Shown in pieces: positions 1 to 64,000 of a DNA stretch of 64,000 bases. Source of the stretch: Pseudovibrio brasiliensis. GTDB taxonomy: Bacteria > Pseudomonadota > Alphaproteobacteria > Rhizobiales > Stappiaceae. The notes under the pieces were generated by a model. It made no database searches. It saw nothing but the letters and a program-made list of their open reading frames with translations, and had not been told where the DNA came from. Made by a program: the position numbers and the translations under genes. The stretch covers positions 3,452,341 to 3,516,340 of the forward strand of contig NZ_CP074126.1 of the NCBI RefSeq assembly GCF_018282095.1. The letters are read 5' to 3'. Position 1 is the first letter of the stretch, and every line of letters begins with the position of its first letter.

Positions 1-218
1 TTGTCGCAGTCATGAGAAAAATGGCCATCATTCTCAATGCAAAAATGCGAGACCACTTGGACCAAAACCATTGACGATTAACACCGTTGCTTTTTTGCTG
101 CATACCTACAAGTTGCAACAGACAGAAAGCCTCTGCTTAACCACGCTCCCATCTCATCAGCTGCATTCATTCATCCGCAACAGGTCCGGTACTACCGTGG
201 GTTTCAAACAATCAGACC
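1..218. other. Intergenic left edge
   Basis: I see no coding region, RNA gene or repeat here. It probably holds the promoter of the lipoprotein gene at 219, but no convincing -35/-10 pair stands out. Confidence 0.4.
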
Positions 219-494
219 ATGGGTAGAGCCGTGAGAAAAACAATAATAATAACAGCCACCCTGCTCACACTCGGTGCTTGCAGTGAGTACAACAGGACAG
301 ACCGCGCCCTTGTCGGCGGTGGTCTGGGCGCCGCAACAGGTGCTGCAATCGGTGCCGCAACAGGTGATGTTGGAGCCGCGTTTGCAGGCGCAGGCATTGG
401 TGCACTGGCAGGCGGTTTGATCGGTGTAGCAACCACTCCGCGCCGCTGTGTTGGGTACGACGCACATGGTCGACCGTACTATTATCGCTGCTGA
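219..494 (+). CDS. Glycine-zipper lipoprotein
   Basis: This is a 91-residue exported protein. A basic start and hydrophobic stretch lead to a lipobox LGAC, giving a lipidated Cys near residue 21. Residues 33-70 are a run of small-residue repeats (GGGLGAATGAAIGAATG and so on) typical of glycine-zipper membrane-anchoring segments. A short Cys/Tyr-containing tail (RCVGYDAHGRPYYYRC) closes the chain. Proteins of this kind are small outer-membrane or periplasmic lipoproteins of unknown detailed role. A GTG at 231 is an alternative start that keeps the signal peptide. The next gene is convergent, so this is a single-gene unit. The lipoprotein call is firm; the function is unknown. Confidence 0.75.
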   Translation: MGRAVRKTIIITATLLTLGACSEYNRTDRALVGGGLGAATGAAIGAATGDVGAAFAGAGIGALAGGLIGVATTPRRCVGYDAHGRPYYYRC

Positions 495-515
495 TACGCC
501 CGCAGCCAGCCTGGC

Positions 516-935
516 TCAGTCAGGCAGGTCGAGCGGGGTAAAAACGACACTCTCACAGGATCGGTCTGCTGGTCCGTGCCAGACCGCCTCAATGTTGTTG
601 CCATCAGGATCAAGAACAAAAGCTGCATAATATCCCGGATGATAGGAACGCGGGCCTGGTGCGCCGTTGTCATGGCCCCCATTATCCAGAGCAGCTTGAT
701 AAAACGCACGCACTTCATCTTCTGAGTTGGCCATGAATGCCAAATGAACTCTGGTAACATTGTCATCTGTTGCAGGCGTGACAAACAGCTCGTCAAAGAT
801 GAAGAACTCATCAGTTTCATGGGTGAGTGATCTTCCAAGAGTGGCTAAACTCTTCTTGTAAAACTTGGAACTCTTCTGCAGATCTCGTACCACCAATTGT
901 ACGTGATCAATCAGACGTCCTTTGTGTATTTCCAT
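516..935 (-). CDS. VOC family protein (glyoxalase/bleomycin-resistance fold)
   Basis: The 139-residue protein has two beta-alpha-beta-beta-beta modules of the vicinal oxygen chelate superfamily. The N-terminal module opens with DHVQLVVRDLQKSSKFY (His at residue 11, the usual first metal ligand). The C-terminal module contains YYAAFVLDPDGNNIEAVW with a candidate Glu ligand. Family members are metal-dependent lyases, isomerases, dioxygenases or drug-binding proteins, and the substrate cannot be read from sequence. The start at 935 is supported by a strong purine-rich site (GGAGGGG) a few bases upstream. It lies downstream of the cupin-like gene on the same strand. Confidence 0.8.
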   Translation of the reverse strand: MEIHKGRLIDHVQLVVRDLQKSSKFYKKSLATLGRSLTHETDEFFIFDELFVTPATDDNVTRVHLAFMANSEDEVRAFYQAALDNGGHDNGAPGPRSYHPGYYAAFVLDPDGNNIEAVWHGPADRSCESVVFTPLDLPD

Positions 936-974
936 TTAGCCCCTCCCTCAGCCTTTTGCAGGTCACCGACAGAC

Positions 975-1922
975 CTAAAGATCAGACATAAAATCCGGTG
1001 CAGCCATATCCAGTTTGAAGCTGCGCGGGCTCTTGGCGCTTGAAGCCTGCCGCACCATCTTCTTGTAGACCATCTTGTGCGCAGCCGCCAAAGCCATCTT
1101 GGCGTACTTCATAGCCCCAAGGCTGTGCCGACTACCGGAAATCCCAGCAGCCCTCAGCAAGCCATTGGCGTAGACGATCGCATAAAAGTCCCGGATCTCC
1201 TTGGTGAAGTGCTCCGTCGTCACCGAGATGTTCACCTCATCATGGTTCTCCACCCGGTGGGGATTGTTGAGCGGCCAATGCGCCATCTCGCCGGGGCTCA
1301 GCGTCACCTTTGTTGCGAACTCATCATACCAGGGCTCAAAACGGATCTCTTCTTCAGTCGTTCCAAGGAAGATCCCTTCCAGCTGCTCATCAGAAAGAAA
1401 TGGGTCAGTGTTCTCATAGATGTAAACGTCCTTATGGCCCTTCACTTGCCAAAGAGACTGACCGGGTACATCAGCATGATAATACACCTGAGCACCGGGG
1501 GAAGAGATTAGCATCCCTGTCTTGTGCTTGAAGGTTTCAAAACCCGGTACCTTCACCTCAAGCTCATCAAAAATTTTCGACGTAATCTGCCGGAAGCCTT
1601 CATCCCATTCCTGCAATGCACGCAGGGAAAGCCAAAAGCGTCCCTCTTCGACAGCACGAAGCACATCCTCACCTTTGGCACCTTCAATGCTGCCCTGAAG
1701 CCATTGCGACTTCTTGGTGCCAATCGCACCGGGACGCACGAAGTCATAATGTTCAGAGGGGGTTGCCTCAATCAAACGCGCCAGATTTTCTGGCAAAAAG
1801 ACCGGCAGTTCGTGCAAACGGTTTTTCAGCAGCAGCGTATGCTTGCCGAACACCTCTTTGTAGTGCTCTTTCCATTCAACAATCAAATCATGCTGAAGAA
1901 CCAATTCCAAATCATGATACAT
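975..1922 (-). CDS. Cupin/JmjC-like Fe(II)-dependent oxygenase-type protein
   Basis: This is a 315-residue cytosolic protein without a signal peptide. The central part carries the cupin/JmjC pattern YYHADVPGQ (His149, Asp151), then a Lys161 in WQVKGHKD and HWPLNNPHRV (His222), compatible with a His-X-Asp...His metal triad. Related proteins are often called cupin-like or wrongly labelled transcriptional regulators. A hydroxylase role is inferred and the substrate is unknown. The C-terminus is basic and helical. I placed the start at the ATG at 1922 because the longer reading begins with TTG. It is transcribed towards the VOC gene with a 39-bp gap, so the two may be co-transcribed. Confidence 0.65.
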   Translation of the reverse strand: MYHDLELVLQHDLIVEWKEHYKEVFGKHTLLLKNRLHELPVFLPENLARLIEATPSEHYDFVRPGAIGTKKSQWLQGSIEGAKGEDVLRAVEEGRFWLSLRALQEWDEGFRQITSKIFDELEVKVPGFETFKHKTGMLISSPGAQVYYHADVPGQSLWQVKGHKDVYIYENTDPFLSDEQLEGIFLGTTEEEIRFEPWYDEFATKVTLSPGEMAHWPLNNPHRVENHDEVNISVTTEHFTKEIRDFYAIVYANGLLRAAGISGSRHSLGAMKYAKMALAAAHKMVYKKMVRQASSAKSPRSFKLDMAAPDFMSDL

Positions 1923-2095
1923 GACGCCGCCCAACCCGAAAAATACTAGTAAATTTTGACCAGTATATCGAAGTCAGCCCTGCAAACTCATTAACACCGC
2001 GGCAAACACGAGACAGGGTAAATAGATCCTTTACCGACGAAAAACGGGAGCCCGAAGACCCCCGCATTCAAAACTCATCACGTCCAGTTGGACTT

Positions 2096-3229
2096 TCAAG
2101 CAGCTTCAGTTTCCTGCGCCAGCGCTGCTTCTGGAGCCACATAGGTGTAACCCAGGTTTTCAGCCACTTCAGCAACAGTCACCTGACCTTTGTAAACGTT
2201 CAGACCTGGCAGGAAGCCTGGAATGTCGCGTAGGGCAGCTGCATAGCCTTTGTCAGCCAGCGCCAGAACGTAAGGCAGTGTTGCGTTGTTCAGGGCGTAG
2301 GTTGAAGTGCGGGCAACAGCGCCTGGCATGTTAGCCACGCAGTAGTGAACCACTTCATCAACGATGTAAGTTGGATCCTGGTGAGTTGTTGCGCGGGAAG
2401 TTTCAAAACAACCGCCCTGATCGATAGCAACGTCAACCACAACAGAACCCGGCTTCATCGCCTTGATGTGTTCTTTGGTCACCAGCTTCGGTGCAGCTGC
2501 ACCTGCAACCAGAACAGCACCAACAACCAGATCAGCTGCCAGAACTTCTTTCTCAAGCGCTGCACGGTTGGAGAACACTGTCTTCAGACGGGAACCGAAG
2601 CGAGCAGAAAGAGCGTCGAGCACATCAACGTTTCTATCCAGAACGGTCACGTCAGAACCAAGGCCGATTGCCATTTCAATGGCGTGAGCACCAACAACAC
2701 CGCCGCCGATCACAACGGTTTTAGCAGGCGCGACACCTGGTACGCCGCCGAGAAGAACACCAGCACCGCCATTTGCTTTCTGCAGAGCGGTTGCACCAGC
2801 CTGAATGGACAGACGACCAGCAACCTGAGACATAGGCGCCAGAAGGGGAAGGCGACCTTTTTGGTCAGTCACTGTTTCATAAGCGATGCAGACCGCGCCG
2901 GATGCAACAAGGTCAGCAGTCTGTTCTGGGTCCGGAGCCAGGTGCAGGTAGGTGAACAGAAGGTGATCAGGACGGAGCATCTTGCGCTCAACAGCCTGAG
3001 GCTCTTTCACCTTCACAATCATTTCTGCTTTCGCGAAGACTTCAGCAGCAGTCGGCAGGATGGATGCACCTGCTGCTTCATAGTCAGCATCGCTCGCGCC
3101 AATGCCAACGCCAGCATTGGTTTCAACAACCACTTCGTGGCCGTGAGCAACAACTTCACGCACGCTGTCTGGTGTCAGACCAACGCGGTACTCGTGGTTT
3201 TTAATCTCCTTAGGAACACCTACAAGCAT
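2096..3229 (-). CDS. ald: Alanine dehydrogenase
   Basis: The 377-residue enzyme catalyses NAD-dependent, reversible oxidative deamination of L-alanine to pyruvate and ammonia in the cytosol. Length matches the family (about 371). Visible motifs are MLVGVPKEIKNHEYRVGLTP with substrate Arg15, Lys75 and His96 (YLHLAP), the dinucleotide-binding GGGVVG at 175-180, Asp270, and the family signature HYCVANMPGAVARTSTYALN around 295-314. A GGGAG site precedes the ATG. It is divergent from an Lrp/AsnC regulator across a 156-bp intergenic region, the classic arrangement for alanine-responsive control. Confidence 0.97.
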   Translation of the reverse strand: MLVGVPKEIKNHEYRVGLTPDSVREVVAHGHEVVVETNAGVGIGASDADYEAAGASILPTAAEVFAKAEMIVKVKEPQAVERKMLRPDHLLFTYLHLAPDPEQTADLVASGAVCIAYETVTDQKGRLPLLAPMSQVAGRLSIQAGATALQKANGGAGVLLGGVPGVAPAKTVVIGGGVVGAHAIEMAIGLGSDVTVLDRNVDVLDALSARFGSRLKTVFSNRAALEKEVLAADLVVGAVLVAGAAAPKLVTKEHIKAMKPGSVVVDVAIDQGGCFETSRATTHQDPTYIVDEVVHYCVANMPGAVARTSTYALNNATLPYVLALADKGYAAALRDIPGFLPGLNVYKGQVTVAEVAENLGYTYVAPEAALAQETEAA

Positions 3230-3385
3230 GTTTTTCTCCCAATCAGCTTCGGACCTGTGTTTCTACATAGCTTATGGAAATCTCGGTGGCAGATGCTTGC
3301 AATGTGCGCTCAACACGGTACATTTTAGCAAACTTCTACGAATAAACATCGTTCAGACACAATAATCTGCGAAAACGGCAAAGCT

Positions 3386-3853
3386 ATGAAACTCGACAAG
3401 CTTGATAAAAAGATCCTTCGCGCTCTGCAGGACAATGGCCGTATTTCCAATTCTGACCTGGCAGATCATGTGGGGCTTTCAGCCTCAGCTTGTCTGCGCC
3501 GTGTTCGTACTTTGGAGTCAGAAGGCGTTATCGAGAAGTACGTCGCTCTGCTCAATCCCAAGAAACTGGGCAAGCGTATGAGTGTCTTTGTCGAGATCTC
3601 CCTTGGTTCCCAATCAGAAGAAGCCCTCTCCACCTTTGAGAAGGCCGTGGACCGCTCCGCCGAGATCATGGAGTGCCATCTGATGGGCGGTGATGCGGAC
3701 TACATTCTGCGTGTCATGGCAGATGATCCGGTCGATTTTGAGCGCATTCACCGAGACCACCTCACCCGCCTGCCCGGCGTTGTTCGTATGCGTTCCTCTT
3801 TTGCAATTCGCTCCACCAAACAAGGCAGCGCTCTGCCTATCTCTGAGGGCTAG
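3386..3853 (+). CDS. Lrp/AsnC family transcriptional regulator, probable regulator of ald
   Basis: The 155-residue protein begins with the typical Lrp sequence (LDKLDKKILRALQDNGRISN) and a helix-turn-helix ending LSASACLRRVRTLESEG. A C-terminal RAM ligand-binding domain follows (ECHLMGGDADYILRVMADD). Such proteins form octamers that sense amino acids. Because the gene is divergent from ald with a short shared promoter region, it most likely activates ald in response to alanine, and may regulate itself. That target assignment is an inference from position. No strong Shine-Dalgarno is seen before the ATG. Confidence 0.93.
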   Translation: MKLDKLDKKILRALQDNGRISNSDLADHVGLSASACLRRVRTLESEGVIEKYVALLNPKKLGKRMSVFVEISLGSQSEEALSTFEKAVDRSAEIMECHLMGGDADYILRVMADDPVDFERIHRDHLTRLPGVVRMRSSFAIRSTKQGSALPISEG

Positions 3854-3980
3854 ACCGCCTTCATAAACCTTGCGTTTTTCTCACAGGCATACTCGACGCT
3901 TCTGCCAAACCACACTATAACAACGCTCAATTGTATATTGCCTGCAGCTCTCCCGGGCTGCATGAGTATGGAGCACGACT

Positions 3981-4856
3981 TTGACCCCAATTATCACTTG
4001 CTTGCTGGACGGTCGCTACGAGCTGGCCGAAGGTCTCCTCTGGGATGAACTGACAAAACACCTGTTCTTCTGCGACATCCTTGGAAAACAGATCCACGCA
4101 ATGCATTGGGATACCAAAGAAGTCACCACATGGGACTTCCCGAAAGTCGTCGGCTCCTTCGGCCTTTGCAAGGATGGCCGCCTCATTGTGGCAATGAAGG
4201 ACGAGATCATCCTGTTCAACACCGTGACCAAAATCTACGAGGTCATCGCAAAGATTGAGCCGGATAACCCACGCACCCGTCTCAACGACGGTAAGGTTGG
4301 ACCAGACGGCGCGTTCTGGGTGGGCACCATGGATGACATCAGCCCAAGAACCCCAATCGCCAGCCTTTACCGCGTGGCGCCAAATGGCAATGTCACCCAG
4401 ATCGCCACAGAGATCCGCACATCCAATGGTTTGGCATGGTCCCCGGATACCAAGACCATGTACCACTCCGACACCGGCTCAGGTGAAGTCTTCGCTTATG
4501 ACTTTGACCGCGATTTCGGTGCAGTCACCAACCAGCGCAAGTTCGCACAGCTGGACAACACCGTAGGCAGACCGGACGGTGCAACCGTTGACACAGATGG
4601 CAACTACTGGTCCGCAGGCGTTTCCGCAGGCAACGTCAACTGCTTTGCGCCAGATGGCCAGCTGCTGCAGTCCATCGCAATGCCAGTGCCGCGCCCGACA
4701 ATCCCGTGTTTTGCAGGTCCAAACCTGGGCACGCTTGTTGTCGCCAGCCTGCGCCCACATGGCGATGACGAACTCCTCAAAGAGTTCCCGAAGTCCGGCG
4801 GCATCTTCGCAATGGATGTGGAACACAAAGGCTTGCCAACCTACCGCTTTGGATAA
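3981..4856 (+). CDS. SMP-30/gluconolactonase/LRE family protein
   Basis: The 291-residue protein has a six-bladed beta-propeller lactonase fold. The family metal ligands are visible: Glu17 in YELAEGLLW, Asn149 in TSNGLAWSPD and Asp199 in GRPDGATVD. The substrate-loop sequence RLNDGKVGPDGAFWVGTMDD (Arg100, Asn102) is also present. Members hydrolyse sugar lactones such as glucono- or arabino-lactone; the exact substrate is unknown. The frame is closed upstream by a TGA at 3963, so the start is a TTG at 3981, supported by a GGAG seven bases upstream. A terminator follows the stop. The gene appears monocistronic. Confidence 0.9.
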   Translation: MTPIITCLLDGRYELAEGLLWDELTKHLFFCDILGKQIHAMHWDTKEVTTWDFPKVVGSFGLCKDGRLIVAMKDEIILFNTVTKIYEVIAKIEPDNPRTRLNDGKVGPDGAFWVGTMDDISPRTPIASLYRVAPNGNVTQIATEIRTSNGLAWSPDTKTMYHSDTGSGEVFAYDFDRDFGAVTNQRKFAQLDNTVGRPDGATVDTDGNYWSAGVSAGNVNCFAPDGQLLQSIAMPVPRPTIPCFAGPNLGTLVVASLRPHGDDELLKEFPKSGGIFAMDVEHKGLPTYRFG

Positions 4857-4904
4857 AGCACCCTGCCGAAAGGCAGACTGGCACGAAGAGACAAACACTT
4901 TTAG

Positions 4905-4933
4905 CACCGCAGGCTCATGGCCGGCGGTGTTTT
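4905..4933 (+). terminator. Rho-independent terminator after the lactonase gene
   Basis: A CACCGC/GCGGTG stem with an additional inner GGC/GCC pairing is followed by TTTTCGTTT, about 50 bases past the stop. Confidence 0.65.
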
Positions 4934-4960
4934 CGTTTGGCCCCAGATACGGGGGGAGCA

Positions 4961-5045
4961 AGGCGAGCAGGCAGTGCCTGCGCATTGTAAATAAGTTAGT
5001 TTCTTCGGCATTGGCTGCTCGCCTCGCCCGGGCGTTTTTGCATGA
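4961..5045 (+). ncRNA. Candidate structured RNA: 18-bp inverted repeat plus T-run
   Basis: The arms AGGCGAGCAGGCAGTGCC (4961-4978) and GGCATTGGCTGCTCGCCT (5007-5024) match at 16 of 18 positions, one of the other two being a G-U pair. The 28-base loop is A/T rich. The palindrome GCCCGGGC and TTTTT follow at about 5027-5039. This would form a long stem and could be a small RNA or a 3' end. No known family is recognised. Confidence 0.4.
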
Positions 5046-5410
5046 AACAAGATCTCCACCGAAAGGCATTGGGAGCAGGTGCCTACCCATCAGGATCAGT
5101 CCTCACAAAGCACAAGGCTTTGCTTGGAACCTCCCCGTCTGGGCAGTCGCTATCTCAGACAGTTTGACCTGTCCGTGACAGCTGCAGCTGCCAGTGTAGA
5201 CGCCCATCGGGTGACCAGCTTCCGCTTGGTCCCTGCACTAAAGACTTTCAAGGGGTGTTTCAACGAACCCGCCAGATGATGCGTTACTTCACCCGGTAGC
5301 CCCGCCCAGCCCACGCCGCACTGACGGTCGGTCCGCCAGCTGCCCGTTTACGTGAACATGAGATAAGTATGGGTTATGTGCTGGCAGCGGGGATAAGTTT
5401 TTCTGCAGCC
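5046..5410. other. Gene-free G+C-rich stretch
   Basis: No open frame here reads like a protein. The stretch is rich in short complementary segments (for example around CAGCTGCAGCTG near 5180 and GCCAGCTGCCC/GCTGGCAGC near 5335-5390). It may be part of a structured transcript. I tested it by eye against RNase P, 6S and SRP RNA signatures and found no match. Confidence 0.3.
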
Positions 5411-5440
5411 TGAAAGAGAAAGGGGCAGTCAAACTGCCCC
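5411..5440 (-). terminator. Rho-independent terminator of trhO
   Basis: GGGGCAG (5422-5428) pairs with CTGCCCC (5434-5440). On the minus strand the stem is followed by CTTTCTCTTTC, just past the trhO stop. Confidence 0.75.
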
Positions 5441-5456
5441 CTCACAAAGCTTAGCT

Positions 5457-6275
5457 TCAGCCTTCGCTGCTCTCAGACGATTTATCGTCAATCTGATAAG
5501 GCGCAAGCACCTTCTTGGTTTTTTCTGGCAAGTTCCGTCCCCAACCAGCATCGAGTTTGTGATCAACAGACACGCGGTCATCAAACACAAAGCACTCACC
5601 TTTCCAGAGACTCTCCTCTTCAGGCACTTTCTCTAGATAGTTCAGAATGCCACCTTCAAGGTGGTAAACCTCATCAAAGCCCTGCTCCAGCATCAGGCCA
5701 GTCGCCCGCTCACAGCGAATGCCTCCGGTACAGAACATGGCAACTTTCTTCTTGGTGCGCAGAGAGTTGTCGTTGCGTTTGACCCACTCAGGAAACTCGT
5801 TGAACGTTTCCGTTTCGGGATCAAGAGCACCCTCAAACGTGCCCAGCGCAAACTCATAATCATTGCGTGTATCAATCACGACCGTCTCTGGATCAGAGAT
5901 CAGCGCATTCCAGTCCTCTGGTTTCACATAGGTGCCAACAAGATCATTTGGATCAATATGATTGAGGCCCATGTTCACGATGGCTTTCTTCAACCGCACC
6001 TTCATGCGCTTGAACGGAAGCTTCTTCGCCCAGCTTTCCTTAACGATGATATCGTCAAATCGTGGATCATTGCGCAAATACGCAATCACTTCACGCATCT
6101 GCTGCTCTTCACCAGCGATGGTGCCGTTGATGCCCTCACGGGCAATAAGAAGACTGCCGCGAATGCCTCGCTCCTTACAGAATGCAAGCAGCGGTTCGCG
6201 CATGTCTTCGTAGTCTGCAAACTCAACAAACTTATAGAGCGCACAGACCAAAATGGGGGTCAGTGTAGGTGTCAT
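5457..6275 (-). CDS. trhO: tRNA uridine(34) hydroxylase, rhodanese domain (TrhO/YceA family)
   Basis: The 272-residue protein belongs to the oxygen-dependent tRNA U34 hydroxylases that start 5-oxyacetyluridine wobble modification. An N-terminal acylphosphatase-like domain (residues 5-100, [10 protein letters not shown]) is followed by a rhodanese domain ([20 protein letters not shown]). The active-site loop is [11 protein letters not shown], with catalytic Cys182 and a second Cys188. I chose the ATG at 6275 because it gives the family N-terminus; an ATG at 6317 is possible. It sits between the lactonase gene and the R-body locus, with a terminator on each side, so it is probably transcribed alone. 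Confidence 0.92.
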
Positions 6276-6355
6276 TCTCAGCCTTTTGGCATTATTCGTG
6301 AGAATACCTATACTCATTTCCCCCCTGTCTGTCAGCAAGAGAGACTCTCCCAAAA

Positions 6356-6389
6356 CGACAAAACCTCCCCTACCGAGGCAGGGAAGGTT
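6356..6389 (-). terminator. Probable terminator of the R-body gene cluster
   Basis: On the minus strand, AACCTTCCCT (6389-6380) pairs with AGGGGAGGTT (6371-6362), ten pairs with one G-U. The stem is followed by a T-rich but interrupted tail. It lies downstream of the last reb gene and upstream of trhO. Confidence 0.5.
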
Positions 6390-6444
6390 CCGGAGCAAGC
6401 TGCCCATTGTATCATCAGACTCCAGATTTTCCGGAGAGTGGTGA

Positions 6445-6765
6445 TTACCGCGGACGGAAAGCTTCCACGATAGTGAGCAGAGTTTGCAACTGATCTGGCG
6501 TACCAGCCTGAGCAACTTTTTCCGTTGCCCCAGCTGCTGCCATGGTGTCCATGGAGTAGATCTGCATGACACCCTGGTTAGTGGCTGCTTGAGCCAGCGT
6601 ATTCTGCTGCTGAGCTGCAGCTACGTTATTCTCAAAGAGAATTCCGGTGGAATGTGCCATAGTCTGAAACAGCGACCCCATTGCCATGGCAGGTGCTTCT
6701 GCAACCACCTTCACATTCGCCTGGGTCACAGCGTCTGTGATCATTGGACTAACCGTATCTGGCAT
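6445..6765 (-). CDS. RebB-family R-body structural protein (copy 1)
   Basis: The 106-residue protein is a RebB-type subunit. These proteins polymerise into R-bodies, insoluble ribbons that coil inside the cell and can unroll to burst membranes. The family core is clear: [20 protein letters not shown], then [21 protein letters not shown], then [14 protein letters not shown] set the start at the third in-frame ATG (6765), because AAGGA lies eight bases upstream and the protein then has the same length as its neighbour at 6911. The two are very alike at both protein and DNA level, pointing to recent duplication. It is the last gene of the minus-strand reb cluster. Confidence 0.9.
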
Positions 6766-6910
6766 AGTCATCATCCTTCAATACAAAAGAGAGAGGTCGT
6801 GTCCGGTGGCCTTGCAGAGAACCACCAAGGGCATGCCCAACTGAAAACCAACCGGACACCATTAAACAGCAGTTTGAGAAAACGCCGCCGGACGGCGACG
6901 CCAGAACCTA

Positions 6911-7231
6911 TTAGGTCGGGTTGAATACGCGCAGAATTGTCAGCAGCGTGTTCAGCTGATCTGGTGTGCCGCTCTGAGCAACTTTTTCGGTAGCACCAGC
7001 ACCAGCCATCGTATCCATGGAGTAGATCTGCATAACTCCCTGGTTAGCTGCAGCCTGAGAAAGAATGTTCTGCTGCTGTGCTGCAGAAACATAGTTCTCA
7101 AAGAGAATTCCGGTGGAATGAGCCATTGTCTGATAGACGCTGCCCATTGCCATTGCAGGGGCTTCACCAACCACCTTTACGTTGGACTGGGTAACGGCAT
7201 CAGTGATCATTGGGCTAACAGTAGTTGGCAT
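6911..7231 (-). CDS. RebB-family R-body structural protein (copy 2)
   Basis: The 106-residue RebB-type protein is nearly identical in layout to copy 1: [20 protein letters not shown], then [20 protein letters not shown], then [20 protein letters not shown] and a short hydrophobic tail. AGAGGAC precedes the ATG at normal spacing. R-body ribbons usually need several RebA/RebB-like subunits of this size, so tandem copies may adjust subunit ratio. Spacers of about 145-158 bp separate it from its neighbours, larger than typical within an operon, and contain inverted repeats. The family assignment is firm; the toxic or structural role in this host is inferred. Confidence 0.92.
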   Translation of the reverse strand: MPTTVSPMITDAVTQSNVKVVGEAPAMAMGSVYQTMAHSTGILFENYVSAAQQQNILSQAAANQGVMQIYSMDTMAGAGATEKVAQSGTPDQLNTLLTILRVFNPT

Positions 7232-7389
7232 TCTAATAGTCCTCTTTCATACAGTTCTGGTCAAAATCCGGTTCTGCTTTTCCTTGAACTGGCTCCAAAG
7301 GAGTACGCACTACTACAACTGAAAGGATGCATCAGAACCATTCTCATCGCTCTGGCCTTGCACCAGAAAGCGAAGCTCGAAAGTTCCGG

Positions 7390-7731
7390 TTATTGATTGA
7401 AACTACGCAAGGTAGTCAGCAGCGTGGTCAGCTGATCAGATGTCCCGATCTGAGCAACCTTTTCCGTGGCCGATGCTCCGGCCATTGTGTTGACTGAATA
7501 GATTTGCATGACGCCCTGATTGGTCGTCGCTTGTGCAAGAGTTGAAAATTGAGAAGCCGCCGCAACGGAGTTTTGAAAGAGAATGCCCGTTGAATGTGCC
7601 AGGGATGCATAAAGGTTCCCCATTGCAATGGCTGGCGCTTCCCCAATCACCGCCACATTGGTTTGCGTCACAGCATCCGTCACCATGCCATCCTCTGGTA
7701 TTACGGGACCAATCCCCGGTAGATCCGCCAT
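7390..7731 (-). CDS. RebB-family R-body structural protein (copy 3)
   Basis: The 113-residue RebB-type protein has a short extra N-terminus (MADLPGIGPVIPEDG) before the core [40 protein letters not shown] and [20 protein letters not shown] follow. The ATG at 7731 is preceded by GGGAG eight bases upstream. An upstream TTG-type extension to 7797 adds a cysteine-rich stretch without family support, so I left it out. The Shine-Dalgarno lies inside an 11-base segment that is exactly complementary to a segment just upstream in the mRNA (7877-7887), suggesting translational control of this copy. Confidence 0.9.
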   Translation of the reverse strand: MADLPGIGPVIPEDGMVTDAVTQTNVAVIGEAPAIAMGNLYASLAHSTGILFQNSVAAASQFSTLAQATTNQGVMQIYSVNTMAGASATEKVAQIGTSDQLTTLLTTLRSFNQ

Positions 7732-7734
7732 AAA

Positions 7735-7887
7735 GTCACTCCCACCTGAACAACCGAACTCAAGAGCAATTCGGCAAAAAACGCAGCCCTGCTTCACCCC
7801 TGATCAGGCACAGGCAGTGCACTGACCAGAGGCAAACTCTCAATGATTTAGAAAACTGGAAAAGCCTTCCCGAAATGTGGGAGTGAC
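7735..7887 (-). promoter_or_regulatory. Long-range inverted repeat covering the ribosome site of RebB copy 3
   Basis: GTCACTCCCAC (7735-7745) and GTGGGAGTGAC (7877-7887) are exact reverse complements, 11 bp, spanning nearly the whole spacer. In the mRNA, the downstream arm contains the GGGAG site just before the ATG at 7731. Pairing would hide that site. Confidence 0.5.
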
Positions 7888-7900
7888 CTTTCACTACGCT

Positions 7901-8242
7901 TTAACGCGAAAAGTACCGACGCAATGTTTCAAGCAAACTTTCATTCACCTGCTCGATCTCTTGCGGATCCATATGCGAAATGCTGTTTGCGGCAGCCATG
8001 GAACCAACAGAATAAGTATGCAAAATTCCCTGGCTCAACGCCGTCTGTGCAATGATGTTCTGGCGCTGTGCATTCGCGACAGAATTCTCAAAAAGCACCC
8101 CCGTTGATTGCGCCGCTGTAAGAAAGGTGAGCCCCAGCGCAAACGCTGGCGCTACTCCCAGAAGGGCAATGATATCAGCATCAACGGCTCCGCCATCGGA
8201 GGGTTTTGTTGAGCCACATTGTTCCTCAATAGTCTTTGGCAT
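7901..8242 (-). CDS. Divergent RebB-family protein (copy 4)
   Basis: The 113-residue protein keeps the RebB pattern but is the most divergent of the small copies. An N-terminal arm (MPKTIEEQCGSTKPSDGGAV) replaces the usual TDAVTQ segment. DIIALLGVAPAFALGLTFLT and AAQSTGVLFENSVANAQRQN match the core, and QGILHTYSVGSMAAANSISH replaces QGVMQIYS. The C-terminus is longer and charged (LETLRRYFSR), and a Cys at residue 9 is unusual. GGAG precedes the ATG. Divergence suggests a distinct position in the ribbon or a capping or assembly function; that is speculation. Confidence 0.8.
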   Translation of the reverse strand: MPKTIEEQCGSTKPSDGGAVDADIIALLGVAPAFALGLTFLTAAQSTGVLFENSVANAQRQNIIAQTALSQGILHTYSVGSMAAANSISHMDPQEIEQVNESLLETLRRYFSR

Positions 8243-8360
8243 TTTTTCTCCAATATGCTTGTTATTATTGCCATTTACAGACTATTGACGCCGCTCCTTC
8301 TCATTTGTGAACTCTTTCCTAAGAGCCTCACGTCTCGCTAAGGTTTCCTTCACACTTCCC

Positions 8361-9014
8361 TCAACGATCACGAGATCGCTGCTGCAGATACCCGATCAGA
8401 AGCTCAGAGAGCTTCTCGTTGAGAGGCCCAATCTGCTTGGAAATCTCCGAGTTGATCTCTTTCTTCAGATAATCCCTCAAGGCTTCCGCCACCTGCACGG
8501 CCATCATTTCCTGATTGGCAACACCACCCTGAACCGGCTGCCCAGTCATCGGAAACTGAGCCACTCCAGCGCCAGCCTGAGGCGGTGGCGCACCCTGCCC
8601 CGGCGCCAATTGTGGTGGCGGCTGGACCGGAGGCGTCTGCGGTGTTTGCACCTCCGCCTGCTCACTCCCTGTGCCAATCACGCTCTTGATCGTATTGATC
8701 TCTTCATCAATAGAGGTACACAGCTTGGCCGCGGCCTGCTCCACCTCTGACACAATGCTCTGAGCTGATGTGGTGGCATCTTCACAGGCCCTGTTGATCT
8801 GCGCCTGCTGCTGTCGGATCTCCGCAACCACTTCATTGTAGTTGGGAATGCCCTGACGCAGCTGAGCAAACTCGCTGGCCGCCTGATCCACATTCTCCTT
8901 CACCTTGGTGAGCTGCACCACAGCATCATCCAGCGCAGAGTTGAGCTCCGGCCCCGGTGTTGCCGTTACCTTCTGCGGACCAGCGCCTTGCGTTCCATTC
9001 ACGGCTGTACTCAT
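8361..9014 (-). CDS. Coiled-coil/proline-rich protein of the R-body locus, unknown function
   Basis: I do not recognise this 217-residue protein as a named family. Residues 25-115 are predicted helical with heptad-like spacing (QLTKVKENVDQAASEFAQLR), Cys in NRACEDATTS and KLCTSIDEE. Residues 120-165 are a Pro/Gln/Gly-rich linker (TPPVQPPPQLAPGQGAPPPQ). A C-terminal helix (EALRDYLKKEINSEISKQIG) ends the chain. No signal peptide or membrane segment is visible. AGGAG sits eight bases before the ATG at 9014, favouring it over the GTG at 9029. It is co-directional with the reb genes, only 23 bp from the next gene, so a role in R-body assembly or cell attachment is plausible but unproven. Confidence 0.75.
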   Translation of the reverse strand: MSTAVNGTQGAGPQKVTATPGPELNSALDDAVVQLTKVKENVDQAASEFAQLRQGIPNYNEVVAEIRQQQAQINRACEDATTSAQSIVSEVEQAAAKLCTSIDEEINTIKSVIGTGSEQAEVQTPQTPPVQPPPQLAPGQGAPPPQAGAGVAQFPMTGQPVQGGVANQEMMAVQVAEALRDYLKKEINSEISKQIGPLNEKLSELLIGYLQQRSRDR

Positions 9015-9037
9015 CGCCCCACTCCTCACGTCCTGCT

Positions 9038-9454
9038 TTACCAGTTGTAGTCAGAGTTCCGGTCCGGCCCGCGATCCTCGCTCCGCTCTTCAAACTCGAT
9101 GTCACCAGTCGAGGTAAACCGCGCAAGGAGCTCCTCTTCGACGCCATCCTGCATCAATCGCTCTTCATCATCCCGGTCGTCATACCGGTCTGCATCTTCC
9201 TGAAGCCGCTCATCCCGAAACCCAAGCACCAGATCCGCCGCCGAAATCTCGCCCTCACTACCAAGCATCCCTTCAGCCTTCACCAAAGCATCTCGCGCCA
9301 GGCTCAGGTGGCACAACATCCCTGGCAGCCCCTCAACGCCAGACCGGGACAATGTTCGCACTTCTTCCTGCTCGATAACCCCTTCCCAGCGGCGCAACTG
9401 ATTGAGGATCACCTCCTCCAATTCCTCTCGAATGTATGTAACGTCCCGTTCCAT
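9038..9454 (-). CDS. Small acidic protein of the R-body locus, unknown function
   Basis: The 138-residue protein is strongly acidic and probably helical (MERDVTYIREELEEVILNQL; later DERLQEDADRYDDRDDEERL). The middle, GVEGLPGMLCHLSLARDALV, is more hydrophobic. The C-terminus contains RFTSTGDIEFEERSEDRGPD. No domain is recognised. It lies between two other unfamiliar reb-locus proteins with spacings of 23 and 30 bp, clearly one transcription unit. The charge pattern would suit a chaperone-like or regulatory partner of the aggregation-prone RebB proteins; this is inference from composition and context only. Confidence 0.7.
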   Translation of the reverse strand: MERDVTYIREELEEVILNQLRRWEGVIEQEEVRTLSRSGVEGLPGMLCHLSLARDALVKAEGMLGSEGEISAADLVLGFRDERLQEDADRYDDRDDEERLMQDGVEEELLARFTSTGDIEFEERSEDRGPDRNSDYNW

Positions 9455-9484
9455 ATCTCACCTTTTGAGCTGACAGGGGTCTGC

Positions 9485-9658
9485 TTATCGCGTCAGAGCC
9501 CGAAGAAAAGTCGCAAGCAAAATGTAGTCTCGTTGAAACAACCGCGTGATCTCCCGAACCAACTCCGCCAGTTCATCCACCTCCACATCATCCGGCTCAG
9601 ACCGAACATCTGCAGCAGCTTCAAAGCCATAACGGGGTCGTTCAGCACGAGCGCTCAT
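9485..9658 (-). CDS. Very small protein of the R-body locus
   Basis: This 57-residue protein (MSARAERPRYGFEAAADVRS at its start, ending DYILLATFLRALTR) has an acidic middle and an amphipathic hydrophobic C-terminal helix. I chose the ATG at 9658, because GGAGAAGG lies immediately upstream; a GTG at 9685 would extend it by nine residues and overlap the previous stop. No family is recognised. Its place in the middle of the unbroken minus-strand cluster, with tight spacing on both sides, argues that it is real and co-expressed with the reb genes. Confidence 0.6.
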   Translation of the reverse strand: MSARAERPRYGFEAAADVRSEPDDVEVDELAELVREITRLFQRDYILLATFLRALTR

Positions 9659-9677
9659 CCATCCTTCTCCCGGCAGA

Positions 9678-10394
9678 TCACTCACTCACCTCCTGAAAGG
9701 CAGAGATCGCATTGGTCACCATGGTGTTAAGCTCAGTCAGCGCCGGCGTTGCCGCAAGTGCCGGATCCTGCGCAATCTTGGCTGCCACAATCGCCTGGGC
9801 TGCCATGGAGATCTGCATAACCCCGTTCATGTAAGTCTCTGCATCCTGCGAGGCATGCCCACTGGACTGCTTGGTCATCACGTCTTCAGGCACCGAAATC
9901 ATGGTCTCCAGACCCTGAAAGTTCTGGAAGTTCGTGAACTGGACAGCCTGAGTGATCTGATCATTCAAAGCAGGTGTCGAGGGCGCAGTGGTTGGCAACG
10001 GAGGATAGGATGGGCCTGACGATTTTTCCGATCCCTTGCTGGCTGCTGCACCCTGGGGCTGTTCGCCTGCACCGCCTGAACCAGTAGCAGCCTCAAAGCC
10101 AGCACCGCCAGCAGATCCCTTTTCACTATCCATGACCATGGTTTGTTGCGCTCCGGATTGACTATTGCTCTCACTTGCTGGGTTGACGGCTTGCTGTTCC
10201 GCCTGTGAGGACATTTTGACTGCCGGGGAGGATTGCTTCACATCCTGTGTTCTGGATGCAGCAGTGGCCTGAGTTGAGGAACGCAAACTATTATCACTCA
10301 TAGGCCCTTGGAGCAGAGAGATCATGCGCCGACGACGCGTAATCGCATTCTCATACTCTTGAGAAGCTGTACTCTCACCTCTCTCCCTCACCAT
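9678..10394 (-). CDS. Large RebB-like protein with disordered N-terminus
   Basis: The 238-residue protein has two parts. Residues 1-145 are low-complexity, rich in Ser, Gln, Ala and Gly, with a basic patch near residue 20 (ITRRRRMISLL). The C-terminal 90 residues resemble a RebB core (ALNDQITQAVQFTNFQNFQ; later AETYMNGVMQISMAAQAIVA), with an insertion between the halves. The start is uncertain: the ATG at 10394 follows AGGGAATTTG, while an ATG at 10301 would remove the basic part. It lies 12 bp after the first reb gene. It could be a long ribbon subunit, analogous to the extra Reb proteins in other R-body systems, but that is inferred. Confidence 0.75.
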   Translation of the reverse strand: MVRERGESTASQEYENAITRRRRMISLLQGPMSDNSLRSSTQATAASRTQDVKQSSPAVKMSSQAEQQAVNPASESNSQSGAQQTMVMDSEKGSAGGAGFEAATGSGGAGEQPQGAAASKGSEKSSGPSYPPLPTTAPSTPALNDQITQAVQFTNFQNFQGLETMISVPEDVMTKQSSGHASQDAETYMNGVMQISMAAQAIVAAKIAQDPALAATPALTELNTMVTNAISAFQEVSE

Positions 10395-10408
10395 CAAATT
10401 CCCTCAAA

Positions 10409-10669
10409 CTAGCCACCTGAAGGTTTAGACTCTGCGCCAGATGTTGGGCCAATTTCCATAATGAGCTGCACGCCCTTGGAAACCACCGCTGTCGAGATCT
10501 GGTTCATAGATTGCTGGGCATGGGTCGCATTCTGCACCGAGAGCCCCGTTGCATTACTAACCACCTGATACAAATTAGCAATTGCCTGAGAGGGTGCCTC
10601 GCCCACCACCTTCACATTTGTCTGGGTAACGGCATCCGTCACCTGAGCATTTACAGTCTCTTCCGCCAT
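10409..10669 (-). CDS. RebB-family R-body structural protein (copy 5, short)
   Basis: The 86-residue protein is the shortest family member here, carrying VTDAVTQTNVKVVGEAPSQA, then YQVVSNATGLSVQNATHAQQ and STAVVSKGVQLIMEIGPTSG, with a truncated tail. STGILFEN of the other copies is replaced by ATGLSVQN, so it is a separate subtype. GAGGG precedes the ATG. It is the first structural gene after the sigma factor (76-bp gap) and its stop is 14 bp from the start of the next gene, so expression with the large RebB-like protein is expected. Confidence 0.88.
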   Translation of the reverse strand: MAEETVNAQVTDAVTQTNVKVVGEAPSQAIANLYQVVSNATGLSVQNATHAQQSMNQISTAVVSKGVQLIMEIGPTSGAESKPSGG

Positions 10670-10745
10670 GCTAGTGCCCTCGCAGTCTGAAATCGTTAAC
10701 TATTCGGAGAGACGCACTCACATCCCTCCTGTGAACACAATCTGA

Positions 10746-11327
10746 TCAATTGAACCGTCTGCGCTTCTTCTTGCGCGCATCCCGCAGCTTTTCACGCAGG
10801 AACTGCACCCGCTTACGCGCCAGAGCCTGAGAGATGTTCAGCTCCTCCGAGATGTCGCTGTAACTGCGATCCTCGGCAAACTTGAGAGAGAAAATCTGCT
10901 GGTAGATGACAGGCAGCCGCTCCAGCGTTTTGCCAATCAGTGCAAGCTCTTCCTTTTGCGCCAACAGAACTTCTTGCGGTGCCGCTTCCGCTTCAGCATT
11001 GGCAAGGTGCTCATCATAAACATCCTTTTCACCATCCCTGAACTGATACTCATAGCGCTTCTTGCGATACTGGCTGATGAACTCGTTCTTGAGCGCATAC
11101 ATGAAGAACGCAATCGGCTCCCGCATATTCAGGGGGCGCTGCTCAAAGTGAGACGCCACCTTGATGATAGTTGCTGACATCAGCTCCTCAGCAGCATCCA
11201 TGTCACCACCCGTAAGATGAAACGCCCTGCCAAAAATCTTTTTTCTATGCTCGTTCCAGTATTTCCAAACAGGCGTTAGATCCTGACGCCCATCAAGATG
11301 TTCAAGTCGTGTATTCTTGTAATACAT
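10746..11327 (-). CDS. Sigma-70 family RNA polymerase sigma factor heading the R-body cluster
   Basis: The 193-residue protein has the two-domain layout of ECF-type sigma factors. Region 2 spans about residues 19-95 (FGRAFHLTGGDMDAAEELMS, then FFMYALKNEFISQYRKKRYE). Region 4 spans about 125-180 (TLERLPVIYQQIFSLKFAED, then YSDISEELNISQALARKRVQ), ending in a basic tail (RKKKRRRFN). I set the start at 11327, with GAGG eight bases upstream. No anti-sigma gene is adjacent, so activity may be controlled by its own transcription. Position at the 5' end of the minus-strand cluster suggests it switches on the reb genes; sigma-factor genes are known neighbours of reb genes in other proteobacteria. Confidence 0.88.
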   Translation of the reverse strand: MYYKNTRLEHLDGRQDLTPVWKYWNEHRKKIFGRAFHLTGGDMDAAEELMSATIIKVASHFEQRPLNMREPIAFFMYALKNEFISQYRKKRYEYQFRDGEKDVYDEHLANAEAEAAPQEVLLAQKEELALIGKTLERLPVIYQQIFSLKFAEDRSYSDISEELNISQALARKRVQFLREKLRDARKKKRRRFN

Positions 11328-11336
11328 CCGCCACAC

Positions 11337-11783
11337 CTCAATGTATTACAGACAAACCTCCAGATAATTTCAGCTGGACATCACATCAGGTACAGCGTCA
11401 CTGTCCCAGCGCTCTGACATCAACTTTATTTCGAGAGAAATTGTCCGTTTCGATACGATTGACGCTACGGATATTCTTGTTCTCGGAAAACCAACGCAAT
11501 TTTACGGGTTGTATAAATTGATGCTTACAACCTTTAGTAAAAGCACTCAAACCAACCAAAAAAGTTTGATACGCTCCAGATACTTACGCCACTTCGCCGT
11601 ACACACTTTGCAGATTTACAACACAACCTGAAACACGATGCGCGCCTGTTAACAACCTATAAGGTGTAATTCTAAACCTCACACAACCCGGAAAAGGCAT
11701 AAGGCCAATCTCATAGACCGAGTTTCACCCTGCCCTTAATAGACAGCCCAACTCTCATTTTGTGACATGGCCGATTCTGGAAA
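11337..11783. other. A+T-rich intergenic region upstream of the sigma factor gene
   Basis: No gene is seen in these 447 bp. The region must hold the promoter of the sigma factor and possibly of the whole reb cluster on the minus strand. The 3' end of the ATPase gene borders it. I could not pick a reliable promoter or an ECF-type GGAAC element. Confidence 0.4.
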
Positions 11784-12332
11784 TTAAGTCTGAAGCGCTC
11801 TCTCAGCCTGCTCAGCCACAAACCCGCCGCGCTCTTCAACTGGCATCTGCGGCACCTCAATCAGCTCGTATCCAAACGCTCGATAGACAGCAACATTCGC
11901 TTCAAAGTCGCGACAAGCAAACTCAAAATCGTGCGTCCGCTCCGCGTCACTCTCAAAGATCTGTTCCCATGGCGCACAAACAAACACCGGATCCGCAAAC
12001 CTCCTCACGCGGACAGCTGCAATCATCTCCTCTGATACAGGAGCCCCAATGATCCTGCTATACGCGATGGCCTCCAGAAAGCTGCGATCGTGAAACACCA
12101 GAGCATCTGGCGAACTTGGGTCAACATCAAAAGCTTCGACTGAGCGTTCAAACAGCAAATCCCGAAAAGCAACTACGTCCTTATCAGGAAGAGCCACTCC
12201 ACCTGACACCATTTGCTCACGCACCACTTGCCGCCCAACCTCCTCCCGGCAGTCGTACCCAAGCATCTGTAAAGAGTGCAACAATGTAGATTTTCCGGCA
12301 CCAGACGCACCAGTAATAACAAAACGCGGCAT
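11784..12332 (-). CDS. AAA-type P-loop ATPase/kinase-like protein
   Basis: The 182-residue protein begins MPRFVITGASGAGKSTLLHS, a Walker A motif at residues 8-15. VFHDRSFLEAIAYSRIIGAP and FVCAPWEQIFESDAERTHDF follow, resembling the AAA_28 group of small nucleotide-binding proteins (predicted kinases or phosphotransferases of unknown substrate). It is on the same strand as the sigma factor but ends 447 bp before it, so joint transcription is unlikely. It lies just downstream of two tRNA-Lys genes. The P-loop assignment is firm and the biological role unknown. Confidence 0.8.
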   Translation of the reverse strand: MPRFVITGASGAGKSTLLHSLQMLGYDCREEVGRQVVREQMVSGGVALPDKDVVAFRDLLFERSVEAFDVDPSSPDALVFHDRSFLEAIAYSRIIGAPVSEEMIAAVRVRRFADPVFVCAPWEQIFESDAERTHDFEFACRDFEANVAVYRAFGYELIEVPQMPVEERGGFVAEQAERALQT

Positions 12333-12471
12333 GAGACCTCGCTAAGACACGAACAGCAAAATTCAATCAAGGAAATCGAAGAGAAAGAGGCGAGCAGCAG
12401 AAACAAGCTACACACAAGTATCACAGGTTTAAAAGCCTTTGTGAAACAGTCACCAATTTTCGGGGAGAAAA

Positions 12472-12547
12472 TGGTGAGCCCGCACGGGTTCGAACCGTGG
12501 ACCTACTGATTAAAAGTCAGTTGCTCTACCAGCTGAGCTACGGGCTC
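12472..12547 (-). tRNA. tRNA-Lys (anticodon TTT)
   Basis: The cloverleaf reads on the minus strand: acceptor GAGCCCG paired with CGGGCTC, anticodon stem-loop CTGACTTTTAATCAG, T-arm CACGGTTCGAACCCGTG, discriminator A and an encoded CCA. Length is 76. It is 17 bp downstream of a second tRNA-Lys. Confidence 0.97.
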
Positions 12548-12564
12548 ACATGACGTGATACGCT

Positions 12565-12640
12565 TGGTGGGTGCACAGGGATTCGAACCCGGGACCGTCT
12601 GATTAAGAGTCAGATGCTCTACCAACTGAGCTATACACCC
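12565..12640 (-). tRNA. tRNA-Lys (anticodon CTT)
   Basis: The cloverleaf reads on the minus strand: acceptor GGGTGTA against TGCACCC (one G-U), anticodon stem-loop CTGACTCTTAATCAG, T-arm CCCGGGTTCGAATCCC, discriminator A and encoded CCA. It is the promoter-proximal gene of the tandem lysine pair. Confidence 0.97.
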
Positions 12641-12668
12641 AAACGTTTCCCGCCGAAGCGATGGCGGG

Positions 12669-12697
12669 TGTATATAAAGCCTTTTGCGAGAGCGCAA
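12669..12697 (-). promoter_or_regulatory. Promoter of the tRNA-Lys pair
   Basis: On the minus strand TTGCGC, a 17-base spacer and TATACA precede a G+C-rich stretch (CCCGCC), as in stringently controlled stable-RNA promoters. The predicted start is about 20 bases before the first tRNA. Confidence 0.65.
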
Positions 12698-13137
12698 GGC
12701 CCTAACTGCAACTTTTCAAAAATGTCTTGTGTAAAGTAAACTTATCCCAGACTAACCTATGCAAATCTACGAATTTTGGCAGCACAAATACAATTCCAAA
12801 GTGTGAAACGCGAAAAAACAATCCAGTTTGAGGTTGTTAGCCCTGTTAGTAATTAGTCCAACACCCGCTCCACGCTAAAATTGTGCTGTTCCCTCCTACA
12901 CCGGCAAACAGGAGCGGTAGGACACCGCACTGCAACCGAAAGACATAAGACGTCACCGCACTGCAAAATCGCACAATTCTGCGGGTTCTCCAAAGCGCAC
13001 CAAATGCACCGGCAGAACCTGATGCAAACACGACGAGCATCTTCTGACGTTGCGCAACTTTCGCAAAGCGCCCCGACACTTGCAGATAACTCAAGAAAAC
13101 AAGAGGTCATTGCGGCGCAACATTAAGAAGAAGCCAC
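12698..13137. other. Gene-free intergenic region with a short direct repeat
   Basis: No coding sequence is supported; overlapping short frames have no family resemblance. CACCGCACTGCAA occurs twice (12923-12935 and 12954-12966), 31 bp apart, upstream of the ilv promoter. Confidence 0.4.
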
Positions 13138-13167
13138 TTGACGCTTTTACGTATCTAAGCCTAATCT
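13138..13167 (+). promoter_or_regulatory. Probable promoter of the ilvIH leader
   Basis: TTGACG (13138-13143), an 18-base spacer and TAATCT (13162-13167). Transcription would begin near 13174 and give a leader of about 325 bases before ilvI. Confidence 0.6.
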
Positions 13168-13253
13168 CACCCCGAATTTTGGAGTTTACCTGAGCGATTC
13201 AATGGTGAAGCGCGGTAATCTCTTACACGGTTGGAATTATGTTAAGGGAGAGT

Positions 13254-13269
13254 GGAGCCCTAAGGCTCC
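13254..13269 (+). promoter_or_regulatory. Upstream leader hairpin sharing arms with the attenuator
   Basis: GGAGCC-CTAA-GGCTCC forms a small stem. The same six-base arms reappear in the terminator at 13362-13381, so cross-pairing (13264-13269 with 13364-13369) could act as an antiterminator. Confidence 0.45.
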
Positions 13270-13279
13270 CAATACCAAA

Positions 13280-13330
13280 ATGCAAACTTCAATTCTTCTT
13301 ATCGTGGTGGGAAGCGCGTCGCCGGAGTGA
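13280..13330 (+). CDS. ilvIH leader peptide (branched-chain amino acid attenuator)
   Basis: A 16-residue open frame, MQTSILLIVVGSASPE, carries six consecutive Ile/Leu/Leu/Ile/Val/Val codons (13292-13309), followed by strong hairpins and a terminator before ilvI. Ribosome stalling on these codons when branched-chain aminoacyl-tRNA is short would let transcription continue. The frame is too short for ordinary gene callers. The arrangement is the well-known attenuation design of ilv operons; the exact alternative folds here are inferred. Confidence 0.85.
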   Translation: MQTSILLIVVGSASPE

Positions 13331-13386
13331 GCTAGCTCACTCGGAACGGTTAGACGCGCACAAGGAGCCAAACGGCTCCTTTTTTT
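13314..13386 (+). terminator. ilvIH attenuator hairpins and terminator
   Basis: GCGCGTC (13314-13320) pairs exactly with GACGCGC (13353-13359). Between them lies the perfect palindrome GAGTGAGCTAGCTCACTC (13325-13342). The terminator AAGGAGCC-AAAC-GGCTCCTT (13362-13381) is followed by seven T residues. The first arm lies inside the leader peptide just after the control codons, so a stalled ribosome would mask it. Confidence 0.8.
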
Positions 13387-13500
13387 ATGGCTAATTCGCA
13401 GAGATGTTTAAAAGAGCAGCTCTGCAAAACAAACAGCTGGATTGATTGCACACCCTTCAATCGGGCGAAACGAGCAGATACAGGCAACAAGGACTTGATG

Positions 13501-15273
13501 ATGCAACGGGAGATGACAGGCGCTGAAATGGTTCTCCAGGCGCTGAAGGACAACGGGGTGGAACATGTATTTGGATACCCTGGTGGTGCAGTCCTACCCA
13601 TTTATGATGAACTGATCCAGCAGGACTCGATCCAGCACATCCTCGTCCGTCATGAGCAAGGTGCAGGCCACGCTGCTGAAGGCTATGCACGTTCCACCGG
13701 TAAAGCCGGTGTTGCTCTGGTAACCTCTGGTCCGGGCGCAACCAATATGGTCACCGCGCTGACAGACGCGATGCTCGACTCCATCCCGATGGTTTGCATC
13801 ACCGGTCAGGTTCCAACCAATCTGGTTGGCTCCGACGCCTTCCAGGAATGTGACACCGTTGGCATCACCCGCCCTTGCACCAAGCACAACTGGCTGGTGA
13901 AGGACGTTGATGACCTGCCACGCATTCTGCATGAAGCCTTCTACGTTGCTCAGTCTGGTCGTCCCGGACCTGTTGTTGTTGACATTCCAAAGGATGTTCA
14001 GTTTGCAACCGGCACCTACGAAGGCCCTCAGGCAAACCCAAGCAACCACAAGAGCTACCGCCCACAGCTGAAAGGCGACATGAATGCCATTCGCGCGGCT
14101 GTTGACCTGATGTCCAAAGCCAAACGCCCGGTGTTCTACACTGGCGGTGGCGTCATCAACTCCGGCGCGGCTGCAAGCCAGCTGCTGCGTGAACTGGTAG
14201 ACCTGACAGGCTTCCCGATCACCTCAACCCTGATGGGTCTGGGCGCTTATCCGGCATCTGGCGAACAGTGGCTCGGCATGCTGGGCATGCATGGTACTTA
14301 TGAAGCCAACATGGCGATGCACGATTGTGATCTGATGATCTGTATCGGCGCACGCTTTGATGACCGCATCACAGGCCGTCTGGACGCCTTCTCACCGAAT
14401 TCAACCAAGATCCACGTGGACATCGACCCATCGTCCATCAACAAAATCGTGCACGTTGATCTGCCAATCGTTGGCGATGTCGCCCACGTTCTGGAAGACA
14501 TGGTTCGCATCTGGCGCGCGTCCAGCTTCCATTCCCAGCCAGAGCTGAAGGGATGGCAGACACAGATTGCCAAATGGCGCGCCCGGGATTGTCTGTCCTA
14601 CCGCCACAGCGATGACGTCATCATGCCTCAGTACGCTTTGCAGCGCCTGAACGAAGCCATCAAAGGCCGCAAAGACGTTTACATCTCAACCGAGGTTGGA
14701 CAGCACCAGATGTGGGCTGCCCAGTACCTTGGTTTTGAATCTCCAAACCATTGGCTGACCTCAGGTGGGTTTGGTACCATGGGCTACGGCCTGCCAGCAG
14801 CCATCGGTGCTCAGGTCGCTCATCCGGGCGCATTGTGCATCAACGTTGCAGGGGATGCTTCCATCCTGATGAACATTCAGGAAATGTCGACCGCTGTTCA
14901 GCACGGTCTGGCACCTAAAACGTTCATCCTGAACAACTCTTACATGGGAATGGTTCGTCAGTGGCAACAGCTGCTGCACGGCAACCGCCTCTCCCACTCC
15001 TACACCGACAGCCTGCCTGACTTTGTAAAACTGGCAGAAGCGTATGGTGCAAAAGGCATCCGCGTAACCAAGCCGGGTGAACTGGATGATGCTATTCAGG
15101 AAATGATTGAATCGCCTGAACCAGTCCTCTTCGATTGCTGCGTCGCTCAGCTGACCAACTGCTTCCCGATGATCCCGTCAGGCAAAGCCCACAACGAAAT
15201 GTTGTTGCCGGACGAGGCAACTGATGAAGCCGTTGCAAATGCCATCGACACCGCAGGCAAGTCATTGGTATAG
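13501..15273 (+). CDS. ilvI: Acetolactate synthase large (catalytic) subunit
   Basis: The 590-residue enzyme condenses two pyruvates to acetolactate, or pyruvate plus 2-oxobutyrate to acetohydroxybutyrate, the first common step of Val/Leu/Ile synthesis. It uses TPP, FAD and Mg. Seen: QREMTGAEMVLQALKDNGVE start, VFGYPGGAVLPIYDEL, HEQGAGHAAEGYAR with the TPP-activating Glu, and the TPP/Mg motif VAGDASILMNIQEM. The longer frame from 13387 starts inside the attenuator T-run and is rejected. AAGGA precedes the ATGs at 13498 and 13501; the second has the better spacing. It is followed 21 bp later by the regulatory subunit and controlled by the leader upstream. Confidence 0.97.
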   Translation: MQREMTGAEMVLQALKDNGVEHVFGYPGGAVLPIYDELIQQDSIQHILVRHEQGAGHAAEGYARSTGKAGVALVTSGPGATNMVTALTDAMLDSIPMVCITGQVPTNLVGSDAFQECDTVGITRPCTKHNWLVKDVDDLPRILHEAFYVAQSGRPGPVVVDIPKDVQFATGTYEGPQANPSNHKSYRPQLKGDMNAIRAAVDLMSKAKRPVFYTGGGVINSGAAASQLLRELVDLTGFPITSTLMGLGAYPASGEQWLGMLGMHGTYEANMAMHDCDLMICIGARFDDRITGRLDAFSPNSTKIHVDIDPSSINKIVHVDLPIVGDVAHVLEDMVRIWRASSFHSQPELKGWQTQIAKWRARDCLSYRHSDDVIMPQYALQRLNEAIKGRKDVYISTEVGQHQMWAAQYLGFESPNHWLTSGGFGTMGYGLPAAIGAQVAHPGALCINVAGDASILMNIQEMSTAVQHGLAPKTFILNNSYMGMVRQWQQLLHGNRLSHSYTDSLPDFVKLAEAYGAKGIRVTKPGELDDAIQEMIESPEPVLFDCCVAQLTNCFPMIPSGKAHNEMLLPDEATDEAVANAIDTAGKSLV

Positions 15274-15294
15274 GATAAAGCTGGGAGATTCATT

Positions 15295-15888
15295 ATGAAC
15301 GCACAAAAAACTGACGCACTATCAGCTTACTTCCTAGCTGAGACCAGCGATGTTTTGGAAACACATACTCTATCAATCATTGTAGATAACGAACCGGGCG
15401 TTCTTGCCCGCGTGATCGGCCTGTTTTCTGGCCGCGGCTACAACATTGACAGCCTCAGCGTGTCTGAGACAGAACACGAAAAGCACGTGTCCCGCATCAC
15501 CATCGTCACCACCGGCACCCCGCAGGTGATTGAACAGATCCGCCACCAGCTGGACCGCCTTGTTCCGGTTCACATCGTGCGCGACCTGACAGTGGCTGCA
15601 AAGAACTCCAATCAGGAAAAGCCGCTTGAACGTGAGCTGGCCCTGATTAAGGTGCGCGGTGAAGGTGAAAAGCGTCTGGAAGCACTGCGCCTGTCAGAAG
15701 CCTTCAAGGCAACTGTTATTGACGCAACCATTGATCACTTCGTTTTCGAGATCACTGGCCGTACAAATAAAATCGATCAGTTCATTGAAATCCTCACTCC
15801 ACTGGGCCTCGTAGAGGTTTCGCGTACGGGTGTTGCCGCACTTGCACGTGGTGGTCAGGGTCTCAAAGATCTTCACGACGAAATTTAA
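15295..15888 (+). CDS. ilvH: Acetolactate synthase small (regulatory) subunit
   Basis: The 197-residue subunit carries an N-terminal ACT domain (residues 22-95, HTLSIIVDNEPGVLARVIGL, then GRGYNIDSLSVSETE) that binds valine for feedback inhibition. A C-terminal domain (LALIKVRGEGEKRLEALRLS) activates the large subunit. It is longer at the N-terminus than the E. coli protein by about 20 residues (MNAQKTDALSAYFLAETSDV). It forms the ilvIH operon with the gene 21 bp upstream and is followed by a strong terminator. Confidence 0.96.
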   Translation: MNAQKTDALSAYFLAETSDVLETHTLSIIVDNEPGVLARVIGLFSGRGYNIDSLSVSETEHEKHVSRITIVTTGTPQVIEQIRHQLDRLVPVHIVRDLTVAAKNSNQEKPLERELALIKVRGEGEKRLEALRLSEAFKATVIDATIDHFVFEITGRTNKIDQFIEILTPLGLVEVSRTGVAALARGGQGLKDLHDEI

Positions 15889-15895
15889 CAGTTAG

Positions 15896-15958
15896 AGGAC
15901 AATTTTGTCCTATTGATATTAAGCGGCGTCTTTTGCAAGTCTGTGAAGACGCCGTTTT
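15896..15958 (+). terminator. Terminator of ilvIH
   Basis: A small hairpin AGGACAATTTTGTCCT is followed by a larger stem CGGCGTCTT (15924-15932)/AAGACGCCG (15946-15954) and TTTTATTTT. Confidence 0.85.
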
Positions 15959-15993
15959 ATTTTAAAATACAAACTCAATAAAGAGTAGCCCCC

Positions 15994-16752
15994 ATGAAGA
16001 CGCCAAGTCGCTTATCCGTCAACGTAAACGCTGTAGCTGTTCTGCGAAATCGCCGCGACGTTCCGTGGCCAAGCGTGACGCATCTGGCAGCCCTCGCCCT
16101 CAACGCAGGAGCCAAAGGCATCACCGTGCACCCACGCCCGGACGAGCGCCACATCCGCCGCACGGATGTTGAAGACATCTCCAAGATGCTGCGCGAGGAA
16201 CTGCACGGCAAGGAGCTGTGCCTCGAAGGCTATCCGGATGAGCGCTTCATGGAATTGGTGAAAGAAGTCCGCCCAACACAGGTTCTGTTTGTACCGGACG
16301 ATCCATCCCAGCAGACCTCAGACCATGGCTGGGACTTTTCCGAGAACATGGATCTCCTGAAAGACGTCATCGCCCAGGCAAAGTCCTGGGGCGTACGCAC
16401 ATCTCTCTTCGTTGACCCGGAGCCAAGCCAGCCACCGCTCGCAGCTGAAGCAGGTGCAGAGCGTATCGAGATCTACACCGGCCCTTACGGCGCTTGCCAT
16501 TCTGACAAAGAAGCTGAAAAGGTTGAGCTGGAGAAAGTGGTCGCAACAGCAGAAGCTGCAAAAGCCGCTGGCCTCATGGTCAACGCAGGCCACGACCTCA
16601 CCGTTGAAAACCTGCCAGCCTTGATCGAGCGCGTACCTTACATCTCCGAAGTCTCAATCGGCCACGGCTTCACTGCCGATGCTCTGGAACACGGCTTCAC
16701 CCAAAGCGTCCGCCGCTTCCGAAAAGCTCTTGGAGAGCCAGTCGAGCTATAA
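15994..16752 (+). CDS. pdxJ: Pyridoxine 5'-phosphate synthase
   Basis: The 252-residue TIM-barrel enzyme joins 3-amino-2-oxopropyl phosphate and 1-deoxyxylulose 5-phosphate to make pyridoxine 5'-phosphate, the last ring-closing step of the DXP-dependent vitamin B6 route. Seen: LSVNVNAVAVLRNRRDVPWP, then GAKGITVHPRPDERHIRRTD, EGYPDERFMELV, EIYTGPYGACHSD and VNAGHDLTVENL, all PdxJ hallmarks, with a GHGFTADALEHGF end. Length is close to the usual 240-250. It has its own terminators on either side, so it is a single-gene unit between ilvIH and the convergent glutamine-synthetase-like gene. Confidence 0.96.
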   Translation: MKTPSRLSVNVNAVAVLRNRRDVPWPSVTHLAALALNAGAKGITVHPRPDERHIRRTDVEDISKMLREELHGKELCLEGYPDERFMELVKEVRPTQVLFVPDDPSQQTSDHGWDFSENMDLLKDVIAQAKSWGVRTSLFVDPEPSQPPLAAEAGAERIEIYTGPYGACHSDKEAEKVELEKVVATAEAAKAAGLMVNAGHDLTVENLPALIERVPYISEVSIGHGFTADALEHGFTQSVRRFRKALGEPVEL

Positions 16753-16773
16753 GAGCCTATCAAGTTTCAAAAG

Positions 16774-16807
16774 AAGCCTGCCGTGCACCGCATCGCAGGC
16801 TTTTTTT
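16774..16807 (+). terminator. Terminator of pdxJ
   Basis: AAGCCTGC (16774-16781) pairs with GCAGGCTT (16795-16802), followed by seven T residues. Confidence 0.9.
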
Positions 16808-16823
16808 GTGCCTGGGCCCTGCC

Positions 16824-18230
16824 TCAGACACCTTCGAAATATCGCAAAAACTCAAAGCTGGTGATGTCCTTCTCAATCCACGCTCGGAACGCCTTCAGCT
16901 CATTTTCCCGGCTCCGCGCGTACTGATCTGCCAAGGCCACCCCAAGCGCCTGTTTCACAAATTCACTGTCCCTGAAGAGCTCAAGCGACTCCTCCAAAGA
17001 GCGCGGCAACTTCTCAAGGTCCTCATCTTTGCCCGGATCCCCAATCAGCATCGCTGGCGGTTCCTCCCGCTGTTGCAGGCCATCCAACCCAGCTGCGCCA
17101 ATCAGTGCCAGAATGATGTAAGGATGCGTATCAGCACCTGAGCACCGATGCTCCAACCGGATCGCCTGAGGATCGGGACTGGAGATCACCCGCACCGCAC
17201 TCACCCGGTGCTCCTCCCCCCAACACACCTCTTCTGGACATCCCGTAAACCGTGAAAGCCGCCGATAGGAGTTGATGGTTGGGCGAAACGCCAGATGCGA
17301 CGCCTTCATCTGCGCCAGAAGACCCGCTACGAAATATCGGCCCTGCTCGCTCAGTACAGCGTCTTTGTCATAAAAGATGTTGTGCCCCATCTCATCGTAA
17401 AGGCTCACATGCACATGGGTACCATTGGCTGAATCCTGCCCCATCGGCTGATAACGCGCCATGAAGGTGGCAATCAGGCCCCGCTCCCGGCACAGCTCCT
17501 TCAGGTGATGCCGCGCCCGCACGGCATGATCAGCGGCTTGCAACGGACTGGCAGGTTCAAGAGCAACCTCATACATCCCCCAGCCGATCTCACTCTCCAT
17601 AGAGGATACGCCAATCCCAAGCCCTTCCATCCGCTCCCGGAAGGCGTCCATCAGGTCCATATAGTCCGGATCACGATTGACAGAGTCGTACTGCAAGGAA
17701 TGTCCGAATGGCTTCAGCTTGTGATGTTCTCCAGCCTCCACCAGCGCACGGTCAAAATGGAAAATCCCGAGCTCAAACTCCAGACCAACCTTCATCGTCA
17801 GCTGCATCTCAGCAAGCCGCTCTTCCAGCATCTCCAGAGGCCGGCACACATCCAGTACAAAGCGCGTCCCGTCCCGGTTATAGCAGTTGAGCAAGACCTC
17901 GCTGATCCCGGGCCGCCAGCCCAACTGGAACAGCGTGTTGCTGTCCGCCAGACTGTGCAGATTGCCAAAGCCGGTGTGATACCAGACATGCGGAGACTCG
18001 TAGATCAACTCTCCCGCTGGCTGTCCGTCACCATGAGGAATGAGATAGAGCGAGGAGTTGGTGGAGCAGCCTTTCTCCAGACCATCCAGCGGCTGAAGCC
18101 GACAGCGAAGCAGTCCATTCATATCCGGCACCTGCGTGATAACCGAATGCACACCCCGCTGCTTCAGCTGCCCGATCTGCTTGGCCAGCGCGTCTTTTGA
18201 GGCAGACTGCATCTGAGAAAACTGCGTCAT
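16824..18230 (-). CDS. Glutamine synthetase family protein (GlnT/PuuA/GMAS-like)
   Basis: The 468-residue protein has a glutamine synthetase fold but is a member of the ligases that glutamylate amines rather than a classical GlnA. Catalytic-domain motifs are visible: VGLEFELGIF with metal Glu, ESEIGWGMYEVALEPASPLQ, the ATP/metal segment DSANGTHVHVSLYDEMGH, and RLEHRCSGADTHPYIILALI. The N-terminal beta-grasp part is PDMNGLLRCRLQPLDGL. I chose the ATG at 18230 (GGAG upstream) over a GTG at 18260. No polyamine or methylamine genes are nearby, so the amine substrate cannot be assigned. Confidence 0.85.
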   Translation of the reverse strand: MTQFSQMQSASKDALAKQIGQLKQRGVHSVITQVPDMNGLLRCRLQPLDGLEKGCSTNSSLYLIPHGDGQPAGELIYESPHVWYHTGFGNLHSLADSNTLFQLGWRPGISEVLLNCYNRDGTRFVLDVCRPLEMLEERLAEMQLTMKVGLEFELGIFHFDRALVEAGEHHKLKPFGHSLQYDSVNRDPDYMDLMDAFRERMEGLGIGVSSMESEIGWGMYEVALEPASPLQAADHAVRARHHLKELCRERGLIATFMARYQPMGQDSANGTHVHVSLYDEMGHNIFYDKDAVLSEQGRYFVAGLLAQMKASHLAFRPTINSYRRLSRFTGCPEEVCWGEEHRVSAVRVISSPDPQAIRLEHRCSGADTHPYIILALIGAAGLDGLQQREEPPAMLIGDPGKDEDLEKLPRSLEESLELFRDSEFVKQALGVALADQYARSRENELKAFRAWIEKDITSFEFLRYFEGV

Positions 18231-18579
18231 GTCTGATCTACTCCAAGATGTACCAAGCACCTTAAAGCCAACGCAGAGTGCAAACCGTAGAAGAAATCAG
18301 CGACCTTTGAACTAAATCACCGACTCCGCATAGGTTGCAAAGAATAAATCAAGACTACCTAGACAGTAACTTTCATACACAGACAGAAAATCAGAGATTA
18401 TCGACCAAAATCACATTAAGACTATGAAACAATGAAAATAATGGCACCTGAACCCGCCGTGCAAATCAGCAACACTCCGTAACGATAACTAATAGTTTAT
18501 TACCCTCAAATTGCCGAGGTAGGGATTTCTGCTAAGTTAGACATTCCCTAAGGATACCCCCATCAAGAATAATAGAACC
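18231..18579. other. Intergenic region between divergent genes
   Basis: No gene is seen. The stretch is A+T rich and must hold the promoters of the glutamine-synthetase-like gene (minus) and of the barrel protein (plus). No motif is clear enough to call. Confidence 0.4.
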
Positions 18580-19485
18580 ATGCGTCATTTGTATCTCGTA
18601 GCTTTGCCATTTGCCCTCGCCGCACATCCCCTCAGTGCGCAGGAAGCCGCTCCACAGACCTCAGCACCAACAGAGCTGCAGGCTGGAGGCTTCGTAGGCG
18701 TCAACGCTGGCCGCACATATCTTGAGGCTGATCAGGTTGACACCAAAGATCACCAGCCAGAAACCCTCGGGTTTTACGGCTCCTACGCCATCCCACTCTT
18801 CCAGCATTTCAGCCTGCAGGTAGATGGCGACCTTGAGTACTATCACTTCGACACAAAGGACAATGACAACACCCTGCGCGACGGTCTGGGTGCTGTTCAT
18901 TTCTCCTATAAAGACCCACAGCAAGGCCTATTTGGCATCTTCGCAGGTGGCGGCGTAACCGTTGATGACGGCGACGACGACTCCAACAAGACCTTCCAGT
19001 TCATCGGTCTTGAAGGTCAGTACTACATTCAGGACATCACCCTGTTCAGTCAGGCTGGCTTTCTCGATGGCGACGATGATCAGTACGAAACCATCGACAA
19101 CGGCCTGTTTGCACGCGGTGGTGCAAGCTACTACTTCACGCCAAACACCAAGCTGACCGGCTCTCTGTCTTACGTCAATGGGGACCGTTACAACCGTCCA
19201 AACCCGGGCGATGCACGTGACGGTGAAGTCAACATCTTCAGCTGGGGTGCCGAGTTCAAGCAGAACTTCACCGCACTGCCAGTTGGCCTCAGCGCGTCCT
19301 ACAACGGTCATGATTTCCAGATCAAAGGGGATGAGTCCGACGAACCAGTCGTCCATGAGTTCCGCTTTGGCGCGTTCTTCCAGTTCGGCACATCCACCTT
19401 GCAGGAAAACGACCGCACCGCTGCTGGCTCTGATCTGCCACAGCTGAAGCGCTGGATTTCACTCTCCACCAACGAAGTCGACTAA
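18580..19485 (+). CDS. Outer-membrane beta-barrel (porin-like) protein
   Basis: The 301-residue protein has a signal peptide ([20 protein letters not shown], cleavage near residue 20). Alternating hydrophobic strands and aspartate-rich loops follow ([54 protein letters not shown]), the pattern of an outer-membrane barrel. No named porin family is recognised, and the last residue is not the usual aromatic. The acidic loops may bind divalent cations. No partner gene is evident: the next gene starts 98 bp later. A function in passive uptake is inferred. Confidence 0.7.
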
Positions 19486-19583
19486 GACCTCAAGATGTGA
19501 CTGAGCTATGTAGTAATACGTTATTACCCGCTCAGTCCCATCCCTTGCTAGGTTTCCCTCACAGCGACATCTGGGAGGGAAAC

Positions 19584-20165
19584 ATGTCCGCAAAGAAAGT
19601 TCTTATGATCACCGGTGACTTCACCGAGGATTACGAAACCATGGTGCCATTTCAAACGCTAGGCGCCGTTGGTCATGATGTTCACGCCGTTTGCCCGGAC
19701 AAAAGCGCCGGCGATACCGTTGCAACATCCATCCATGATTTTGAAGGTGACCAGACCTACACGGAAAAACGCGGTCACAACTTCATTCTCAACGCCACCT
19801 TCAGCGACATCAACCCGGCAGACTATGACGCGCTCGTCATTCCAGGTGGCCGTGCACCTGAGTATCTGCGGCTGAACCCGGCAGTGCTGGACATGGTCCG
19901 CCATTTCTTCACTGAAAACAAACCAGTCGCCGCCATCTGCCATGGCGCACAGCTTCTGTCTGCGGCTGGCGTTCTGGAAGGCAGAACCTGTTCCGCTTAC
20001 CCAGCCTGCGCACCTGAAGTCACCATGTCCGGCGGCAAGTTTGCCGATATTGATGTGGCCGATGCAGTCACAGACGGCAATCTGGTGACAGCCCCTGCAT
20101 GGCCAGCTCACCCAGCATGGCTCAAGCAGTTCCTTGCCCTGCTCAACCAGCCTGCCTATGCTTGA
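19584..20165 (+). CDS. DJ-1/PfpI family protein
   Basis: The 193-residue protein has the class I glutamine-amidotransferase-like fold of DJ-1/PfpI. The nucleophile elbow is [11 protein letters not shown] with Cys119-His120, Glu15 sits in GDFTEDYE, and [16 protein letters not shown] is present. Family members include deglycase/glyoxalase-type stress enzymes and proteases; which activity applies here is not clear. The ATG at 19584 follows GGGAGGGAAAC, an excellent ribosome site, so the longer frame is rejected. The next gene begins 30 bp later and is probably co-transcribed. Confidence 0.88.
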
Positions 20166-20195
20166 GGCATAGCACGGGACAAAGCGGAGGGGATC

Positions 20196-20573
20196 ATGTG
20201 CGAGCTGTTCATCAAGGCAGATTCTGACCTGTGGGAGAGCACCACACGCTCCCTTCGCATTGACCGCATGGTCACAAGCGTGCGGCTTGAAACCTACTTC
20301 TGGACCATTCTGGAAGAGATCGCCAAACGAGATGACATGTCCGTCGGCCAACTGCTGACACGCTTGCACAACGAGTCCATTGAAGCCGGACATGATCTCG
20401 GCAACTTCACCAGCTTCCTGCGCGTATGTTGCCTTCGCTATCTCTCATTGCAGGTGACCGATGACATCCCGAAGGACAAATCCGTCCCCATCAGCACCCT
20501 CAACGCTCCTCAGTTACTGAAGAACGAACGGGCCTATCGCGCTCAGACACGAGCCTCTGCGACTGTGAGTTAG
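20196..20573 (+). CDS. Ribbon-helix-helix domain protein (RHH_4 type)
   Basis: The 125-residue protein carries a ribbon-helix-helix DNA-binding domain: a strand (MVTSVRLETYFW) followed by helices ILEEIAKRDDMSVGQLLTRL and NFTSFLRVCCLRYLSL. This matches the compact RHH_4 pattern common in alphaproteobacteria. The 73-residue protein at 54388 in this window has the same pattern. The N-terminal 20 residues and a basic C-terminal tail are extra. A regulatory role is likely but no target is evident. It lies 30 bp after the DJ-1 gene and is followed by a clear terminator. Confidence 0.75.
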   Translation: MCELFIKADSDLWESTTRSLRIDRMVTSVRLETYFWTILEEIAKRDDMSVGQLLTRLHNESIEAGHDLGNFTSFLRVCCLRYLSLQVTDDIPKDKSVPISTLNAPQLLKNERAYRAQTRASATVS

Positions 20574-20607
20574 GCTCCCCTCGCCAAACAGCGAGAGAAG
20601 CCTGTTT
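20571..20607 (+). terminator. Terminator after the DJ-1/RHH pair
   Basis: Nested stems AGGCT/AGCCT and CTCGC/GCGAG are followed by GTTTTTG. It overlaps the last codon of the RHH gene. Confidence 0.75.
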
Positions 20608-20611
20608 TTGA

Positions 20612-22144
20612 TCAGACAAACACAAAGTCTTCAGCACTCAGGCTGTAGGTGAACAGCCATCCCGTATCCACCTCAAGCACATCATTGCCGTAGGAGATCG
20701 TGATCCAGCCACCGAGCAGGCTCTCATCGATATCGAGCTGTGAGAACGAACTTACCCCAGCAGCAGAAAGGTCGATGGTGTCTTCGCCAACCTTGAAGTC
20801 GTCGATCACATCCTTCACGCCATCATCCGCAAAGCAGAACGTATCTGCACCATCCCCCCCAACAAGGAAGTCGCGGCCAGCTCCATCATGGAGGACATCA
20901 TTACCGTCCCCGCCTTCAAGAACATCATCACCAGCACCACCCAGCAAACGATCGTTGCCATCCTCGCCTCGCAGATGATCATTCCCGGCAAAGCCCTCCA
21001 GCGCATCATCACCATCATTACCGCGCAACAAGTCATCGGAGGCAGACCCAAGAATGTAGGCGTCCTGTCCATGGTGGCCGGTCGGATCCAATGGGATCTG
21101 AATATCCTCAACCCACGTATCATCACGCTTCTGATCAGAAAGGCCGGAGATGATCACCACACTGTCCCGGTTCATCTCGCTGTAAAACTCAGAGGCGTTG
21201 ATGGCGTTAAACGCTGTGCTATAGTTGAACGGCAAATGCGCTGACCAGCTTGGCAGGTTGAGCAAACCGCCACCATCCCAGAACAACGGCGTATCATACC
21301 AATCGTTGAAGATGACGATATTGCTGGTGTCATAGCCATAGTCTATGTCATTGCCGGTCAGATCCAGACCATCGGAGGAAATCGTCGATGGCACCGGATC
21401 ATTCTCCAGATCAAAACTGAAAAGCTCAGCTCCGCTGCTCAACACCGCAGCACCATCCTCTGGCGCATAGTGGCTGGCGAACGCCATGTAATTGGCATTC
21501 ACGAAAAACCCGTCCAACCAGTCATTGCTGCGCTCTGCCATGTTGGCAACAGCACCACCACCCAGAGAGTGCCCAGTGACGATCAGGTCACTGCCATCCA
21601 GACCATGCCCCACCATGAAGTCTTTAAGCACAGCAAGCAGCCCACCAAACGCCTCTTCCACGTAATGCGGCTCATCCTTGAAGAACTCAAGATAGTCAAT
21701 CACATCACCAATTGTGTCGGTAACGATGTTGTCCAAAGTTCCCGTCGTTCCACGAAACGCCAAGGCCACCTGAGTAACATTGCCATGCTCATCATACTTG
21801 GCCAGCACGTCTGCCTGCGCATCCTTGAACTTGAACGTCTCACCCTGAAACGTCCCATTGTGATCAACAAGTGCGCCCTCATACCCAAGATCTTCAGCAG
21901 AAAGGACCGTCCACCCCTTCTCCTCAATTCGGTCACGTGCCGCTTGTTCGCTCTCCCCGCTCAGCAAGCCTGCCTGATCTTCAGTCCCCCAAAGGGTTCC
22001 AACCAGCGTTGCCAGCGAAAAGCCATTGGCCTGATACGCACTCCCAAGCGCATCATCCAACCCATGATAGCTATAAAGCATCAAGTCCAAAGCATCGGAC
22101 ATAAGCTGCCGAGCATCATTTCCTTTATACTCAAATAAAGACAT
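20612..22144 (-). CDS. Secreted class 3 lipase with RTX calcium-binding repeats
   Basis: The 510-residue protein has an N-terminal alpha/beta-hydrolase domain with the nucleophile elbow VTGHSLGGGAVA (Ser193) and ALAFRGTTGTLDNI upstream. A block of glycine/aspartate nonapeptide repeats lies near residues 395-455 (for example GNDGDDALEGFAGNDHLRGE). Such repeats fold into calcium-bound beta-rolls and mark type I secretion substrates; there is no N-terminal signal peptide. The start at 22144 has GGGAGGGATA just before it. No type I secretion ABC/HlyD genes are nearby, so export must use transporters elsewhere. The substrate is inferred to be lipid esters. Confidence 0.88.
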   Translation of the reverse strand: MSLFEYKGNDARQLMSDALDLMLYSYHGLDDALGSAYQANGFSLATLVGTLWGTEDQAGLLSGESEQAARDRIEEKGWTVLSAEDLGYEGALVDHNGTFQGETFKFKDAQADVLAKYDEHGNVTQVALAFRGTTGTLDNIVTDTIGDVIDYLEFFKDEPHYVEEAFGGLLAVLKDFMVGHGLDGSDLIVTGHSLGGGAVANMAERSNDWLDGFFVNANYMAFASHYAPEDGAAVLSSGAELFSFDLENDPVPSTISSDGLDLTGNDIDYGYDTSNIVIFNDWYDTPLFWDGGGLLNLPSWSAHLPFNYSTAFNAINASEFYSEMNRDSVVIISGLSDQKRDDTWVEDIQIPLDPTGHHGQDAYILGSASDDLLRGNDGDDALEGFAGNDHLRGEDGNDRLLGGAGDDVLEGGDGNDVLHDGAGRDFLVGGDGADTFCFADDGVKDVIDDFKVGEDTIDLSAAGVSSFSQLDIDESLLGGWITISYGNDVLEVDTGWLFTYSLSAEDFVFV

Positions 22145-22445
22145 TATCCCTCCCAAATGCAAAGCAGCTACATCCTGAAGGAAAACGCAGGTTCCACAAT
22201 AACCAATACTCGGAGTATGAATTTCATATTTCCAATATTTAAAATCACAGGAGAACTTCATCACTTGCGCATCAAACAACCTAACCAACTCAATTGATGG
22301 CATTGAAGAAAGGTTGGAAAAGCTTGCGAAAACGATAAGTTTAGCTGTCTGAGCGAAGCCACAATTTCTTGCAAACTCCTCTTGTATTTTAGTTTATTAG
22401 TATATATTAATTTTCTAAATTAAAGAGAGATCGGAGGGCAATCAA
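22145..22445. other. Intergenic region between divergent genes
   Basis: No gene is seen in these 301 bp. The A+T-rich right half (TTTAGTTTATTAGTATATATTA near 22390) probably holds the promoter of the YeeE/YedE genes. Confidence 0.4.
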
Positions 22446-22967
22446 TTGGATCTTCTCAGGCAAAACGTTTGGTCCCCCTATCTGGCGGGCATAATCATTG
22501 GGCTCCTGCAAATCCCGGCTTTTCTGCTGGTTGATACCGCACTGGGAGCTTCATCTTCTTTCGTCACCGGCACCGGTTTCATCTTCTCATTGTTTGATTC
22601 CAGCATCAGGGAGATCAAGTACTTCGCCAAGTACATGTCTAAGGACAAATACTTCTGGCAAAGCGCACTGGTCATCGGCATCGCTCTGGGAGCGCTGATC
22701 TCCTATAAAGCCAGCGGTCGTAAAGCCAGCTTCTCTTCTCCAAGCTGGAAGACCATCGGCGCAAGTTCAGCACCAGTCATCCGACTTCTGCAAGGCTTCA
22801 TCGGCGGCTTCGTTCTGCTGGTTGGTGCCCGCATCGCAGGCGGCTGCACCTCAGGTCACGGCATCTCCGGCCTCGCGCAGCTCGGCGTTGGCTCCAGTGT
22901 CGCTGTTGCAGCCATGTTCGCCGGCGGCATCGTCGCAGCCAACCTTCTTTACAAACGCGCATCCTAA
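22446..22967 (+). CDS. YeeE/YedE family membrane protein, subunit 1 (sulfur-compound transporter half)
   Basis: The 173-residue protein has four to five membrane segments and the family signature GGCTSGHGISGLAQ near residues 132-145. Its cysteine is part of the pathway used to pass thiosulfate or related sulfur species through TsuA/PmpA-type channels. The start is TTG at 22446, preceded by GGAGGGCAATCAA; no ATG fits. It pairs with the second half-size YeeE/YedE protein 11 bp downstream, so the two likely form one transporter. The substrate is inferred from family. Confidence 0.85.
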   Translation: MDLLRQNVWSPYLAGIIIGLLQIPAFLLVDTALGASSSFVTGTGFIFSLFDSSIREIKYFAKYMSKDKYFWQSALVIGIALGALISYKASGRKASFSSPSWKTIGASSAPVIRLLQGFIGGFVLLVGARIAGGCTSGHGISGLAQLGVGSSVAVAAMFAGGIVAANLLYKRAS

Positions 22968-22978
22968 GGAGAGGTCAC

Positions 22979-23581
22979 ATGGAAATTTTCTGGCTTGTTA
23001 TCCTCGGCCTCACCATGGGCATCATCTTCGGCATTGCACTGGAAAAGTCTCGTGTCATGGAACCCGGCGTTCTCATCGGCCAGTTCCTCTTCAAAGACTA
23101 CACCATGCTCAAGATGTTCCTCGCAGCCACAGCTACGGGCCTTGTCGCCCTCTCCGGCCTGACGGCACTTGGCCTTGCTGAGCTGCATCCCAAGAGCTTC
23201 GTTGTCGGCAACATTATCGTCGGTGGCACCATCCTGGGCGTTGGCATCGCCATCGCTGGTGCCTGCCCAGGTACAGTCTTCGCCCAGATTGGCCGCGGCT
23301 ACAAAGATGCATGGCTCACCGTCATCGGTGGCATCATGGGCGCAGCGTTTTATGGCTACAACAAATCCCTCATTGACGGCGTGTTGGACATGGGCAGCCT
23401 TGGCAAGATCACCTACGCTGATCTGTTCCCAGCCCTACCCTTCTGGATGCTCGGTCTCATCACCGCAGCAGCCCTCGTCGTCGTCATGATCGCACTGGAA
23501 ATGTACCGCCCGTGGAAAGTGGATCGCGGCATGGATCAGAACAAGGAAGCATCCGTCAACTCAAACGCGGCGCATGCTTAA
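22979..23581 (+). CDS. YeeE/YedE family membrane protein, subunit 2
   Basis: The 200-residue membrane protein has the matching half-signature GACPGTVFAQIGRGYKDAW with a conserved Cys, and several hydrophobic segments. The C-terminus is cytosolic and charged (RPWKVDRGMDQNKEASVNSN). It lies 11 bp after subunit 1 and has an AGGTCAC ribosome site. Together they resemble the split PmpA/PmpB arrangement. No rhodanese or sulfur-oxidation genes are adjacent. A strong terminator follows. Confidence 0.87.
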   Translation: MEIFWLVILGLTMGIIFGIALEKSRVMEPGVLIGQFLFKDYTMLKMFLAATATGLVALSGLTALGLAELHPKSFVVGNIIVGGTILGVGIAIAGACPGTVFAQIGRGYKDAWLTVIGGIMGAAFYGYNKSLIDGVLDMGSLGKITYADLFPALPFWMLGLITAAALVVVMIALEMYRPWKVDRGMDQNKEASVNSNAAHA

Positions 23582-23622
23582 CTTAAGAGCCCCCAACTGA
23601 ACTGACTTTGGTTCAGAACAGC

Positions 23623-23661
23623 AATGCCCCGGAGGAGCACAGACCTTCGGGGCATTTTTTT
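23623..23661 (+). terminator. Terminator of the YeeE/YedE pair
   Basis: AATGCCCCG pairs with CGGGGCATT (3' arm 23648-23656), followed by seven T residues. Confidence 0.88.
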
Positions 23662-23781
23662 GCGCGGTTTTGAAAGGATCAAACCAAACTCACCTAAAGA
23701 CACCTAATTTTATTGCGTCAACTCTGCATTTCCCCTCACTTTCCTGTTGCATCCATTTCGATTCTGCGCCATAACCGAACC

Positions 23782-23795
23782 GTACCGTACGGTAC
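23782..23795 (+). promoter_or_regulatory. Palindromic operator upstream of the TetR gene
   Basis: GTACCGTACGGTAC is a perfect 14-bp palindrome 41 bp before the TetR start, a typical size and position for autoregulation by a TetR dimer. Confidence 0.6.
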
Positions 23796-23836
23796 AGAAA
23801 ATCAACCAAGCCAAACCGCTGGAATTAGAACCGCAT

Positions 23837-25539
<1,703 letters not shown>

Positions 25540-25767
25540 GCACTATCCAACAGAACTGCTCAGCAGTTCCCGGATAAGACAACGCGAAAAGCAAAACTCG
25601 AAGCGGTCTGAATGCACAAGCAAATCAAGCTGCTTCGAGGTTGAGCTGGCCTACAGGCGACCTTCCAAGTCAACCCTACGGAATGCAACCTTAATCCAGC
25701 TCAGCTATACTAAGTCAGCAATAATCAATAATCTTCCAGAGGCTTAGATATACGCGATATCCAGAAA
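25540..25767. other. Untranslated stretch between ilvC and its terminator
   Basis: No gene is seen. An AACTGC/GCAGTT hairpin without a T-run lies just after ilvC. The next terminator is at 25768, so either ilvC has a long 3' UTR or a small RNA ends there. Confidence 0.35.
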
Positions 25768-25794
25768 AACCCGGTCCAGAACCGGGTTTTTTTT
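25768..25794 (+). terminator. Strong rho-independent terminator
   Basis: AACCCGGT (25768-25775) pairs with ACCGGGTT (25781-25788), followed by eight T residues. Confidence 0.9.
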
Positions 25795-25902
25795 GTGCTT
25801 AAAATTGCTCACTTTACACGCATAGCCCATCAGGTAATTTACGTAGTATTAGAGCAATTAGCCCGAAACCAATATTTGCAAGGTCAGGGCGTGGAGTTAT
25901 TC

Positions 25903-27108
25903 TTGAATCCTATTAGTGGTCCCTTACAAAGACTTGATAAGTTTCCGATTTTATTCTTTGCAGTGATGTTCTTTGGCGCATTTTCGATTGCCTTCGTAAT
26001 CCCTTTGCTGAGCACCTACATCATTGAGGAATTGGAAGAACCAGCGTTCAACCTTGCGCTGGTCATCGGCGGCTTTTCTCTGGTGTCTCTTGTCACCAAC
26101 CGCGTCTTTGGTGGACTTATTGATGCTGGCAATCGGGTCAAACTGCTGCTCCTCATCAACATCTGCGCCTTCACGCTCCATGCACTCATCCAGATCGCAG
26201 CCCCGTCTTATGTGACCCTCGTCATTCTCGGCATCCCGCTCATCGGCATCAGCGCTGGTGCATTGTCGACCATGTACTCCACAGGTCGCCTGTTTGCAGA
26301 ACAGACCGGGCGCCATCCGGGCACCTTCAACCTGCACATGCGCATTTGCCTGTCGCTGGGGTGGGTATTCGGTCCCCCAGTAGCCTTCCTGCTCTATGGC
26401 ACCTATGGCTTCAGAGAAATCCACCTTGCCGCAGCAGCTTCTGCCTTCATCTGGCTTATACTCTGCCTGCTGTTCATCCCGGCAACACTCAAAACACACA
26501 TCAAGAAGCAGACCCAGCAAAACAGCGCTGCTGATACAGTTCCAGCCATGCTGCTGATCGCTTGCATTCCTGTGTTTGCATTGTCAGCAGCCAACAGCAT
26601 TTTCTTCTCGGCTGGGCCAGTCTACTTCATCAAAGAGATGGGTTTGCCAGCCTCTGTTCCCGGCTGGGCTGTTGCCACCAAAAGCCTGTTCGAAGTCGTC
26701 ATCATCTACTTCGCCATTAAACCGACAGAGCGCATTGGCGAGCGCAACATGATGCTGCTTTCCGGATTAGGTGCTTTGCTCTTCTTTGCCACCATCACCA
26801 GCGCCACCTCCATCAATCAAGTTCTGATGCTTTGCATCATCGAAGGCATGTACTACGGTATTTGTGCCAGTGTTGGCATCACGTTCATCCAGAACTACGC
26901 CCGCCACAAACCAGGCATTGCCACCTCATACTTCGTCAACGCCATCTTCGTTGGTGGGCTGGCCGGCAACATCCTCACAGGTATCGTTGCATCTTACACC
27001 AGCTTCCAGAACACAATCCTCAGCAGCGTAGTCCTCGCAGCCTTAGCCACCCTGATCCTTCTGGTGATCAAGCCACCACAAAGCGAGCATCTGGCGCAAA
27101 CCTCCTAA
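25903..27108 (+). CDS. SetA-like sugar efflux MFS transporter (copy 1)
   Basis: The 401-residue protein has twelve predicted membrane helices and resembles bacterial sugar-efflux transporters; LHMRICLSLGWVFGPPVAFL matches the conserved segment of SetA-type proteins. I set the start at the TTG at 25903 (GGAG upstream), because it then aligns from residue 1 with the neighbouring copy (LDKFPILFFAVMF against LDRFPFLIHAYML), and both proteins are exactly 401 residues. The annotated longer frame begins at the end of the terminator and is rejected. The substrate is unknown. It is probably exported-sugar or analogue detoxification by family analogy. Confidence 0.8.
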   Translation: MNPISGPLQRLDKFPILFFAVMFFGAFSIAFVIPLLSTYIIEELEEPAFNLALVIGGFSLVSLVTNRVFGGLIDAGNRVKLLLLINICAFTLHALIQIAAPSYVTLVILGIPLIGISAGALSTMYSTGRLFAEQTGRHPGTFNLHMRICLSLGWVFGPPVAFLLYGTYGFREIHLAAAASAFIWLILCLLFIPATLKTHIKKQTQQNSAADTVPAMLLIACIPVFALSAANSIFFSAGPVYFIKEMGLPASVPGWAVATKSLFEVVIIYFAIKPTERIGERNMMLLSGLGALLFFATITSATSINQVLMLCIIEGMYYGICASVGITFIQNYARHKPGIATSYFVNAIFVGGLAGNILTGIVASYTSFQNTILSSVVLAALATLILLVIKPPQSEHLAQTS

Positions 27109-27242
27109 GCTGATACTTCCGCTCTGCAAGCACGTAAAAGCGCTCTCTAACATCTCCTGCTTGCATTTCCTGCAGGGAGATGTATCAATACGTACATCCC
27201 CTCGTTTCTCGTAAATCTTTTCCCATCACCAGTGGATTTCCC

Positions 27243-28448
27243 ATGCGCTCTATTCCCGCTGCTCTGGCAATGCTGGATCGCTTTCCCTTTTTGATTCATG
27301 CGTACATGCTCATCGGCTCGCTGGCCGTGGCCTGTCTCATTCCGCTGTACAGCTCCTACGTAGTCACAGAGCTGGGCGAACCAGCCTGGAAGCTCGCCAT
27401 CTACATCGCCAGCTCCACCATTGTGACTTTGTTTTCAAACCGTTATTTCGGCGCACGCATCGACGCAGGAGCCCGCCTCAAACCAATTCTGATCCTGTGC
27501 ACCACGCTGTACATGCTCAACATGGGCCTGCAGTCCGCTATTCCGTCCTACTGGATACTGCTGCTCGGCGTACCACTTATGGGGGTCTCCGGCGGAGTGC
27601 TCTCCACCATGTTCTCTTTTGGTCGCCTCTTTGCGGAGCAAACCAACCGGGAACCCGCTAAATTCAACTCCCACCTGCGCATTTCCATGTCTTTAGGTTG
27701 GATGGTCGGTACACCGCTAGCCTTCACGCTCTATGGCATCTTTGGTGTCAGCTCCATTTTCCCAACCGCTGGCGTGCTCAGCATTCTGTGGCTGGCCATG
27801 GGTGCCATGATCGTTCCGAAAGACTTCACCACACACCATCCGATAAAAGCCAGCAACAGCGGCGGTATCGAGCCCGTACCATTTGCGCTCATCTTTGCAT
27901 GTTTGCCAATCTTTGCGCTCACCGCTGCCAACACCACCTTTGTGTCAGCAGGACCTGTTTTCTTCATTGAGGAAATGGGCTTCCCAACCGCAACACCAGG
28001 GCTGGCATTTTCAGTAAAGTGCTTTGTGGAGGTGATTGCGATCTTCTTCGTCGTCAAACCCGCTCAAAAGATCGGGCAGAGGAATGCCATGCTGTTTTCA
28101 GCAATGCTCGGCACACTCTTCTTCCTGCTGATCGTTCGGGCAACTGACCCAACACAGATCTATCTGCTCTGTGCATTGGAGGGGCTCTATTATGGTATCA
28201 ACGTTGGGCTTGGCCTCACCTTCATCCAGTCTTACGCACCGCACAGACCCGGCATCGCCACGGCTTACTACACCAATGCGCTCTTTGCCGGCGGTTTGAT
28301 TGGCAACATGACCACAGGTACCGTGGCCAGCATCACCTCCTTCGGAAACACGATCCAGTTTTCCGCTCTCCTCACCCTCCTCTCCGCAGGCATCCTCCTG
28401 ATGATCCGTGCGCCCAAGCCTGAAACCAGCCTGCAACCATCCCGTTAA
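27243..28448 (+). CDS. SetA-like sugar efflux MFS transporter (copy 2)
   Basis: The 401-residue paralogue of the preceding gene shares the same helix pattern and conserved segments (MSLGWMVGTPLAFTLYGIFG; SAGPVFFIEEMGFPTATPGL; RPGIATAYYTNALFAGGLIG). The ATG at 27243 was chosen over 27180 by alignment with copy 1. The spacing to copy 1 is 134 bp with no terminator. Sequence divergence between the copies is substantial, so the duplication is old and the substrates may differ. A GNAT gene follows 13 bp later, and may be in the same transcript. Confidence 0.85.
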   Translation: MRSIPAALAMLDRFPFLIHAYMLIGSLAVACLIPLYSSYVVTELGEPAWKLAIYIASSTIVTLFSNRYFGARIDAGARLKPILILCTTLYMLNMGLQSAIPSYWILLLGVPLMGVSGGVLSTMFSFGRLFAEQTNREPAKFNSHLRISMSLGWMVGTPLAFTLYGIFGVSSIFPTAGVLSILWLAMGAMIVPKDFTTHHPIKASNSGGIEPVPFALIFACLPIFALTAANTTFVSAGPVFFIEEMGFPTATPGLAFSVKCFVEVIAIFFVVKPAQKIGQRNAMLFSAMLGTLFFLLIVRATDPTQIYLLCALEGLYYGINVGLGLTFIQSYAPHRPGIATAYYTNALFAGGLIGNMTTGTVASITSFGNTIQFSALLTLLSAGILLMIRAPKPETSLQPSR

Positions 28449-28461
28449 CTAAGCAATTGAA

Positions 28462-28902
28462 ATGACTGAAATTCTTGAACTTGAAATCTCAACCGATAAG
28501 AACAAACTACAGCTGAATAAGATCTACCAGTTTCTTTCAGAGGAAGCCTATTGGAGCAAAGGTCTGCCGCGAGAGACGTTTGACAAAGCCATTGCCAACT
28601 CCATCTGCTTTGGCGCCTATCTGGAAAACGGAGAGCAGGTGGCCTTTGCTCGCGTGGTGACTGATCAAGCCACCTTTGCATATCTGGCGGACGTTTTCGT
28701 CACCCCGGCCCAGCGCGGCAAAGGCATTTCCAAAAAGCTCATGAAGGCGATCGACGCACACCCGGACCTGCAAGGCCTACGCCGTTTCATGTTAGCCACA
28801 GCAGATGCACATGAGCTTTACAAACAGTTCGGCTTCACCCCATTAAGCACACCAGATCGAATGATGGAGCGCCACAACAAAACGGTCTACCAGACCTCCT
28901 AG
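28462..28902 (+). CDS. GNAT family N-acetyltransferase (tandem copy 1)
   Basis: The 146-residue protein has the GNAT fold; the acetyl-CoA loop is VTPAQRGKGISKKLMKAI and YKQFGFTPL is the C-terminal motif. The opening YQFLSEEAYWSKGLPRETFD is shared with the neighbouring paralogue (YQFLSEETGRLKGQPPLALD). It follows a sugar exporter by 13 bp. The acceptor is unknown; in several organisms, acetyltransferases next to Set-type exporters detoxify sugars (lac-operon type logic), but this is only an analogy. Confidence 0.88.
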   Translation: MTEILELEISTDKNKLQLNKIYQFLSEEAYWSKGLPRETFDKAIANSICFGAYLENGEQVAFARVVTDQATFAYLADVFVTPAQRGKGISKKLMKAIDAHPDLQGLRRFMLATADAHELYKQFGFTPLSTPDRMMERHNKTVYQTS

Positions 28903-29037
28903 AAGCACCAGTCCGAACGATTACTCTGTCTTTGTTTGCCGGGTGCTAACCACCCGGCAAAGAGTTGAGGCCGTCAGAAAAATCCGTTTAGGTCATTTTG
29001 CGAGTTTGCATGCAACGAATGCAGACAAGGCAAATCC

Positions 29038-29451
29038 ATGATCACGTTCAGCACGGATATCTCCAGAATTGACAGGGAGCTTGTCTATCAGTTTCTCTCA
29101 GAAGAAACCGGAAGGCTGAAGGGTCAACCGCCACTGGCGCTTGATGTGGTTTTGACCAAATCATTGTGCTTTGGAGGTTACCTGCCCGGCGGAGAACAGG
29201 TCGCATTTGCCCGTGCTATTACAGACACCATCACCTTCGCGTACTTATGCGATTTGTTTGTTGTCAAAGACCATCGCGGCGAAGGCATCTCAAAGCTTTT
29301 GATGCAGGCGATCCTCGCTCACCCTGACCTGAAAAATGTTCAAAGCATTGGCCTTGCAACACCCGATGCCCACGAACTCTATAGCCAGTTCGGGTTTGTC
29401 AGAGTGGATCCTTCAGAACGTCTTATGATCCGCTTCAACAAAAACTCGTAG
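29038..29451 (+). CDS. GNAT family N-acetyltransferase (tandem copy 2)
   Basis: The 137-residue protein is a paralogue of the gene at 28462, with the same FGGYLPGGEQVAFARAITDT block, acetyl-CoA loop VKDHRGEGISKLLMQAIL and DAHELYSQFGFVRVDPSERL end. A 135-bp spacer with a CCGGGTG/CACCCGG hairpin near 28940-28955 separates them. It converges with the large Sel1-repeat gene, whose stop is about 10 bp away. The substrate is unknown. Confidence 0.87.
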   Translation: MITFSTDISRIDRELVYQFLSEETGRLKGQPPLALDVVLTKSLCFGGYLPGGEQVAFARAITDTITFAYLCDLFVVKDHRGEGISKLLMQAILAHPDLKNVQSIGLATPDAHELYSQFGFVRVDPSERLMIRFNKNS

Positions 29452-29461
29452 GCCGCCACAG

Positions 29462-32400
29462 TTAAGAAGACAGACCGCTCAATGCTTTATAGCGGCGCGT
29501 CCACCGCTTGTGCTCATAGCCATCAGGCTCTTCTTCTGCCCAATACTCAATCAGCAACTCAATCGCCAATATGCCCTGCTGCTCAGCCGCACTCGTCAAA
29601 ATCTCCAAGGCATCTTCACCATAGTTGGCGTCCACTTTTCCGTTGAGGATCAGCCTTGCAACATGGATCTTAAGTGACGGGATTTTGGAGGAAGCAATGC
29701 GATACCACATGCCCGCTTTGCGGTAGTTCTGATCAACATAACGCCCTTCTTCATAAAGCTCAGCCAGCTTCCTTTGCGCACTGATGTAACCACTGTTTGC
29801 GGAGATCTCCAAAGCCTGTAGGGCTTCCTCAACCTCAGCCTGAGCAGGTGTTTGTTTGGAAAAAACAATATTGGCAAGGGTATACCGCGCTTCTGGAGAA
29901 TACACCCAGCGATCCGGATCAGATCGAACCAGTTTCTCTGCCAGTTCAACATTCTTCGGCACTGTTAAACCATAAAGCAGGTTCACTGCTGTCAGATGCT
30001 TGCGGTCCCAATCTCTGCTGGTGCCATCCGTCTTCAGCATCTCATCAACCGTCATCCCACCGGAAAGCTGATGAGTTATCTCGTAGGCTTGCGCAGGACC
30101 ATAAAGGCGGACTGCCTCCCGCAATATCTCGACGCCTCTCTCATAAATTCCGGGAAACTCAGAGCCATAAATGTACTTCTTGGCAAGGTTCAATTGCGCC
30201 TGCAAAAGACCAGCATCTGCGGCCACAGTATATAGGCGCTCCTGCAGTTTGATGTCCTGATCAATCCGGCTGTATTCCAGATCCTGTGCCGCCTCCAGCG
30301 CAACCACAGCATCACCATTCAGCCCCTGTATCTGACGCCAATGGGCCAACTTATCTGGCCGCTCACCATCTGGAGGATTGTTCTCAAAGATCCAGACCAG
30401 CCGCTTTGCTGCGTAGTGGCTCCCAAGGTCTGCCGCTTTGCTAAACCATTTGACGGCGTACTCCACTGCATTGTCCTGCTCAGGGCTCACCTCATCGTAG
30501 TAAGCCCCCATGTAGACGTAGGCGTCTGAATAGCCTTCGTCCGCAAGCTCCTGCAGCAACTGCTTTGCAGCCTCGACATCCTTGTGTTTGTCCGATGAGA
30601 ACAAGTAGATACTGGCAAGTTCAAGCTTGGCAGCCTGGCTGCCTTTTTCCATCGCAGCTTTATAGGCCGCGACATACTCATCCTGTTTTAAGTCCAGAAT
30701 GTCAGCTTCATCTTCCATACGAACAAGGTGGAAGCGTGCTTCTGAGTTGATCTCGATACTTTCTTTGTAGAGACGCTTGGCACGGGCTTTGTTCCGTGGT
30801 CCACCAAGACCATCCTCTTCCAGAAACGCCAAATCAATCTTCACATCATCAATCCCGGCGGCAAGCGCTGCATCGTACCAATACCGCGCCTCTACATAAT
30901 CTGCTCTTACGCCCAGCGCATAGTGATAGTGGAAGCCAAGATAGTCATAGGCGCTTTTGCTGCCGCCACGCGTTGCTTCATGGAACATCTTTAGCGAGCG
31001 AGAGTAATCCTGCTCTGCCCCATCCCCATAATAGGCGATAAGACCAAGGCGATATGCAGCAAAGGTGCATCCTCCTTCTCGCGCCAACTCATAAAGCTCT
31101 ATGGCTTTCTGATCATCTTTCTCAACACCCAGCCCTTGCTGGTAAAGAAATGCCAGATCCGCATTCGCGTTGGTATACCCCTCCGCAATCGCATCCTCAT
31201 AGTACTGCCGAGCCTTCAGGTAATCTTCCTCAACGCCAAGGCCCTCATCATAAACATTCCCCAGCCGCACCAGCGCCAGTGAAGACCCCACCTCCACCGC
31301 TTGCAGATAATACTCCCTCGCCTTGGCATAATCAGTCTCAACGCCATAACCATCCCGGAAGCAATCCCCCAGCCCGACCATGCCAGACCGGGCTCCTCGC
31401 AGAACACTCTCCTCATAAAGCGCAATCACTTCCTCAGGAGTGCTGTCCTCAGGCGTCAAATACCTCTTGAGATAGGCTAGATAGCCGGAAGCCGTTCCAT
31501 TCCCCCGCTTGCGGGCCAGCTGATAGTACTCCTCGGCCTTCCCATAATCGGGTTCCCCGAGCGCACCTTCCTCGTAAAGCTCACCAATCATCACCAGCGA
31601 GTAAGAGGAGCCCCACTCAGCAGCCAGCTCAAAATACTCAACCGCTTTGGCGACATCCTTGGGAACGTCGCGCCCTTCCAGATAGATATCCGCTAAATCG
31701 CTAGCAGCACCGGGAGAGGAATGTCCCAGTTCTTCCTCCAGCAGGCTGAGCACGCGCTCAATATCAACCTCGCCCAGATGCCCGTTATAGATCAGCTCAG
31801 CCAATCGCGAGGCGGCCACATCACTTCCGGCCTCCCGGCCACGCTCGTAATACTCAGCAGCCTTTTCATAGTCGGGGGCGCCATTCAGAATCCCCTCCTT
31901 GGCAAAGTCACCGAGAAAATCCAGCGCCACATAATACTCAAGAGCCGCAAGCTGTTTCAGGATCTTCAGTCCGTAGGCGACATCCTTGCGAACGCCCTCG
32001 CCATCCACATACAGCCGCCCCAGCTGAGCCTGTGCCCAATCATCCCCCAGTTGCGCAGCTTCAAAGTAAAGTTCCGCCGCCCGCTCAGGATCAGGCACCA
32101 CAAAGTGCCCGCGCTCATAGATGATCGCAAGCAGGACACTGGCATCGACGTGCTGCTGTTCAACCGCTTTCGTCAGCCAGTAATGCGCTTGCTCATAGTC
32201 CAGCGCAACGCCGTCCCCCAGCCAGAACGACTCTCCCAGCTGGTATTGCGCATTCACATCGCCCTGCTCCGCCCGCAGCCGCAGCTCATCAAAGTCGATG
32301 CTCTCCACTTTGCTGCGATGCTCTTCCAGAACGGAGCGCTTATAGCCACGCTGTTCCAGTACCTCACGCAAACCCGCCGCACGTTCCTGTTCTGCATAGG

Positions 32401-32476
32401 GAGCCGCCAAGACGCCTTGCGCAAAACCCATGCAGACACTGGTCAGGAGAAAGGCAGAAAGAACACGCGAAATCAT
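29462..32476 (-). CDS. Large exported Sel1-repeat (TPR-like) protein
   Basis: The 1004-residue protein starts with a signal peptide (MISRVLSAFLLTSVCMGFAQ, cleavage near VLA|APY). About twenty Sel1-type repeats of 36 residues follow (for example YEQAHYWLTKAVEQQHVDAS and GELYEEGALGEPDYGKAEEY). Sel1 repeats are superhelical protein-binding surfaces; exported ones often take part in envelope signalling or host interaction. The later part (residues 640 on) is more degenerate. The ATG at 32476 was chosen because it begins the signal peptide. It is divergent from the alkyl-sulfatase-like gene; a second Sel1 protein lies on the far side of that gene. Confidence 0.85.
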   Translation of the reverse strand: MISRVLSAFLLTSVCMGFAQGVLAAPYAEQERAAGLREVLEQRGYKRSVLEEHRSKVESIDFDELRLRAEQGDVNAQYQLGESFWLGDGVALDYEQAHYWLTKAVEQQHVDASVLLAIIYERGHFVVPDPERAAELYFEAAQLGDDWAQAQLGRLYVDGEGVRKDVAYGLKILKQLAALEYYVALDFLGDFAKEGILNGAPDYEKAAEYYERGREAGSDVAASRLAELIYNGHLGEVDIERVLSLLEEELGHSSPGAASDLADIYLEGRDVPKDVAKAVEYFELAAEWGSSYSLVMIGELYEEGALGEPDYGKAEEYYQLARKRGNGTASGYLAYLKRYLTPEDSTPEEVIALYEESVLRGARSGMVGLGDCFRDGYGVETDYAKAREYYLQAVEVGSSLALVRLGNVYDEGLGVEEDYLKARQYYEDAIAEGYTNANADLAFLYQQGLGVEKDDQKAIELYELAREGGCTFAAYRLGLIAYYGDGAEQDYSRSLKMFHEATRGGSKSAYDYLGFHYHYALGVRADYVEARYWYDAALAAGIDDVKIDLAFLEEDGLGGPRNKARAKRLYKESIEINSEARFHLVRMEDEADILDLKQDEYVAAYKAAMEKGSQAAKLELASIYLFSSDKHKDVEAAKQLLQELADEGYSDAYVYMGAYYDEVSPEQDNAVEYAVKWFSKAADLGSHYAAKRLVWIFENNPPDGERPDKLAHWRQIQGLNGDAVVALEAAQDLEYSRIDQDIKLQERLYTVAADAGLLQAQLNLAKKYIYGSEFPGIYERGVEILREAVRLYGPAQAYEITHQLSGGMTVDEMLKTDGTSRDWDRKHLTAVNLLYGLTVPKNVELAEKLVRSDPDRWVYSPEARYTLANIVFSKQTPAQAEVEEALQALEISANSGYISAQRKLAELYEEGRYVDQNYRKAGMWYRIASSKIPSLKIHVARLILNGKVDANYGEDALEILTSAAEQQGILAIELLIEYWAEEEPDGYEHKRWTRRYKALSGLSS

Positions 32477-32688
32477 TGAAACAGCACCTTTAAATATAAC
32501 TAGGCAATCATTCACTCCCCTCAAATCGGAAGTCAATCAAAACCACACAAACCCTGAACTTAATAACCCAAGGTTGCGGCGTGCGATTAGGCCTTCAGCA
32601 ACCAAAAACCTCATTTCAAACACTGGTTGAGCCTCCCCCTTAACTGCAACGCGATAAGGAAGGGGCAACTCTACTCCGGAGGTCGGGA

Positions 32689-34734
32689 ATGACGCTCAAC
32701 AAAACCAAAAACTCCTTTGCCCGCCAAATCCTATGCACAACTCTTGGTGTCAGCGTGGCCTGGTCCCTGTCCCTCACAGCAACCATGGCTGCAACCGTCA
32801 CCAACCCGGCAACACGCTTCACAGGTGAGATCTACGAGAACATCCTAAAGCAGCTGCCCTTTGCCGATGAGGAAGACTTCAAGGATGCGCAGGCCGGCTA
32901 TCTCGCCCCTCTGCCTGATGGCGGTGTGGTGAAGAATGCCAAGGGCGAGATCGTCTACGACCTCTCCAAGTTCGATTTCATCATGCAGGGCTCCATCGCC
33001 CCGGAAACCGTCAACCCAAGCCTCTGGCGCCAGTCCCAGCTCATCCTGCTCAGCGGCTTCTTTCAGGTGTCAGAACGCATCTTCCAGGTCCGCGCGGCAG
33101 ACCTCTCCAACATCACCTTCATTGAAGGTGACGAAGGCATCATCATCGTCGACCCGCTGATCTCCGAGGAAACCGCCCGTTACGCTCTGGAGCTCTACTA
33201 CGAGCAACGTGGCAAGAAGCCAGTCAAAGCCATCATCTACACTCACAGCCATGTGGACCACTTCGGCGGCGTGCGCGGCGTGGTGGATGAGCAGGACGTG
33301 ATCAACGGCAAAGTAAAGATCTACGCTCCGGAAGGCTTCATGGAACACGCCGTCTCTGAAAATGTGATGGCTGGTAATGCCATGAGCAGACGCGCCTCCT
33401 ACATGTACGGCAACCTGCTGCCCCATTCCCCACAAGGACAAGTGGGGGCAGGCCTCGGCCCAACCACATCAACCGGCACCGTCACCCTCATTCCGCCAAC
33501 GGACATCATCAAGGACAACGGCGAAACCCACACCATCGACGGCCTCACCTTCGATTTCTGGATGGCGCAGGATTCTGAAGCCCCTTCTGAGTTCTTCTTC
33601 TACATTCCAGAGCTCAAAGCCCTGTGCACCGCTGAAGATGCCACCCATACAATGCACAACACATACTCATTACGCGGCGCAAAACTGAGAGATCCTCTGG
33701 GCTGGTCCAAATACATCAATGAAGCCATCTACAAGTATGGCAAGGATGTCGAGATCCTCTTTGCCCCGCACCACTGGCATCTGTCAGGCAATGACAAGAT
33801 TATGGAACACCTGCGCAATCAGCGCGATCTTTATCGTTACATCAACGATCAGCCTCTGCGCTTGGCAAACCACGGCTTCCGTATGACGGAAATCGCAGAG
33901 CTACTGGAAGTACCGGAAACCCTGCAGCACGACTGGAGTGCACGAGGCTATTACGGTTCGTTCAACCACAACGTCAAATCCACCTACGTGCGCTATCTCG
34001 GCTGGTTCAACGGCAACCCGGCCACCTTGCACGAGTATCCGGAACGCATCTCTGGCCCCAAATACGTTGAGTTCATGGGCGGTCCGGCCGTCCTCCTGCA
34101 AAAAGCGCAGGAATCCTATGATGAAGGCGATTACCGCTGGGTCGTGGAAGTGCTCAACCATCTGGTCTTCGCCCAACCAGATAACAAGGATGCTGCCAAA
34201 CTACAGGCAGATGCACTGGAGCAGCTTGGCTATCAGGCAGAGTCTGGTCCATGGCGCAACTTTTACCTGTCAGGCGCACAGGAGCTGCGCGCTGGAATCA
34301 AGGAACTTCCCTCTCCAGACACCGCCAGCCCGGATATCATCCGCTCCATGGATCTCGATCTGCTGTTCGACTATGCAGCCATGCGCCTGAACAACACCAA
34401 GGCAGGCAACCAGCAAATCAAACTGAATTGGGTCTTCCCGGACACCGATCAGAAGTACGCCATGGAACTGCAGAACGCAGCGCTAAGCCACATCGAAGGC
34501 TATCAGCTGGAAAATGCAGACGCGACCGTCACCATGGACAGAAGCACCCTCGACAACATCATGCTTGGCATGGAAACCTTTGAAGAAGCGATCCAATCCG
34601 GCATGATCTCAGTTGATGGAGAAGCCTCCAAGCTCACCGATCTGCTCGGAATGCTGGATACCTTTGACTTCTGGTTCAACATCGTGCGCCCAGTGCCTTT
34701 GGACAAAGCCAATCAGGGCGGCACCAGCAAATAA
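32689..34734 (+). CDS. Periplasmic alkyl-sulfatase-like metallo-beta-lactamase-fold hydrolase
   Basis: The 681-residue exported enzyme has a signal peptide (cleavage near residue 34, MAA). The dinuclear zinc motif THSHVDHFGGVRGV gives His186, His188, Asp190 and His191; APHHWHLSGNDK supplies a later ligand. A helical dimerisation region (residues 400-540) and a C-terminal SCP2-like domain (NWVFPDTDQKYAMELQNAAL) complete the layout of SdsA1/Yihs-type alkyl sulfatases. They cleave sulfate from alkyl sulfates such as SDS. GGAGG lies six bases before the ATG. It is flanked by two exported Sel1 proteins and ends at a strong terminator. Confidence 0.9.
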   Translation: MTLNKTKNSFARQILCTTLGVSVAWSLSLTATMAATVTNPATRFTGEIYENILKQLPFADEEDFKDAQAGYLAPLPDGGVVKNAKGEIVYDLSKFDFIMQGSIAPETVNPSLWRQSQLILLSGFFQVSERIFQVRAADLSNITFIEGDEGIIIVDPLISEETARYALELYYEQRGKKPVKAIIYTHSHVDHFGGVRGVVDEQDVINGKVKIYAPEGFMEHAVSENVMAGNAMSRRASYMYGNLLPHSPQGQVGAGLGPTTSTGTVTLIPPTDIIKDNGETHTIDGLTFDFWMAQDSEAPSEFFFYIPELKALCTAEDATHTMHNTYSLRGAKLRDPLGWSKYINEAIYKYGKDVEILFAPHHWHLSGNDKIMEHLRNQRDLYRYINDQPLRLANHGFRMTEIAELLEVPETLQHDWSARGYYGSFNHNVKSTYVRYLGWFNGNPATLHEYPERISGPKYVEFMGGPAVLLQKAQESYDEGDYRWVVEVLNHLVFAQPDNKDAAKLQADALEQLGYQAESGPWRNFYLSGAQELRAGIKELPSPDTASPDIIRSMDLDLLFDYAAMRLNNTKAGNQQIKLNWVFPDTDQKYAMELQNAALSHIEGYQLENADATVTMDRSTLDNIMLGMETFEEAIQSGMISVDGEASKLTDLLGMLDTFDFWFNIVRPVPLDKANQGGTSK

Positions 34735-34757
34735 CATTCATCTCTCACGATGAAGCA

Positions 34758-34786
34758 AAAGAGCCGGTTTGAAACCGGCTCTTTTT
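34758..34786 (+). terminator. Terminator of the alkyl-sulfatase-like gene
   Basis: AAAGAGCCGGTTT and AAACCGGCTCTTT form a long stem followed by T residues. Flanking A and T runs on both sides suggest it may also serve the convergent Sel1 gene. Confidence 0.88.
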
Positions 34787-34844
34787 GTCTTTGCTTCTGC
34801 GTATCTTTATCTGAAAACCGGCTACCACTTTTCAGCGATACGCT

Positions 34845-36323
34845 TTAATTGTGTGGCTGGGTTCGCAATCGCCATTCAAGCTGGTTGAGCGCCCGCTCCG
34901 CATCCCGGTAGCCCTGCTCTGCCGCCATCTTATAAAAATCACGAGCTTTCACCAGATTGCGGTCCATGCACCGCCCGCTCTCATGGCAATAACCCAGCAG
35001 ATAAAAGGCTTCCGGCACCCCTTTGGAAGCTGCAAGCAAAAACATCCGCGCCGCTTCACTCGGGTTTGGCTCTTCATCAAAGCCCTGCAAATAGACTTTG
35101 CCCAGCAGCACATCCCCCACAGGCTCCCCACGCTCAGATGCCTCCCGGAACAGATCCTTGGCCCGCTCAATATCCTGCGGCACACCGCGCCCATTGAGAT
35201 AGAGCAGACCCGCATTGGTCAGCGCAAACGGAAACCGGGCCGACGACGCCGTGTAAAACTCCAGTGCCAACTCGTAGGATTGCGGCACCCCACGGCCATT
35301 TTCATAGAGCACTCCAAGATCATTCAAAGCCTGCGCATTGCCCTGCTTGGCAGCCGCTTTGTAAAGACCAATGGCTTTCTTCAGGTTTGGCTTCGTTCCC
35401 TGCCCAAGCAGATAGAACCGCCCCAGAGCAAATTGAGAGCGGGCCAAACCACGCTTCGCCGCCCGCTCATAATGATAAAACGCCAGCTCCAGATCCCGCT
35501 GAACACCGACACCATCTTCATAAAGCGTGCCAAGATAATGGTTCCCCAGTAGGTGCCCTGCATCCGCCGCAACACGGTAATGGCGAATGGCCCCCATCAG
35601 ATCAGCCTTCCCGCCATCTCCATTTTCAAGCAGCTCACCCAGTGGCACATGCGCATCAATGGAACCCAGTGCAATCGCCTTTTTATAAAGCGTACGAGAG
35701 CGCATCGCATCCCGCTCAACGCCAACACCATCCCGATAAAGGCCAGCAAGGTTCTCAATACCCTGCATCAACCCCGCCATGGCAGCGCCCTTCACCCAAT
35801 AAAAGGCCAGCTTCGGGTCACGGGCAACGCCAATGCCATGCAGATACAAAAGCCCCAGATTGTTCTGTGCCCAGGCATCTCCCCAATCCGCAGCAAGCTG
35901 GTACAACTCCCGCGCTTTCACGGGGTCAGCTTCACCATGCTTCCCCTGCCGGTAGATTTCACCCAGATTGTTGTAAGCCGCAGCAAGCCCCATTTCGCCT
36001 GCTCGCTCATAAAGCTCCATGGCAACCGGCAAATCACGCGGTACCCCATGGCCCATCTCATGTGCCACAGCCAGTCCAAAGACAGCCTGCGCATTCCCCG
36101 CAAGTGCTTCTGCACTCAGTGAGTTGATGAGCGCGCTCTTGGACATTTCTGCCCGTGTGGAACGATGGATTTTCCCTGCCCTGTTATGTAGCAGCGTCAA
36201 ACCACCAACGCCCTTGGTCAGCAGCAGTTCCTTTTCACTCCCGCTCGCCTGCCAGCTCACAGCATAAGCAGGCAGCCCTCTGGCAATCGCAAGCAAGCAT
36301 AGGAGTGAAACCAGAATGCGCAT
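34845..36323 (-). CDS. Exported Sel1-repeat protein
   Basis: The 492-residue protein begins MRILVSLLCLLAIARGLPAY, a signal peptide with cleavage near AYA. Eleven or so Sel1 repeats follow, each with the pattern A-x-x-x-L-G-x-x-Y-x-x-G-x-G-V (for example VAHEMGHGVPRDLPVAMELY; LGTLYEDGVGVQRDLELAFY). The ATG at 36323 follows AAGG; a GTG-type extension to 36350 has no support. It is convergent with the alkyl-sulfatase-like gene and related to the larger Sel1 gene on the other side. Partner proteins are unknown. Confidence 0.85.
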   Translation of the reverse strand: MRILVSLLCLLAIARGLPAYAVSWQASGSEKELLLTKGVGGLTLLHNRAGKIHRSTRAEMSKSALINSLSAEALAGNAQAVFGLAVAHEMGHGVPRDLPVAMELYERAGEMGLAAAYNNLGEIYRQGKHGEADPVKARELYQLAADWGDAWAQNNLGLLYLHGIGVARDPKLAFYWVKGAAMAGLMQGIENLAGLYRDGVGVERDAMRSRTLYKKAIALGSIDAHVPLGELLENGDGGKADLMGAIRHYRVAADAGHLLGNHYLGTLYEDGVGVQRDLELAFYHYERAAKRGLARSQFALGRFYLLGQGTKPNLKKAIGLYKAAAKQGNAQALNDLGVLYENGRGVPQSYELALEFYTASSARFPFALTNAGLLYLNGRGVPQDIERAKDLFREASERGEPVGDVLLGKVYLQGFDEEPNPSEAARMFLLAASKGVPEAFYLLGYCHESGRCMDRNLVKARDFYKMAAEQGYRDAERALNQLEWRLRTQPHN

Positions 36324-36627
36324 GAGAACCTTCTCAACTGTGATTGTCACGGGTCACAAAGAGCGCCATGCGATAAGGGCAAGCACGATCTGCCTGCCCG
36401 GAAAGCTCTTGTCAGCCAACGAACCTCATGCAAGTAGTTAATCGTTAATCTTTTCGGGTTGGGTATCCTTCAAATCGCGTTGGTCACTTGAAACCATTTC
36501 CTCTTTTGGGCCACTATTGGCTGGTTGTTTCAACTAGACCGAAAAGAAGACTGGCGAATCCAGAGCCACGACTTCCTCGGGCACTATTGCTTTTCGTCAT
36601 AAGTTGATTTTTGGAGAACCAAGAAGA
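36324..36627. other. Intergenic region upstream of the GNAT-Nudix gene
   Basis: No gene or clear repeat is seen in these 304 bp between two divergent genes. GGAGAACCAAGAAG near its right end is the ribosome site region. Confidence 0.4.
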
Positions 36628-37782
36628 ATGCATTGCCAAATGCGCCCGGCTGAAAAAGGCCAAGCCATTGCCCTTACAAACATAATGCACGCAGCCAAAG
36701 GCCACTGGGGCTATGATCCTCAAGACATGCAGGAGTTCCGCGATCACTGGAAGATCACACCAGAAATGATCGACAAAGATCCGATCCTTGTGATCTCGGA
36801 GGAAGAGCATCTGATCGGATTTGCCCGTGTTCTCAAAGAAAGCACGGAGGTCGCGCTGCTCGATTGTCTGTTTGTGTTGCCAGAGGCACACGGAAAAGGC
36901 CACGGTGCATGGCTGTTGGAAGGCGCGGAGGAAATCGCCAAACGCATGCAGTGCACCCAGTTGCGCCTTGAATCAGATGCAAACGCTGCTCCGTTCTATG
37001 CTCATCACGGCTATCACAGCACCAGCAACAGGCCGAGTGCCTTTCAGGGCGCTGGCCCGATTGAGCACATGCAGAAGGATCTCACACCTCAGATCCACGA
37101 GGTCTCCGAAATTGACCTGAAGCTCGATGTGGCCGCCACCTGGGACTTTGCGACCCACAACAGCGAGGCAATCAAAGCCAATTGGCAGACCCTGATCTCT
37201 GACAATCCGGATCTTTGGGATGGCAAGGTTCTGTCACTCTATCAATACTCCTTCGAAAACGCCCAGTTCACTGGCGAGCTGGTAGAGATCAACTACTCCG
37301 AATTTCTGGCATGGCGCGACTGGGGCTTCCCAGATAGAAGCGCAAAGAACCTGTTCGGCTGCACTGTGCTGCGCTCCAGAGAAGGTCACTTGGTCTTTGG
37401 TAAAATGGCTGGCAACACCGCAACCGCCGGTCAGGTCTACCCACCAGGTGGAAATCTTGATCTCAATGATATCACTCCCTCTGGTGAGGTGGATATCTTC
37501 GGCTCCATCGCCCGCGAACTGGAAGAGGAAACCGGCTTCACACTCGATCAGGGTGATCTGGGTGAGGTGCTCGCCATTGAAGACGGACCACGGCTGGCCA
37601 TTGCCCGTATTCTAACATTGCAACTCAGCTCAAACGAAATCCTTTCAAAAATCTCACATTTCAACGCAAACCAGGAAAAACCTGAGTTAGAAGAGGCAGT
37701 TATCATTACATCACCGGAAGACCTGAAGGCCTATCGCGTGCCACCTTATGCAATCGCGCTCACCGCACATCTGTTAAATTAA
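36628..37782 (+). CDS. GNAT-Nudix two-domain fusion protein
   Basis: The 384-residue protein joins two enzymes. Residues 1-150 are a GNAT acetyltransferase (LDCLFVLPEAHGKGHGAWLL acetyl-CoA loop; PFYAHHGYHS). Residues 215-384 are a Nudix hydrolase, with the core REXXEEXG at 296-303 in IARELEEETGF. The upstream Glu of the canonical box is displaced by one position (SGEVDIFGSI). YPPGGNLDLND precedes the box. Nudix enzymes cut nucleoside diphosphate derivatives. Combining both suggests linked acetyl-transfer and pyrophosphate hydrolysis on one metabolite, but the substrate is unknown. ATG 36628 was chosen over a TTG at 36604. Confidence 0.82.
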   Translation: MHCQMRPAEKGQAIALTNIMHAAKGHWGYDPQDMQEFRDHWKITPEMIDKDPILVISEEEHLIGFARVLKESTEVALLDCLFVLPEAHGKGHGAWLLEGAEEIAKRMQCTQLRLESDANAAPFYAHHGYHSTSNRPSAFQGAGPIEHMQKDLTPQIHEVSEIDLKLDVAATWDFATHNSEAIKANWQTLISDNPDLWDGKVLSLYQYSFENAQFTGELVEINYSEFLAWRDWGFPDRSAKNLFGCTVLRSREGHLVFGKMAGNTATAGQVYPPGGNLDLNDITPSGEVDIFGSIARELEEETGFTLDQGDLGEVLAIEDGPRLAIARILTLQLSSNEILSKISHFNANQEKPELEEAVIITSPEDLKAYRVPPYAIALTAHLLN

Positions 37783-37919
37783 CGAGCTATATTCATTTGC
37801 AGACTTGTATTTGGTGCCAAAACAATCTTGAGTAGCGCTCAAGCTAACATTTTTCGCATGCTGGGCTCATGCTCCAAGGCCATCAGCCCAGCACCAAACT
37901 GAGATAATTGGACTTCAAA

Positions 37920-38834
37920 ATGGCCAGACCTTATGCCCTGCTAGACGTTTTCACTGATAAGGCGCTGGCAGGTAATCCGCTTGCAGTCGTTCTGGACGCA
38001 AAAGCACTATCAGACTCTCAGATGCAGCGGATCGCCTGCGAGTTCAATCTCTCTGAAACCGTGTTCGTTCTGCCGCCGGAAAACCCGGCCCACAACGCCT
38101 CCATCCGCATCTTCACACCATCCATGGAACTGCCATTCGCTGGTCATCCAACTGTCGGCACCGCAGTGCTGCTGGCTGAAAACCGCTTCGGCGCACCGGA
38201 TAACGACATGGATATGCTGGTACTGCTGGAAGAGAAAGTCGGTCTGGTTCGCTGCGCTGTCGCCCTGCAAAAAGGCAAAGCCACATCCGCTGAATTTGAT
38301 GTGCCAAGGCTGCCAAAGCCAGCGCAGAAACTGGGCGACAAAGATGTAATCGCCGCAGCCCTCTCACTGGAACCAAATGAAATCACTTTCGAAAACCACA
38401 AGCCGAAAGCGTGGGAAGCTGGTGTTCCATTTGCATTTGTTCCGGTGGCCGACATGGACGCCATCAACCGCATCCAGCCTGTACAAAAGTACTGGGACCA
38501 AGCGTTCGGCGACATCGCGCACAACAACGCCTTCGCCTATTGCCGCCAGACCATCCATGTAGACAGCGCCTTCCACGCACGTATGGTATACTTGGAAAAC
38601 GGCCTGCCTCGGGAAGACGCAGCAACCGGTTCTGCTGTTGCCGCCTTCGCGGGGTCCATTGCCGAGTTTGATGCCCCGCTGGATGGCACACACAAGTATC
38701 TCATTGAACAGGGCTTCAAGATGGGCCGCCCCTCGTCCATCTCACTGGAAATGGAAATGCAGTCCGGCAAAATCCACGCGCACCGCATTGGCGGGCAGGC
38801 AGTTGTCCTCGCGCGCGGCGAACTGCTGCTTTGA
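37920..38834 (+). CDS. PhzF family isomerase
   Basis: The 304-residue protein has the duplicated hot-dog-like fold of PhzF. The catalytic Glu46 lies in [14 protein letters not shown], and [20 protein letters not shown] and [20 protein letters not shown] are the family signatures. PhzF isomerises dihydro-hydroxyanthranilate in phenazine synthesis, but most bacterial relatives are outside phenazine clusters and of unknown role, and no other phz gene is here. The ATG at 37920 is preferred to a TTG at 37908. A terminator follows. Confidence 0.88.
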
Positions 38835-38844
38835 TCGATTATTC

Positions 38845-38876
38845 CGGAGGAGCGCTTCAAGACTCCTCCGCTTTCC
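38845..38876 (+). terminator. Terminator of the PhzF gene
   Basis: CGGAGGAG (38845-38852) pairs with CTCCTCCG (38863-38870), followed by CTTTCCC. Confidence 0.6.
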
Positions 38877-39133
38877 CTCAACGCTGTGAACCAATTGAGA
38901 TTATCTCAGCGTGAGCTGCATATACTTTTGAGTAATCAGAGCCCTGTCTTTGAGTAAAATTCTTGCGTTTCCACCTCATATCCGCTAGGAAAATTACAGA
39001 TTTGGCAAAAACGAGACTTACTCGGTAACGCTTAAAGAAGAATTGGCTAGTAATTTCAGACGAGTATCTGACACCTAAGTGATTAGAAACGTTTGATTCT
39101 GAGCCATAGCGACGAAAAGGCAGCTGACAGATA
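38877..39133. other. Intergenic region upstream of the leuA leader
   Basis: No gene is seen. The region should hold the leuA promoter, but I cannot select a convincing -35/-10 pair. Confidence 0.35.
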
Positions 39134-39172
39134 ATGATCGCGAACCGCGACAATCTGAATGAAAACAGCACC

Positions 39173-39229
39173 ATGCGCCCGCATGGCGGCCTCTTCCTAC
39201 GCACCCTCCTTCTACTTAGATGCCCCTAG
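39173..39229 (+). CDS. leuA leader peptide (leucine attenuator)
   Basis: An 18-residue open frame, MRPHGGLFLRTLLLLRCP, holds six leucine codons, four of them in a row (39206-39217, CTC CTT CTA CTT). It ends 125 bp before leuA. An in-frame ATG at 39134 would give a longer, 31-residue form. This is the arrangement expected for ribosome-mediated sensing of leucyl-tRNA. Its stop codon overlaps the first of several complementary C/G-rich segments downstream. The peptide is missed by ordinary gene calling. Confidence 0.8.
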   Translation: MRPHGGLFLRTLLLLRCP

Positions 39230-39335
39230 GCGTCGGCTGCCCCGTATCTGGGCGGGCACTTAGGGGATCATCTAAATATCTGAGATTGAAGGAAAATCCC
39301 CAGGCGCTATTCAGGACAAACAAGCTGTCGGGGCA
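39223..39335 (+). promoter_or_regulatory. leuA leader alternative RNA structures
   Basis: Mutually exclusive segments are visible: CCCCTA (39223-39228) with TAGGGG (39261-39266); GGGGAT (39263-39268) with ATCCCC (39296-39301); TGCCCCG (39238-39244) with CGGGGCA (39329-39335). The last arm is six bases before the GAAGG site of leuA. There is no clear T-run, so control may act on translation initiation or through an atypical terminator. Confidence 0.55.
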
Positions 39336-39353
39336 AAGTTGAAGGCATCACCA

Positions 39354-40910
39354 ATGACCGCATCCGCTAAAGACCAAGTAGTTATTTTCGACACCACCCT
39401 GCGCGACGGAGAACAGTCTCCAGGCGCGTCCATGACATTGGAAGAAAAGCTGCAAGTCGCAGAATTACTTGACACAATGGGCGTTAACATCATTGAGGCT
39501 GGCTTCCCGATTGCGTCTCAGGGTGACTTTGAAGCGGTCAGTGAAATCGCCAAACGCTCTAAAGACTCCATCATCGCAGGTCTGGCCCGCGCAATTCCGG
39601 CAGACATCGACCGCGCTGGCGAAGCAATTAAGCTGGCAAATCAAGGCCGTATCCATACTTTCGTCTCCACCTCTCCGATCCATCTGCAGTTCCAGATGAA
39701 CAAGACCGAAGAGCAGGTTCTGGAGATCATCACCAAAACCGTGACACAGGCTCGTAACCTGATCGATGACATCGAGTGGTCCGCCATGGATGCCACCCGT
39801 ACCTCTATCGAATACCTGAGCCGCTGCGTGGAAGCCGCCATCAACGCAGGCGCAACCACCATTAACCTGCCGGACACCGTTGGCTACGCAACACCTGCTG
39901 AATATCAGAGCATGTTCGAGCAGATCATCGCAAACGTGCCGAACTCAGATAAGGCAGTGTTCTCAGTGCATTGTCACAATGACTTGGGTCTGGCCGCTGC
40001 AAACTCTCTGGCTGGTGTTGCAGGTGGTGCACGTCAGATCGAATGTACAATCAACGGCTTGGGCGAGCGTGCTGGTAACGCGGCTCTGGAAGAAATCGTC
40101 ATGGCCCTGCGCACTCGCAGCGATGTGTTGCCGTACGAATGCTCCATCAATCCAGCCTACCTGACCCGCGCTTCCAAGCTGGTTTCCGCCGTTTCTTCCT
40201 TTCCCGTCCAGTATAACAAAGCCATCGTAGGTAAGAACGCATTTGCTCACGAGAGCGGCATTCACCAGGACGGCATGTTGAAGCACGCAGAAACCTACGA
40301 AATCATGCGTCCGGAAGACGTAGGGGTTCGCGCAACCTCCCTGGTCATGGGCAAGCACTCCGGTCGTCATGCATTCAAAGACAAGCTGTCTGAGTTGGGT
40401 TACGAGCTGGGCGACAACGCTCTGCAGGAAGCCTTCCGTCGCTTTAAAGACTTGGCAGACCGTAAGAAAAACGTCTACGACGAGGACATTGAAGCACTGG
40501 TGGAAGACCAGATCACCATCGAAAGCGAAAGCGTCAAGGTTATCGCTCTGACCGTGATTGCAGGTACCGGCGGACCTCAGAAAGCCATCCTGACAATGGA
40601 CGTCAACGGCAAGCACGAAACCCGCGAAGCCACTGGCGACGGCCCTGTCGATGCAACCTTCAATGCCATCAAGGCAATCTGGCCGCACGATGCAACCATG
40701 TCCCTCTATCAGGTACATGCAGTGACCGAAGGCACCGATGCGCAGGCTGAGGTATCTGTTCGTCTGGAAGACAACGGCAAGATCGCAACCGGTAAAGGTG
40801 CAGACACCGATACACTGGTCGCATCCGCTCGCGCCTACGTTTCTGCACTGAACAAACTGGCTATTCGCCGCCAGCGTCAGGTGAACGTTGAAGACGCAAT
40901 CAGCGTCTAA
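39354..40910 (+). CDS. leuA: 2-Isopropylmalate synthase
   Basis: The 518-residue enzyme condenses acetyl-CoA with 2-oxoisovalerate, the committed step of leucine synthesis. The catalytic TIM barrel shows VVIFDTTLRDGEQSPGASM, with Arg17/Asp18, and VFSVHCHNDLGLAAANSLAG with the HxH metal site. GLGERAGNAALEEIVMAL and FAHESGIHQDGMLKH follow. The C-terminal part (residues 390-505) is the LeuA allosteric domain for leucine feedback. The ATG at 39354 follows GAAGGC; a TTG at 39339 is not favoured. Expression is likely controlled by the leucine leader peptide upstream. A strong terminator follows. Confidence 0.97.
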   Translation: MTASAKDQVVIFDTTLRDGEQSPGASMTLEEKLQVAELLDTMGVNIIEAGFPIASQGDFEAVSEIAKRSKDSIIAGLARAIPADIDRAGEAIKLANQGRIHTFVSTSPIHLQFQMNKTEEQVLEIITKTVTQARNLIDDIEWSAMDATRTSIEYLSRCVEAAINAGATTINLPDTVGYATPAEYQSMFEQIIANVPNSDKAVFSVHCHNDLGLAAANSLAGVAGGARQIECTINGLGERAGNAALEEIVMALRTRSDVLPYECSINPAYLTRASKLVSAVSSFPVQYNKAIVGKNAFAHESGIHQDGMLKHAETYEIMRPEDVGVRATSLVMGKHSGRHAFKDKLSELGYELGDNALQEAFRRFKDLADRKKNVYDEDIEALVEDQITIESESVKVIALTVIAGTGGPQKAILTMDVNGKHETREATGDGPVDATFNAIKAIWPHDATMSLYQVHAVTEGTDAQAEVSVRLEDNGKIATGKGADTDTLVASARAYVSALNKLAIRRQRQVNVEDAISV

Positions 40911-40932
40911 GCCTATAGAAATTCAAGGAAAG

Positions 40933-40961
40933 AGCGCGGGTTGAATGCCCGCGCTTTTTTT
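40933..40961 (+). terminator. Terminator of leuA
   Basis: AGCGCGGG (40933-40940) pairs with CCCGCGCT (40948-40955), followed by seven T residues. Confidence 0.92.
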
Positions 40962-40969
40962 GTGCCTGC

Positions 40970-41521
40970 TTAGGCAGGAACAGCCAGCTTCTGACAGCTT
41001 GGGCTCAGCACTTGATAAAACTCACAGGGCATACCATCGACCATCCGGGTTTCACGGAATTCAAAGCCAGCACGTGTCATCACCTTCTTGGAAGCATGGT
41101 TCTCAGGATGTGCAAAAGCAAGCAGATGAGAGTAGTAGGTGTTCTCAAAGAACCACTCCACAAGCGCCTGCGCAATCTCACTGCCAAGCCCTTGGTTCCA
41201 ATAGTGTTGATGCAGGGTGTAGCCCATCTCGACTTCCGCGGTCTTCTCATAAAGAGAGAAGCCGGCTCGTCCAACAAACTCACCATCACGCGTAGACAGA
41301 TGCCACTTACTGAAGCCCATCAGCTCCTGCGTTTCAATGAAACCAGCCAACCGCTTTTTCACGGTAGAGATGTCCCAGGCCACATTGGTGGGCTGCAGAT
41401 ACCGGTTAACAACTGGGTTACTATGGAGGCAAACTAGATCTGCCAGATCATCAGAGGTAAAAGGACGTGCCCGGAGCCGTTTGGTTTCCAGAATTGGGAG
41501 TGTCACGCTCGCTTCCTCCAT
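40970..41521 (-). CDS. GNAT N-acetyltransferase (RimJ/RimL-like)
   Basis: The 183-residue protein opens LPILETKRLRARPFTSDDLA, a signature of RimJ/RimL-type GNATs. Substrate-loop residues EMGYTLHQHYWNQGLGSEIA and the C-terminal HPENHASKKVMTRAGFEF are also typical. Members acetylate protein N-termini or small amines; which applies is unknown. I start it at the ATG at 41521; the longer frame to 41569 is unsupported. It converges with leuA, whose terminator lies between them. Confidence 0.88.
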   Translation of the reverse strand: MEEASVTLPILETKRLRARPFTSDDLADLVCLHSNPVVNRYLQPTNVAWDISTVKKRLAGFIETQELMGFSKWHLSTRDGEFVGRAGFSLYEKTAEVEMGYTLHQHYWNQGLGSEIAQALVEWFFENTYYSHLLAFAHPENHASKKVMTRAGFEFRETRMVDGMPCEFYQVLSPSCQKLAVPA

Positions 41522-42117
41522 TATAATCACACGCCAGCCTATCCGTGAAAACAGGCCACGTGAGACCAACAGCCTCTGGTCATTTTCGGAGATCAGTTTC
41601 CCAAAGAAAGACCACTTTTAATGCATGCGCTATGCTTATAAGCATGGGCGAAACTTAAAGGCGAGTGCTTGATGGCACTTTAATATGTCTAAAAAGCGTC
41701 AGAACCCATGTTTCATGCAATCCTTTGAAATTCAGTAGGATTTTCTCGAAGAAAGTATGCAGACAACATTTATTGCGGCAAAATTACGTTCTCAAATTAC
41801 CATAGATTTGCCGGATAACGCTATTTATGCGATCCGCACAATGACTTAAGGTAAACCTACCCTAACAGCACCCGTAACAATCACTTAAAATTAGTACTGG
41901 TCGGTGGAGTAATCTCACACCGACCAGAGCTCTAAGGAGCCTCAGCTCCGCCGCAAATTTAAATTCTCGGAAAAAAGTATGGCTTGTTTGGCGGCCTCTG
42001 CCAAACGTGCGCCTCTCTTTAAAGAAACCATAGAAAGTTGTCACTCAGAAATTCATTCGTAAAACTATCTATCTGCCAATTTTAACAGGGAATTTCGCCT
42101 ATCAATAAAACCGGGCG
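41522..42117. other. Long intergenic region with hairpins
   Basis: No protein gene is supported in these 596 bp. A perfect 10-bp stem CTGGTCGGTG (41897-41906)/CACCGACCAG (41918-41927) with an inner GAG/CTC pairing, followed by a GGAGC/GCTCC hairpin (41936-41949), is the only clear structure. It may belong to a small RNA or a terminator remnant. Confidence 0.4.
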
Positions 42118-43116
42118 TCACGCTTTAGTTGAGAAAGCCACCTTCACAGATTCGACAAACTCGGCAACATCATCCGGATTTAGTGGATCAAGGTTCGGCC
42201 AATTGGAAAGTTGTCCCCTGAAGAACGTGGATTGTCGCTTGGCATAGCGACGCGTCTCCGTCTTCGCCTTCTCAATCGCCCACTCCATTGTGGTAAGTCC
42301 ATTCGCAGCTTCCGCAAGCTGCTTCACGCCAATCGCCTTCATCACCTGTAAGTTGGGATCAAGGTTCTTAGCCCAGAGCGCGCAAGCCTCTTCAACAGCC
42401 CCCTGCTCCACCATCATGTCAAACCGGCGGTGGATACGATCATGCAGCACCTTCCGGTCCGGCGAGAGCACAGCAGTTATTGCCTCATCAGCAGCAAGCA
42501 AAGGTGTGCTTCGCTCATTCTGCCAAATGGAGAGCGACTTGCCAGTCCCCTCAATGACCTCCAGAGCCCGCACGATGCGCTGTGTATCTGACGGATGCAA
42601 TCGCTCCGCCATCACCGTATCACGCTCCACAAGCGCCCCATGAAGCTCCTCAGAGGTAGCCTCTTGTGCAAAGGCGCGCCAATGCTGGCGAGTGTCCTCT
42701 GGAATATCCGGTAGTAAAGAGAGGCCCTCTAAAACTGATTTGAAGTACAGCCCGGTTCCACCAACAACCACCAGCGGACGACCTTCTTCCCGTGCCTTCG
42801 CCAACAGCTCACCAAACTCGGTCAACCAGTTCATCACACTGTAAGGCTGCTCACTGGCCACATGACCGAACAGATAATGAGGCGCTTGCGATTCTTCTTC
42901 CGCACTCGGGCGAGCGCTCAAAATGTGCAGATCAGAATAGATTTGCATGGAATCTGCATTAACAACCCACGCATCCAGCTCTTTTGCCAGTTGAATGGAA
43001 AGAGCTGTCTTGCCGCTGGCCGTCGGTCCGGCTATCAACACGGCAACAGGCCTTTTCCCAGTGCCATTCACTTGCACAGTTCGAGAGCTGCTTATGTCGT
43101 TTGTTGTCACGCTCAT
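42118..43116 (-). CDS. miaA: tRNA dimethylallyltransferase
   Basis: The 332-residue enzyme transfers a dimethylallyl group to A37 of tRNAs that read U-starting codons. Motifs: P-loop VLIAGPTASGKTALSIQLAK, ADSMQIYSDLHILSARPS, PLVVVGGTGLYFKSVLEGLS, LHPSDTQRIVRALEV and RYAKRQSTFFRGQ. The start is uncertain: the ATG at 43116 lies inside the divergent serB gene, overlapping its 5' end by 23 bp, and the first 25 residues are not conserved-looking. An internal GTG around residue 24 would remove the overlap. It is transcribed away from serB, so the pair shares a compact promoter region. Confidence 0.95.
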   Translation of the reverse strand: MSVTTNDISSSRTVQVNGTGKRPVAVLIAGPTASGKTALSIQLAKELDAWVVNADSMQIYSDLHILSARPSAEEESQAPHYLFGHVASEQPYSVMNWLTEFGELLAKAREEGRPLVVVGGTGLYFKSVLEGLSLLPDIPEDTRQHWRAFAQEATSEELHGALVERDTVMAERLHPSDTQRIVRALEVIEGTGKSLSIWQNERSTPLLAADEAITAVLSPDRKVLHDRIHRRFDMMVEQGAVEEACALWAKNLDPNLQVMKAIGVKQLAEAANGLTTMEWAIEKAKTETRRYAKRQSTFFRGQLSNWPNLDPLNPDDVAEFVESVKVAFSTKA

Positions 43117-43987
43117 TTCCAATCCAGCCAAACCTGCTGTCACTGAAGACCTTATCGAAAAGATCAGTGCCCTTCTGCCCGCAGCTCCTCAGGTTAAAGT
43201 TCTCCGACCGCAGATCGCAGTTGATCTGGCGGTTGAAGCACCTGTAGATGCTGAAGAGCTCGAAAGCTCTATTCGCACAAACCTTGCAGATGCACCAGTT
43301 GACGTTTTCATTCAACCCCAGAATGGCCGCAGAAAGAAACTCCTGATTGCAGATATGGATTCCACCATGATCCAACAGGAGTGCATCGACGAACTGGCAG
43401 CAGAGCTGGGCCTGAAGGAAAAGATCTCTGACATCACCGAACGCGCTATGCGCGGCGAGATCGAGTTTGAGCCTGCTCTGCGTGAACGCGTTGCACTGCT
43501 GAAAGGCCTCGGCACCGAGGTGATCGGCAAGACCATCGAGAACCGCATCACCCTGACACCAGGTGGTAGAGAACTCGTCCAGACTATGAAAGCCAATGGC
43601 GGCTACGCGGCACTGGTCTCCGGTGGTTTCACGTCCTTCACCCGGAAGATCGCTGAGGTCATTGGCTTTGATGAAAACAAAGCCAACACCCTTCTGGAAG
43701 CTGACGGCAAGCTGTCTGGAGAGGTGGCTGAGCCAATTCTCGGCAAGCAGGCTAAGCTGGATCGCCTGAACGAACTGACCGATGAAAAGAACATCGCTAT
43801 GGAAGATGCGATAGCCGTTGGCGATGGCGCGAATGATCTTGCTATGATCTGCGCGGCAGGCCTCGGAGTTGCCTTCCACGCAAAGCCAAAGGTCGCGGCT
43901 GAAGCACGCGCCATGATCAACCATGGCGATCTGACCGCCCTGCTCTATCTGCAGGGTTACAGCTATGATGAGTTCGTGAAGAACTAA
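43094..43987 (+). CDS. serB: Phosphoserine phosphatase
   Basis: The 297-residue HAD-superfamily enzyme hydrolyses phosphoserine to serine, the last step of serine synthesis. An N-terminal ACT-like region (about residues 1-78) is followed by the HAD motifs LLIADMDSTMIQQECIDELA (nucleophile Asp87), VSGGFTSFTRKIAEVIG, and AVGDGANDLAMICAAGLGVA. The ATG at 43094 is within the 5' end of the divergent miaA frame. It is a monocistronic unit closed by a strong bidirectional terminator before degP. Confidence 0.95.
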   Translation: MSFVVTLISNPAKPAVTEDLIEKISALLPAAPQVKVLRPQIAVDLAVEAPVDAEELESSIRTNLADAPVDVFIQPQNGRRKKLLIADMDSTMIQQECIDELAAELGLKEKISDITERAMRGEIEFEPALRERVALLKGLGTEVIGKTIENRITLTPGGRELVQTMKANGGYAALVSGGFTSFTRKIAEVIGFDENKANTLLEADGKLSGEVAEPILGKQAKLDRLNELTDEKNIAMEDAIAVGDGANDLAMICAAGLGVAFHAKPKVAAEARAMINHGDLTALLYLQGYSYDEFVKN

Positions 43988-44002
43988 ACTTCCCCCACCA
44001 AC

Positions 44003-44037
44003 AAAAAAGCCGCTCCCAATCCGGAAGCGGCTTTTTT
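44003..44037. terminator. Bidirectional terminator between serB and degP
   Basis: AGCCGCT (44008-44014) and AGCGGCT (44026-44032) form the stem, flanked by AAAAAA on the left and TTTTTT on the right, so it can serve both convergent genes. Confidence 0.92.
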
Positions 44038-44056
44038 CATATCTTATAAGAATCTC

Positions 44057-45541
44057 TTATTCTTCGATACGAACCGCAACGAAGCGAAGCTCACCAGCAC
44101 CATTGGAAAGCAACAGCAACGCAGAGCGACGCTTGTCGGCTTTCAGAGCCTCAACCATATCAACCACGTCTTTAGGTGAAGCCACTGGCTCCTGAGCGAC
44201 CTCAACGATCACATCACCAGCACGCACCCGCTTGTCTTCGGCAGAGCTGCCTTCAGCCACGCGAGTGATCACCACGCCCTCAATCTCATCGGAAAGCGCG
44301 AAGCGTTCACGAAGTGGTTCATCGATCTTGGCAAGAGACAGACCCAGCACAACGGTCTCGTCAGCTTTATCCTTCGGGCTTTCCTGCTCTTCTTCAACCT
44401 GCTCAACTTCAGCCACTTCATCAAGACGGCCAAGCGTAACTTCGATCTCAACTTCTTCACCACGGCGAAGAACAGTCAGCGGTACGGTGCTGCCAATTGT
44501 GGTGGTCGCAACCATACGCGGTAGATCACGCATCTCAGGCACTTCACGACCATCAAAGGTGAGTACCACATCACCCGGCATGATGCCCGCTTCCTTGGCA
44601 GGACCATCCTCAGAAACGCCAGCAATCAACGCCCCCTGCGCGTTGTCCATGCCAAGGCTCTCTGCAATTTCATCAGTCACATGCTGAATACGAACGCCCA
44701 ACCAACCGCGTCGGGTTTCACCAAACTCACGCAGCTGCGCAATCACACGAGTTGCGGTTTCAGCAGGAATAGCAAAGCCAATACCGATAGACCCACCAGA
44801 CGGCGAGAAGATCACCGTGTTGATACCCACAACCTCGCCATCCATGTTGAACAGCGGACCACCAGAGTTACCGCGGTTGATCGCAGCATCTGTCTGAATA
44901 AAGTTGTCATATGGGCCGGAGTTGATGTCACGATTGCGCGCTGAAACAATACCAGCCGTCACAGTGCCGCCAAGGCCAAACGGGTTACCAATCGCCATCA
45001 CCCAGTCACCAACACGAAGCACTTCTGAGCTGCCGAACTTGACTGAATCCAGTGTGGACTGAGGCTCAACCTTCAAAACAGCAAGGTCAGTCTTTTCATC
45101 CGAGCCGAGCAGCTCAGCAGAAAGCTTGGTGCCATCATTGAAGTTGACAGTGATCTCATCCGCACCTTCAATCACATGGTTGTTCGTAACAATGATGCCC
45201 TCATCACCATCGATCACGAACCCGGAACCAAGTGATTGAACTCGCTGAGGACTTTCACCTTCAGGCTCTTGCCCGTTGAAGAACTCTTCGAAAAACTCTT
45301 GGAATGGAGATCCCTCCGGAACATCCGGCAACTGAAGTGAACGCTTGGCTTTCACACGCTGTGCAGTGGAAATATTCACCACAGCATCACCAAGTTCTTC
45401 CGCAAGATCCGCCAGAGATTCAGGGCCACGTGCCTGAGCGTTATTAAAGCTGCCGGTCACTGCCGCAACTCCAATCACGCTCGCAAAAACAATTGCCTTG
45501 ATTGATCGACCAAGCTCAAGGCGAGGGAAAACACCGGCCAT
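44057..45541 (-). CDS. degP: Periplasmic DegP/Do-type serine protease
   Basis: The 494-residue HtrA-family protease/chaperone degrades or refolds damaged envelope proteins. An N-terminal signal anchor (residues 14-36) precedes the trypsin-like domain with the triad His122 (VTNNHVIEGAD), Asp152 (KTDLAVLKV) and Ser226 (NRGNSGGPL). Two PDZ domains follow (GVRIQHVTDEIAESLGMDNA and GLSLAKIDEPLRERFALSDE), joined by an acidic linker (EVEQVEEEQESPKDKADETV). GAGGAG lies eight bases before the ATG at 45541. It is downstream of hflK-hflC-DUF2065 in the same orientation, a standard alphaproteobacterial quality-control cluster. Confidence 0.96.
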   Translation of the reverse strand: MAGVFPRLELGRSIKAIVFASVIGVAAVTGSFNNAQARGPESLADLAEELGDAVVNISTAQRVKAKRSLQLPDVPEGSPFQEFFEEFFNGQEPEGESPQRVQSLGSGFVIDGDEGIIVTNNHVIEGADEITVNFNDGTKLSAELLGSDEKTDLAVLKVEPQSTLDSVKFGSSEVLRVGDWVMAIGNPFGLGGTVTAGIVSARNRDINSGPYDNFIQTDAAINRGNSGGPLFNMDGEVVGINTVIFSPSGGSIGIGFAIPAETATRVIAQLREFGETRRGWLGVRIQHVTDEIAESLGMDNAQGALIAGVSEDGPAKEAGIMPGDVVLTFDGREVPEMRDLPRMVATTTIGSTVPLTVLRRGEEVEIEVTLGRLDEVAEVEQVEEEQESPKDKADETVVLGLSLAKIDEPLRERFALSDEIEGVVITRVAEGSSAEDKRVRAGDVIVEVAQEPVASPKDVVDMVEALKADKRRSALLLLSNGAGELRFVAVRIEE

Positions 45542-45608
45542 AAGCCAACTCCTCAGATTATCAGGTGAGCATATACGCGCCACCAGAACGCATTCTGAAA
45601 ACAAATAT

Positions 45609-45636
45609 GCCCGCGCTTGGTTAATAAAGCGCGGGC
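45609..45636 (-). terminator. Hairpin between DUF2065 and degP
   Basis: GCCCGCGC (45609-45616) and GCGCGGGC (45629-45636) form a perfect 8-bp stem; on the minus strand ATATTTGTTTTC follows. It may end the hflKC transcript or only attenuate it. Confidence 0.5.
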
Positions 45637-45705
45637 AAAACTAACATTTATTTTTTTACAGCGTCAGGCTGAATTCTCGCAGTTGTATCATTGGCAAATC
45701 TGCGT

Positions 45706-45900
45706 TTAGCCACTCAGCGAACGCACCAACCATACAATCAACACACCCAACGCCATTGCTGCGACACCACCAAGTCGGAGAGACTGGTCAGGAATTTCCT
45801 GAGCCTTCCGCATGAACTCCTTCAAATGACCCGGGGCAAGAGCGTAGACCACTCCCTCAACAACGAGGACAAGCCCCAGAGCCACAATAAAATCATTCAT
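45706..45900 (-). CDS. DUF2065 small membrane protein (YjeT-like)
   Basis: The 64-residue protein has two predicted membrane segments (FIVALGLVLVVEGVVYALAP and LGGVAAMALGVLIVWLVRSL) with a short charged loop between, the DUF2065 pattern. Its ATG overlaps the hflC stop by one base, which implies translational coupling. Proteins of this family are found next to hflC in many proteobacteria; their role is unknown, presumably accessory to the HflKC membrane complex. Confidence 0.93.
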   Translation of the reverse strand: MNDFIVALGLVLVVEGVVYALAPGHLKEFMRKAQEIPDQSLRLGGVAAMALGVLIVWLVRSLSG

Positions 45901-46787
45901 TACTGGGCAGCACCAGCCGCCGGAGCACTTACTTTTCCGCTTGGATCGTTGAAGTAGCGGAAGAAGTCAGAGTCCGGAGACAAGACCAGAGAGGTATCAC
46001 CCTTCTCCATTGCGGTCCGGTACGCCTGCATAGAACGGTAGAACTCGAAGAAGCTTGGGTCTTTGCCGTAAGCCTCAGCGAAGATCTGGTTGGCAGCCGC
46101 ATCACCATCACCGCGGATCACCTGCGCATCACGCTCAGCTTCCGCAACAATAACGGTCGCATCACGGTCCGCACGGGACTTAATACGGCGGGACTGCTCT
46201 TCACCCTGTGCGCGGATTTCAGTCGCTTCACGCTGACGCTCGGTCTGCATGCGGCGGAAAATCGCCTGGGAGTTCGCTTCCGGAAGGTCCGCACGGCGGA
46301 TCTTCACGTCAATCACGTCCATACCAATCGCAGCAGCACGCTTGTCAACGTCCTGACGGATCTGCTCCATCAGGTTGGAACGATCATCACGAACCACCTG
46401 CTCCAGCGTTGCGTTACCCAAAACGCCACGCAGACTGGAGTCCAGGAACGTTGCCAGACGGGAAGCACCCGCAGGGATGTTGTTCACGGACTGATAGAAG
46501 CGTACTGGATCGGAAATCCGGTAACGCGCAAACGCATCAACCAGAAGACGCTTTTTGTCAGCAAGGATTGGCTCGATTGGAGGCATGTTCAGATCAAGGA
46601 TACGCTTGTCGATGATCAGAACGTTCTGCCAAGGAGCTTTGAACTTGAGACCTGGAGTTGTCTGAACGCCGCGGACCTCACCAAACTGCAGAACCAATGC
46701 CTGCTGTGCTGGGTTCAGGCTAAATGTGGACCAGTAAAGAACCAGCGCAACGATAGCAATTGCAATGCCAAGAAGACCACTTTTCAT
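45900..46787 (-). CDS. hflC: HflC, membrane protease FtsH regulator subunit
   Basis: The 295-residue SPFH/prohibitin-domain protein has an N-terminal membrane segment (LLGIAIAIVALVLYWSTFSL) and a periplasmic prohibitin domain (ALVLQFGEVRGVQTTPGLKF). With HflK it forms a large ring that encloses and restrains the FtsH protease. Helical heptads (RQREATEIRAQGEEQSRRIK) give the ring interface. It overlaps hflK by one base and DUF2065 by one base, so translation is coupled along the operon. Confidence 0.96.
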   Translation of the reverse strand: MKSGLLGIAIAIVALVLYWSTFSLNPAQQALVLQFGEVRGVQTTPGLKFKAPWQNVLIIDKRILDLNMPPIEPILADKKRLLVDAFARYRISDPVRFYQSVNNIPAGASRLATFLDSSLRGVLGNATLEQVVRDDRSNLMEQIRQDVDKRAAAIGMDVIDVKIRRADLPEANSQAIFRRMQTERQREATEIRAQGEEQSRRIKSRADRDATVIVAEAERDAQVIRGDGDAAANQIFAEAYGKDPSFFEFYRSMQAYRTAMEKGDTSLVLSPDSDFFRYFNDPSGKVSAPAAGAAQ

Positions 46788-47953
46788 CAGTTGTTTCCTC
46801 CAGCACGCTTGTTCAGCTGGTCAAGCGGCAGGTATGGCACCACGCCATTCTGCTGACCGTTTCCGTCAATGATAATTTTTGGATTTTTACTCAAGACCTC
46901 TTCCATTGTCTCAAGATAGAGGCGCTGACGAATAACGTCCGGAGACTTCGCGTATTCCTCATAGATTTTGGTAAAGCGATCAGCCTGACCTTTTGCTTCC
47001 GCTACTGTTTTATCGCGGTAACCTTGTGCTGCTTCAGAGACGCGAGCAGCAGAACCGCGCGCTTCTGGAACAATCCGGTTCGCATAAGCCTGCGCTTCGT
47101 TCTGTACACGTTCCTGGTCAGCACGCGCTGCCTGAACATCACGGAACGCTTCAATAACCTGCGCTGGCGGGTCTACCTTCTGCATCTGAACGTTGGTGAT
47201 CTGGATACCAGACTTGTAGTTGTCCAGCGTCTCCTGCATCAGCTTCTGAACAGCCTGCTGGATCGGTGTACGGCTTTCAGTCAGGATCGCATCAATCTGA
47301 GAGCTACCAACGACTTCACGCATCGCACTTTCAGCAACAGCTTTAACGGTGCCTTCCGGGTTCTGAATGTTAAACAAGAACTCCTGAACACCAGTAGGAG
47401 TGTTCTGGATCACCCACTGAACCTTGAAGTCAACATCAACGATGTTTTCGTCACCAGTCAGCATCAGGCTTTCTTCTGGCACATCGCGTGTAGAAACAGC
47501 GCTGCGACCGGAGAACTGCTGCAGACCAATGGTGGTTTCGCGAACACCCTGTACGTTTGGCGTTTCAACAGAACCGATCGGATACGGCCAGTTGTAGTTC
47601 AGACCTGGACCGGTTTGGCCCACGACCTTACCGAACACCATAGGAACGCCCACATAACCTTCGTTAACACGATAAAGGCCGGTAGCCATCCAAATCAAAA
47701 CAGCAACGAGGATCGCGAACAGAACACCTTTAAAGCCAAGGCCACCGCCATCACCGGGAAGAACAGTCTTCAGGTGATCCTGGCCACGCTTTAAAATTTC
47801 CTCGAAATCAGGTGGGTTACCGCCGTTGTTACCGCCGCCACGCTGTGGGCCGCCGCCACCGCCCCAAGGGCCACCACCGCCCTTGTTGCCGCCGGAGTTC
47901 CCCCAAGGGCCGCCGTTATTGCCGCCACCTCCGCTTTGATTGCTCCAAGGCAT
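46787..47953 (-). CDS. hflK: HflK, membrane protease FtsH regulator subunit
   Basis: The 388-residue SPFH protein starts with a glycine/asparagine-rich cytosolic region (residues 6-47, many GGGG and GNNGG runs) typical of HflK. A membrane segment (GVLFAILVAVLIWMATGLYR) and the prohibitin domain (VNEGYVGVPMVFGKVVGQTG) follow. It heads the hflK-hflC-DUF2065 operon and is read from the promoter at 48038-48066. A one-base overlap links it to hflC. Confidence 0.96.
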   Translation of the reverse strand: MPWSNQSGGGGNNGGPWGNSGGNKGGGGPWGGGGGPQRGGGNNGGNPPDFEEILKRGQDHLKTVLPGDGGGLGFKGVLFAILVAVLIWMATGLYRVNEGYVGVPMVFGKVVGQTGPGLNYNWPYPIGSVETPNVQGVRETTIGLQQFSGRSAVSTRDVPEESLMLTGDENIVDVDFKVQWVIQNTPTGVQEFLFNIQNPEGTVKAVAESAMREVVGSSQIDAILTESRTPIQQAVQKLMQETLDNYKSGIQITNVQMQKVDPPAQVIEAFRDVQAARADQERVQNEAQAYANRIVPEARGSAARVSEAAQGYRDKTVAEAKGQADRFTKIYEEYAKSPDVIRQRLYLETMEEVLSKNPKIIIDGNGQQNGVVPYLPLDQLNKRAGGNN

Positions 47954-48037
47954 AGAGAGATCCCTTTACTAGGTATGCTGCCGGACAAACCGACAAATAA
48001 ATGAGAGTTGGACTAAGCCAACTATTACTTGATTAGG

Positions 48038-48066
48038 GTTATAGGCAAGTTACCAGCGCCTTTCAA
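48038..48066 (-). promoter_or_regulatory. Promoter of the hflK operon
   Basis: On the minus strand TTGAAA, a 17-base spacer and TATAAC give a good vegetative-type promoter with a leader of about 75-80 bases before hflK. Confidence 0.65.
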
Positions 48067-48302
48067 CGAATGCAGATAAGCCAAAAGGCTGCACTTTATG
48101 GAAAAACACCCAAACCCCACAGAAACCGGACATTATTGAAGAAGATAAGCCTTCTTTCGCGCGTTTCAACCGACGCTCAAAAGCTCACCTACAAATTTCA
48201 GCTGTAAGAATTAAAGGCATATTCTGGCAAATTCTTGCTGTTTTGCTCAACAAAACGTAAACCACCCCAAGACACAGCAGAAACGTACAGGTTCACACGC
48301 CT
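48067..48302. other. Remaining intergenic region upstream of hflK
   Basis: No gene or repeat is seen; the next gene (GNAT) ends at 48303 on the same strand. Confidence 0.35.
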
Positions 48303-48767
48303 TCAGCTTTCAGGCGGCTGCCTCAAACGCATGTCCACATGCGGAATGCCATCCTCCGGATAAATCTCGGAAATCGCAAAAAAACCGCACTGACCATAAA
48401 AATCCTGAAGGTAGGCCTGAGCTTGCAACTCAACGCGGGCGTCATCATTGGTGGCGGCGCAGTAAGAAAGCGCTGCATCCATCAGTTTCCGTGCAATGCC
48501 CTGCCCTCGTGCCTCCTTGGCAACAATCACACGGCCAATCTTGAACACATCGCCATCTTCGTATTTCAGGAGGATACGCAACGCTCCGATGATCTCGCCT
48601 GCATCATTCAGCACCAACACATGCTTGGCGACCGGATCCAGCCCATCAACGTCGGGATAAGCACATTCCTGTTCAACAATGAACACATCACACCGAAGCT
48701 TCAGCAGCGAGTACAGCTGTTCAAGACTGAACTCGTTGAAGTCTTTAAGCTCAAGAAACTGGGACAT
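48303..48767 (-). CDS. ElaA-type GNAT acetyltransferase
   Basis: The 154-residue protein matches the ElaA subgroup: LEQLYSLLKLRCDVFIVEQE, then DVDGLDPVAKHVLVLND, the acetyl-CoA loop AKEARGQGIARKLMDAAL and FYGQCGFFAISEIYPEDGIP with HVDMRL at the end. ElaA is a widely conserved acetyltransferase of unknown acceptor. It is on the same strand as hflK but separated by the hflK promoter, so transcription is probably independent. Confidence 0.92.
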   Translation of the reverse strand: MSQFLELKDFNEFSLEQLYSLLKLRCDVFIVEQECAYPDVDGLDPVAKHVLVLNDAGEIIGALRILLKYEDGDVFKIGRVIVAKEARGQGIARKLMDAALSYCAATNDDARVELQAQAYLQDFYGQCGFFAISEIYPEDGIPHVDMRLRQPPES

Positions 48768-48960
48768 TCCACCTCAAAAATTCCGCAGCTTACTCTCACG
48801 GAGCAAGCCTCAAACCCTCGTTTATGTTGGTCTTCAGCGTTCATTTTGCAAGGGAATTGCTGCCAAAAACTAATCTTTAGGCAGATTTCACACGCAGAAA
48901 CAGAAGGAAAGACCGCACGCACCGATCCCCTTAACCTCTTGTTAATGAATAGCGGCGGGG

Positions 48961-49887
48961 ATGCGTATGCGGGCAATGAAGCCAAAATACCTGATGAACA
49001 GCTTGCAGCGCAGATTTCTGCCATCCTCCGCCTACCAGTCAGAATGGGATGAGGAAACGGTACCAAGCTGGTTCCATCATGAGCTCTCAGACCTGCATCA
49101 CCAAAAACGTGAAAAACAAGCCAAACTGCACATGACCTTGCCCGCCTCCTGCGCACAGGCTCTGCAAGCGCATGGCATTTGGATCAAACACAACGCGTTA
49201 CCTAGAGAGTTTTTCCGCAGACTGAAGTTCGAGGCATTCGATTACTTCGTGGGGCAAAGAGATCGCAACAAGCGCCTCCTGTCCAACTGGCACAACGCGC
49301 AAAGCTTCACACTTCCGCTCAACTACACGCATCTGCTGAGGCAACCATTCCTGCAATCAGCGATCACCGACGAGTTGATCCCTCCGCCCCTGCAATATGC
49401 AGCAGGGCGAAAAAGCAAACCCATGTATCAACTGGAGGCGATGGCTCAATGTGCACCAGCCTTCCGCTTTGAAACGGACGGCAACAGCACGCCACCGTTC
49501 GAGATTGAACACGATGCACGCGCACCGGGCGCAACAGCTCTACTGTTTCTGGAAACCATCACACCGGAAGATGGCGCGCTATTCTACATCCCCGGCTCCC
49601 ACCGCATGACAGAGCAGCGCATCTTCTGGGAGTACCAGCGGCACATAGATCTTGCAGAGATAGATGAGGAAGAAGAATCTCCTATCACAGGGCTCAGTGA
49701 CTTGCAGGAGCTGGACCTGCCACCACTCCTACCGCTGAATGTTCAGGCAAACACATTGCTGATCTGGGATCGGACAGGTTTCCATGGGCGTTTGCCGAGC
49801 ACCAACAACTCTCAAAACGCCCATACTGTACACCGGTTAGCACTGCGTGCTGATCTCTCGACCAAGTCCTCAGCCCGTGGCAACTAA
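48961..49887 (+). CDS. Phytanoyl-CoA dioxygenase-like (PhyH) protein
   Basis: The 308-residue protein contains a possible Fe(II)/2-oxoglutarate dioxygenase core. EIEHDARAPGATALLFLETI and GALFYIPGSHRMTEQRIFWE resemble the central strand and His of PhyH enzymes, and DRTGFHGRLPSTNNSQNAHT supplies the late His and a conserved Arg-type segment. The expected HxD motif near the first strand is not obvious, so activity is uncertain. The start could be 48961, 48967 or 48976; none has a strong ribosome site. It is convergent with folA with no space between. Confidence 0.6.
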   Translation: MRMRAMKPKYLMNSLQRRFLPSSAYQSEWDEETVPSWFHHELSDLHHQKREKQAKLHMTLPASCAQALQAHGIWIKHNALPREFFRRLKFEAFDYFVGQRDRNKRLLSNWHNAQSFTLPLNYTHLLRQPFLQSAITDELIPPPLQYAAGRKSKPMYQLEAMAQCAPAFRFETDGNSTPPFEIEHDARAPGATALLFLETITPEDGALFYIPGSHRMTEQRIFWEYQRHIDLAEIDEEEESPITGLSDLQELDLPPLLPLNVQANTLLIWDRTGFHGRLPSTNNSQNAHTVHRLALRADLSTKSSARGN

Positions 49888-50409
49888 TCAGAGACGACGG
49901 CGATAGATTTCCAGTGAGGAATCCGCAGAATCTTTTTCTCCACGATCAAACGGCGTCCGCTCTGCAAGCTCCCACTCTTCCTCGTGGATCTCAGGAAACT
50001 TGGTGTCACCATCTGGCTGAGCATGGATACGCGTAATGTAAAGCGTCGAGGCCTTCGGCATAGCTTCTTTGTAGATCTGCCCGCCACCAACAATCATGAT
50101 CTCATCGACATCATCATTCTCAGCAATATCATTGGCCAGAGTAAGCGCGTCCCCAAGGCTGCTCACCACCTCAACACCGTCATAGGCGTAGTTCGGATCA
50201 CGGGTAATCACGATGTTTTTGCGGTTCGGCAGAGGTTTGCCAAGCGTCGTGCAAATACTCTCAAATGTACGCCGCCCCATGATGACTGGCTTGCCTGTTG
50301 TCGTTTTGCGAAAGAACTTCAGATCGGTAGAAACAGACCATGGCATGTCGTTGTTCGCGCCAATCACACCATTTTCAGCAACAGCTGAAATCATCGAAAT
50401 TTGCTTCAT
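49888..50409 (-). CDS. folA: Dihydrofolate reductase
   Basis: The 173-residue enzyme reduces dihydrofolate to tetrahydrofolate with NADPH. Seen: ISMISAVAENGVIGANNDMP with the substrate-binding segment, WSVSTDLKFFRKTTTGKPVI, MGRRTFESI, NIVITRDPNYAYDGVEV and IMIVGGGQIYKEAMPKASTL. Length is normal for the family. I use the ATG at 50409, giving MKQISMISAVAENG. It is near thyA on the same strand (two genes apart), which fits their shared role in thymidylate synthesis, although other genes lie between. Confidence 0.96.
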   Translation of the reverse strand: MKQISMISAVAENGVIGANNDMPWSVSTDLKFFRKTTTGKPVIMGRRTFESICTTLGKPLPNRKNIVITRDPNYAYDGVEVVSSLGDALTLANDIAENDDVDEIMIVGGGQIYKEAMPKASTLYITRIHAQPDGDTKFPEIHEEEWELAERTPFDRGEKDSADSSLEIYRRRL

Positions 50410-50499
50410 CCTATCCTCAATCGGCAAGAGACATGGGGCAGTCGGGAGACGAGAGCATGGCTGCTCTCATCCAAACCAGTTCAAGACAGCAGAGCGAGC

Positions 50500-51111
50500 C
50501 TACGGCCTCACATTCCAACTAAGCATTAACGGCTTGCCATCGTCTGTAACATCGAACACACCGTAGGCAGCTGTCTTCAGCTTCAGGTCAGCACCAGCGC
50601 CACCATCAGCCAAGGCTTTCAGTGCAAAACGCGCAATGCCGTTGCTGGTAGTCACCAAAAGGGTTTTGCCCGGATACTTCTTTGGAGCATTAGAGAAGAA
50701 TTCCTGCCAACGGCCAATCACCGCTGGTGGATCAATATGCCAACCATTCGGCGGCACACCTTCTTCTTCCCACGCACGAAGAGCATCCTCGCCAATGCGG
50801 GCACGCACCTCTTCCTCAGGCTTGTTTTCATCAGGCCCGTAGTCGATCTCTACCAAAAACGGCAGAACCTTAAGGTCAACTTCTTCAGCCTGTGTCTTGA
50901 GCGCGATCTGAGCAGTCTGTTTGGTGCGCTGAAGCGGCGAGCAGAACGCCATATCAAAGGCCACACCAAGCTCTGCAAAATGCTCAGAAAGCTTCTCAGC
51001 CTGCTCCAGACCGGAAACACTCAGAGGCAGATCCGTCCGGCCACCAACCCGCGTGACAACATCGCCTTTATCAAAAGTGTTGCCGTGTCTGAGAATATAA
51101 ATACGCGTCAC
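50500..51111 (-). CDS. Histidine-phosphatase superfamily protein with altered second active site
   Basis: The 203-residue protein starts MTRIYILRHGNTFDKGD, the phosphoglycerate-mutase-like RHG motif with nucleophile His9. ELGVAFDMAFCSPLQRTKQT is the second phosphate-binding segment and VEIDYGPDENKPEEEVRAR supplies the acidic residue. The usual second catalytic His (SHG) is replaced by Asn in VTTSNGIARFAL, so the catalysis may differ from classical phosphatases. Its ATG overlaps the kdsB-like stop by four bases, implying translational coupling. The substrate is unknown; a sugar phosphate from the KDO route is a guess. Confidence 0.88.
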   Translation of the reverse strand: MTRIYILRHGNTFDKGDVVTRVGGRTDLPLSVSGLEQAEKLSEHFAELGVAFDMAFCSPLQRTKQTAQIALKTQAEEVDLKVLPFLVEIDYGPDENKPEEEVRARIGEDALRAWEEEGVPPNGWHIDPPAVIGRWQEFFSNAPKKYPGKTLLVTTSNGIARFALKALADGGAGADLKLKTAAYGVFDVTDDGKPLMLSWNVRP

Positions 51112-51932
51112 AGGCCAGTCTCCAGATGATCAAATGGGTCACCAAACTTCGCAATCAGTTGCGCTGCAAGCTCAGCATCACTTGGCGTATCCACACCAGA
51201 CATGGAAAGCTTCGGTGGCTGAACTTCTTCCGCGTGAACCACCATGCCGTTCTCTAGGAAGCGAAGCTGTTCCAGTCCTTCCATCTGCTCGTAATAGCCA
51301 AGGCCCAGCTTGTTGAAACGCTCAAGCGCATCTACACGGTAGCCATAAAGCCCGATGTGACGGAACACCGGTGAAAGCTTATCCGTCTCGCGCAGTTTCT
51401 CTTCCTTGCGGATGGCAGGTAGAATATTTTTGGAGAACCACAGAGCAGTGCCGTCATCCTTACGCACACAAGTCGTGCCGGAAAATGGATGAGCCTTCTT
51501 ATGCTCACGCAGCACATCAAGCCCTTCCCAGTCGAGCCGGATAACCGGGGTAAACACATCTGCATCAGGACGCGCTTCCGCGGCTTTGATGAGCGCTGCC
51601 ACGTGTGCCGGCGGCGTAAATGGCGCATCCCCCTGCAGATTCAGCACAAATTCAGGATGCGTGCCAAACGCTTTGGAAGCAGCAAGCGCACGATCCGTTC
51701 CAGACGGATGCTCAGGATCAGTCATCACAAACGGCGCACCAATATGGCGGCAATGTTCCGCGACCTCTTCATGATCAACAGCAACCACGTAATCAGAGTT
51801 GGTCTGTTTGGCAGCCACCCGGGCAACCTGCACAACACGCTCCAGCAAGCTACGCCCACTGATAGGATGCAGTGGCTTGCGAGGAAAACGAGTTGAGCCA
51901 ATGCGCGCAGGAACGCAAATAAGGGTTCGCAT
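51108..51932 (-). CDS. kdsB: 3-Deoxy-manno-octulosonate cytidylyltransferase-like protein
   Basis: The 274-residue protein resembles KdsB, which makes CMP-KDO for lipopolysaccharide. Motifs: VPARIGSTRFPRKPLHPISG (nucleotide-binding loop), DSDYVVAV-like NSDYVVAVDHEEVAEHCRHI, DPEHPSGTDRALAA, FVLNLQGDAPFTPPAHVAAL and PVFRHIGLYGYRVDALERF. It is about 25 residues longer than E. coli KdsB, the additional residues lying in the second half. The adjoining phosphatase-like gene overlaps its end. CMP-KDO activity is likely but a different sugar-acid cannot be excluded. Confidence 0.88.
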   Translation of the reverse strand: MRTLICVPARIGSTRFPRKPLHPISGRSLLERVVQVARVAAKQTNSDYVVAVDHEEVAEHCRHIGAPFVMTDPEHPSGTDRALAASKAFGTHPEFVLNLQGDAPFTPPAHVAALIKAAEARPDADVFTPVIRLDWEGLDVLREHKKAHPFSGTTCVRKDDGTALWFSKNILPAIRKEEKLRETDKLSPVFRHIGLYGYRVDALERFNKLGLGYYEQMEGLEQLRFLENGMVVHAEEVQPPKLSMSGVDTPSDAELAAQLIAKFGDPFDHLETGL

Positions 51933-51960
51933 GGGAACTCCTTTTGAAAGTCAAAGACAA

Positions 51961-52755
51961 CTAAACCGCAACAACACCCTTGATGTGTGGATGCGGGTCA
52001 TAACCTTCCAGAGCAAAGTCTTCATAGCGGAACGCGAAGATATCCTTCACTGCTGGATTGATACGCATGACAGGCAAAGCCCGCGGCTCCCGTGAGAGCT
52101 GCAGTTCAGCCTGTTCCATGTGATTGAGATAAAGATGAGCATCCCCAAGCGTATGCACGAAGTCACCTGGCTCCAAATCACAAACCTGAGCAATCATCAT
52201 GGTCAGCAGCGCATAAGATGCGATGTTGAACGGAACACCAAGGAACACATCGGCGGAACGCTGATAAAGCTGGCAGGAGAGCTTGCCGTTTGCCACATAA
52301 AACTGGAACAGCGAATGACACGGCGGCAACGCCATCTCGTCAACTAAGGCTGGGTTCCAGGCCGATACAATCAGGCGGCGGCTATCGGGATTGGTTTTGA
52401 TCTGCTGCACCACATTCGCGATCTGGTCAATCGAACCACCATCGGGTTTAGGCCAGGAGCGCCACTGATAGCCGTAAACCGGCCCCAGGTCGCCATTCTC
52501 ATCTGCCCATTCATCCCAGATGCGCACCTTGTTCTCTTTAAGATACTTGATGTTGGTATCACCCGCCAAAAACCACAGCAGCTCATGAATGATGGATCTC
52601 AGATGCAGCTTCTTGGTCGTAACAACCGGAAAGCCTTCAGACAGATCAAATCGCATCTGATGACCAAAGACTGATTTTGTGCCTGTACCCGTGCGATCTT
52701 CCTTGACCACACCTTCATCCATGATGCGGCGCATCAGCTCTAGATATTGCTGCAC
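51961..52755 (-). CDS. thyA: Thymidylate synthase
   Basis: The 264-residue enzyme converts dUMP to dTMP using methylene-tetrahydrofolate, and matches the E. coli length exactly. Hallmarks: [60 protein letters not shown], the active-site Cys in [32 protein letters not shown] and [20 protein letters not shown]. It is the first of a minus-strand group with the kdsB-like gene (28-bp gap), the phosphatase-like gene and folA, consistent with a joint transcript. Confidence 0.97.
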
Positions 52756-53048
52756 GAAGGGTCATCTCCTGTTTTACGATTCGGCTCGCGCACAGTATAG
52801 CCAATCTCCTGAAAAACGCCTCTGTGCCATATTGCAGGAGCGGTCTTACCTCAAGCTTCCGTCGATAAAAAGACCATGAAAACGCCAAGGGATCATCTGC
52901 TTCCGGCAAACCCCTGCAAATGCGTCATTTACAAATCCTAGGCGACGCTACTTGTACAAATTGCCCTGTGAATATGCCGCTTTGTCAACAGCTTCTCTTA
53001 GTCTTGCCCTAACAACCATGAGCTTTTGCACTTCCATTTGGCAGTGCG
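52756..53048. other. Intergenic region between thyA and tmRNA
   Basis: No gene is seen; it should contain the thyA promoter (minus) and the upstream part of the ssrA promoter (plus). Confidence 0.4.
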
Positions 53049-53054
53049 TGCACC

Positions 53055-53060
53055 TATATT
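53055..53060 (+). promoter_or_regulatory. Possible -10 element of the ssrA gene
   Basis: TATATT at 53055-53060 would place transcription start near 53067, which gives an acceptor piece of about 80 bases. The matching -35 is weak. Confidence 0.35.
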
Positions 53061-53066
53061 CCCCCT

Positions 53067-53400
53067 GCCAGTTCGCTGGCTACGGCAATAAATTGCGAGC
53101 GCAATAAACCATTCGGACCCGGGGGCGGTACCCGGCGCCTCCACCAAAGCCCGTTGTACTCCAGCGGTCTTCGGGGGGGCGAAACAGGATCGACGAGGGC
53201 GTAAAGGCTTTGCTTTTGCTCGGCATGGTACCACCGTTATCGGACCAAAATGATAGTTGCAAATGACAACTACGCTATGGACAACGCTGTAGCTGCGTAA
53301 TGCAGTTCCGGTAGTCCACTAAGTCCCGTTGGTTAGCACCTTCAGGCGGGGTTCGGAGGCACCTGGCAACAGAAGCCTCCACTTTAGTGTTAAAAGGCTC
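53067..53400 (+). ncRNA. ssrA: Transfer-messenger RNA, circularly permuted two-piece form
   Basis: The gene is permuted as in other alphaproteobacteria. The acceptor piece comes first and ends CGCCTCC-A-CCA at 53136-53146, with the stem CCGGG/CCCGG before it. After a spacer of about 28 bases, removed on processing, the coding piece begins GGGGGCG (53175-53181), which pairs with the acceptor 3' strand, then GAAACAGGATCGACGAGGG. The tag reading frame runs 53259-53300 and encodes ANDNYAMDNAVAA followed by TAA. The molecule rescues stalled ribosomes and tags the unfinished protein for proteolysis. The exact 5' and 3' ends are approximate. sspB, the adaptor for tagged proteins, is the next gene. 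Confidence 0.95.
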
Positions 53401-53510
53401 TTTCCTTATTCTACGCCGATTCAGGGTATAGAAATAAAAGACAGGCCTTTTTGTCGCCTCTACGCTATAGTTAGGCCGAATAAGAACGCAAAGGATGAGC
53501 GGTGCCGAGC

Positions 53511-54119
53511 ATGGCTGAAGATTTAATCCGCTATGACATCATCATTCAGGACGCGCTGAGAAGCGCAGTTCGAAAGATATTGGTTGAGGTCAACCGGGCA
53601 GGACTTCCCGGAGAGCACCATTTTTATATTGCCTTTGAAACCACGGCCCCTGGCGTCAAGATTTCAAACCGCTTGAAGGAACGCTACCCGAAAGAAATGA
53701 CGATCGTGCTGCAGCACCAGTTCTGGGATCTGCAGATCACTGAGCACGCTTTCGAGGTTGGCCTGTCCTTTGGTGGTGTACCGGAGCATCTTTATGTTCC
53801 GTTCTCTGCAATCAAAGGTTTCTTCGACCCATCCGTCCAGTTCGCTCTTGAGTTTGAGCCGGGCAAAACCGGGGAAGAACTGCCTGCAGAATTCCGCATC
53901 GCAGAACGTGATCTGGACTCCGTCGAAGAGTTCCACGCACGTCTGGAAACTGCTGTTGAGCAGGCTGAAGAGGAAGAAGCTAAAACCGCTTCCGCAGCCG
54001 AAGACACAGCTGGTGATGCTGAAGAAGACAACGAAAAGTCTGAAGCTGACGAAACTTCTACAGAAGAAAGCGGCAGTGCTCAGGTTGTTTCCTTGGATGC
54101 ATTCCGCAAAAAGAGCTAA
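53511..54119 (+). CDS. sspB: SspB, ClpXP adaptor for SsrA-tagged proteins
   Basis: The 202-residue protein belongs to the alphaproteobacterial SspB family, which tethers SsrA-tagged substrates to the ClpX unfoldase. The substrate-binding core is residues 1-125 (LIRYDIIIQDALRSAVRKIL, then HHFYIAFETTAPGVKISNRL and GVPEHLYVPFSAIKGFFDPS). A long acidic, flexible linker (about 140-190) leads to a short tail SAQVVSLDAFRKKS that would dock on ClpX. A GTG at 53502 has a better ribosome site (AAGGA), whereas ATG 53511 matches the family start. It lies about 110 bp after the tmRNA that encodes its ligand. Confidence 0.94.
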   Translation: MAEDLIRYDIIIQDALRSAVRKILVEVNRAGLPGEHHFYIAFETTAPGVKISNRLKERYPKEMTIVLQHQFWDLQITEHAFEVGLSFGGVPEHLYVPFSAIKGFFDPSVQFALEFEPGKTGEELPAEFRIAERDLDSVEEFHARLETAVEQAEEEEAKTASAAEDTAGDAEEDNEKSEADETSTEESGSAQVVSLDAFRKKS

Positions 54120-54176
54120 TCGCTCCGATCAAGAAAAGAGCGGTCGGCTCATCAACCCCAATGTATGGATGATTGA

Positions 54177-54380
54177 ATGAGCGCGACCGTTATTAATCTA
54201 CGTCAGGCCCGCAAACAAAAGGCCAGAGACACAAAAGCCCAGTCCGCCGCTGAAAATCGCCGGAAGTTCGGGCGCACCAAAATCGAAAAATCTCAAGAAG
54301 AAGCTGAAGCCACCTTGGAGACCAAGCGCTTTGAGGGCCACAAGCTCACACCCATCTCCTCCCGTAAAGACGAAGACTGA
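54177..54380 (+). CDS. DUF4169 family small protein
   Basis: The 67-residue basic, charged protein begins MSATVINLRQARKQKARDTK and contains QSAAENRRKFGRTKIEKSQE, the DUF4169 pattern of short alphaproteobacterial proteins. It has no signal peptide or membrane segment and is probably helical. It lies 57 bp after sspB and 7 bp before the ribbon-helix-helix gene. This sspB-DUF4169-RHH order is common in alphaproteobacteria, but the role is unknown. Confidence 0.9.
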   Translation: MSATVINLRQARKQKARDTKAQSAAENRRKFGRTKIEKSQEEAEATLETKRFEGHKLTPISSRKDED

Positions 54381-54387
54381 GGCACCC

Positions 54388-54609
54388 ATGAGCCTCAAGA
54401 AGCGCTCCATAACCCTGCACGGCCACAGAACCAGCATTACGCTAGAGCCTGAGTTCTGGTCAGGTCTGGAAGATCTTGCGCGCAGTCAGGGAAAGAACAT
54501 CACTGCGACCATCGCTGGCATTGATGATGAAAGGAATCCTGAGAACAATCTCTCAAGCTGTATCCGCGTTGCCGTGCTCAAGCACTTTCAAAGCCAACTG
54601 ATCAGTTAA
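54388..54609 (+). CDS. Ribbon-helix-helix domain protein (RHH_4 type)
   Basis: The 73-residue protein is almost entirely one ribbon-helix-helix unit: KKRSITLHGHRTSITLEPEF forms the strand and first helix, LEDLARSQGKNITATIAGID and CIRVAVLKHFQSQL the second part. It likely binds DNA as a dimer. It overlaps the convergent AsmA-like gene by 8 bp at the 3' ends. It follows DUF4169 by 7 bp, so it is co-transcribed with it and probably with sspB. The longer reading from 54331 lies inside DUF4169 and is rejected. Confidence 0.9.
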   Translation: MSLKKRSITLHGHRTSITLEPEFWSGLEDLARSQGKNITATIAGIDDERNPENNLSSCIRVAVLKHFQSQLIS

Positions 54610-57600
54610 CCTGCAGCAACCGTCCACCTGGCAGCTCAATGAACTTTGGCGTTCCACGCTCATCAGTTGGCAGGTCCGGAAGCGGACCACTCAGCACCTG
54701 ATTATCATTTCCCGCTTCCAGCACGCCAAGGTTCTTCGGCGCACCTGACTGAATGATCGGCCCAAGCAGATCGACCTCCCCTGCCGGCACAGTCGCTTCA
54801 TTCACCCCGCCAATGCTCACAGGGGCTTCCAACGCAGGGAGACTGGACTTGGCACGCGGTTTGGGCGGATCGACGATCGAAACAGAGGGGCTATTGGGCT
54901 TTTTTGCAGCAGCGTCTCCATCAAGCATAAACCGGATACGCGCACTGAAATCCTGAACAGAGTCCTTCTTAGCTTCCGCTGCACGCGCTTGCTCAGCTGC
55001 CTTTGCCTCTGCCGTAGCTTTGGCTTCTGCAGCACGTTGAGCCTCTTCTGCACGTTTTACAGCAGCTAAAGCCTCTGCTTTCCGAGCGTCCTCTTCTGCT
55101 GCCAACTGGGCCGCACGCGCCTCGGCTTCCCGCACGGCCTGAGCCTGACGCTCACGCTCAGCAGCAGCTTCCGCTTCCGCAGCCAGACGAGCTTTCTCTT
55201 CTTCTGCCTCTTTGGCCTTAAGTGCTGCTTCCTCTTCCTGCTTTTTCTTCAGCTCATCAAACATGCGCTCTTGCTCGGCAATCTTGCGCTGCTCTTCCTC
55301 AATGCGCTTCACATTCAGCTCAATCGCACGCAGGTTGAGGTAGGAAAGCAATGGGCCCGTATCCAGCTTACGCGCAGGATTTTCCAACGGCCCGGAATAA
55401 AGGATCGCCACTTGAGGCTCAGCCCCGGCAACCTTCTGCGCTTCATCACGGGTTTTCATGGAAACATCACCAGTCAGCGCCCACTTCTCCAGATCAATCA
55501 ACGCCGAACCAAACAACGTGGTACCAGCCGTATCAACGGAGATGTTACGCGCACGAATACGGCCACCAGCAATGCCCAAAGACCCATCAACGCGGTTGAA
55601 CTTTATAGACCCCGCATCCAGATGATCAGCAAACGCACTCTGAATAGCAGCCTCATCCAGCTCCATCCCCGCATCCGCTGCTTTGATCACCAGATCAAAG
55701 GCCGCCGGATTAACACGGCGAATTTCACCATCCGTCACGCTGAAGGTACCGCCACCGGAAAGACCAGAAACAAGACCTGAGATCGTACGGCCACTGCCCT
55801 CAAACTCTGCAATGGCCTGCAGTTTACCAGTCGCCAGCGCACGGCCTTCATCAGTCCAGGCCAACTCTTCAAAGTCCGCATCATCAAGACGGAACCGACC
55901 GGAGAGCATCGCCTGCCCCTGATCCCGCTGCAAATCAAACGTACCGGAAAACTCACCACCAGCAAACCGACCCTTGCCTTCATTGATGGAAAGCAGATCA
56001 GAGCGCAAACGCAGCTGACCGCTGGCGGCATCTAGCCGGAACTCATCACTGAACAGCGCCCGATCACTGGTCACATCAAGCGTCAGATCAACACCATCTG
56101 CAAGGCTCTGCCCCAGCGCTTGAGAAGACCAGACAGAATCCTCCTGAAGAACACCCGCCCAAACATTGGAGCCCAGCAGCAGCTCACTCAGGCTGCGCAT
56201 ATCAAGCTTGGAAAGCTCCAGCTTACCGGAGGCCTTCAGCGGACCGTTCTTTTCAAGAGTACCTTCAAGATCACCCTTCAGATCCATATTAGCGAGCTGG
56301 CCTTTCAGTTCAGAAAGCGTGAACTCACGTCCCCGTCCCTCAACCTGAACCGTCAGGTTTGCTTTCAGCGGGCCAGAGTAAATCGGATACACCTTACCAA
56401 ACGCCAGACCATAATCCGCCAGATCATCAGACTGCAGCGCCACATTGGCAGACCAGACAGCCGCGGAACGGCTCGGCACACGAACAGTGCCATCAGACAG
56501 GATCTTCATACCGACCAGATCACTGGAGAACCCAAAGGCCAACTGGTCACGCGGACTACCGGAAAGAGATAGACGAACTTCACCCGGCTGAAGCTGAGTA
56601 ATCGGGATCGCCTCAAAGCCAAGCTGGCGCAGCACTTTCACGCCGTCTTTACCGCCAAGGGTCATCTCTGCATAAAGGTCACCCTCAGCAAAATCATCAA
56701 TACGCCCTTCAAAAGTACCGTTCAGATCCAGATCACTGACACCAACCTCACCGAACAGGTTCAGCGACATATCCGTGCGACCCTTCTCCGCATAAGCAGA
56801 AAGCTCAGCCTTCAGGTTGGCTGGGGCAAGATCAGGAGCTGCCGTCTTCAGGCGCTCAATCAATGGATGCTCCGGCACATACTCCTCCAACACAGCCACA
56901 GCACCGCTTAAGGAAGACGCTGTCAGAGTGCCTTTGATGTTCCCCTGAGGCGTGGTGCTCAGGTCATCGATGCGACCTTTCATGTCAATGTAAGCACCAG
57001 CAAAATCGCGAATTTTCAGCTGCTCTATGGAGAGCGCATCCCGGCTCAGGCTTGCGCTCACAGCCATGCTCTTTGCTTTCACGCCGCTAGCAACCAGCTC
57101 ATCTGCGTAAAGCCTCATAGACATATCAACTGCGCTCGGCTTGATCTTCTTGCCCGTAAACGCTTCCACATAGCGCTGGATCTCATCCAGATTGACACGA
57201 TCGCTGTCCATATCAACCGTGATCAGCGGACTACGGTCGAGTGGATGTTCAAAGGAAATCAAACCCACACTGCGCACATCACCCGCATCAATCCGCAAGT
57301 CAGGAAGACGCAGAGCACCGGAGCCAGCTTCAACACGGCCTTTCAATGCAACAGGAGACAAACGCTTGGACGCATCCTTGCGCTCACCAAGCCACCAATG
57401 AGCCAGCTGGTGTGGCTGACGGGAGGAGATCTCCCAATCCCCCTGATAGCCAGCAGAGTTGCGCAGATCCAGATAGCCACTGGTTTTGAACTGGCTACGG
57501 CCCGGCAACTCACCGGAAAGTTCATCAATCTTCCAGCCAGTACCGGTGGATTCAAGCAGCGTGCTCAGATTGGAAACAACAGAACCACCAGCCACAACAA

Positions 57601-58669
57601 CCGGAATCGTCAAGTCCATCTGACCTTTCACATCCAGTAGTGGCAAAGAGCTCAAGCCACCAGCCAAACGAGCTATGACAGCTTCAGAAGGCACCAGCGG
57701 ACGCTGAGGTCCACCGCCAATCATACGGTCCAGATCCACCTGCTTGAACTGCGCAACAGCCTGAAACTCAGGCTCAGGGCCAAAGCTGTAAACACCGCCA
57801 CCTTCAGCAGTGATTGGGCGATCTTCTGAACCTAGGCGCAGCGTGCTTTCAGTCAGCTCAAGCCGCTCACCATCCAGATTGAACTTACTCTTACCAGCCC
57901 ACTCCAGATCATCGGAACCTTCACTGGTGACAGACTGAACCTCAGCATCACCGTAGTAAGACACAACACCATTCTGATGTCTCAGGAAACCATCAGTCGA
58001 GAACTGAGCAGCAACATTAGCAGGAGAAACCTGGGTTTTAACGCGAATCTGACCATTACGCTCCAGACGGCCACTGCCAATCTTCAACGTGTAAGGCACG
58101 CCTTCATATAGCATTGCGCCTTCCGCTTTGAACGGGCCTTGCAAACCACCGGCATAAAGTTCCAGATTTGCATTGCCTGCACGGCGCACTTCACCGGTGC
58201 GCGCATCAGTCAGCACGATAGAACCGTTGCGAACGCTCACATCTTCTAAAATAAGCGAAGTCGGGTCGATTTCGGAGATAACGGAACGACGGCTATTGGT
58301 TTGCAGCACATCAAGACGCCCCCCCTCATCAAGAGACAGGTTCAGCTCTGGCTCATTGAGCTTCATCTCTGTCACATGCACTTCACCGCGCAACAGCGAA
58401 GGAAGCTCGATGCGGCCTTCGAACCCTTTTATGGTCATCAGCGGGTCTTCGACAGCACCAACACGCACGTCAGAAAGCTTCACATAAGGGGCAGGCAGCA
58501 GCTGAACGTCAGTTTCTCCGAGGATCGTAACCTGATGCCCCAGAATTTTCTCACCATAGCTTTCAAACAGGGAACGATAAGCTGACCAATCGATGACCAA
58601 AGGGCCAACAAGCGCGATGACCAGCGCCAAGATCAAAGTCCCACCAACGGTGATGTAAACCGAATTCAA
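54602..58669 (-). CDS. AsmA-like envelope protein
   Basis: The 1355-residue protein has an N-terminal membrane anchor (VGGTLILALVIALVGPLVID) and the AsmA N-domain (GEKILGHQVTILGETDVQLL, then YVKLSDVRVGAVEDPLMTIK). Long beta-rich repeats of the AsmA/DUF748 kind make up most of the chain. Near residues 1115-1250 an Ala/Glu/Lys coiled coil appears (KKQEEEAALKAKEAEEEKAR), followed by a Pro-rich tail. Such proteins span the periplasm and are implicated in lipid transport and outer-membrane biogenesis. It is an independent unit, convergent with the RHH gene by 8 bp. Confidence 0.88.
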   Translation of the reverse strand: MNSVYITVGGTLILALVIALVGPLVIDWSAYRSLFESYGEKILGHQVTILGETDVQLLPAPYVKLSDVRVGAVEDPLMTIKGFEGRIELPSLLRGEVHVTEMKLNEPELNLSLDEGGRLDVLQTNSRRSVISEIDPTSLILEDVSVRNGSIVLTDARTGEVRRAGNANLELYAGGLQGPFKAEGAMLYEGVPYTLKIGSGRLERNGQIRVKTQVSPANVAAQFSTDGFLRHQNGVVSYYGDAEVQSVTSEGSDDLEWAGKSKFNLDGERLELTESTLRLGSEDRPITAEGGGVYSFGPEPEFQAVAQFKQVDLDRMIGGGPQRPLVPSEAVIARLAGGLSSLPLLDVKGQMDLTIPVVVAGGSVVSNLSTLLESTGTGWKIDELSGELPGRSQFKTSGYLDLRNSAGYQGDWEISSRQPHQLAHWWLGERKDASKRLSPVALKGRVEAGSGALRLPDLRIDAGDVRSVGLISFEHPLDRSPLITVDMDSDRVNLDEIQRYVEAFTGKKIKPSAVDMSMRLYADELVASGVKAKSMAVSASLSRDALSIEQLKIRDFAGAYIDMKGRIDDLSTTPQGNIKGTLTASSLSGAVAVLEEYVPEHPLIERLKTAAPDLAPANLKAELSAYAEKGRTDMSLNLFGEVGVSDLDLNGTFEGRIDDFAEGDLYAEMTLGGKDGVKVLRQLGFEAIPITQLQPGEVRLSLSGSPRDQLAFGFSSDLVGMKILSDGTVRVPSRSAAVWSANVALQSDDLADYGLAFGKVYPIYSGPLKANLTVQVEGRGREFTLSELKGQLANMDLKGDLEGTLEKNGPLKASGKLELSKLDMRSLSELLLGSNVWAGVLQEDSVWSSQALGQSLADGVDLTLDVTSDRALFSDEFRLDAASGQLRLRSDLLSINEGKGRFAGGEFSGTFDLQRDQGQAMLSGRFRLDDADFEELAWTDEGRALATGKLQAIAEFEGSGRTISGLVSGLSGGGTFSVTDGEIRRVNPAAFDLVIKAADAGMELDEAAIQSAFADHLDAGSIKFNRVDGSLGIAGGRIRARNISVDTAGTTLFGSALIDLEKWALTGDVSMKTRDEAQKVAGAEPQVAILYSGPLENPARKLDTGPLLSYLNLRAIELNVKRIEEEQRKIAEQERMFDELKKKQEEEAALKAKEAEEEKARLAAEAEAAAERERQAQAVREAEARAAQLAAEEDARKAEALAAVKRAEEAQRAAEAKATAEAKAAEQARAAEAKKDSVQDFSARIRFMLDGDAAAKKPNSPSVSIVDPPKPRAKSSLPALEAPVSIGGVNEATVPAGEVDLLGPIIQSGAPKNLGVLEAGNDNQVLSGPLPDLPTDERGTPKFIELPGGRLLQVN

Positions 58670-58841
58670 CGTTAAGCTCCTTTACCCACTTCGAACCGTG
58701 CACCTTGCCGCGCTGTTCGCCCATGAGCTGCATGCAAACACTTGTTTATCTAAGTGAATTACAGCAGGAACAAGACGACAGCAACGACTTAAGGCAATGT
58801 TTATGAATGGAACGAAGCAAGTGCGTATTTATGGCACTTCT

Positions 58842-60263
58842 TTACTCGGCATCTAAGGCAACGATCTTGCCCGGATTCATGATATTCAGCGGGTCAAGAC
58901 TACGCTTCACCGCCGCCATCACAGCAACCCCGGCACCATGTTCCTTCGGCAGATACTTCATCTTACCCTGCCCCACACCATGCTCACCGGTGCAGGTTCC
59001 CCCCATCTCAATTGCACGATAATTCAGGCGCTCAACAAAGGCTTCTGACTTGGCAATGTCCTCCGGATCATTCAAATCCGTCAGCAAAAGCACATGAAAA
59101 TTGCCATCACCAACATGGCCAACTATCGGACCAATCAAGCCATTTTCTTCGATATCATTGTGTGTGGTTGTCACACAATCAGCCAGACGGGAGATTGGCA
59201 CACATACGTCGGTAGAAAGACCGGTCCGGTCCGGAGCCAGCCCCAGCCCAGCCCAGTAAGCATCGTGGCGAGCGGCCCAAAGCTTATTCCGCTCTTCAGG
59301 ATCAGTGGCCCATTCAAACTTTTTCAGGGAGTTTTCGGCAGCAATCTCACCAAATCGCTCAGCCTGTTCCCGAACCCCGGCCTCAGAGCCGTGGAATTCC
59401 ACAAGCAGCAATGGTGATTCTGGCAAATCCAGCTTCGAATAGGCATTGACTGATTTGACAGTCAGTGTGTCCAGAAGCTCAATGCGGGCAATCGGAATGC
59501 CATACTGAACAGCTTCAATCACCGTGTTACAGCAATCCGCGATGCTGTCGAATGAAGCAATTCCACCTGAAATCGCTTCAGGTATTCCCTTCAGCTTCAG
59601 CGTGATCTCAGTGATCACCCCAAGCGTCCCTTCAGAGCCGACCATCAGACGGGTCAGGTCATAGCCCGCAGAGGATTTCTTGGCGCGGCTACCGGTCTTC
59701 ACGATAGTCCCGTCCGGCATAACAACAGTCAGCGCCAGAACCATATCCTTCATGGTGCCATAAAGAACCGCATTGGTGCCTGAAGCACGCGTTGCCGTCA
59801 TGCCACCAATCGTGGCATCGGCTCCCGGATCAATCGGAAAGAACAAGCCAGTATCACGAAGATAGGCGTTGAGCTGTTTACGCGTCACACCTGGCTGAAC
59901 CACACAATCCAGATCCTCAGCGTGAACTGCAACAACCTCGTTCATTTGGGATAGGTCCAACGAAATGCCACCATTCGGCGCGTTCAAGTGACCTTCCAGA
60001 GAAGAACCACTGCCAAACGGAATGATCGGCACTCGCAACTCTGCACAAAGCTTTACGATATCAGAGACTTCTTCGGTTGATCGGGCAAAAACAACAGCAT
60101 CCGGCGGCTGGTTCGGCAGCCAAGAGGTGGTATGACCATGTTGCTCTCTCAAACTCAAGGAAGTCTGGCAGCGGTCGCCAAACCGTTCTGTGAGGGTCGC
60201 GATCGCTTTGTCGATCCCCTCTGCATTGCGTGTCACCTCAAGCTGCATCCCTGTCAAAGACAT
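58842..60263 (-). CDS. FAD-linked D-lactate/2-hydroxyacid dehydrogenase
   Basis: The 473-residue protein is a GlcD/Dld-type FAD oxidase. The PCMH FAD-binding domain is residues 40-220 (VPIIPFGSGSSLEGHLNAPN, GADATIGGMTATRASGTNAV, GYDLTRLMVGSEGTLGVITE). The C-terminal FAD-oxidase domain ends GHVGDGNFHVLLL and GTCTGEHGVGQGKMKYLPKE, containing the family His residues. Members oxidise D-lactate, glycolate or related 2-hydroxyacids with cytochrome or quinone acceptors. No partner subunits (GlcE/GlcF) are adjacent, which favours the single-subunit D-lactate type. GGGAGG lies before the ATG at 60263. Confidence 0.92.
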   Translation of the reverse strand: MSLTGMQLEVTRNAEGIDKAIATLTERFGDRCQTSLSLREQHGHTTSWLPNQPPDAVVFARSTEEVSDIVKLCAELRVPIIPFGSGSSLEGHLNAPNGGISLDLSQMNEVVAVHAEDLDCVVQPGVTRKQLNAYLRDTGLFFPIDPGADATIGGMTATRASGTNAVLYGTMKDMVLALTVVMPDGTIVKTGSRAKKSSAGYDLTRLMVGSEGTLGVITEITLKLKGIPEAISGGIASFDSIADCCNTVIEAVQYGIPIARIELLDTLTVKSVNAYSKLDLPESPLLLVEFHGSEAGVREQAERFGEIAAENSLKKFEWATDPEERNKLWAARHDAYWAGLGLAPDRTGLSTDVCVPISRLADCVTTTHNDIEENGLIGPIVGHVGDGNFHVLLLTDLNDPEDIAKSEAFVERLNYRAIEMGGTCTGEHGVGQGKMKYLPKEHGAGVAVMAAVKRSLDPLNIMNPGKIVALDAE

Positions 60264-60572
60264 GGCAGACCTCCCTCATATTCCAGATGCTTCCCCCAGA
60301 AAGCGCTAATGCAAGCGTATAGTCGAAACCCAGAGCCACGACTCGGCATTTATTGGAATTATAGTATTCTGCATGGTCGTCATTATTGAGCTTTTGGCAA
60401 GGCCGAACCAACCCTTATGTAGCGGTCTCCGGAGGCGCCTTAAGTGTTTCTCAGTGCTTATCGAAAATAATGAGCCGAATTTCGAAGATCTGAGCATATC
60501 CTGATTGGCGTTTCCCGGGGAATCTCGTTAAAGACAGTGCCAATCGTTCATTGTCCTATCGCTTAATCTAGT
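60264..60572. other. Intergenic region between divergent genes
   Basis: No gene or clear signal is seen in these 309 bp; it separates the dehydrogenase (minus) from the ClC transporter (plus). Confidence 0.4.
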
Positions 60573-62213
60573 ATGCATAACCAAGCTAACCCGCTGAAAA
60601 TCGCAATGCGTATAGCCTATAAATGGGTCGAACCAAATTTACGTTTGTTTTTGTCATCGCGGCTTCCGCTTGTCTGGTTCCTCGCACTGATCATCGGAGC
60701 CGCAGTGGGTGGTTCAGCTATCCTGTTCCGTATCGGCATCGGCTTGATCCAGTGGACTTGGCTCGGCACAGCCTCAGAGCGCATGATCAGCGCGGCCAAC
60801 GCGCAGCCTTGGTATGTTATTGTTCTGGCCCCGGTCATTGGCGGCGCCATCGTTGGCTTGCTGCTGCAAACCATCCAGAAAAAACAACGCGCGGGCGGTG
60901 TGGCAGATGTGATTGAAGCGCGTGCCCACGGCGGCACCGGCCTCCCCTTTTGGCCCGGCATCAGCTCTGCGCTTATCACCGTCATCTCTCTTGGCAGCGG
61001 CGCCAGCGCAGGCCGTGAAGGTCCTATGGTGCACTTGGGCGCCACCCTTGGCACCTCAGTCTTTTCCAAACTGAACCTGCCCGATTCAACAATGCGTATC
61101 CTGCTGGCAGCAGGTGTAGCCAGCGCAGTCTCCGCCAGCTTTAACGCACCGATTGCAGGCGTTCTCTTCGCTCACGAAGTGATCCTCGGCCACTACGCCA
61201 TGTCTGCCTTCGTGCCAATCGTGCTGTCTTCTGCCATGGGAACGTTGGTCTCCCGCCTCTATTTTGGCGATGTGGCCGCTTTCATCCTGCCGCATTATCA
61301 GATCAACACCTACTGGGAGTTCCCAGCCTTTGTCCTGCTCGGCATCATCTGTGCGATAGTGGCCATCACCTTCCAGTTTGCTCTGATCGGGTCCGACTGG
61401 GTCGCCCGAAACGTCAAGATGCCAATCTGGCTGCGTCCGGTCGTTGGTGGTGTGCTTGTCGGCTCAATCGCTGTCTTCTATCCGGAAGTCATTGGCGTTG
61501 GCTATGAAGCAACAGATGGCGCGCTTAACTCAGAACTGTCGCTCACTTTGATGCTGTCGCTACTGGTTGCCAAAACAGCTGCAACGGCCATCACCCTTGC
61601 CTCCCGCTTCGGGGGCGGCATCTTCTCGCCCTCTCTTTATCTGGGCGCCATGACTGGCGGTGCATTTGGCCTGATCGCCGCAAACCACTTGCCGGAGATG
61701 GCTTCCAGCCACGGTCTTTACGCTATCCTCGGCATGGGCGCAGTGGCCGCCGCAGTGCTGGGAGCACCGATCTCAACCACGATGATCGTATTCGAGCTAA
61801 CCGGCGGTTACGAGCTTTCCATCGCACTGCTGATTTCCGTCTCCATCGCCACCGGCCTCAATCAGGCAATCCATGGCCGGTCCTACTTCCATTGGCAGCT
61901 GGAGATGCGCGGCGTGATGCTGCAGGATGGAGCCCACAAATGGCTCGTCCGCATCGTGCACGTGGAAGATTTCGCAGATCCGCCCCGCCCGGACACCGAC
62001 ACCACCTTCGATCCAGAGTCAGAAGAACCATTCCTCGCGCCGCTGGATACGCTGGAGAAAGCCCTCAAGGCCTTCGATGATGCAGGCAAAGCCACACTGC
62101 CTGTCATTGACCCCAAAAACCCGACGCAAGTCATTGGCTATGCAAGCCACGTGAAGGCCCTGCGCTACTTCAACTCCGCCCTTATTCAGGCGAATGTTGA
62201 GGAGCACCGCTAG
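60573..62213 (+). CDS. ClC family chloride channel/antiporter
   Basis: The 546-residue membrane protein has the two ClC halves. Selectivity and gating motifs are present: GSGASAGREGPMVHLGATLG (the first filter segment, gating Glu in GREGP) and SRFGGGIFSPSLYLGAMTGG (GxFxP). A short cytosolic tail (residues 460-546) resembles a single CBS-type module, with PVIDPKNPTQVIGYASHVKA. ClC proteins move chloride, often in exchange for protons; whether this one is a channel or antiporter cannot be decided. It begins with a short Lys/Arg-rich segment. No operon partner is evident; an AraC gene follows 90 bp later. Confidence 0.93.
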   Translation: MHNQANPLKIAMRIAYKWVEPNLRLFLSSRLPLVWFLALIIGAAVGGSAILFRIGIGLIQWTWLGTASERMISAANAQPWYVIVLAPVIGGAIVGLLLQTIQKKQRAGGVADVIEARAHGGTGLPFWPGISSALITVISLGSGASAGREGPMVHLGATLGTSVFSKLNLPDSTMRILLAAGVASAVSASFNAPIAGVLFAHEVILGHYAMSAFVPIVLSSAMGTLVSRLYFGDVAAFILPHYQINTYWEFPAFVLLGIICAIVAITFQFALIGSDWVARNVKMPIWLRPVVGGVLVGSIAVFYPEVIGVGYEATDGALNSELSLTLMLSLLVAKTAATAITLASRFGGGIFSPSLYLGAMTGGAFGLIAANHLPEMASSHGLYAILGMGAVAAAVLGAPISTTMIVFELTGGYELSIALLISVSIATGLNQAIHGRSYFHWQLEMRGVMLQDGAHKWLVRIVHVEDFADPPRPDTDTTFDPESEEPFLAPLDTLEKALKAFDDAGKATLPVIDPKNPTQVIGYASHVKALRYFNSALIQANVEEHR

Positions 62214-62255
62214 CCAAACCCCAGATAATCTCCATTGACCCATCCTTAAAAAACA

Positions 62256-62272
62256 GCAATCTCGTTCAAGAC
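62256..62272 (+). promoter_or_regulatory. Candidate AraC-type operator upstream of the araC gene
   Basis: GCAATCTCGTTCAAGAC lies 31 bp before the AraC start. A 15 of 17 match occurs before the azlC start at 63204. Confidence 0.5.
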
Positions 62273-62302
62273 ATCATTGTCTTTGCTGGGTAATTTGGGT
62301 CT

Positions 62303-63172
62303 ATGAAACCGGTCACTCAAAAAGCAGCATTAGAAGCAACTCCGCTCAATACGGGAGAGAACGCTCAATTCTGGAGCGCTCCCAACTTTGACGGACTGGA
62401 ATGTCTTGCGGCGAGTTTCAGAACCCACGTCTACGAACCTCACACCCACGACACATTCGTTGTCGGCGGAATTCTTCAGGGTTGTCAGTGCTATTGGCAG
62501 CGGGGCGAGCAGATATTTGCCGGTCCCGGAGACTTGGTGTTCGTAAACCCATTCGAGCTGCACGACGGCATACCGGAAGGCTACGGCTACACCTACCGGA
62601 TGACCTATCCAAGCATATCTCTGCTACAGAAGATCGCCGAAGACCTGACAGACAAGCCACAAAGCGGAACACCGTATTTCCCGGAGGCTTGCGTCCATGA
62701 CCCTGAGCTTTGTCAGGAGTTCATCACAGCTCACAAGTCCATACAGAACCGCTCCATAGATCTGGAAGCCGAAGAGCCGCTCTACATGATCTTCGCCAAG
62801 ATGCTCGCCAAGTACGGCAGCTTCCGCGAAAGTGACATGAACTCCAAAGATCCGGTCGCCGTGAGAAGAGCACGTGAGTATCTGGAAGGAAGCTTCATGG
62901 GCAACGTGCATCTAGATGATCTGGTAAACATCTCAGGCCGCTCCAAATACCACCTCATCCGCTCCTTCAAAAAGGCCACAGGCCAGACACCGCATGCCTA
63001 CCTGACAGACGTCCGCGTACGCAATGCAAGACGCCTGCTCGTTCGTGGCACCTCTCCAAGCGAGACAGCCTCACTCTGCGGCTTTGCTGATCAGGCCCAC
63101 CTGACACGCCAGTTCAAATCCCGCGTCGGCACCACCCCGGCAGCTTTCCAGCGATCTGTGATTTCCATTTAA
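62303..63172 (+). CDS. AraC family transcriptional regulator, probable regulator of azlC
   Basis: The 289-residue protein has an N-terminal cupin (AraC-binding) domain (residues 40-110, FRTHVYEPHTHDTFVVGGIL, then GDLVFVNPFELHDGI) that would sense a small ligand. The C-terminal double helix-turn-helix is residues 190-289 (VHLDDLVNISGRSKYHLIRS, then SPSETASLCGFADQAHLTRQ and FKSRVGTTPAAF). It lies directly upstream of an AzlC-type exporter on the same strand. The same 17-bp motif lies before both genes, so it probably regulates itself and the exporter. The ligand is presumably a branched-chain amino acid or analogue, by association with AzlC. Confidence 0.92.
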   Translation: MKPVTQKAALEATPLNTGENAQFWSAPNFDGLECLAASFRTHVYEPHTHDTFVVGGILQGCQCYWQRGEQIFAGPGDLVFVNPFELHDGIPEGYGYTYRMTYPSISLLQKIAEDLTDKPQSGTPYFPEACVHDPELCQEFITAHKSIQNRSIDLEAEEPLYMIFAKMLAKYGSFRESDMNSKDPVAVRRAREYLEGSFMGNVHLDDLVNISGRSKYHLIRSFKKATGQTPHAYLTDVRVRNARRLLVRGTSPSETASLCGFADQAHLTRQFKSRVGTTPAAFQRSVISI

Positions 63173-63203
63173 TCACAGCGGCATACCAATAGGTATAAGA
63201 AGC

Positions 63204-63220
63204 GCAATTTCATTCAAGAC
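63204..63220 (+). promoter_or_regulatory. Candidate AraC-type operator upstream of azlC
   Basis: GCAATTTCATTCAAGAC matches the motif at 62256 at 15 of 17 positions, 50 bp before the azlC start. An ATACC/GGTAT inverted repeat lies nearby at 63184-63197. Confidence 0.5.
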
Positions 63221-63269
63221 GGCCCTCACGCTCTGACGTAAAAACACTCCATGCTTTTAGGAGGGTTTT

Positions 63270-64000
63270 GTGAAAAGCAACCAAAACAAATCAGCGATCA
63301 ACGCTGGCCCCAATGAGTTCTTTCTCGGTGTCACCACGTTCTTCCCACTGGTGTTCGCCGCAACGCCCATCGGTCTGTTGTTTGGTGCTCTCGCAGCACA
63401 AAAAGGAATGTCTCCTTTGGAAGTGCTGCTGATGGGTTCCTTCGTGTTTGCGGGCGGCTCTCAGTTCCTCGCGCTGGATCTGTGGGCAGACCCGCTGCCG
63501 TGGCTCACCATCGCCTTCTCAACGTTCCTGATCAATCTGCGCCACGTGCTCATGAGTGCCTCTCTAGCCCCTAAGCTAGGTCACTGGACACCCCTGCAAC
63601 GATACCTTGGCTTCTTCATACTGGCCGACGAGGTCTGGGCCCTGTCTGAGCAGCGCGCCATGAAGCAGCACACAACCTTCAGCTTCTACCTAGGGGTGGG
63701 CCTGACCCTGTTCATCACATGGCAGGTTGCAACAGTGGCAGGAAGCTTGATCGGTGCAGTCATGGGGGATCCGTCCCGCTACGGTCTAGACTTCGCGTTC
63801 ACCGCCCTCTTCATCTGTCTGGTCATGGGCTTCTGGCAAGGCCGGAAAACCGGTGTGGTTCTCGCCGCCAGTGGATTGGCCGCCGTACTCACGCACAAGT
63901 TCGTGCCGGGCGCTTGGTACATAATCGCAGGTGCAATCGCAGGCGTGATCGCCGCTGCTGTTCAGTATGATGACAATCCCAACGGACTTCAGAAATCTGC
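63270..64000 (+). CDS. azlC: AzlC family branched-chain amino acid exporter, partial (runs off window)
   Basis: The frame starts with GTG at 63270, preceded by GGAGGG, and is open to the window end (243 residues seen). Features of the AzlC/LIV-E family are clear: EFFLGVTTFFPLVFAATPIG, FVFAGGSQFLALDL, FSTFLINLRHVLMSASLAPK and LADEVWAL, within several membrane segments. AzlC works with the small partner AzlD as an exporter of branched-chain amino acids or analogues; azlD would be expected just beyond the window. The adjoining AraC gene and shared motif suggest inducible expression. Confidence 0.9.
   Translation, partial: MKSNQNKSAINAGPNEFFLGVTTFFPLVFAATPIGLLFGALAAQKGMSPLEVLLMGSFVFAGGSQFLALDLWADPLPWLTIAFSTFLINLRHVLMSASLAPKLGHWTPLQRYLGFFILADEVWALSEQRAMKQHTTFSFYLGVGLTLFITWQVATVAGSLIGAVMGDPSRYGLDFAFTALFICLVMGFWQGRKTGVVLAASGLAAVLTHKFVPGAWYIIAGAIAGVIAAAVQYDDNPNGLQKS

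What the first reader, a model, noticed from the sequence alone, without database searches (positions are those of the whole stretch)
6445..11327. R-body locus headed by a sigma factor
Nine minus-strand genes form one block: five small RebB-type proteins, one larger RebB-like protein with a disordered N-terminus, three unfamiliar proteins, and a sigma-70-type sigma factor at the 5' end. RebB proteins are known to assemble into coiled ribbons in Caedibacter and Azorhizobium. The combination and the number of copies make this an unusually complete reb cluster. It might be a contractile killing or host-interaction device under its own sigma factor.
Basis: partly seen in the sequence, partly recalled or inferred. 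Interest (0 to 1): 0.85.

Follow-up and report, generated by a model that had tools for sequence, protein, structure and literature searches.

The report
R-body cluster with dedicated sigma factor
A Pseudovibrio bacterium carries a full set of genes for R-bodies, coiled protein ribbons known in relatives to spring open inside eukaryotic cells, together with a sigma factor whose likely promoter sites stand before the ribbon genes and before one small, probably exported protein; the cluster is of a known kind, the switch and the extra gene are new leads.

Summary
Window 6445-11327 (minus strand) carries ten genes, not nine: an ECF sigma factor, five RebB-family (PF11747) genes, a RapA-type protein and three unnamed genes, one doubtful. 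The host is a Pseudovibrio. This is a Group 2 reb cluster, as published for Labrenzia alexandrii (R-bodies seen) and P. aeruginosa PA14: a new member of a known kind.

The sigma idea is supported. The sigma resembles that of Pseudomonas reb clusters (PA14 FecI2 is needed for rebP1 expression). It occurs in 36 of 38 reb+ and 0 of 83 reb- genomes among relatives. A motif, TTCAC(A/G)-N15-CGT(C/T), lies before reb1 and reb2 here, at the sigma, reb1 or a later reb gene in 34 of 36 sigma+ family loci, and in 42 of 42 loci from other genera; two family loci with reb but no sigma lack it. RcgA, PA14's second activator, was not found in family loci.

New: such a site stands 82-85 bp before a small, probably exported cysteine-rich protein gene in 10 of 10 Pseudovibrio carrying it. 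Nine of them have the five-Reb cluster; one (G006, 94% complete) shows no reb. Ribbons, sigma dependence and targets here are inferred.

The parts
10746..11327 (-). ECF-type sigma factor, same family as the sigma genes of Pseudomonas reb clusters (FecI2 position)
   Evidence: TIGR02937 5.3e-18; 31% over 159 aa to the sigma of the P. karstica reb cluster
10711..10736 (-). predicted sigma-dependent promoter of reb1: GTTCACA-N14-GCGTC
   Evidence: a TTCAC-N16-CGTC site before reb1 in 15 of 15 Pseudovibrio reb loci
10409..10669 (-). reb1, RebD-type short Reb protein (86 aa)
   Evidence: PF11747 4.9e-27; 74% over 69 aa to Pseudomonas RebD
9678..10397 (-). RapA / 'S4' protein: disordered N-terminal part, helical C-terminal part
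   Evidence: no Pfam match; 51% over 68 aa to the Pseudomonas RapA-position protein; in 36 of 36 sigma+ family loci
9485..9685 (-). small ORF (66 aa), doubtful gene
   Evidence: matches in 6 of 38 loci only; overlaps the preceding gene by 8 bases
9038..9454 (-). acidic protein (138 aa, net charge -22), unknown
   Evidence: no Pfam/NCBIfam match; in 15 of 15 Pseudovibrio reb loci and 0 of the 21 other sigma+ family loci; relatives in Inquilinus and one alphaproteobacterial MAG
8361..9029 (-). long-helix protein (222 aa); size and place fit a HP2 protein of Raymann et al.
   Evidence: 36 of 36 sigma+ family loci; low-confidence model: helix 28-121, disordered linker, helix 170-221, mean pLDDT 65
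8287..8312 (-). predicted sigma-dependent promoter of reb2 and the structural reb genes: GTTCACA-N14-GCGTC
   Evidence: site at this place in 15 of 15 Pseudovibrio reb loci
7901..8242 (-). reb2, divergent Reb protein (113 aa)
   Evidence: PF11747 1.3e-11; 33% to RebP2
7390..7731 (-). reb3, RebP-type
   Evidence: PF11747 1.2e-24; 63-65% to RebP2/RebP1
6911..7231 (-). reb4, RebP-type
   Evidence: PF11747 9.4e-28; 71% to RebP2
6799..6859 (-). large hairpin in front of reb5 (arms GTGTCCGGT / ACCGGACAC)
   Evidence: 6775-6910 folds with z = -3.44 (0 of 200 shuffles as stable); partly conserved in the alignment of 9 Pseudovibrio
6445..6774 (-). reb5, RebP-type
   Evidence: PF11747 1.1e-27; 70% to RebP2
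11319..11349 (-). 9-bp inverted repeat over the sigma start codon (function unknown)
   Evidence: arms GTAATACAT / ATGTATTAC; arm changes among 9 genomes keep a pair or G-U (read by eye); folding z only -1.05
11742..11766 (-). degenerate copy of the motif (GTCACA-N15-TGTC) 439 nt upstream of the sigma gene
   Evidence: 8 of 10 positions match; same place (-436 to -439) in 9 of 9 close Pseudovibrio; no chance estimate was made

Best explanation
The locus is a Group 2 (FecI2-type) R-body gene cluster of a Pseudovibrio. The sigma factor, once made, directs RNA polymerase to promoters of the form TTCACA-N15-CGTC: one before reb1 (reading on through the RapA-type and unnamed genes), one before the structural reb genes reb2-reb5, and probably a third, elsewhere in the genome, before a small exported protein. 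RebP-type proteins (reb3, reb4, reb5, perhaps reb2) polymerise into a coiled ribbon with the RapA-type protein attached; the ribbon extends inside a eukaryote that has taken the cell up, breaks the cell open and releases its contents. Shown here: gene content, homology, co-occurrence of sigma and reb, and the motif. Shown by others in relatives: FecI2-dependent rebP1 expression and R-body formation (PA14), R-bodies in L. alexandrii. Inferred: that the sigma recognises the motif, that ribbons form here, and what they act on.
For: PF11747 on five genes, the only five found in the genome. Sigma, short reb, S4, 222-aa type and a further reb together in 36 of 36 sigma+ family genomes. Sigma at E<1e-30 in 36 of 38 reb+ and 0 of 83 reb- genomes (own included); in a class-wide draw in 8 of 15 reb+ and 1 of 370 reb- (own included). 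TTCAC-N16-CGTC in 36 loci: 65 forward, 3 reverse; at most 2 forward at any other spacer from 10 to 23. The 27 loci not used to notice it: 47 forward. 63 of 65 sites lie at sigma, reb1 or the first later reb. TTCAC[AG]-N15-CGT[CT]: 66 against a shuffle mean of 1.7 (max 8) in the family, 102 against 1.7 (max 5) in 42 distant loci. FecI2 needed for PrebP1 in PA14 (PMC8322103, passages).
Against: No transcription or microscopy data for this organism. G018 and G023 (Pannonibacter) have the sigma but no site even under the looser patterns tried. G046 and G052 have the last genes inverted. The sigma gene itself has only a degenerate upstream site in the close Pseudovibrio. G226 of the class draw has the sigma without a reb match; one search scored at most 8 candidates a genome, so its misses are soft. 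Reverse-strand counts at other spacers reach 9, and the nine close loci give 5 forward at spacer 25. The motif is not enriched over the whole genome (9 matches, reversed control 16). Sigma identity to the Pseudomonas protein is 31%. Kinship among genomes is not corrected for.
Confidence: 0.85

Rival explanations
1. A reb cluster whose genes are driven mainly by other regulators (a CRP-like RcgA/RebR protein or a PraR-like repressor acting from elsewhere), the sigma being a passenger.
For: In PA14 both RcgA and FecI2 are needed (PMC8322103); in A. caulinodans PraR and RebR rule (PMC5527310, passages). The roughly 450 bp upstream of the sigma hold several conserved blocks, so further regulators are likely.
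Against: No RcgA-like frame at E<=1e-4 in 38 of 38 family loci as fetched; own-genome hits are of generic CRP/FNR level (best 2.6e-10, 26% identity, much the same in the reb- genome G006, 3.2e-10). The motif sits before the reb genes themselves. PraR was not searched for.
Confidence: 0.1
2. A decayed or silent reb cluster that no longer makes R-bodies.
For: Only three papers with both words were found; the passages seen in them report no ribbons in Pseudovibrio.
Against: All ten frames are open; a site before reb1 and before the later reb genes is kept in 15 of 15 Pseudovibrio reb loci; reb4 and reb5 remain 71 and 70% identical to a Pseudomonas RebP.
Confidence: 0.06
3. Reb proteins here form a storage or structural polymer with no part in attack on eukaryotes.
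For: No toxin gene is recognisable by Pfam or NCBIfam in the cluster; C. taeniospiralis killing needs more than the reb genes (PMC3583457, passages).
Against: In PA14 and A. caulinodans R-bodies damage eukaryotic hosts (PMC8322103, PMC5527310, passages). The sponge symbiont Pseudovibrio sp. JE062 has reb genes and its free-living relative FO-BEG1 does not (PMC3583457, passage).
Confidence: 0.2
4. The site before the small exported protein is read by another ECF sigma factor with a like promoter, not by the R-body sigma.
For: G006 keeps the gene and the site although neither reb nor the sigma was found in it.
Against: G006 is 94% complete and the cluster's neighbouring gluconolactonase gene was not found there either (best 38%), so the cluster may be unassembled. 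The gene was found in no other genome of 121 outside the nine with the five-Reb cluster.
Confidence: 0.35

Closest known systems
reb cluster of Labrenzia alexandrii DFL-11 (PMC3764935, passages read)
   Same: ECF sigma, a reb gene, four hypothetical genes, then further reb genes; R-bodies seen by TEM
   Different: three RebB-family genes there, five here; no promoter motif in the passages read
P. aeruginosa PA14 reb cluster with rcgA, fecI2, rebD, rapA and rebP1P2 (PMC8322103, passages read)
   Same: sigma, RebD, RapA and RebP types; sigma required for rebP1 there
   Different: no RcgA gene found here; five instead of three Reb proteins; the 138- and 222-aa types were not found in the Pseudomonas loci examined
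Group 2 synteny of Raymann et al. 2013 (PMC3583457, passages read)
   Same: two ~205-220 aa hypothetical proteins and a sigma factor beside reb genes; Pseudovibrio JE062 named as reb+
   Different: the HP2.4 cyclic-nucleotide regulator, frequent there, was not found here
A. caulinodans reb operon (PMC5527310, passages read)
   Same: several Reb proteins in one cluster, R-bodies shown
   Different: regulated by PraR and RebR; the word sigma does not occur in its main text

Membership tests
R-body (reb) locus | RebB-domain (PF11747) proteins in a cluster | tested here: met
   five over cut-off, the only five found in the genome
R-body (reb) locus | coiled, extendable ribbons in cells | not testable with these tools
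   needs electron microscopy
Group 2 / FecI2-type reb cluster | sigma factor beside reb genes | tested here: met
   36 of 38 reb+ genomes among relatives
Group 2 / FecI2-type reb cluster | two hypothetical proteins of about 205-220 aa | tested here: inconclusive
   239- and 222-aa types in 36 of 36 loci fit in size and place; the sequences of HP2.1 and HP2.2 were not held for comparison
Group 2 / FecI2-type reb cluster | RapA (S4) protein | tested here: met
   51% over 68 aa to the Pseudomonas protein between rebD and rebP; that this gene is rapA rests on its position as described in PMC8322103
Group 2 / FecI2-type reb cluster | cyclic-nucleotide/CRP regulator (HP2.4, RcgA); described as frequent, not universal | tested here: not met
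   0 of 38 family loci as fetched, against 26 of 42 distant loci; no specific homologue in own genome
FecI-type sigma with an adjacent FecR-type anti-sigma (recalled) | adjacent membrane anti-sigma/regulator | tested here: not met
   no such Pfam match in the cluster or the upstream AAA_28 gene; of the 11 proteins measured only reb2 has a strongly hydrophobic stretch (KD19 2.17, next 1.28)

The most novel reading that the evidence does not exclude
The sigma is a one-purpose R-body sigma whose promoter, TTCAC(A/G)-N15-CGT(C/T), has stayed with it in Alpha-, Beta- and Gammaproteobacteria, a portable switch that in the Pseudovibrio family works without RcgA. In the five-Reb Pseudovibrio clade the same switch also drives an unlinked gene for a small exported protein with seven cysteines, which would be made together with the ribbons and could be a partner or cargo released when they extend.
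Probability: 0.35. Interest if true: 0.65.

Novelty: new member of a known kind. Interest (0 to 1): 0.5.

Why it matters
How bacteria decide to make R-bodies is little known outside PA14 and Azorhizobium, and what is released with them is an old open question. A sigma factor with a sharply spaced promoter turns both into simple tests: which genes carry the motif, what feeds the sigma, and whether the one unlinked gene with a conserved site has a part in what R-bodies do. It also lets reb clusters and their regulons be read from sequence, and gives a marine case without RcgA to compare with PA14.

Tried and rejected
Other genome-wide sites: TTCACA-N15-CGTC has 9 matches in the own genome, against 16 for the reversed control, so the genome as a whole is not enriched. 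Two are the cluster sites. Of the other 7, 5 lie inside open frames of more than 120 aa (L210, L211, L213, L217, L218) and 2 do not (L212, L214). L214 is the small exported protein. L212 lies about 465 bp before a porin-like gene, with like-placed sites in 2 of 4 other Pseudovibrio (L231, L233; 30 of 48 matches were held as loci); too weak to claim.

A dedicated RcgA in Pseudovibrio: only generic CRP/FNR hits. Solved structures by sequence: none for reb4 or the small protein. Pfam and NCBIfam on the small protein: none. Rfam on 5500-13000: only the two tRNAs passed the gathering score. The two structure models are of low confidence (mean pLDDT 56 and 65, pTM 0.20 and 0.30), so no fold search was run. 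RNA folding: the reb5 leader stands out (z -3.44), the sigma start (-1.05) and the reb4 leader (0.73) do not. In one search the rhodanese-protein flank was translated in a wrong frame; its rows are not used. Alignments used part of what was held: A3 26 of 36 sigmas, A2 34 of 36, A4 33 locus rows of the 71 S4 matches and A5 30 of the 34 hp222 matches.
Full report
What is there. The window is bases 3,452,341-3,516,340 of contig 1 of a 6.03 Mb genome. At this locus its nearest named relatives are Pseudovibrio sp. Ad37, P. ascidiaceicola and Pseudovibrio sp. Alg231-02 (83% on the RapA-type protein), so the host is a Pseudovibrio; the species was not determined. Between 6445 and 11327, all on the minus strand, stand ten open frames. 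Five match PF11747 over its cut-off, the only five found in the genome. The first gene is an ECF sigma factor.

Which reb cluster it is. Compared with a Pseudomonas (P. karstica, L128) reb cluster, reb1 matches RebD best (74%), reb4 and reb5 match RebP2 (71 and 70%), reb3 is 63-65% to RebP2 and RebP1, reb2 is divergent (33% to RebP2), the 239-aa protein matches the gene in the rapA position (51% over 68 aa) and the sigma matches the sigma (31% over 159 aa). The names fecI2, rebD, rapA and rebP come from PMC8322103 (passages) by gene position; PA14 sequences were not held. The same survey names Pseudovibrio among reb-bearing symbionts.

Relatives. Of 121 genomes (own and 120 relatives), 38 have RebB over the cut-off and one more, G093, below it. 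The sigma is found at E below 1e-30 in 36 of the 38 and in none of the other 83; ten of those 83 give weak hits between 4.0e-7 and 8.5e-6, with a limit of 1e-5 (Fisher p = 9e-29, kinship not corrected for). The two reb+ genomes without it, G025 and G030, are of one genus. All 36 have sigma, a short reb, the 239-aa type, the 222-aa type and at least one further reb; in 34 the order is that of the window, in G046 and G052 the 222-aa type and the last reb are inverted. The 138-aa gene is in the 15 Pseudovibrio and in none of the other 21, with relatives in Inquilinus and one MAG. In a draw of 385 genomes of the class, 15 have RebB over the cut-off, G294 marginally, and 9 have the sigma profile at E up to 1e-15; 8 of these 9 are reb+, own genome included, and in 7 of the 8 the sigma lies within about 0.6 kb of a reb gene, in G148 17 kb off. 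A gluconolactonase gene lies near the cluster in 35 of 36, which fits inheritance at a fixed place in the family rather than recent arrival.

The promoter. An alignment of upstream regions of nine close Pseudovibrio showed the same spaced words before reb1 and reb2, GTTCACA-N14-GCGTC, at window 10711-10736 and 8287-8312; with two mismatches allowed the window has 5 matches, no more than shuffles give (mean 5.6), but only these two are exact. As TTCAC-N16-CGTC in 36 loci, spacing 16 gives 65 forward and 3 reverse matches; other spacers from 10 to 23 give at most 2 forward, though up to 9 reverse. The 27 loci not used in noticing it give 47 forward (15 + 32), at most 2 at other spacers in either subset; the nine close loci give 18, and 5 at spacer 25. 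Of the 65 sites, 26 lie before the first reb that follows the 222-aa gene, 23 before reb1, 14 at the sigma start, 2 elsewhere. In the form TTCAC[AG]-N15-CGT[CT], 34 of 36 loci have a site at one of these places; G018 and G023 have none. G025 and G030, reb+ without the sigma, have none.

Beyond the family. A scan with the 239-aa protein gave 71 named loci. Setting aside 29 from Pseudovibrio, Roseibium, Labrenzia, Pannonibacter and one unnamed alphaproteobacterium whose contig is that of G068, 42 remain (Pseudomonas, Lysobacter, Luteimonas, Xanthomonas, Inquilinus, Dyella, Burkholderia, an Azoarcus MAG and other MAGs). In 40 of 42 a sigma and a short reb precede S4; the other two (L134, L155) start at or just before S4; 39 have a further reb behind it in the stretch held. 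The strict form TTCAC-N16-CGTC, fixed beforehand, gives 37 forward and 0 reverse, in 22 of 42 loci. In Pseudomonas and Lysobacter the last letter is T; allowing T and G there was fitted to these loci. With that, 42 of 42 loci have a site, 102 in all against a shuffle mean of 1.7, before reb1 in 38 of 40 and before the first later reb in 38 of 39, measured back from the gene ends (180-450 and 270-620 bases); in the Burkholderia loci L161 and L162 the only site lies further upstream. The motif thus was noticed in one genus and held in other classes, and lies before the gene whose expression in PA14 needs FecI2. A FecI2 motif was derived in PA14 (PMC4362757, passages); it is in a figure that is not held, so I cannot say whether it is the same. 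The listings showed no paper whose title or abstract start concerns a reb promoter motif across genera.

A gene outside the cluster. The only own-genome match outside open frames with a gene start close behind is at C1:3230640 (L214), 82 bp before a 125-aa protein. The gene is present in 10 of 121 genomes: the nine Pseudovibrio with five Reb matches, and G006; the six Pseudovibrio with three Reb matches lack it. In 10 of 10 a TTCACA-N15-CGTC site stands 82-85 bp before the start, while most of the 15 spacer bases vary. The protein begins with what looks by eye like an export signal (no predictor was run), keeps seven cysteines in all ten and matches nothing in Pfam, NCBIfam or the PDB sequences. 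Against a simple link: G006 has gene and site, yet no reb or sigma was found there; its assembly is 94% complete and the cluster's neighbour gene is missing too.

What differs from PA14. An RcgA-like gene lies in 26 of 42 distant loci and 0 of 38 family loci as fetched, and the own genome has only generic CRP-like hits. In the nine close Pseudovibrio the sigma has no clear site of its own but a degenerate one 436-439 nt upstream, at the head of a region with several conserved blocks; in 14 other genomes, two of them Pseudovibrio, a good site lies at the sigma start, which suggests autoregulation there.

How it most likely works. The sigma is made under a signal read by its upstream region; it opens promoters at reb1, reb2 and probably the small-protein gene; Reb proteins polymerise, with RapA attached as in PA14; ribbons extend after uptake by a eukaryote. 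The first step is unknown, the second rests on motif and homology, the last two on work in relatives. No gene of the cluster matches a toxin family. In PA14, delivery of a separate ribonuclease by R-bodies is discussed as one possibility (PMC13189344, passages).

Verdict. A real and well-formed R-body cluster, of a type described from close relatives in 2013. The sigma-promoter pair and the unlinked gene with a conserved site are the useful additions.

Noticed in passing
L214:1066-1443 (own genome C1:3230208-3230582, minus strand): Small, probably exported 125-aa protein with seven cysteines and a TTCACA-N15-CGTC site 82 bp before its start, kept in 10 of 10 Pseudovibrio that carry it.
   Followed up: partly
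window 11319-11349 and 11328-11783: A 9-bp inverted repeat spans the sigma start codon, and the ~450 bp upstream of the gene holds several blocks conserved in nine Pseudovibrio (such as GGTTGTTAACAGG).
   Followed up: partly
window 6799-6859: A large stable hairpin precedes reb5 (z -3.44 for 6775-6910); perhaps mRNA processing or stability.
   Followed up: partly
L212 about 1501 (own genome C1:1162396): A TTCACA-N15-CGTC site in an intergenic stretch some 465 bp before a porin-like gene, with like-placed sites in two other Pseudovibrio (L231, L233).
   Followed up: partly
window 11784-12332: AAA_28 NTPase gene directly upstream of the sigma; matches (E<=1e-10) in 8 of the 9 close Pseudovibrio loci, own included, and in none of the other stretches held.
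   Followed up: no
window 12472-12640 and 53051-53391: Two tRNA-Lys genes (ttt, ctt) in tandem beside the cluster; a tmRNA gene further on.
   Followed up: no
G226:C60:32232-32753 (L204): A genome of the class draw has the reb-type sigma without any RebB match.
   Followed up: no
G064:C16:97-606: A second, broken copy of the sigma (one stop inside) besides the intact one in the reb cluster of the same genome.
   Followed up: no
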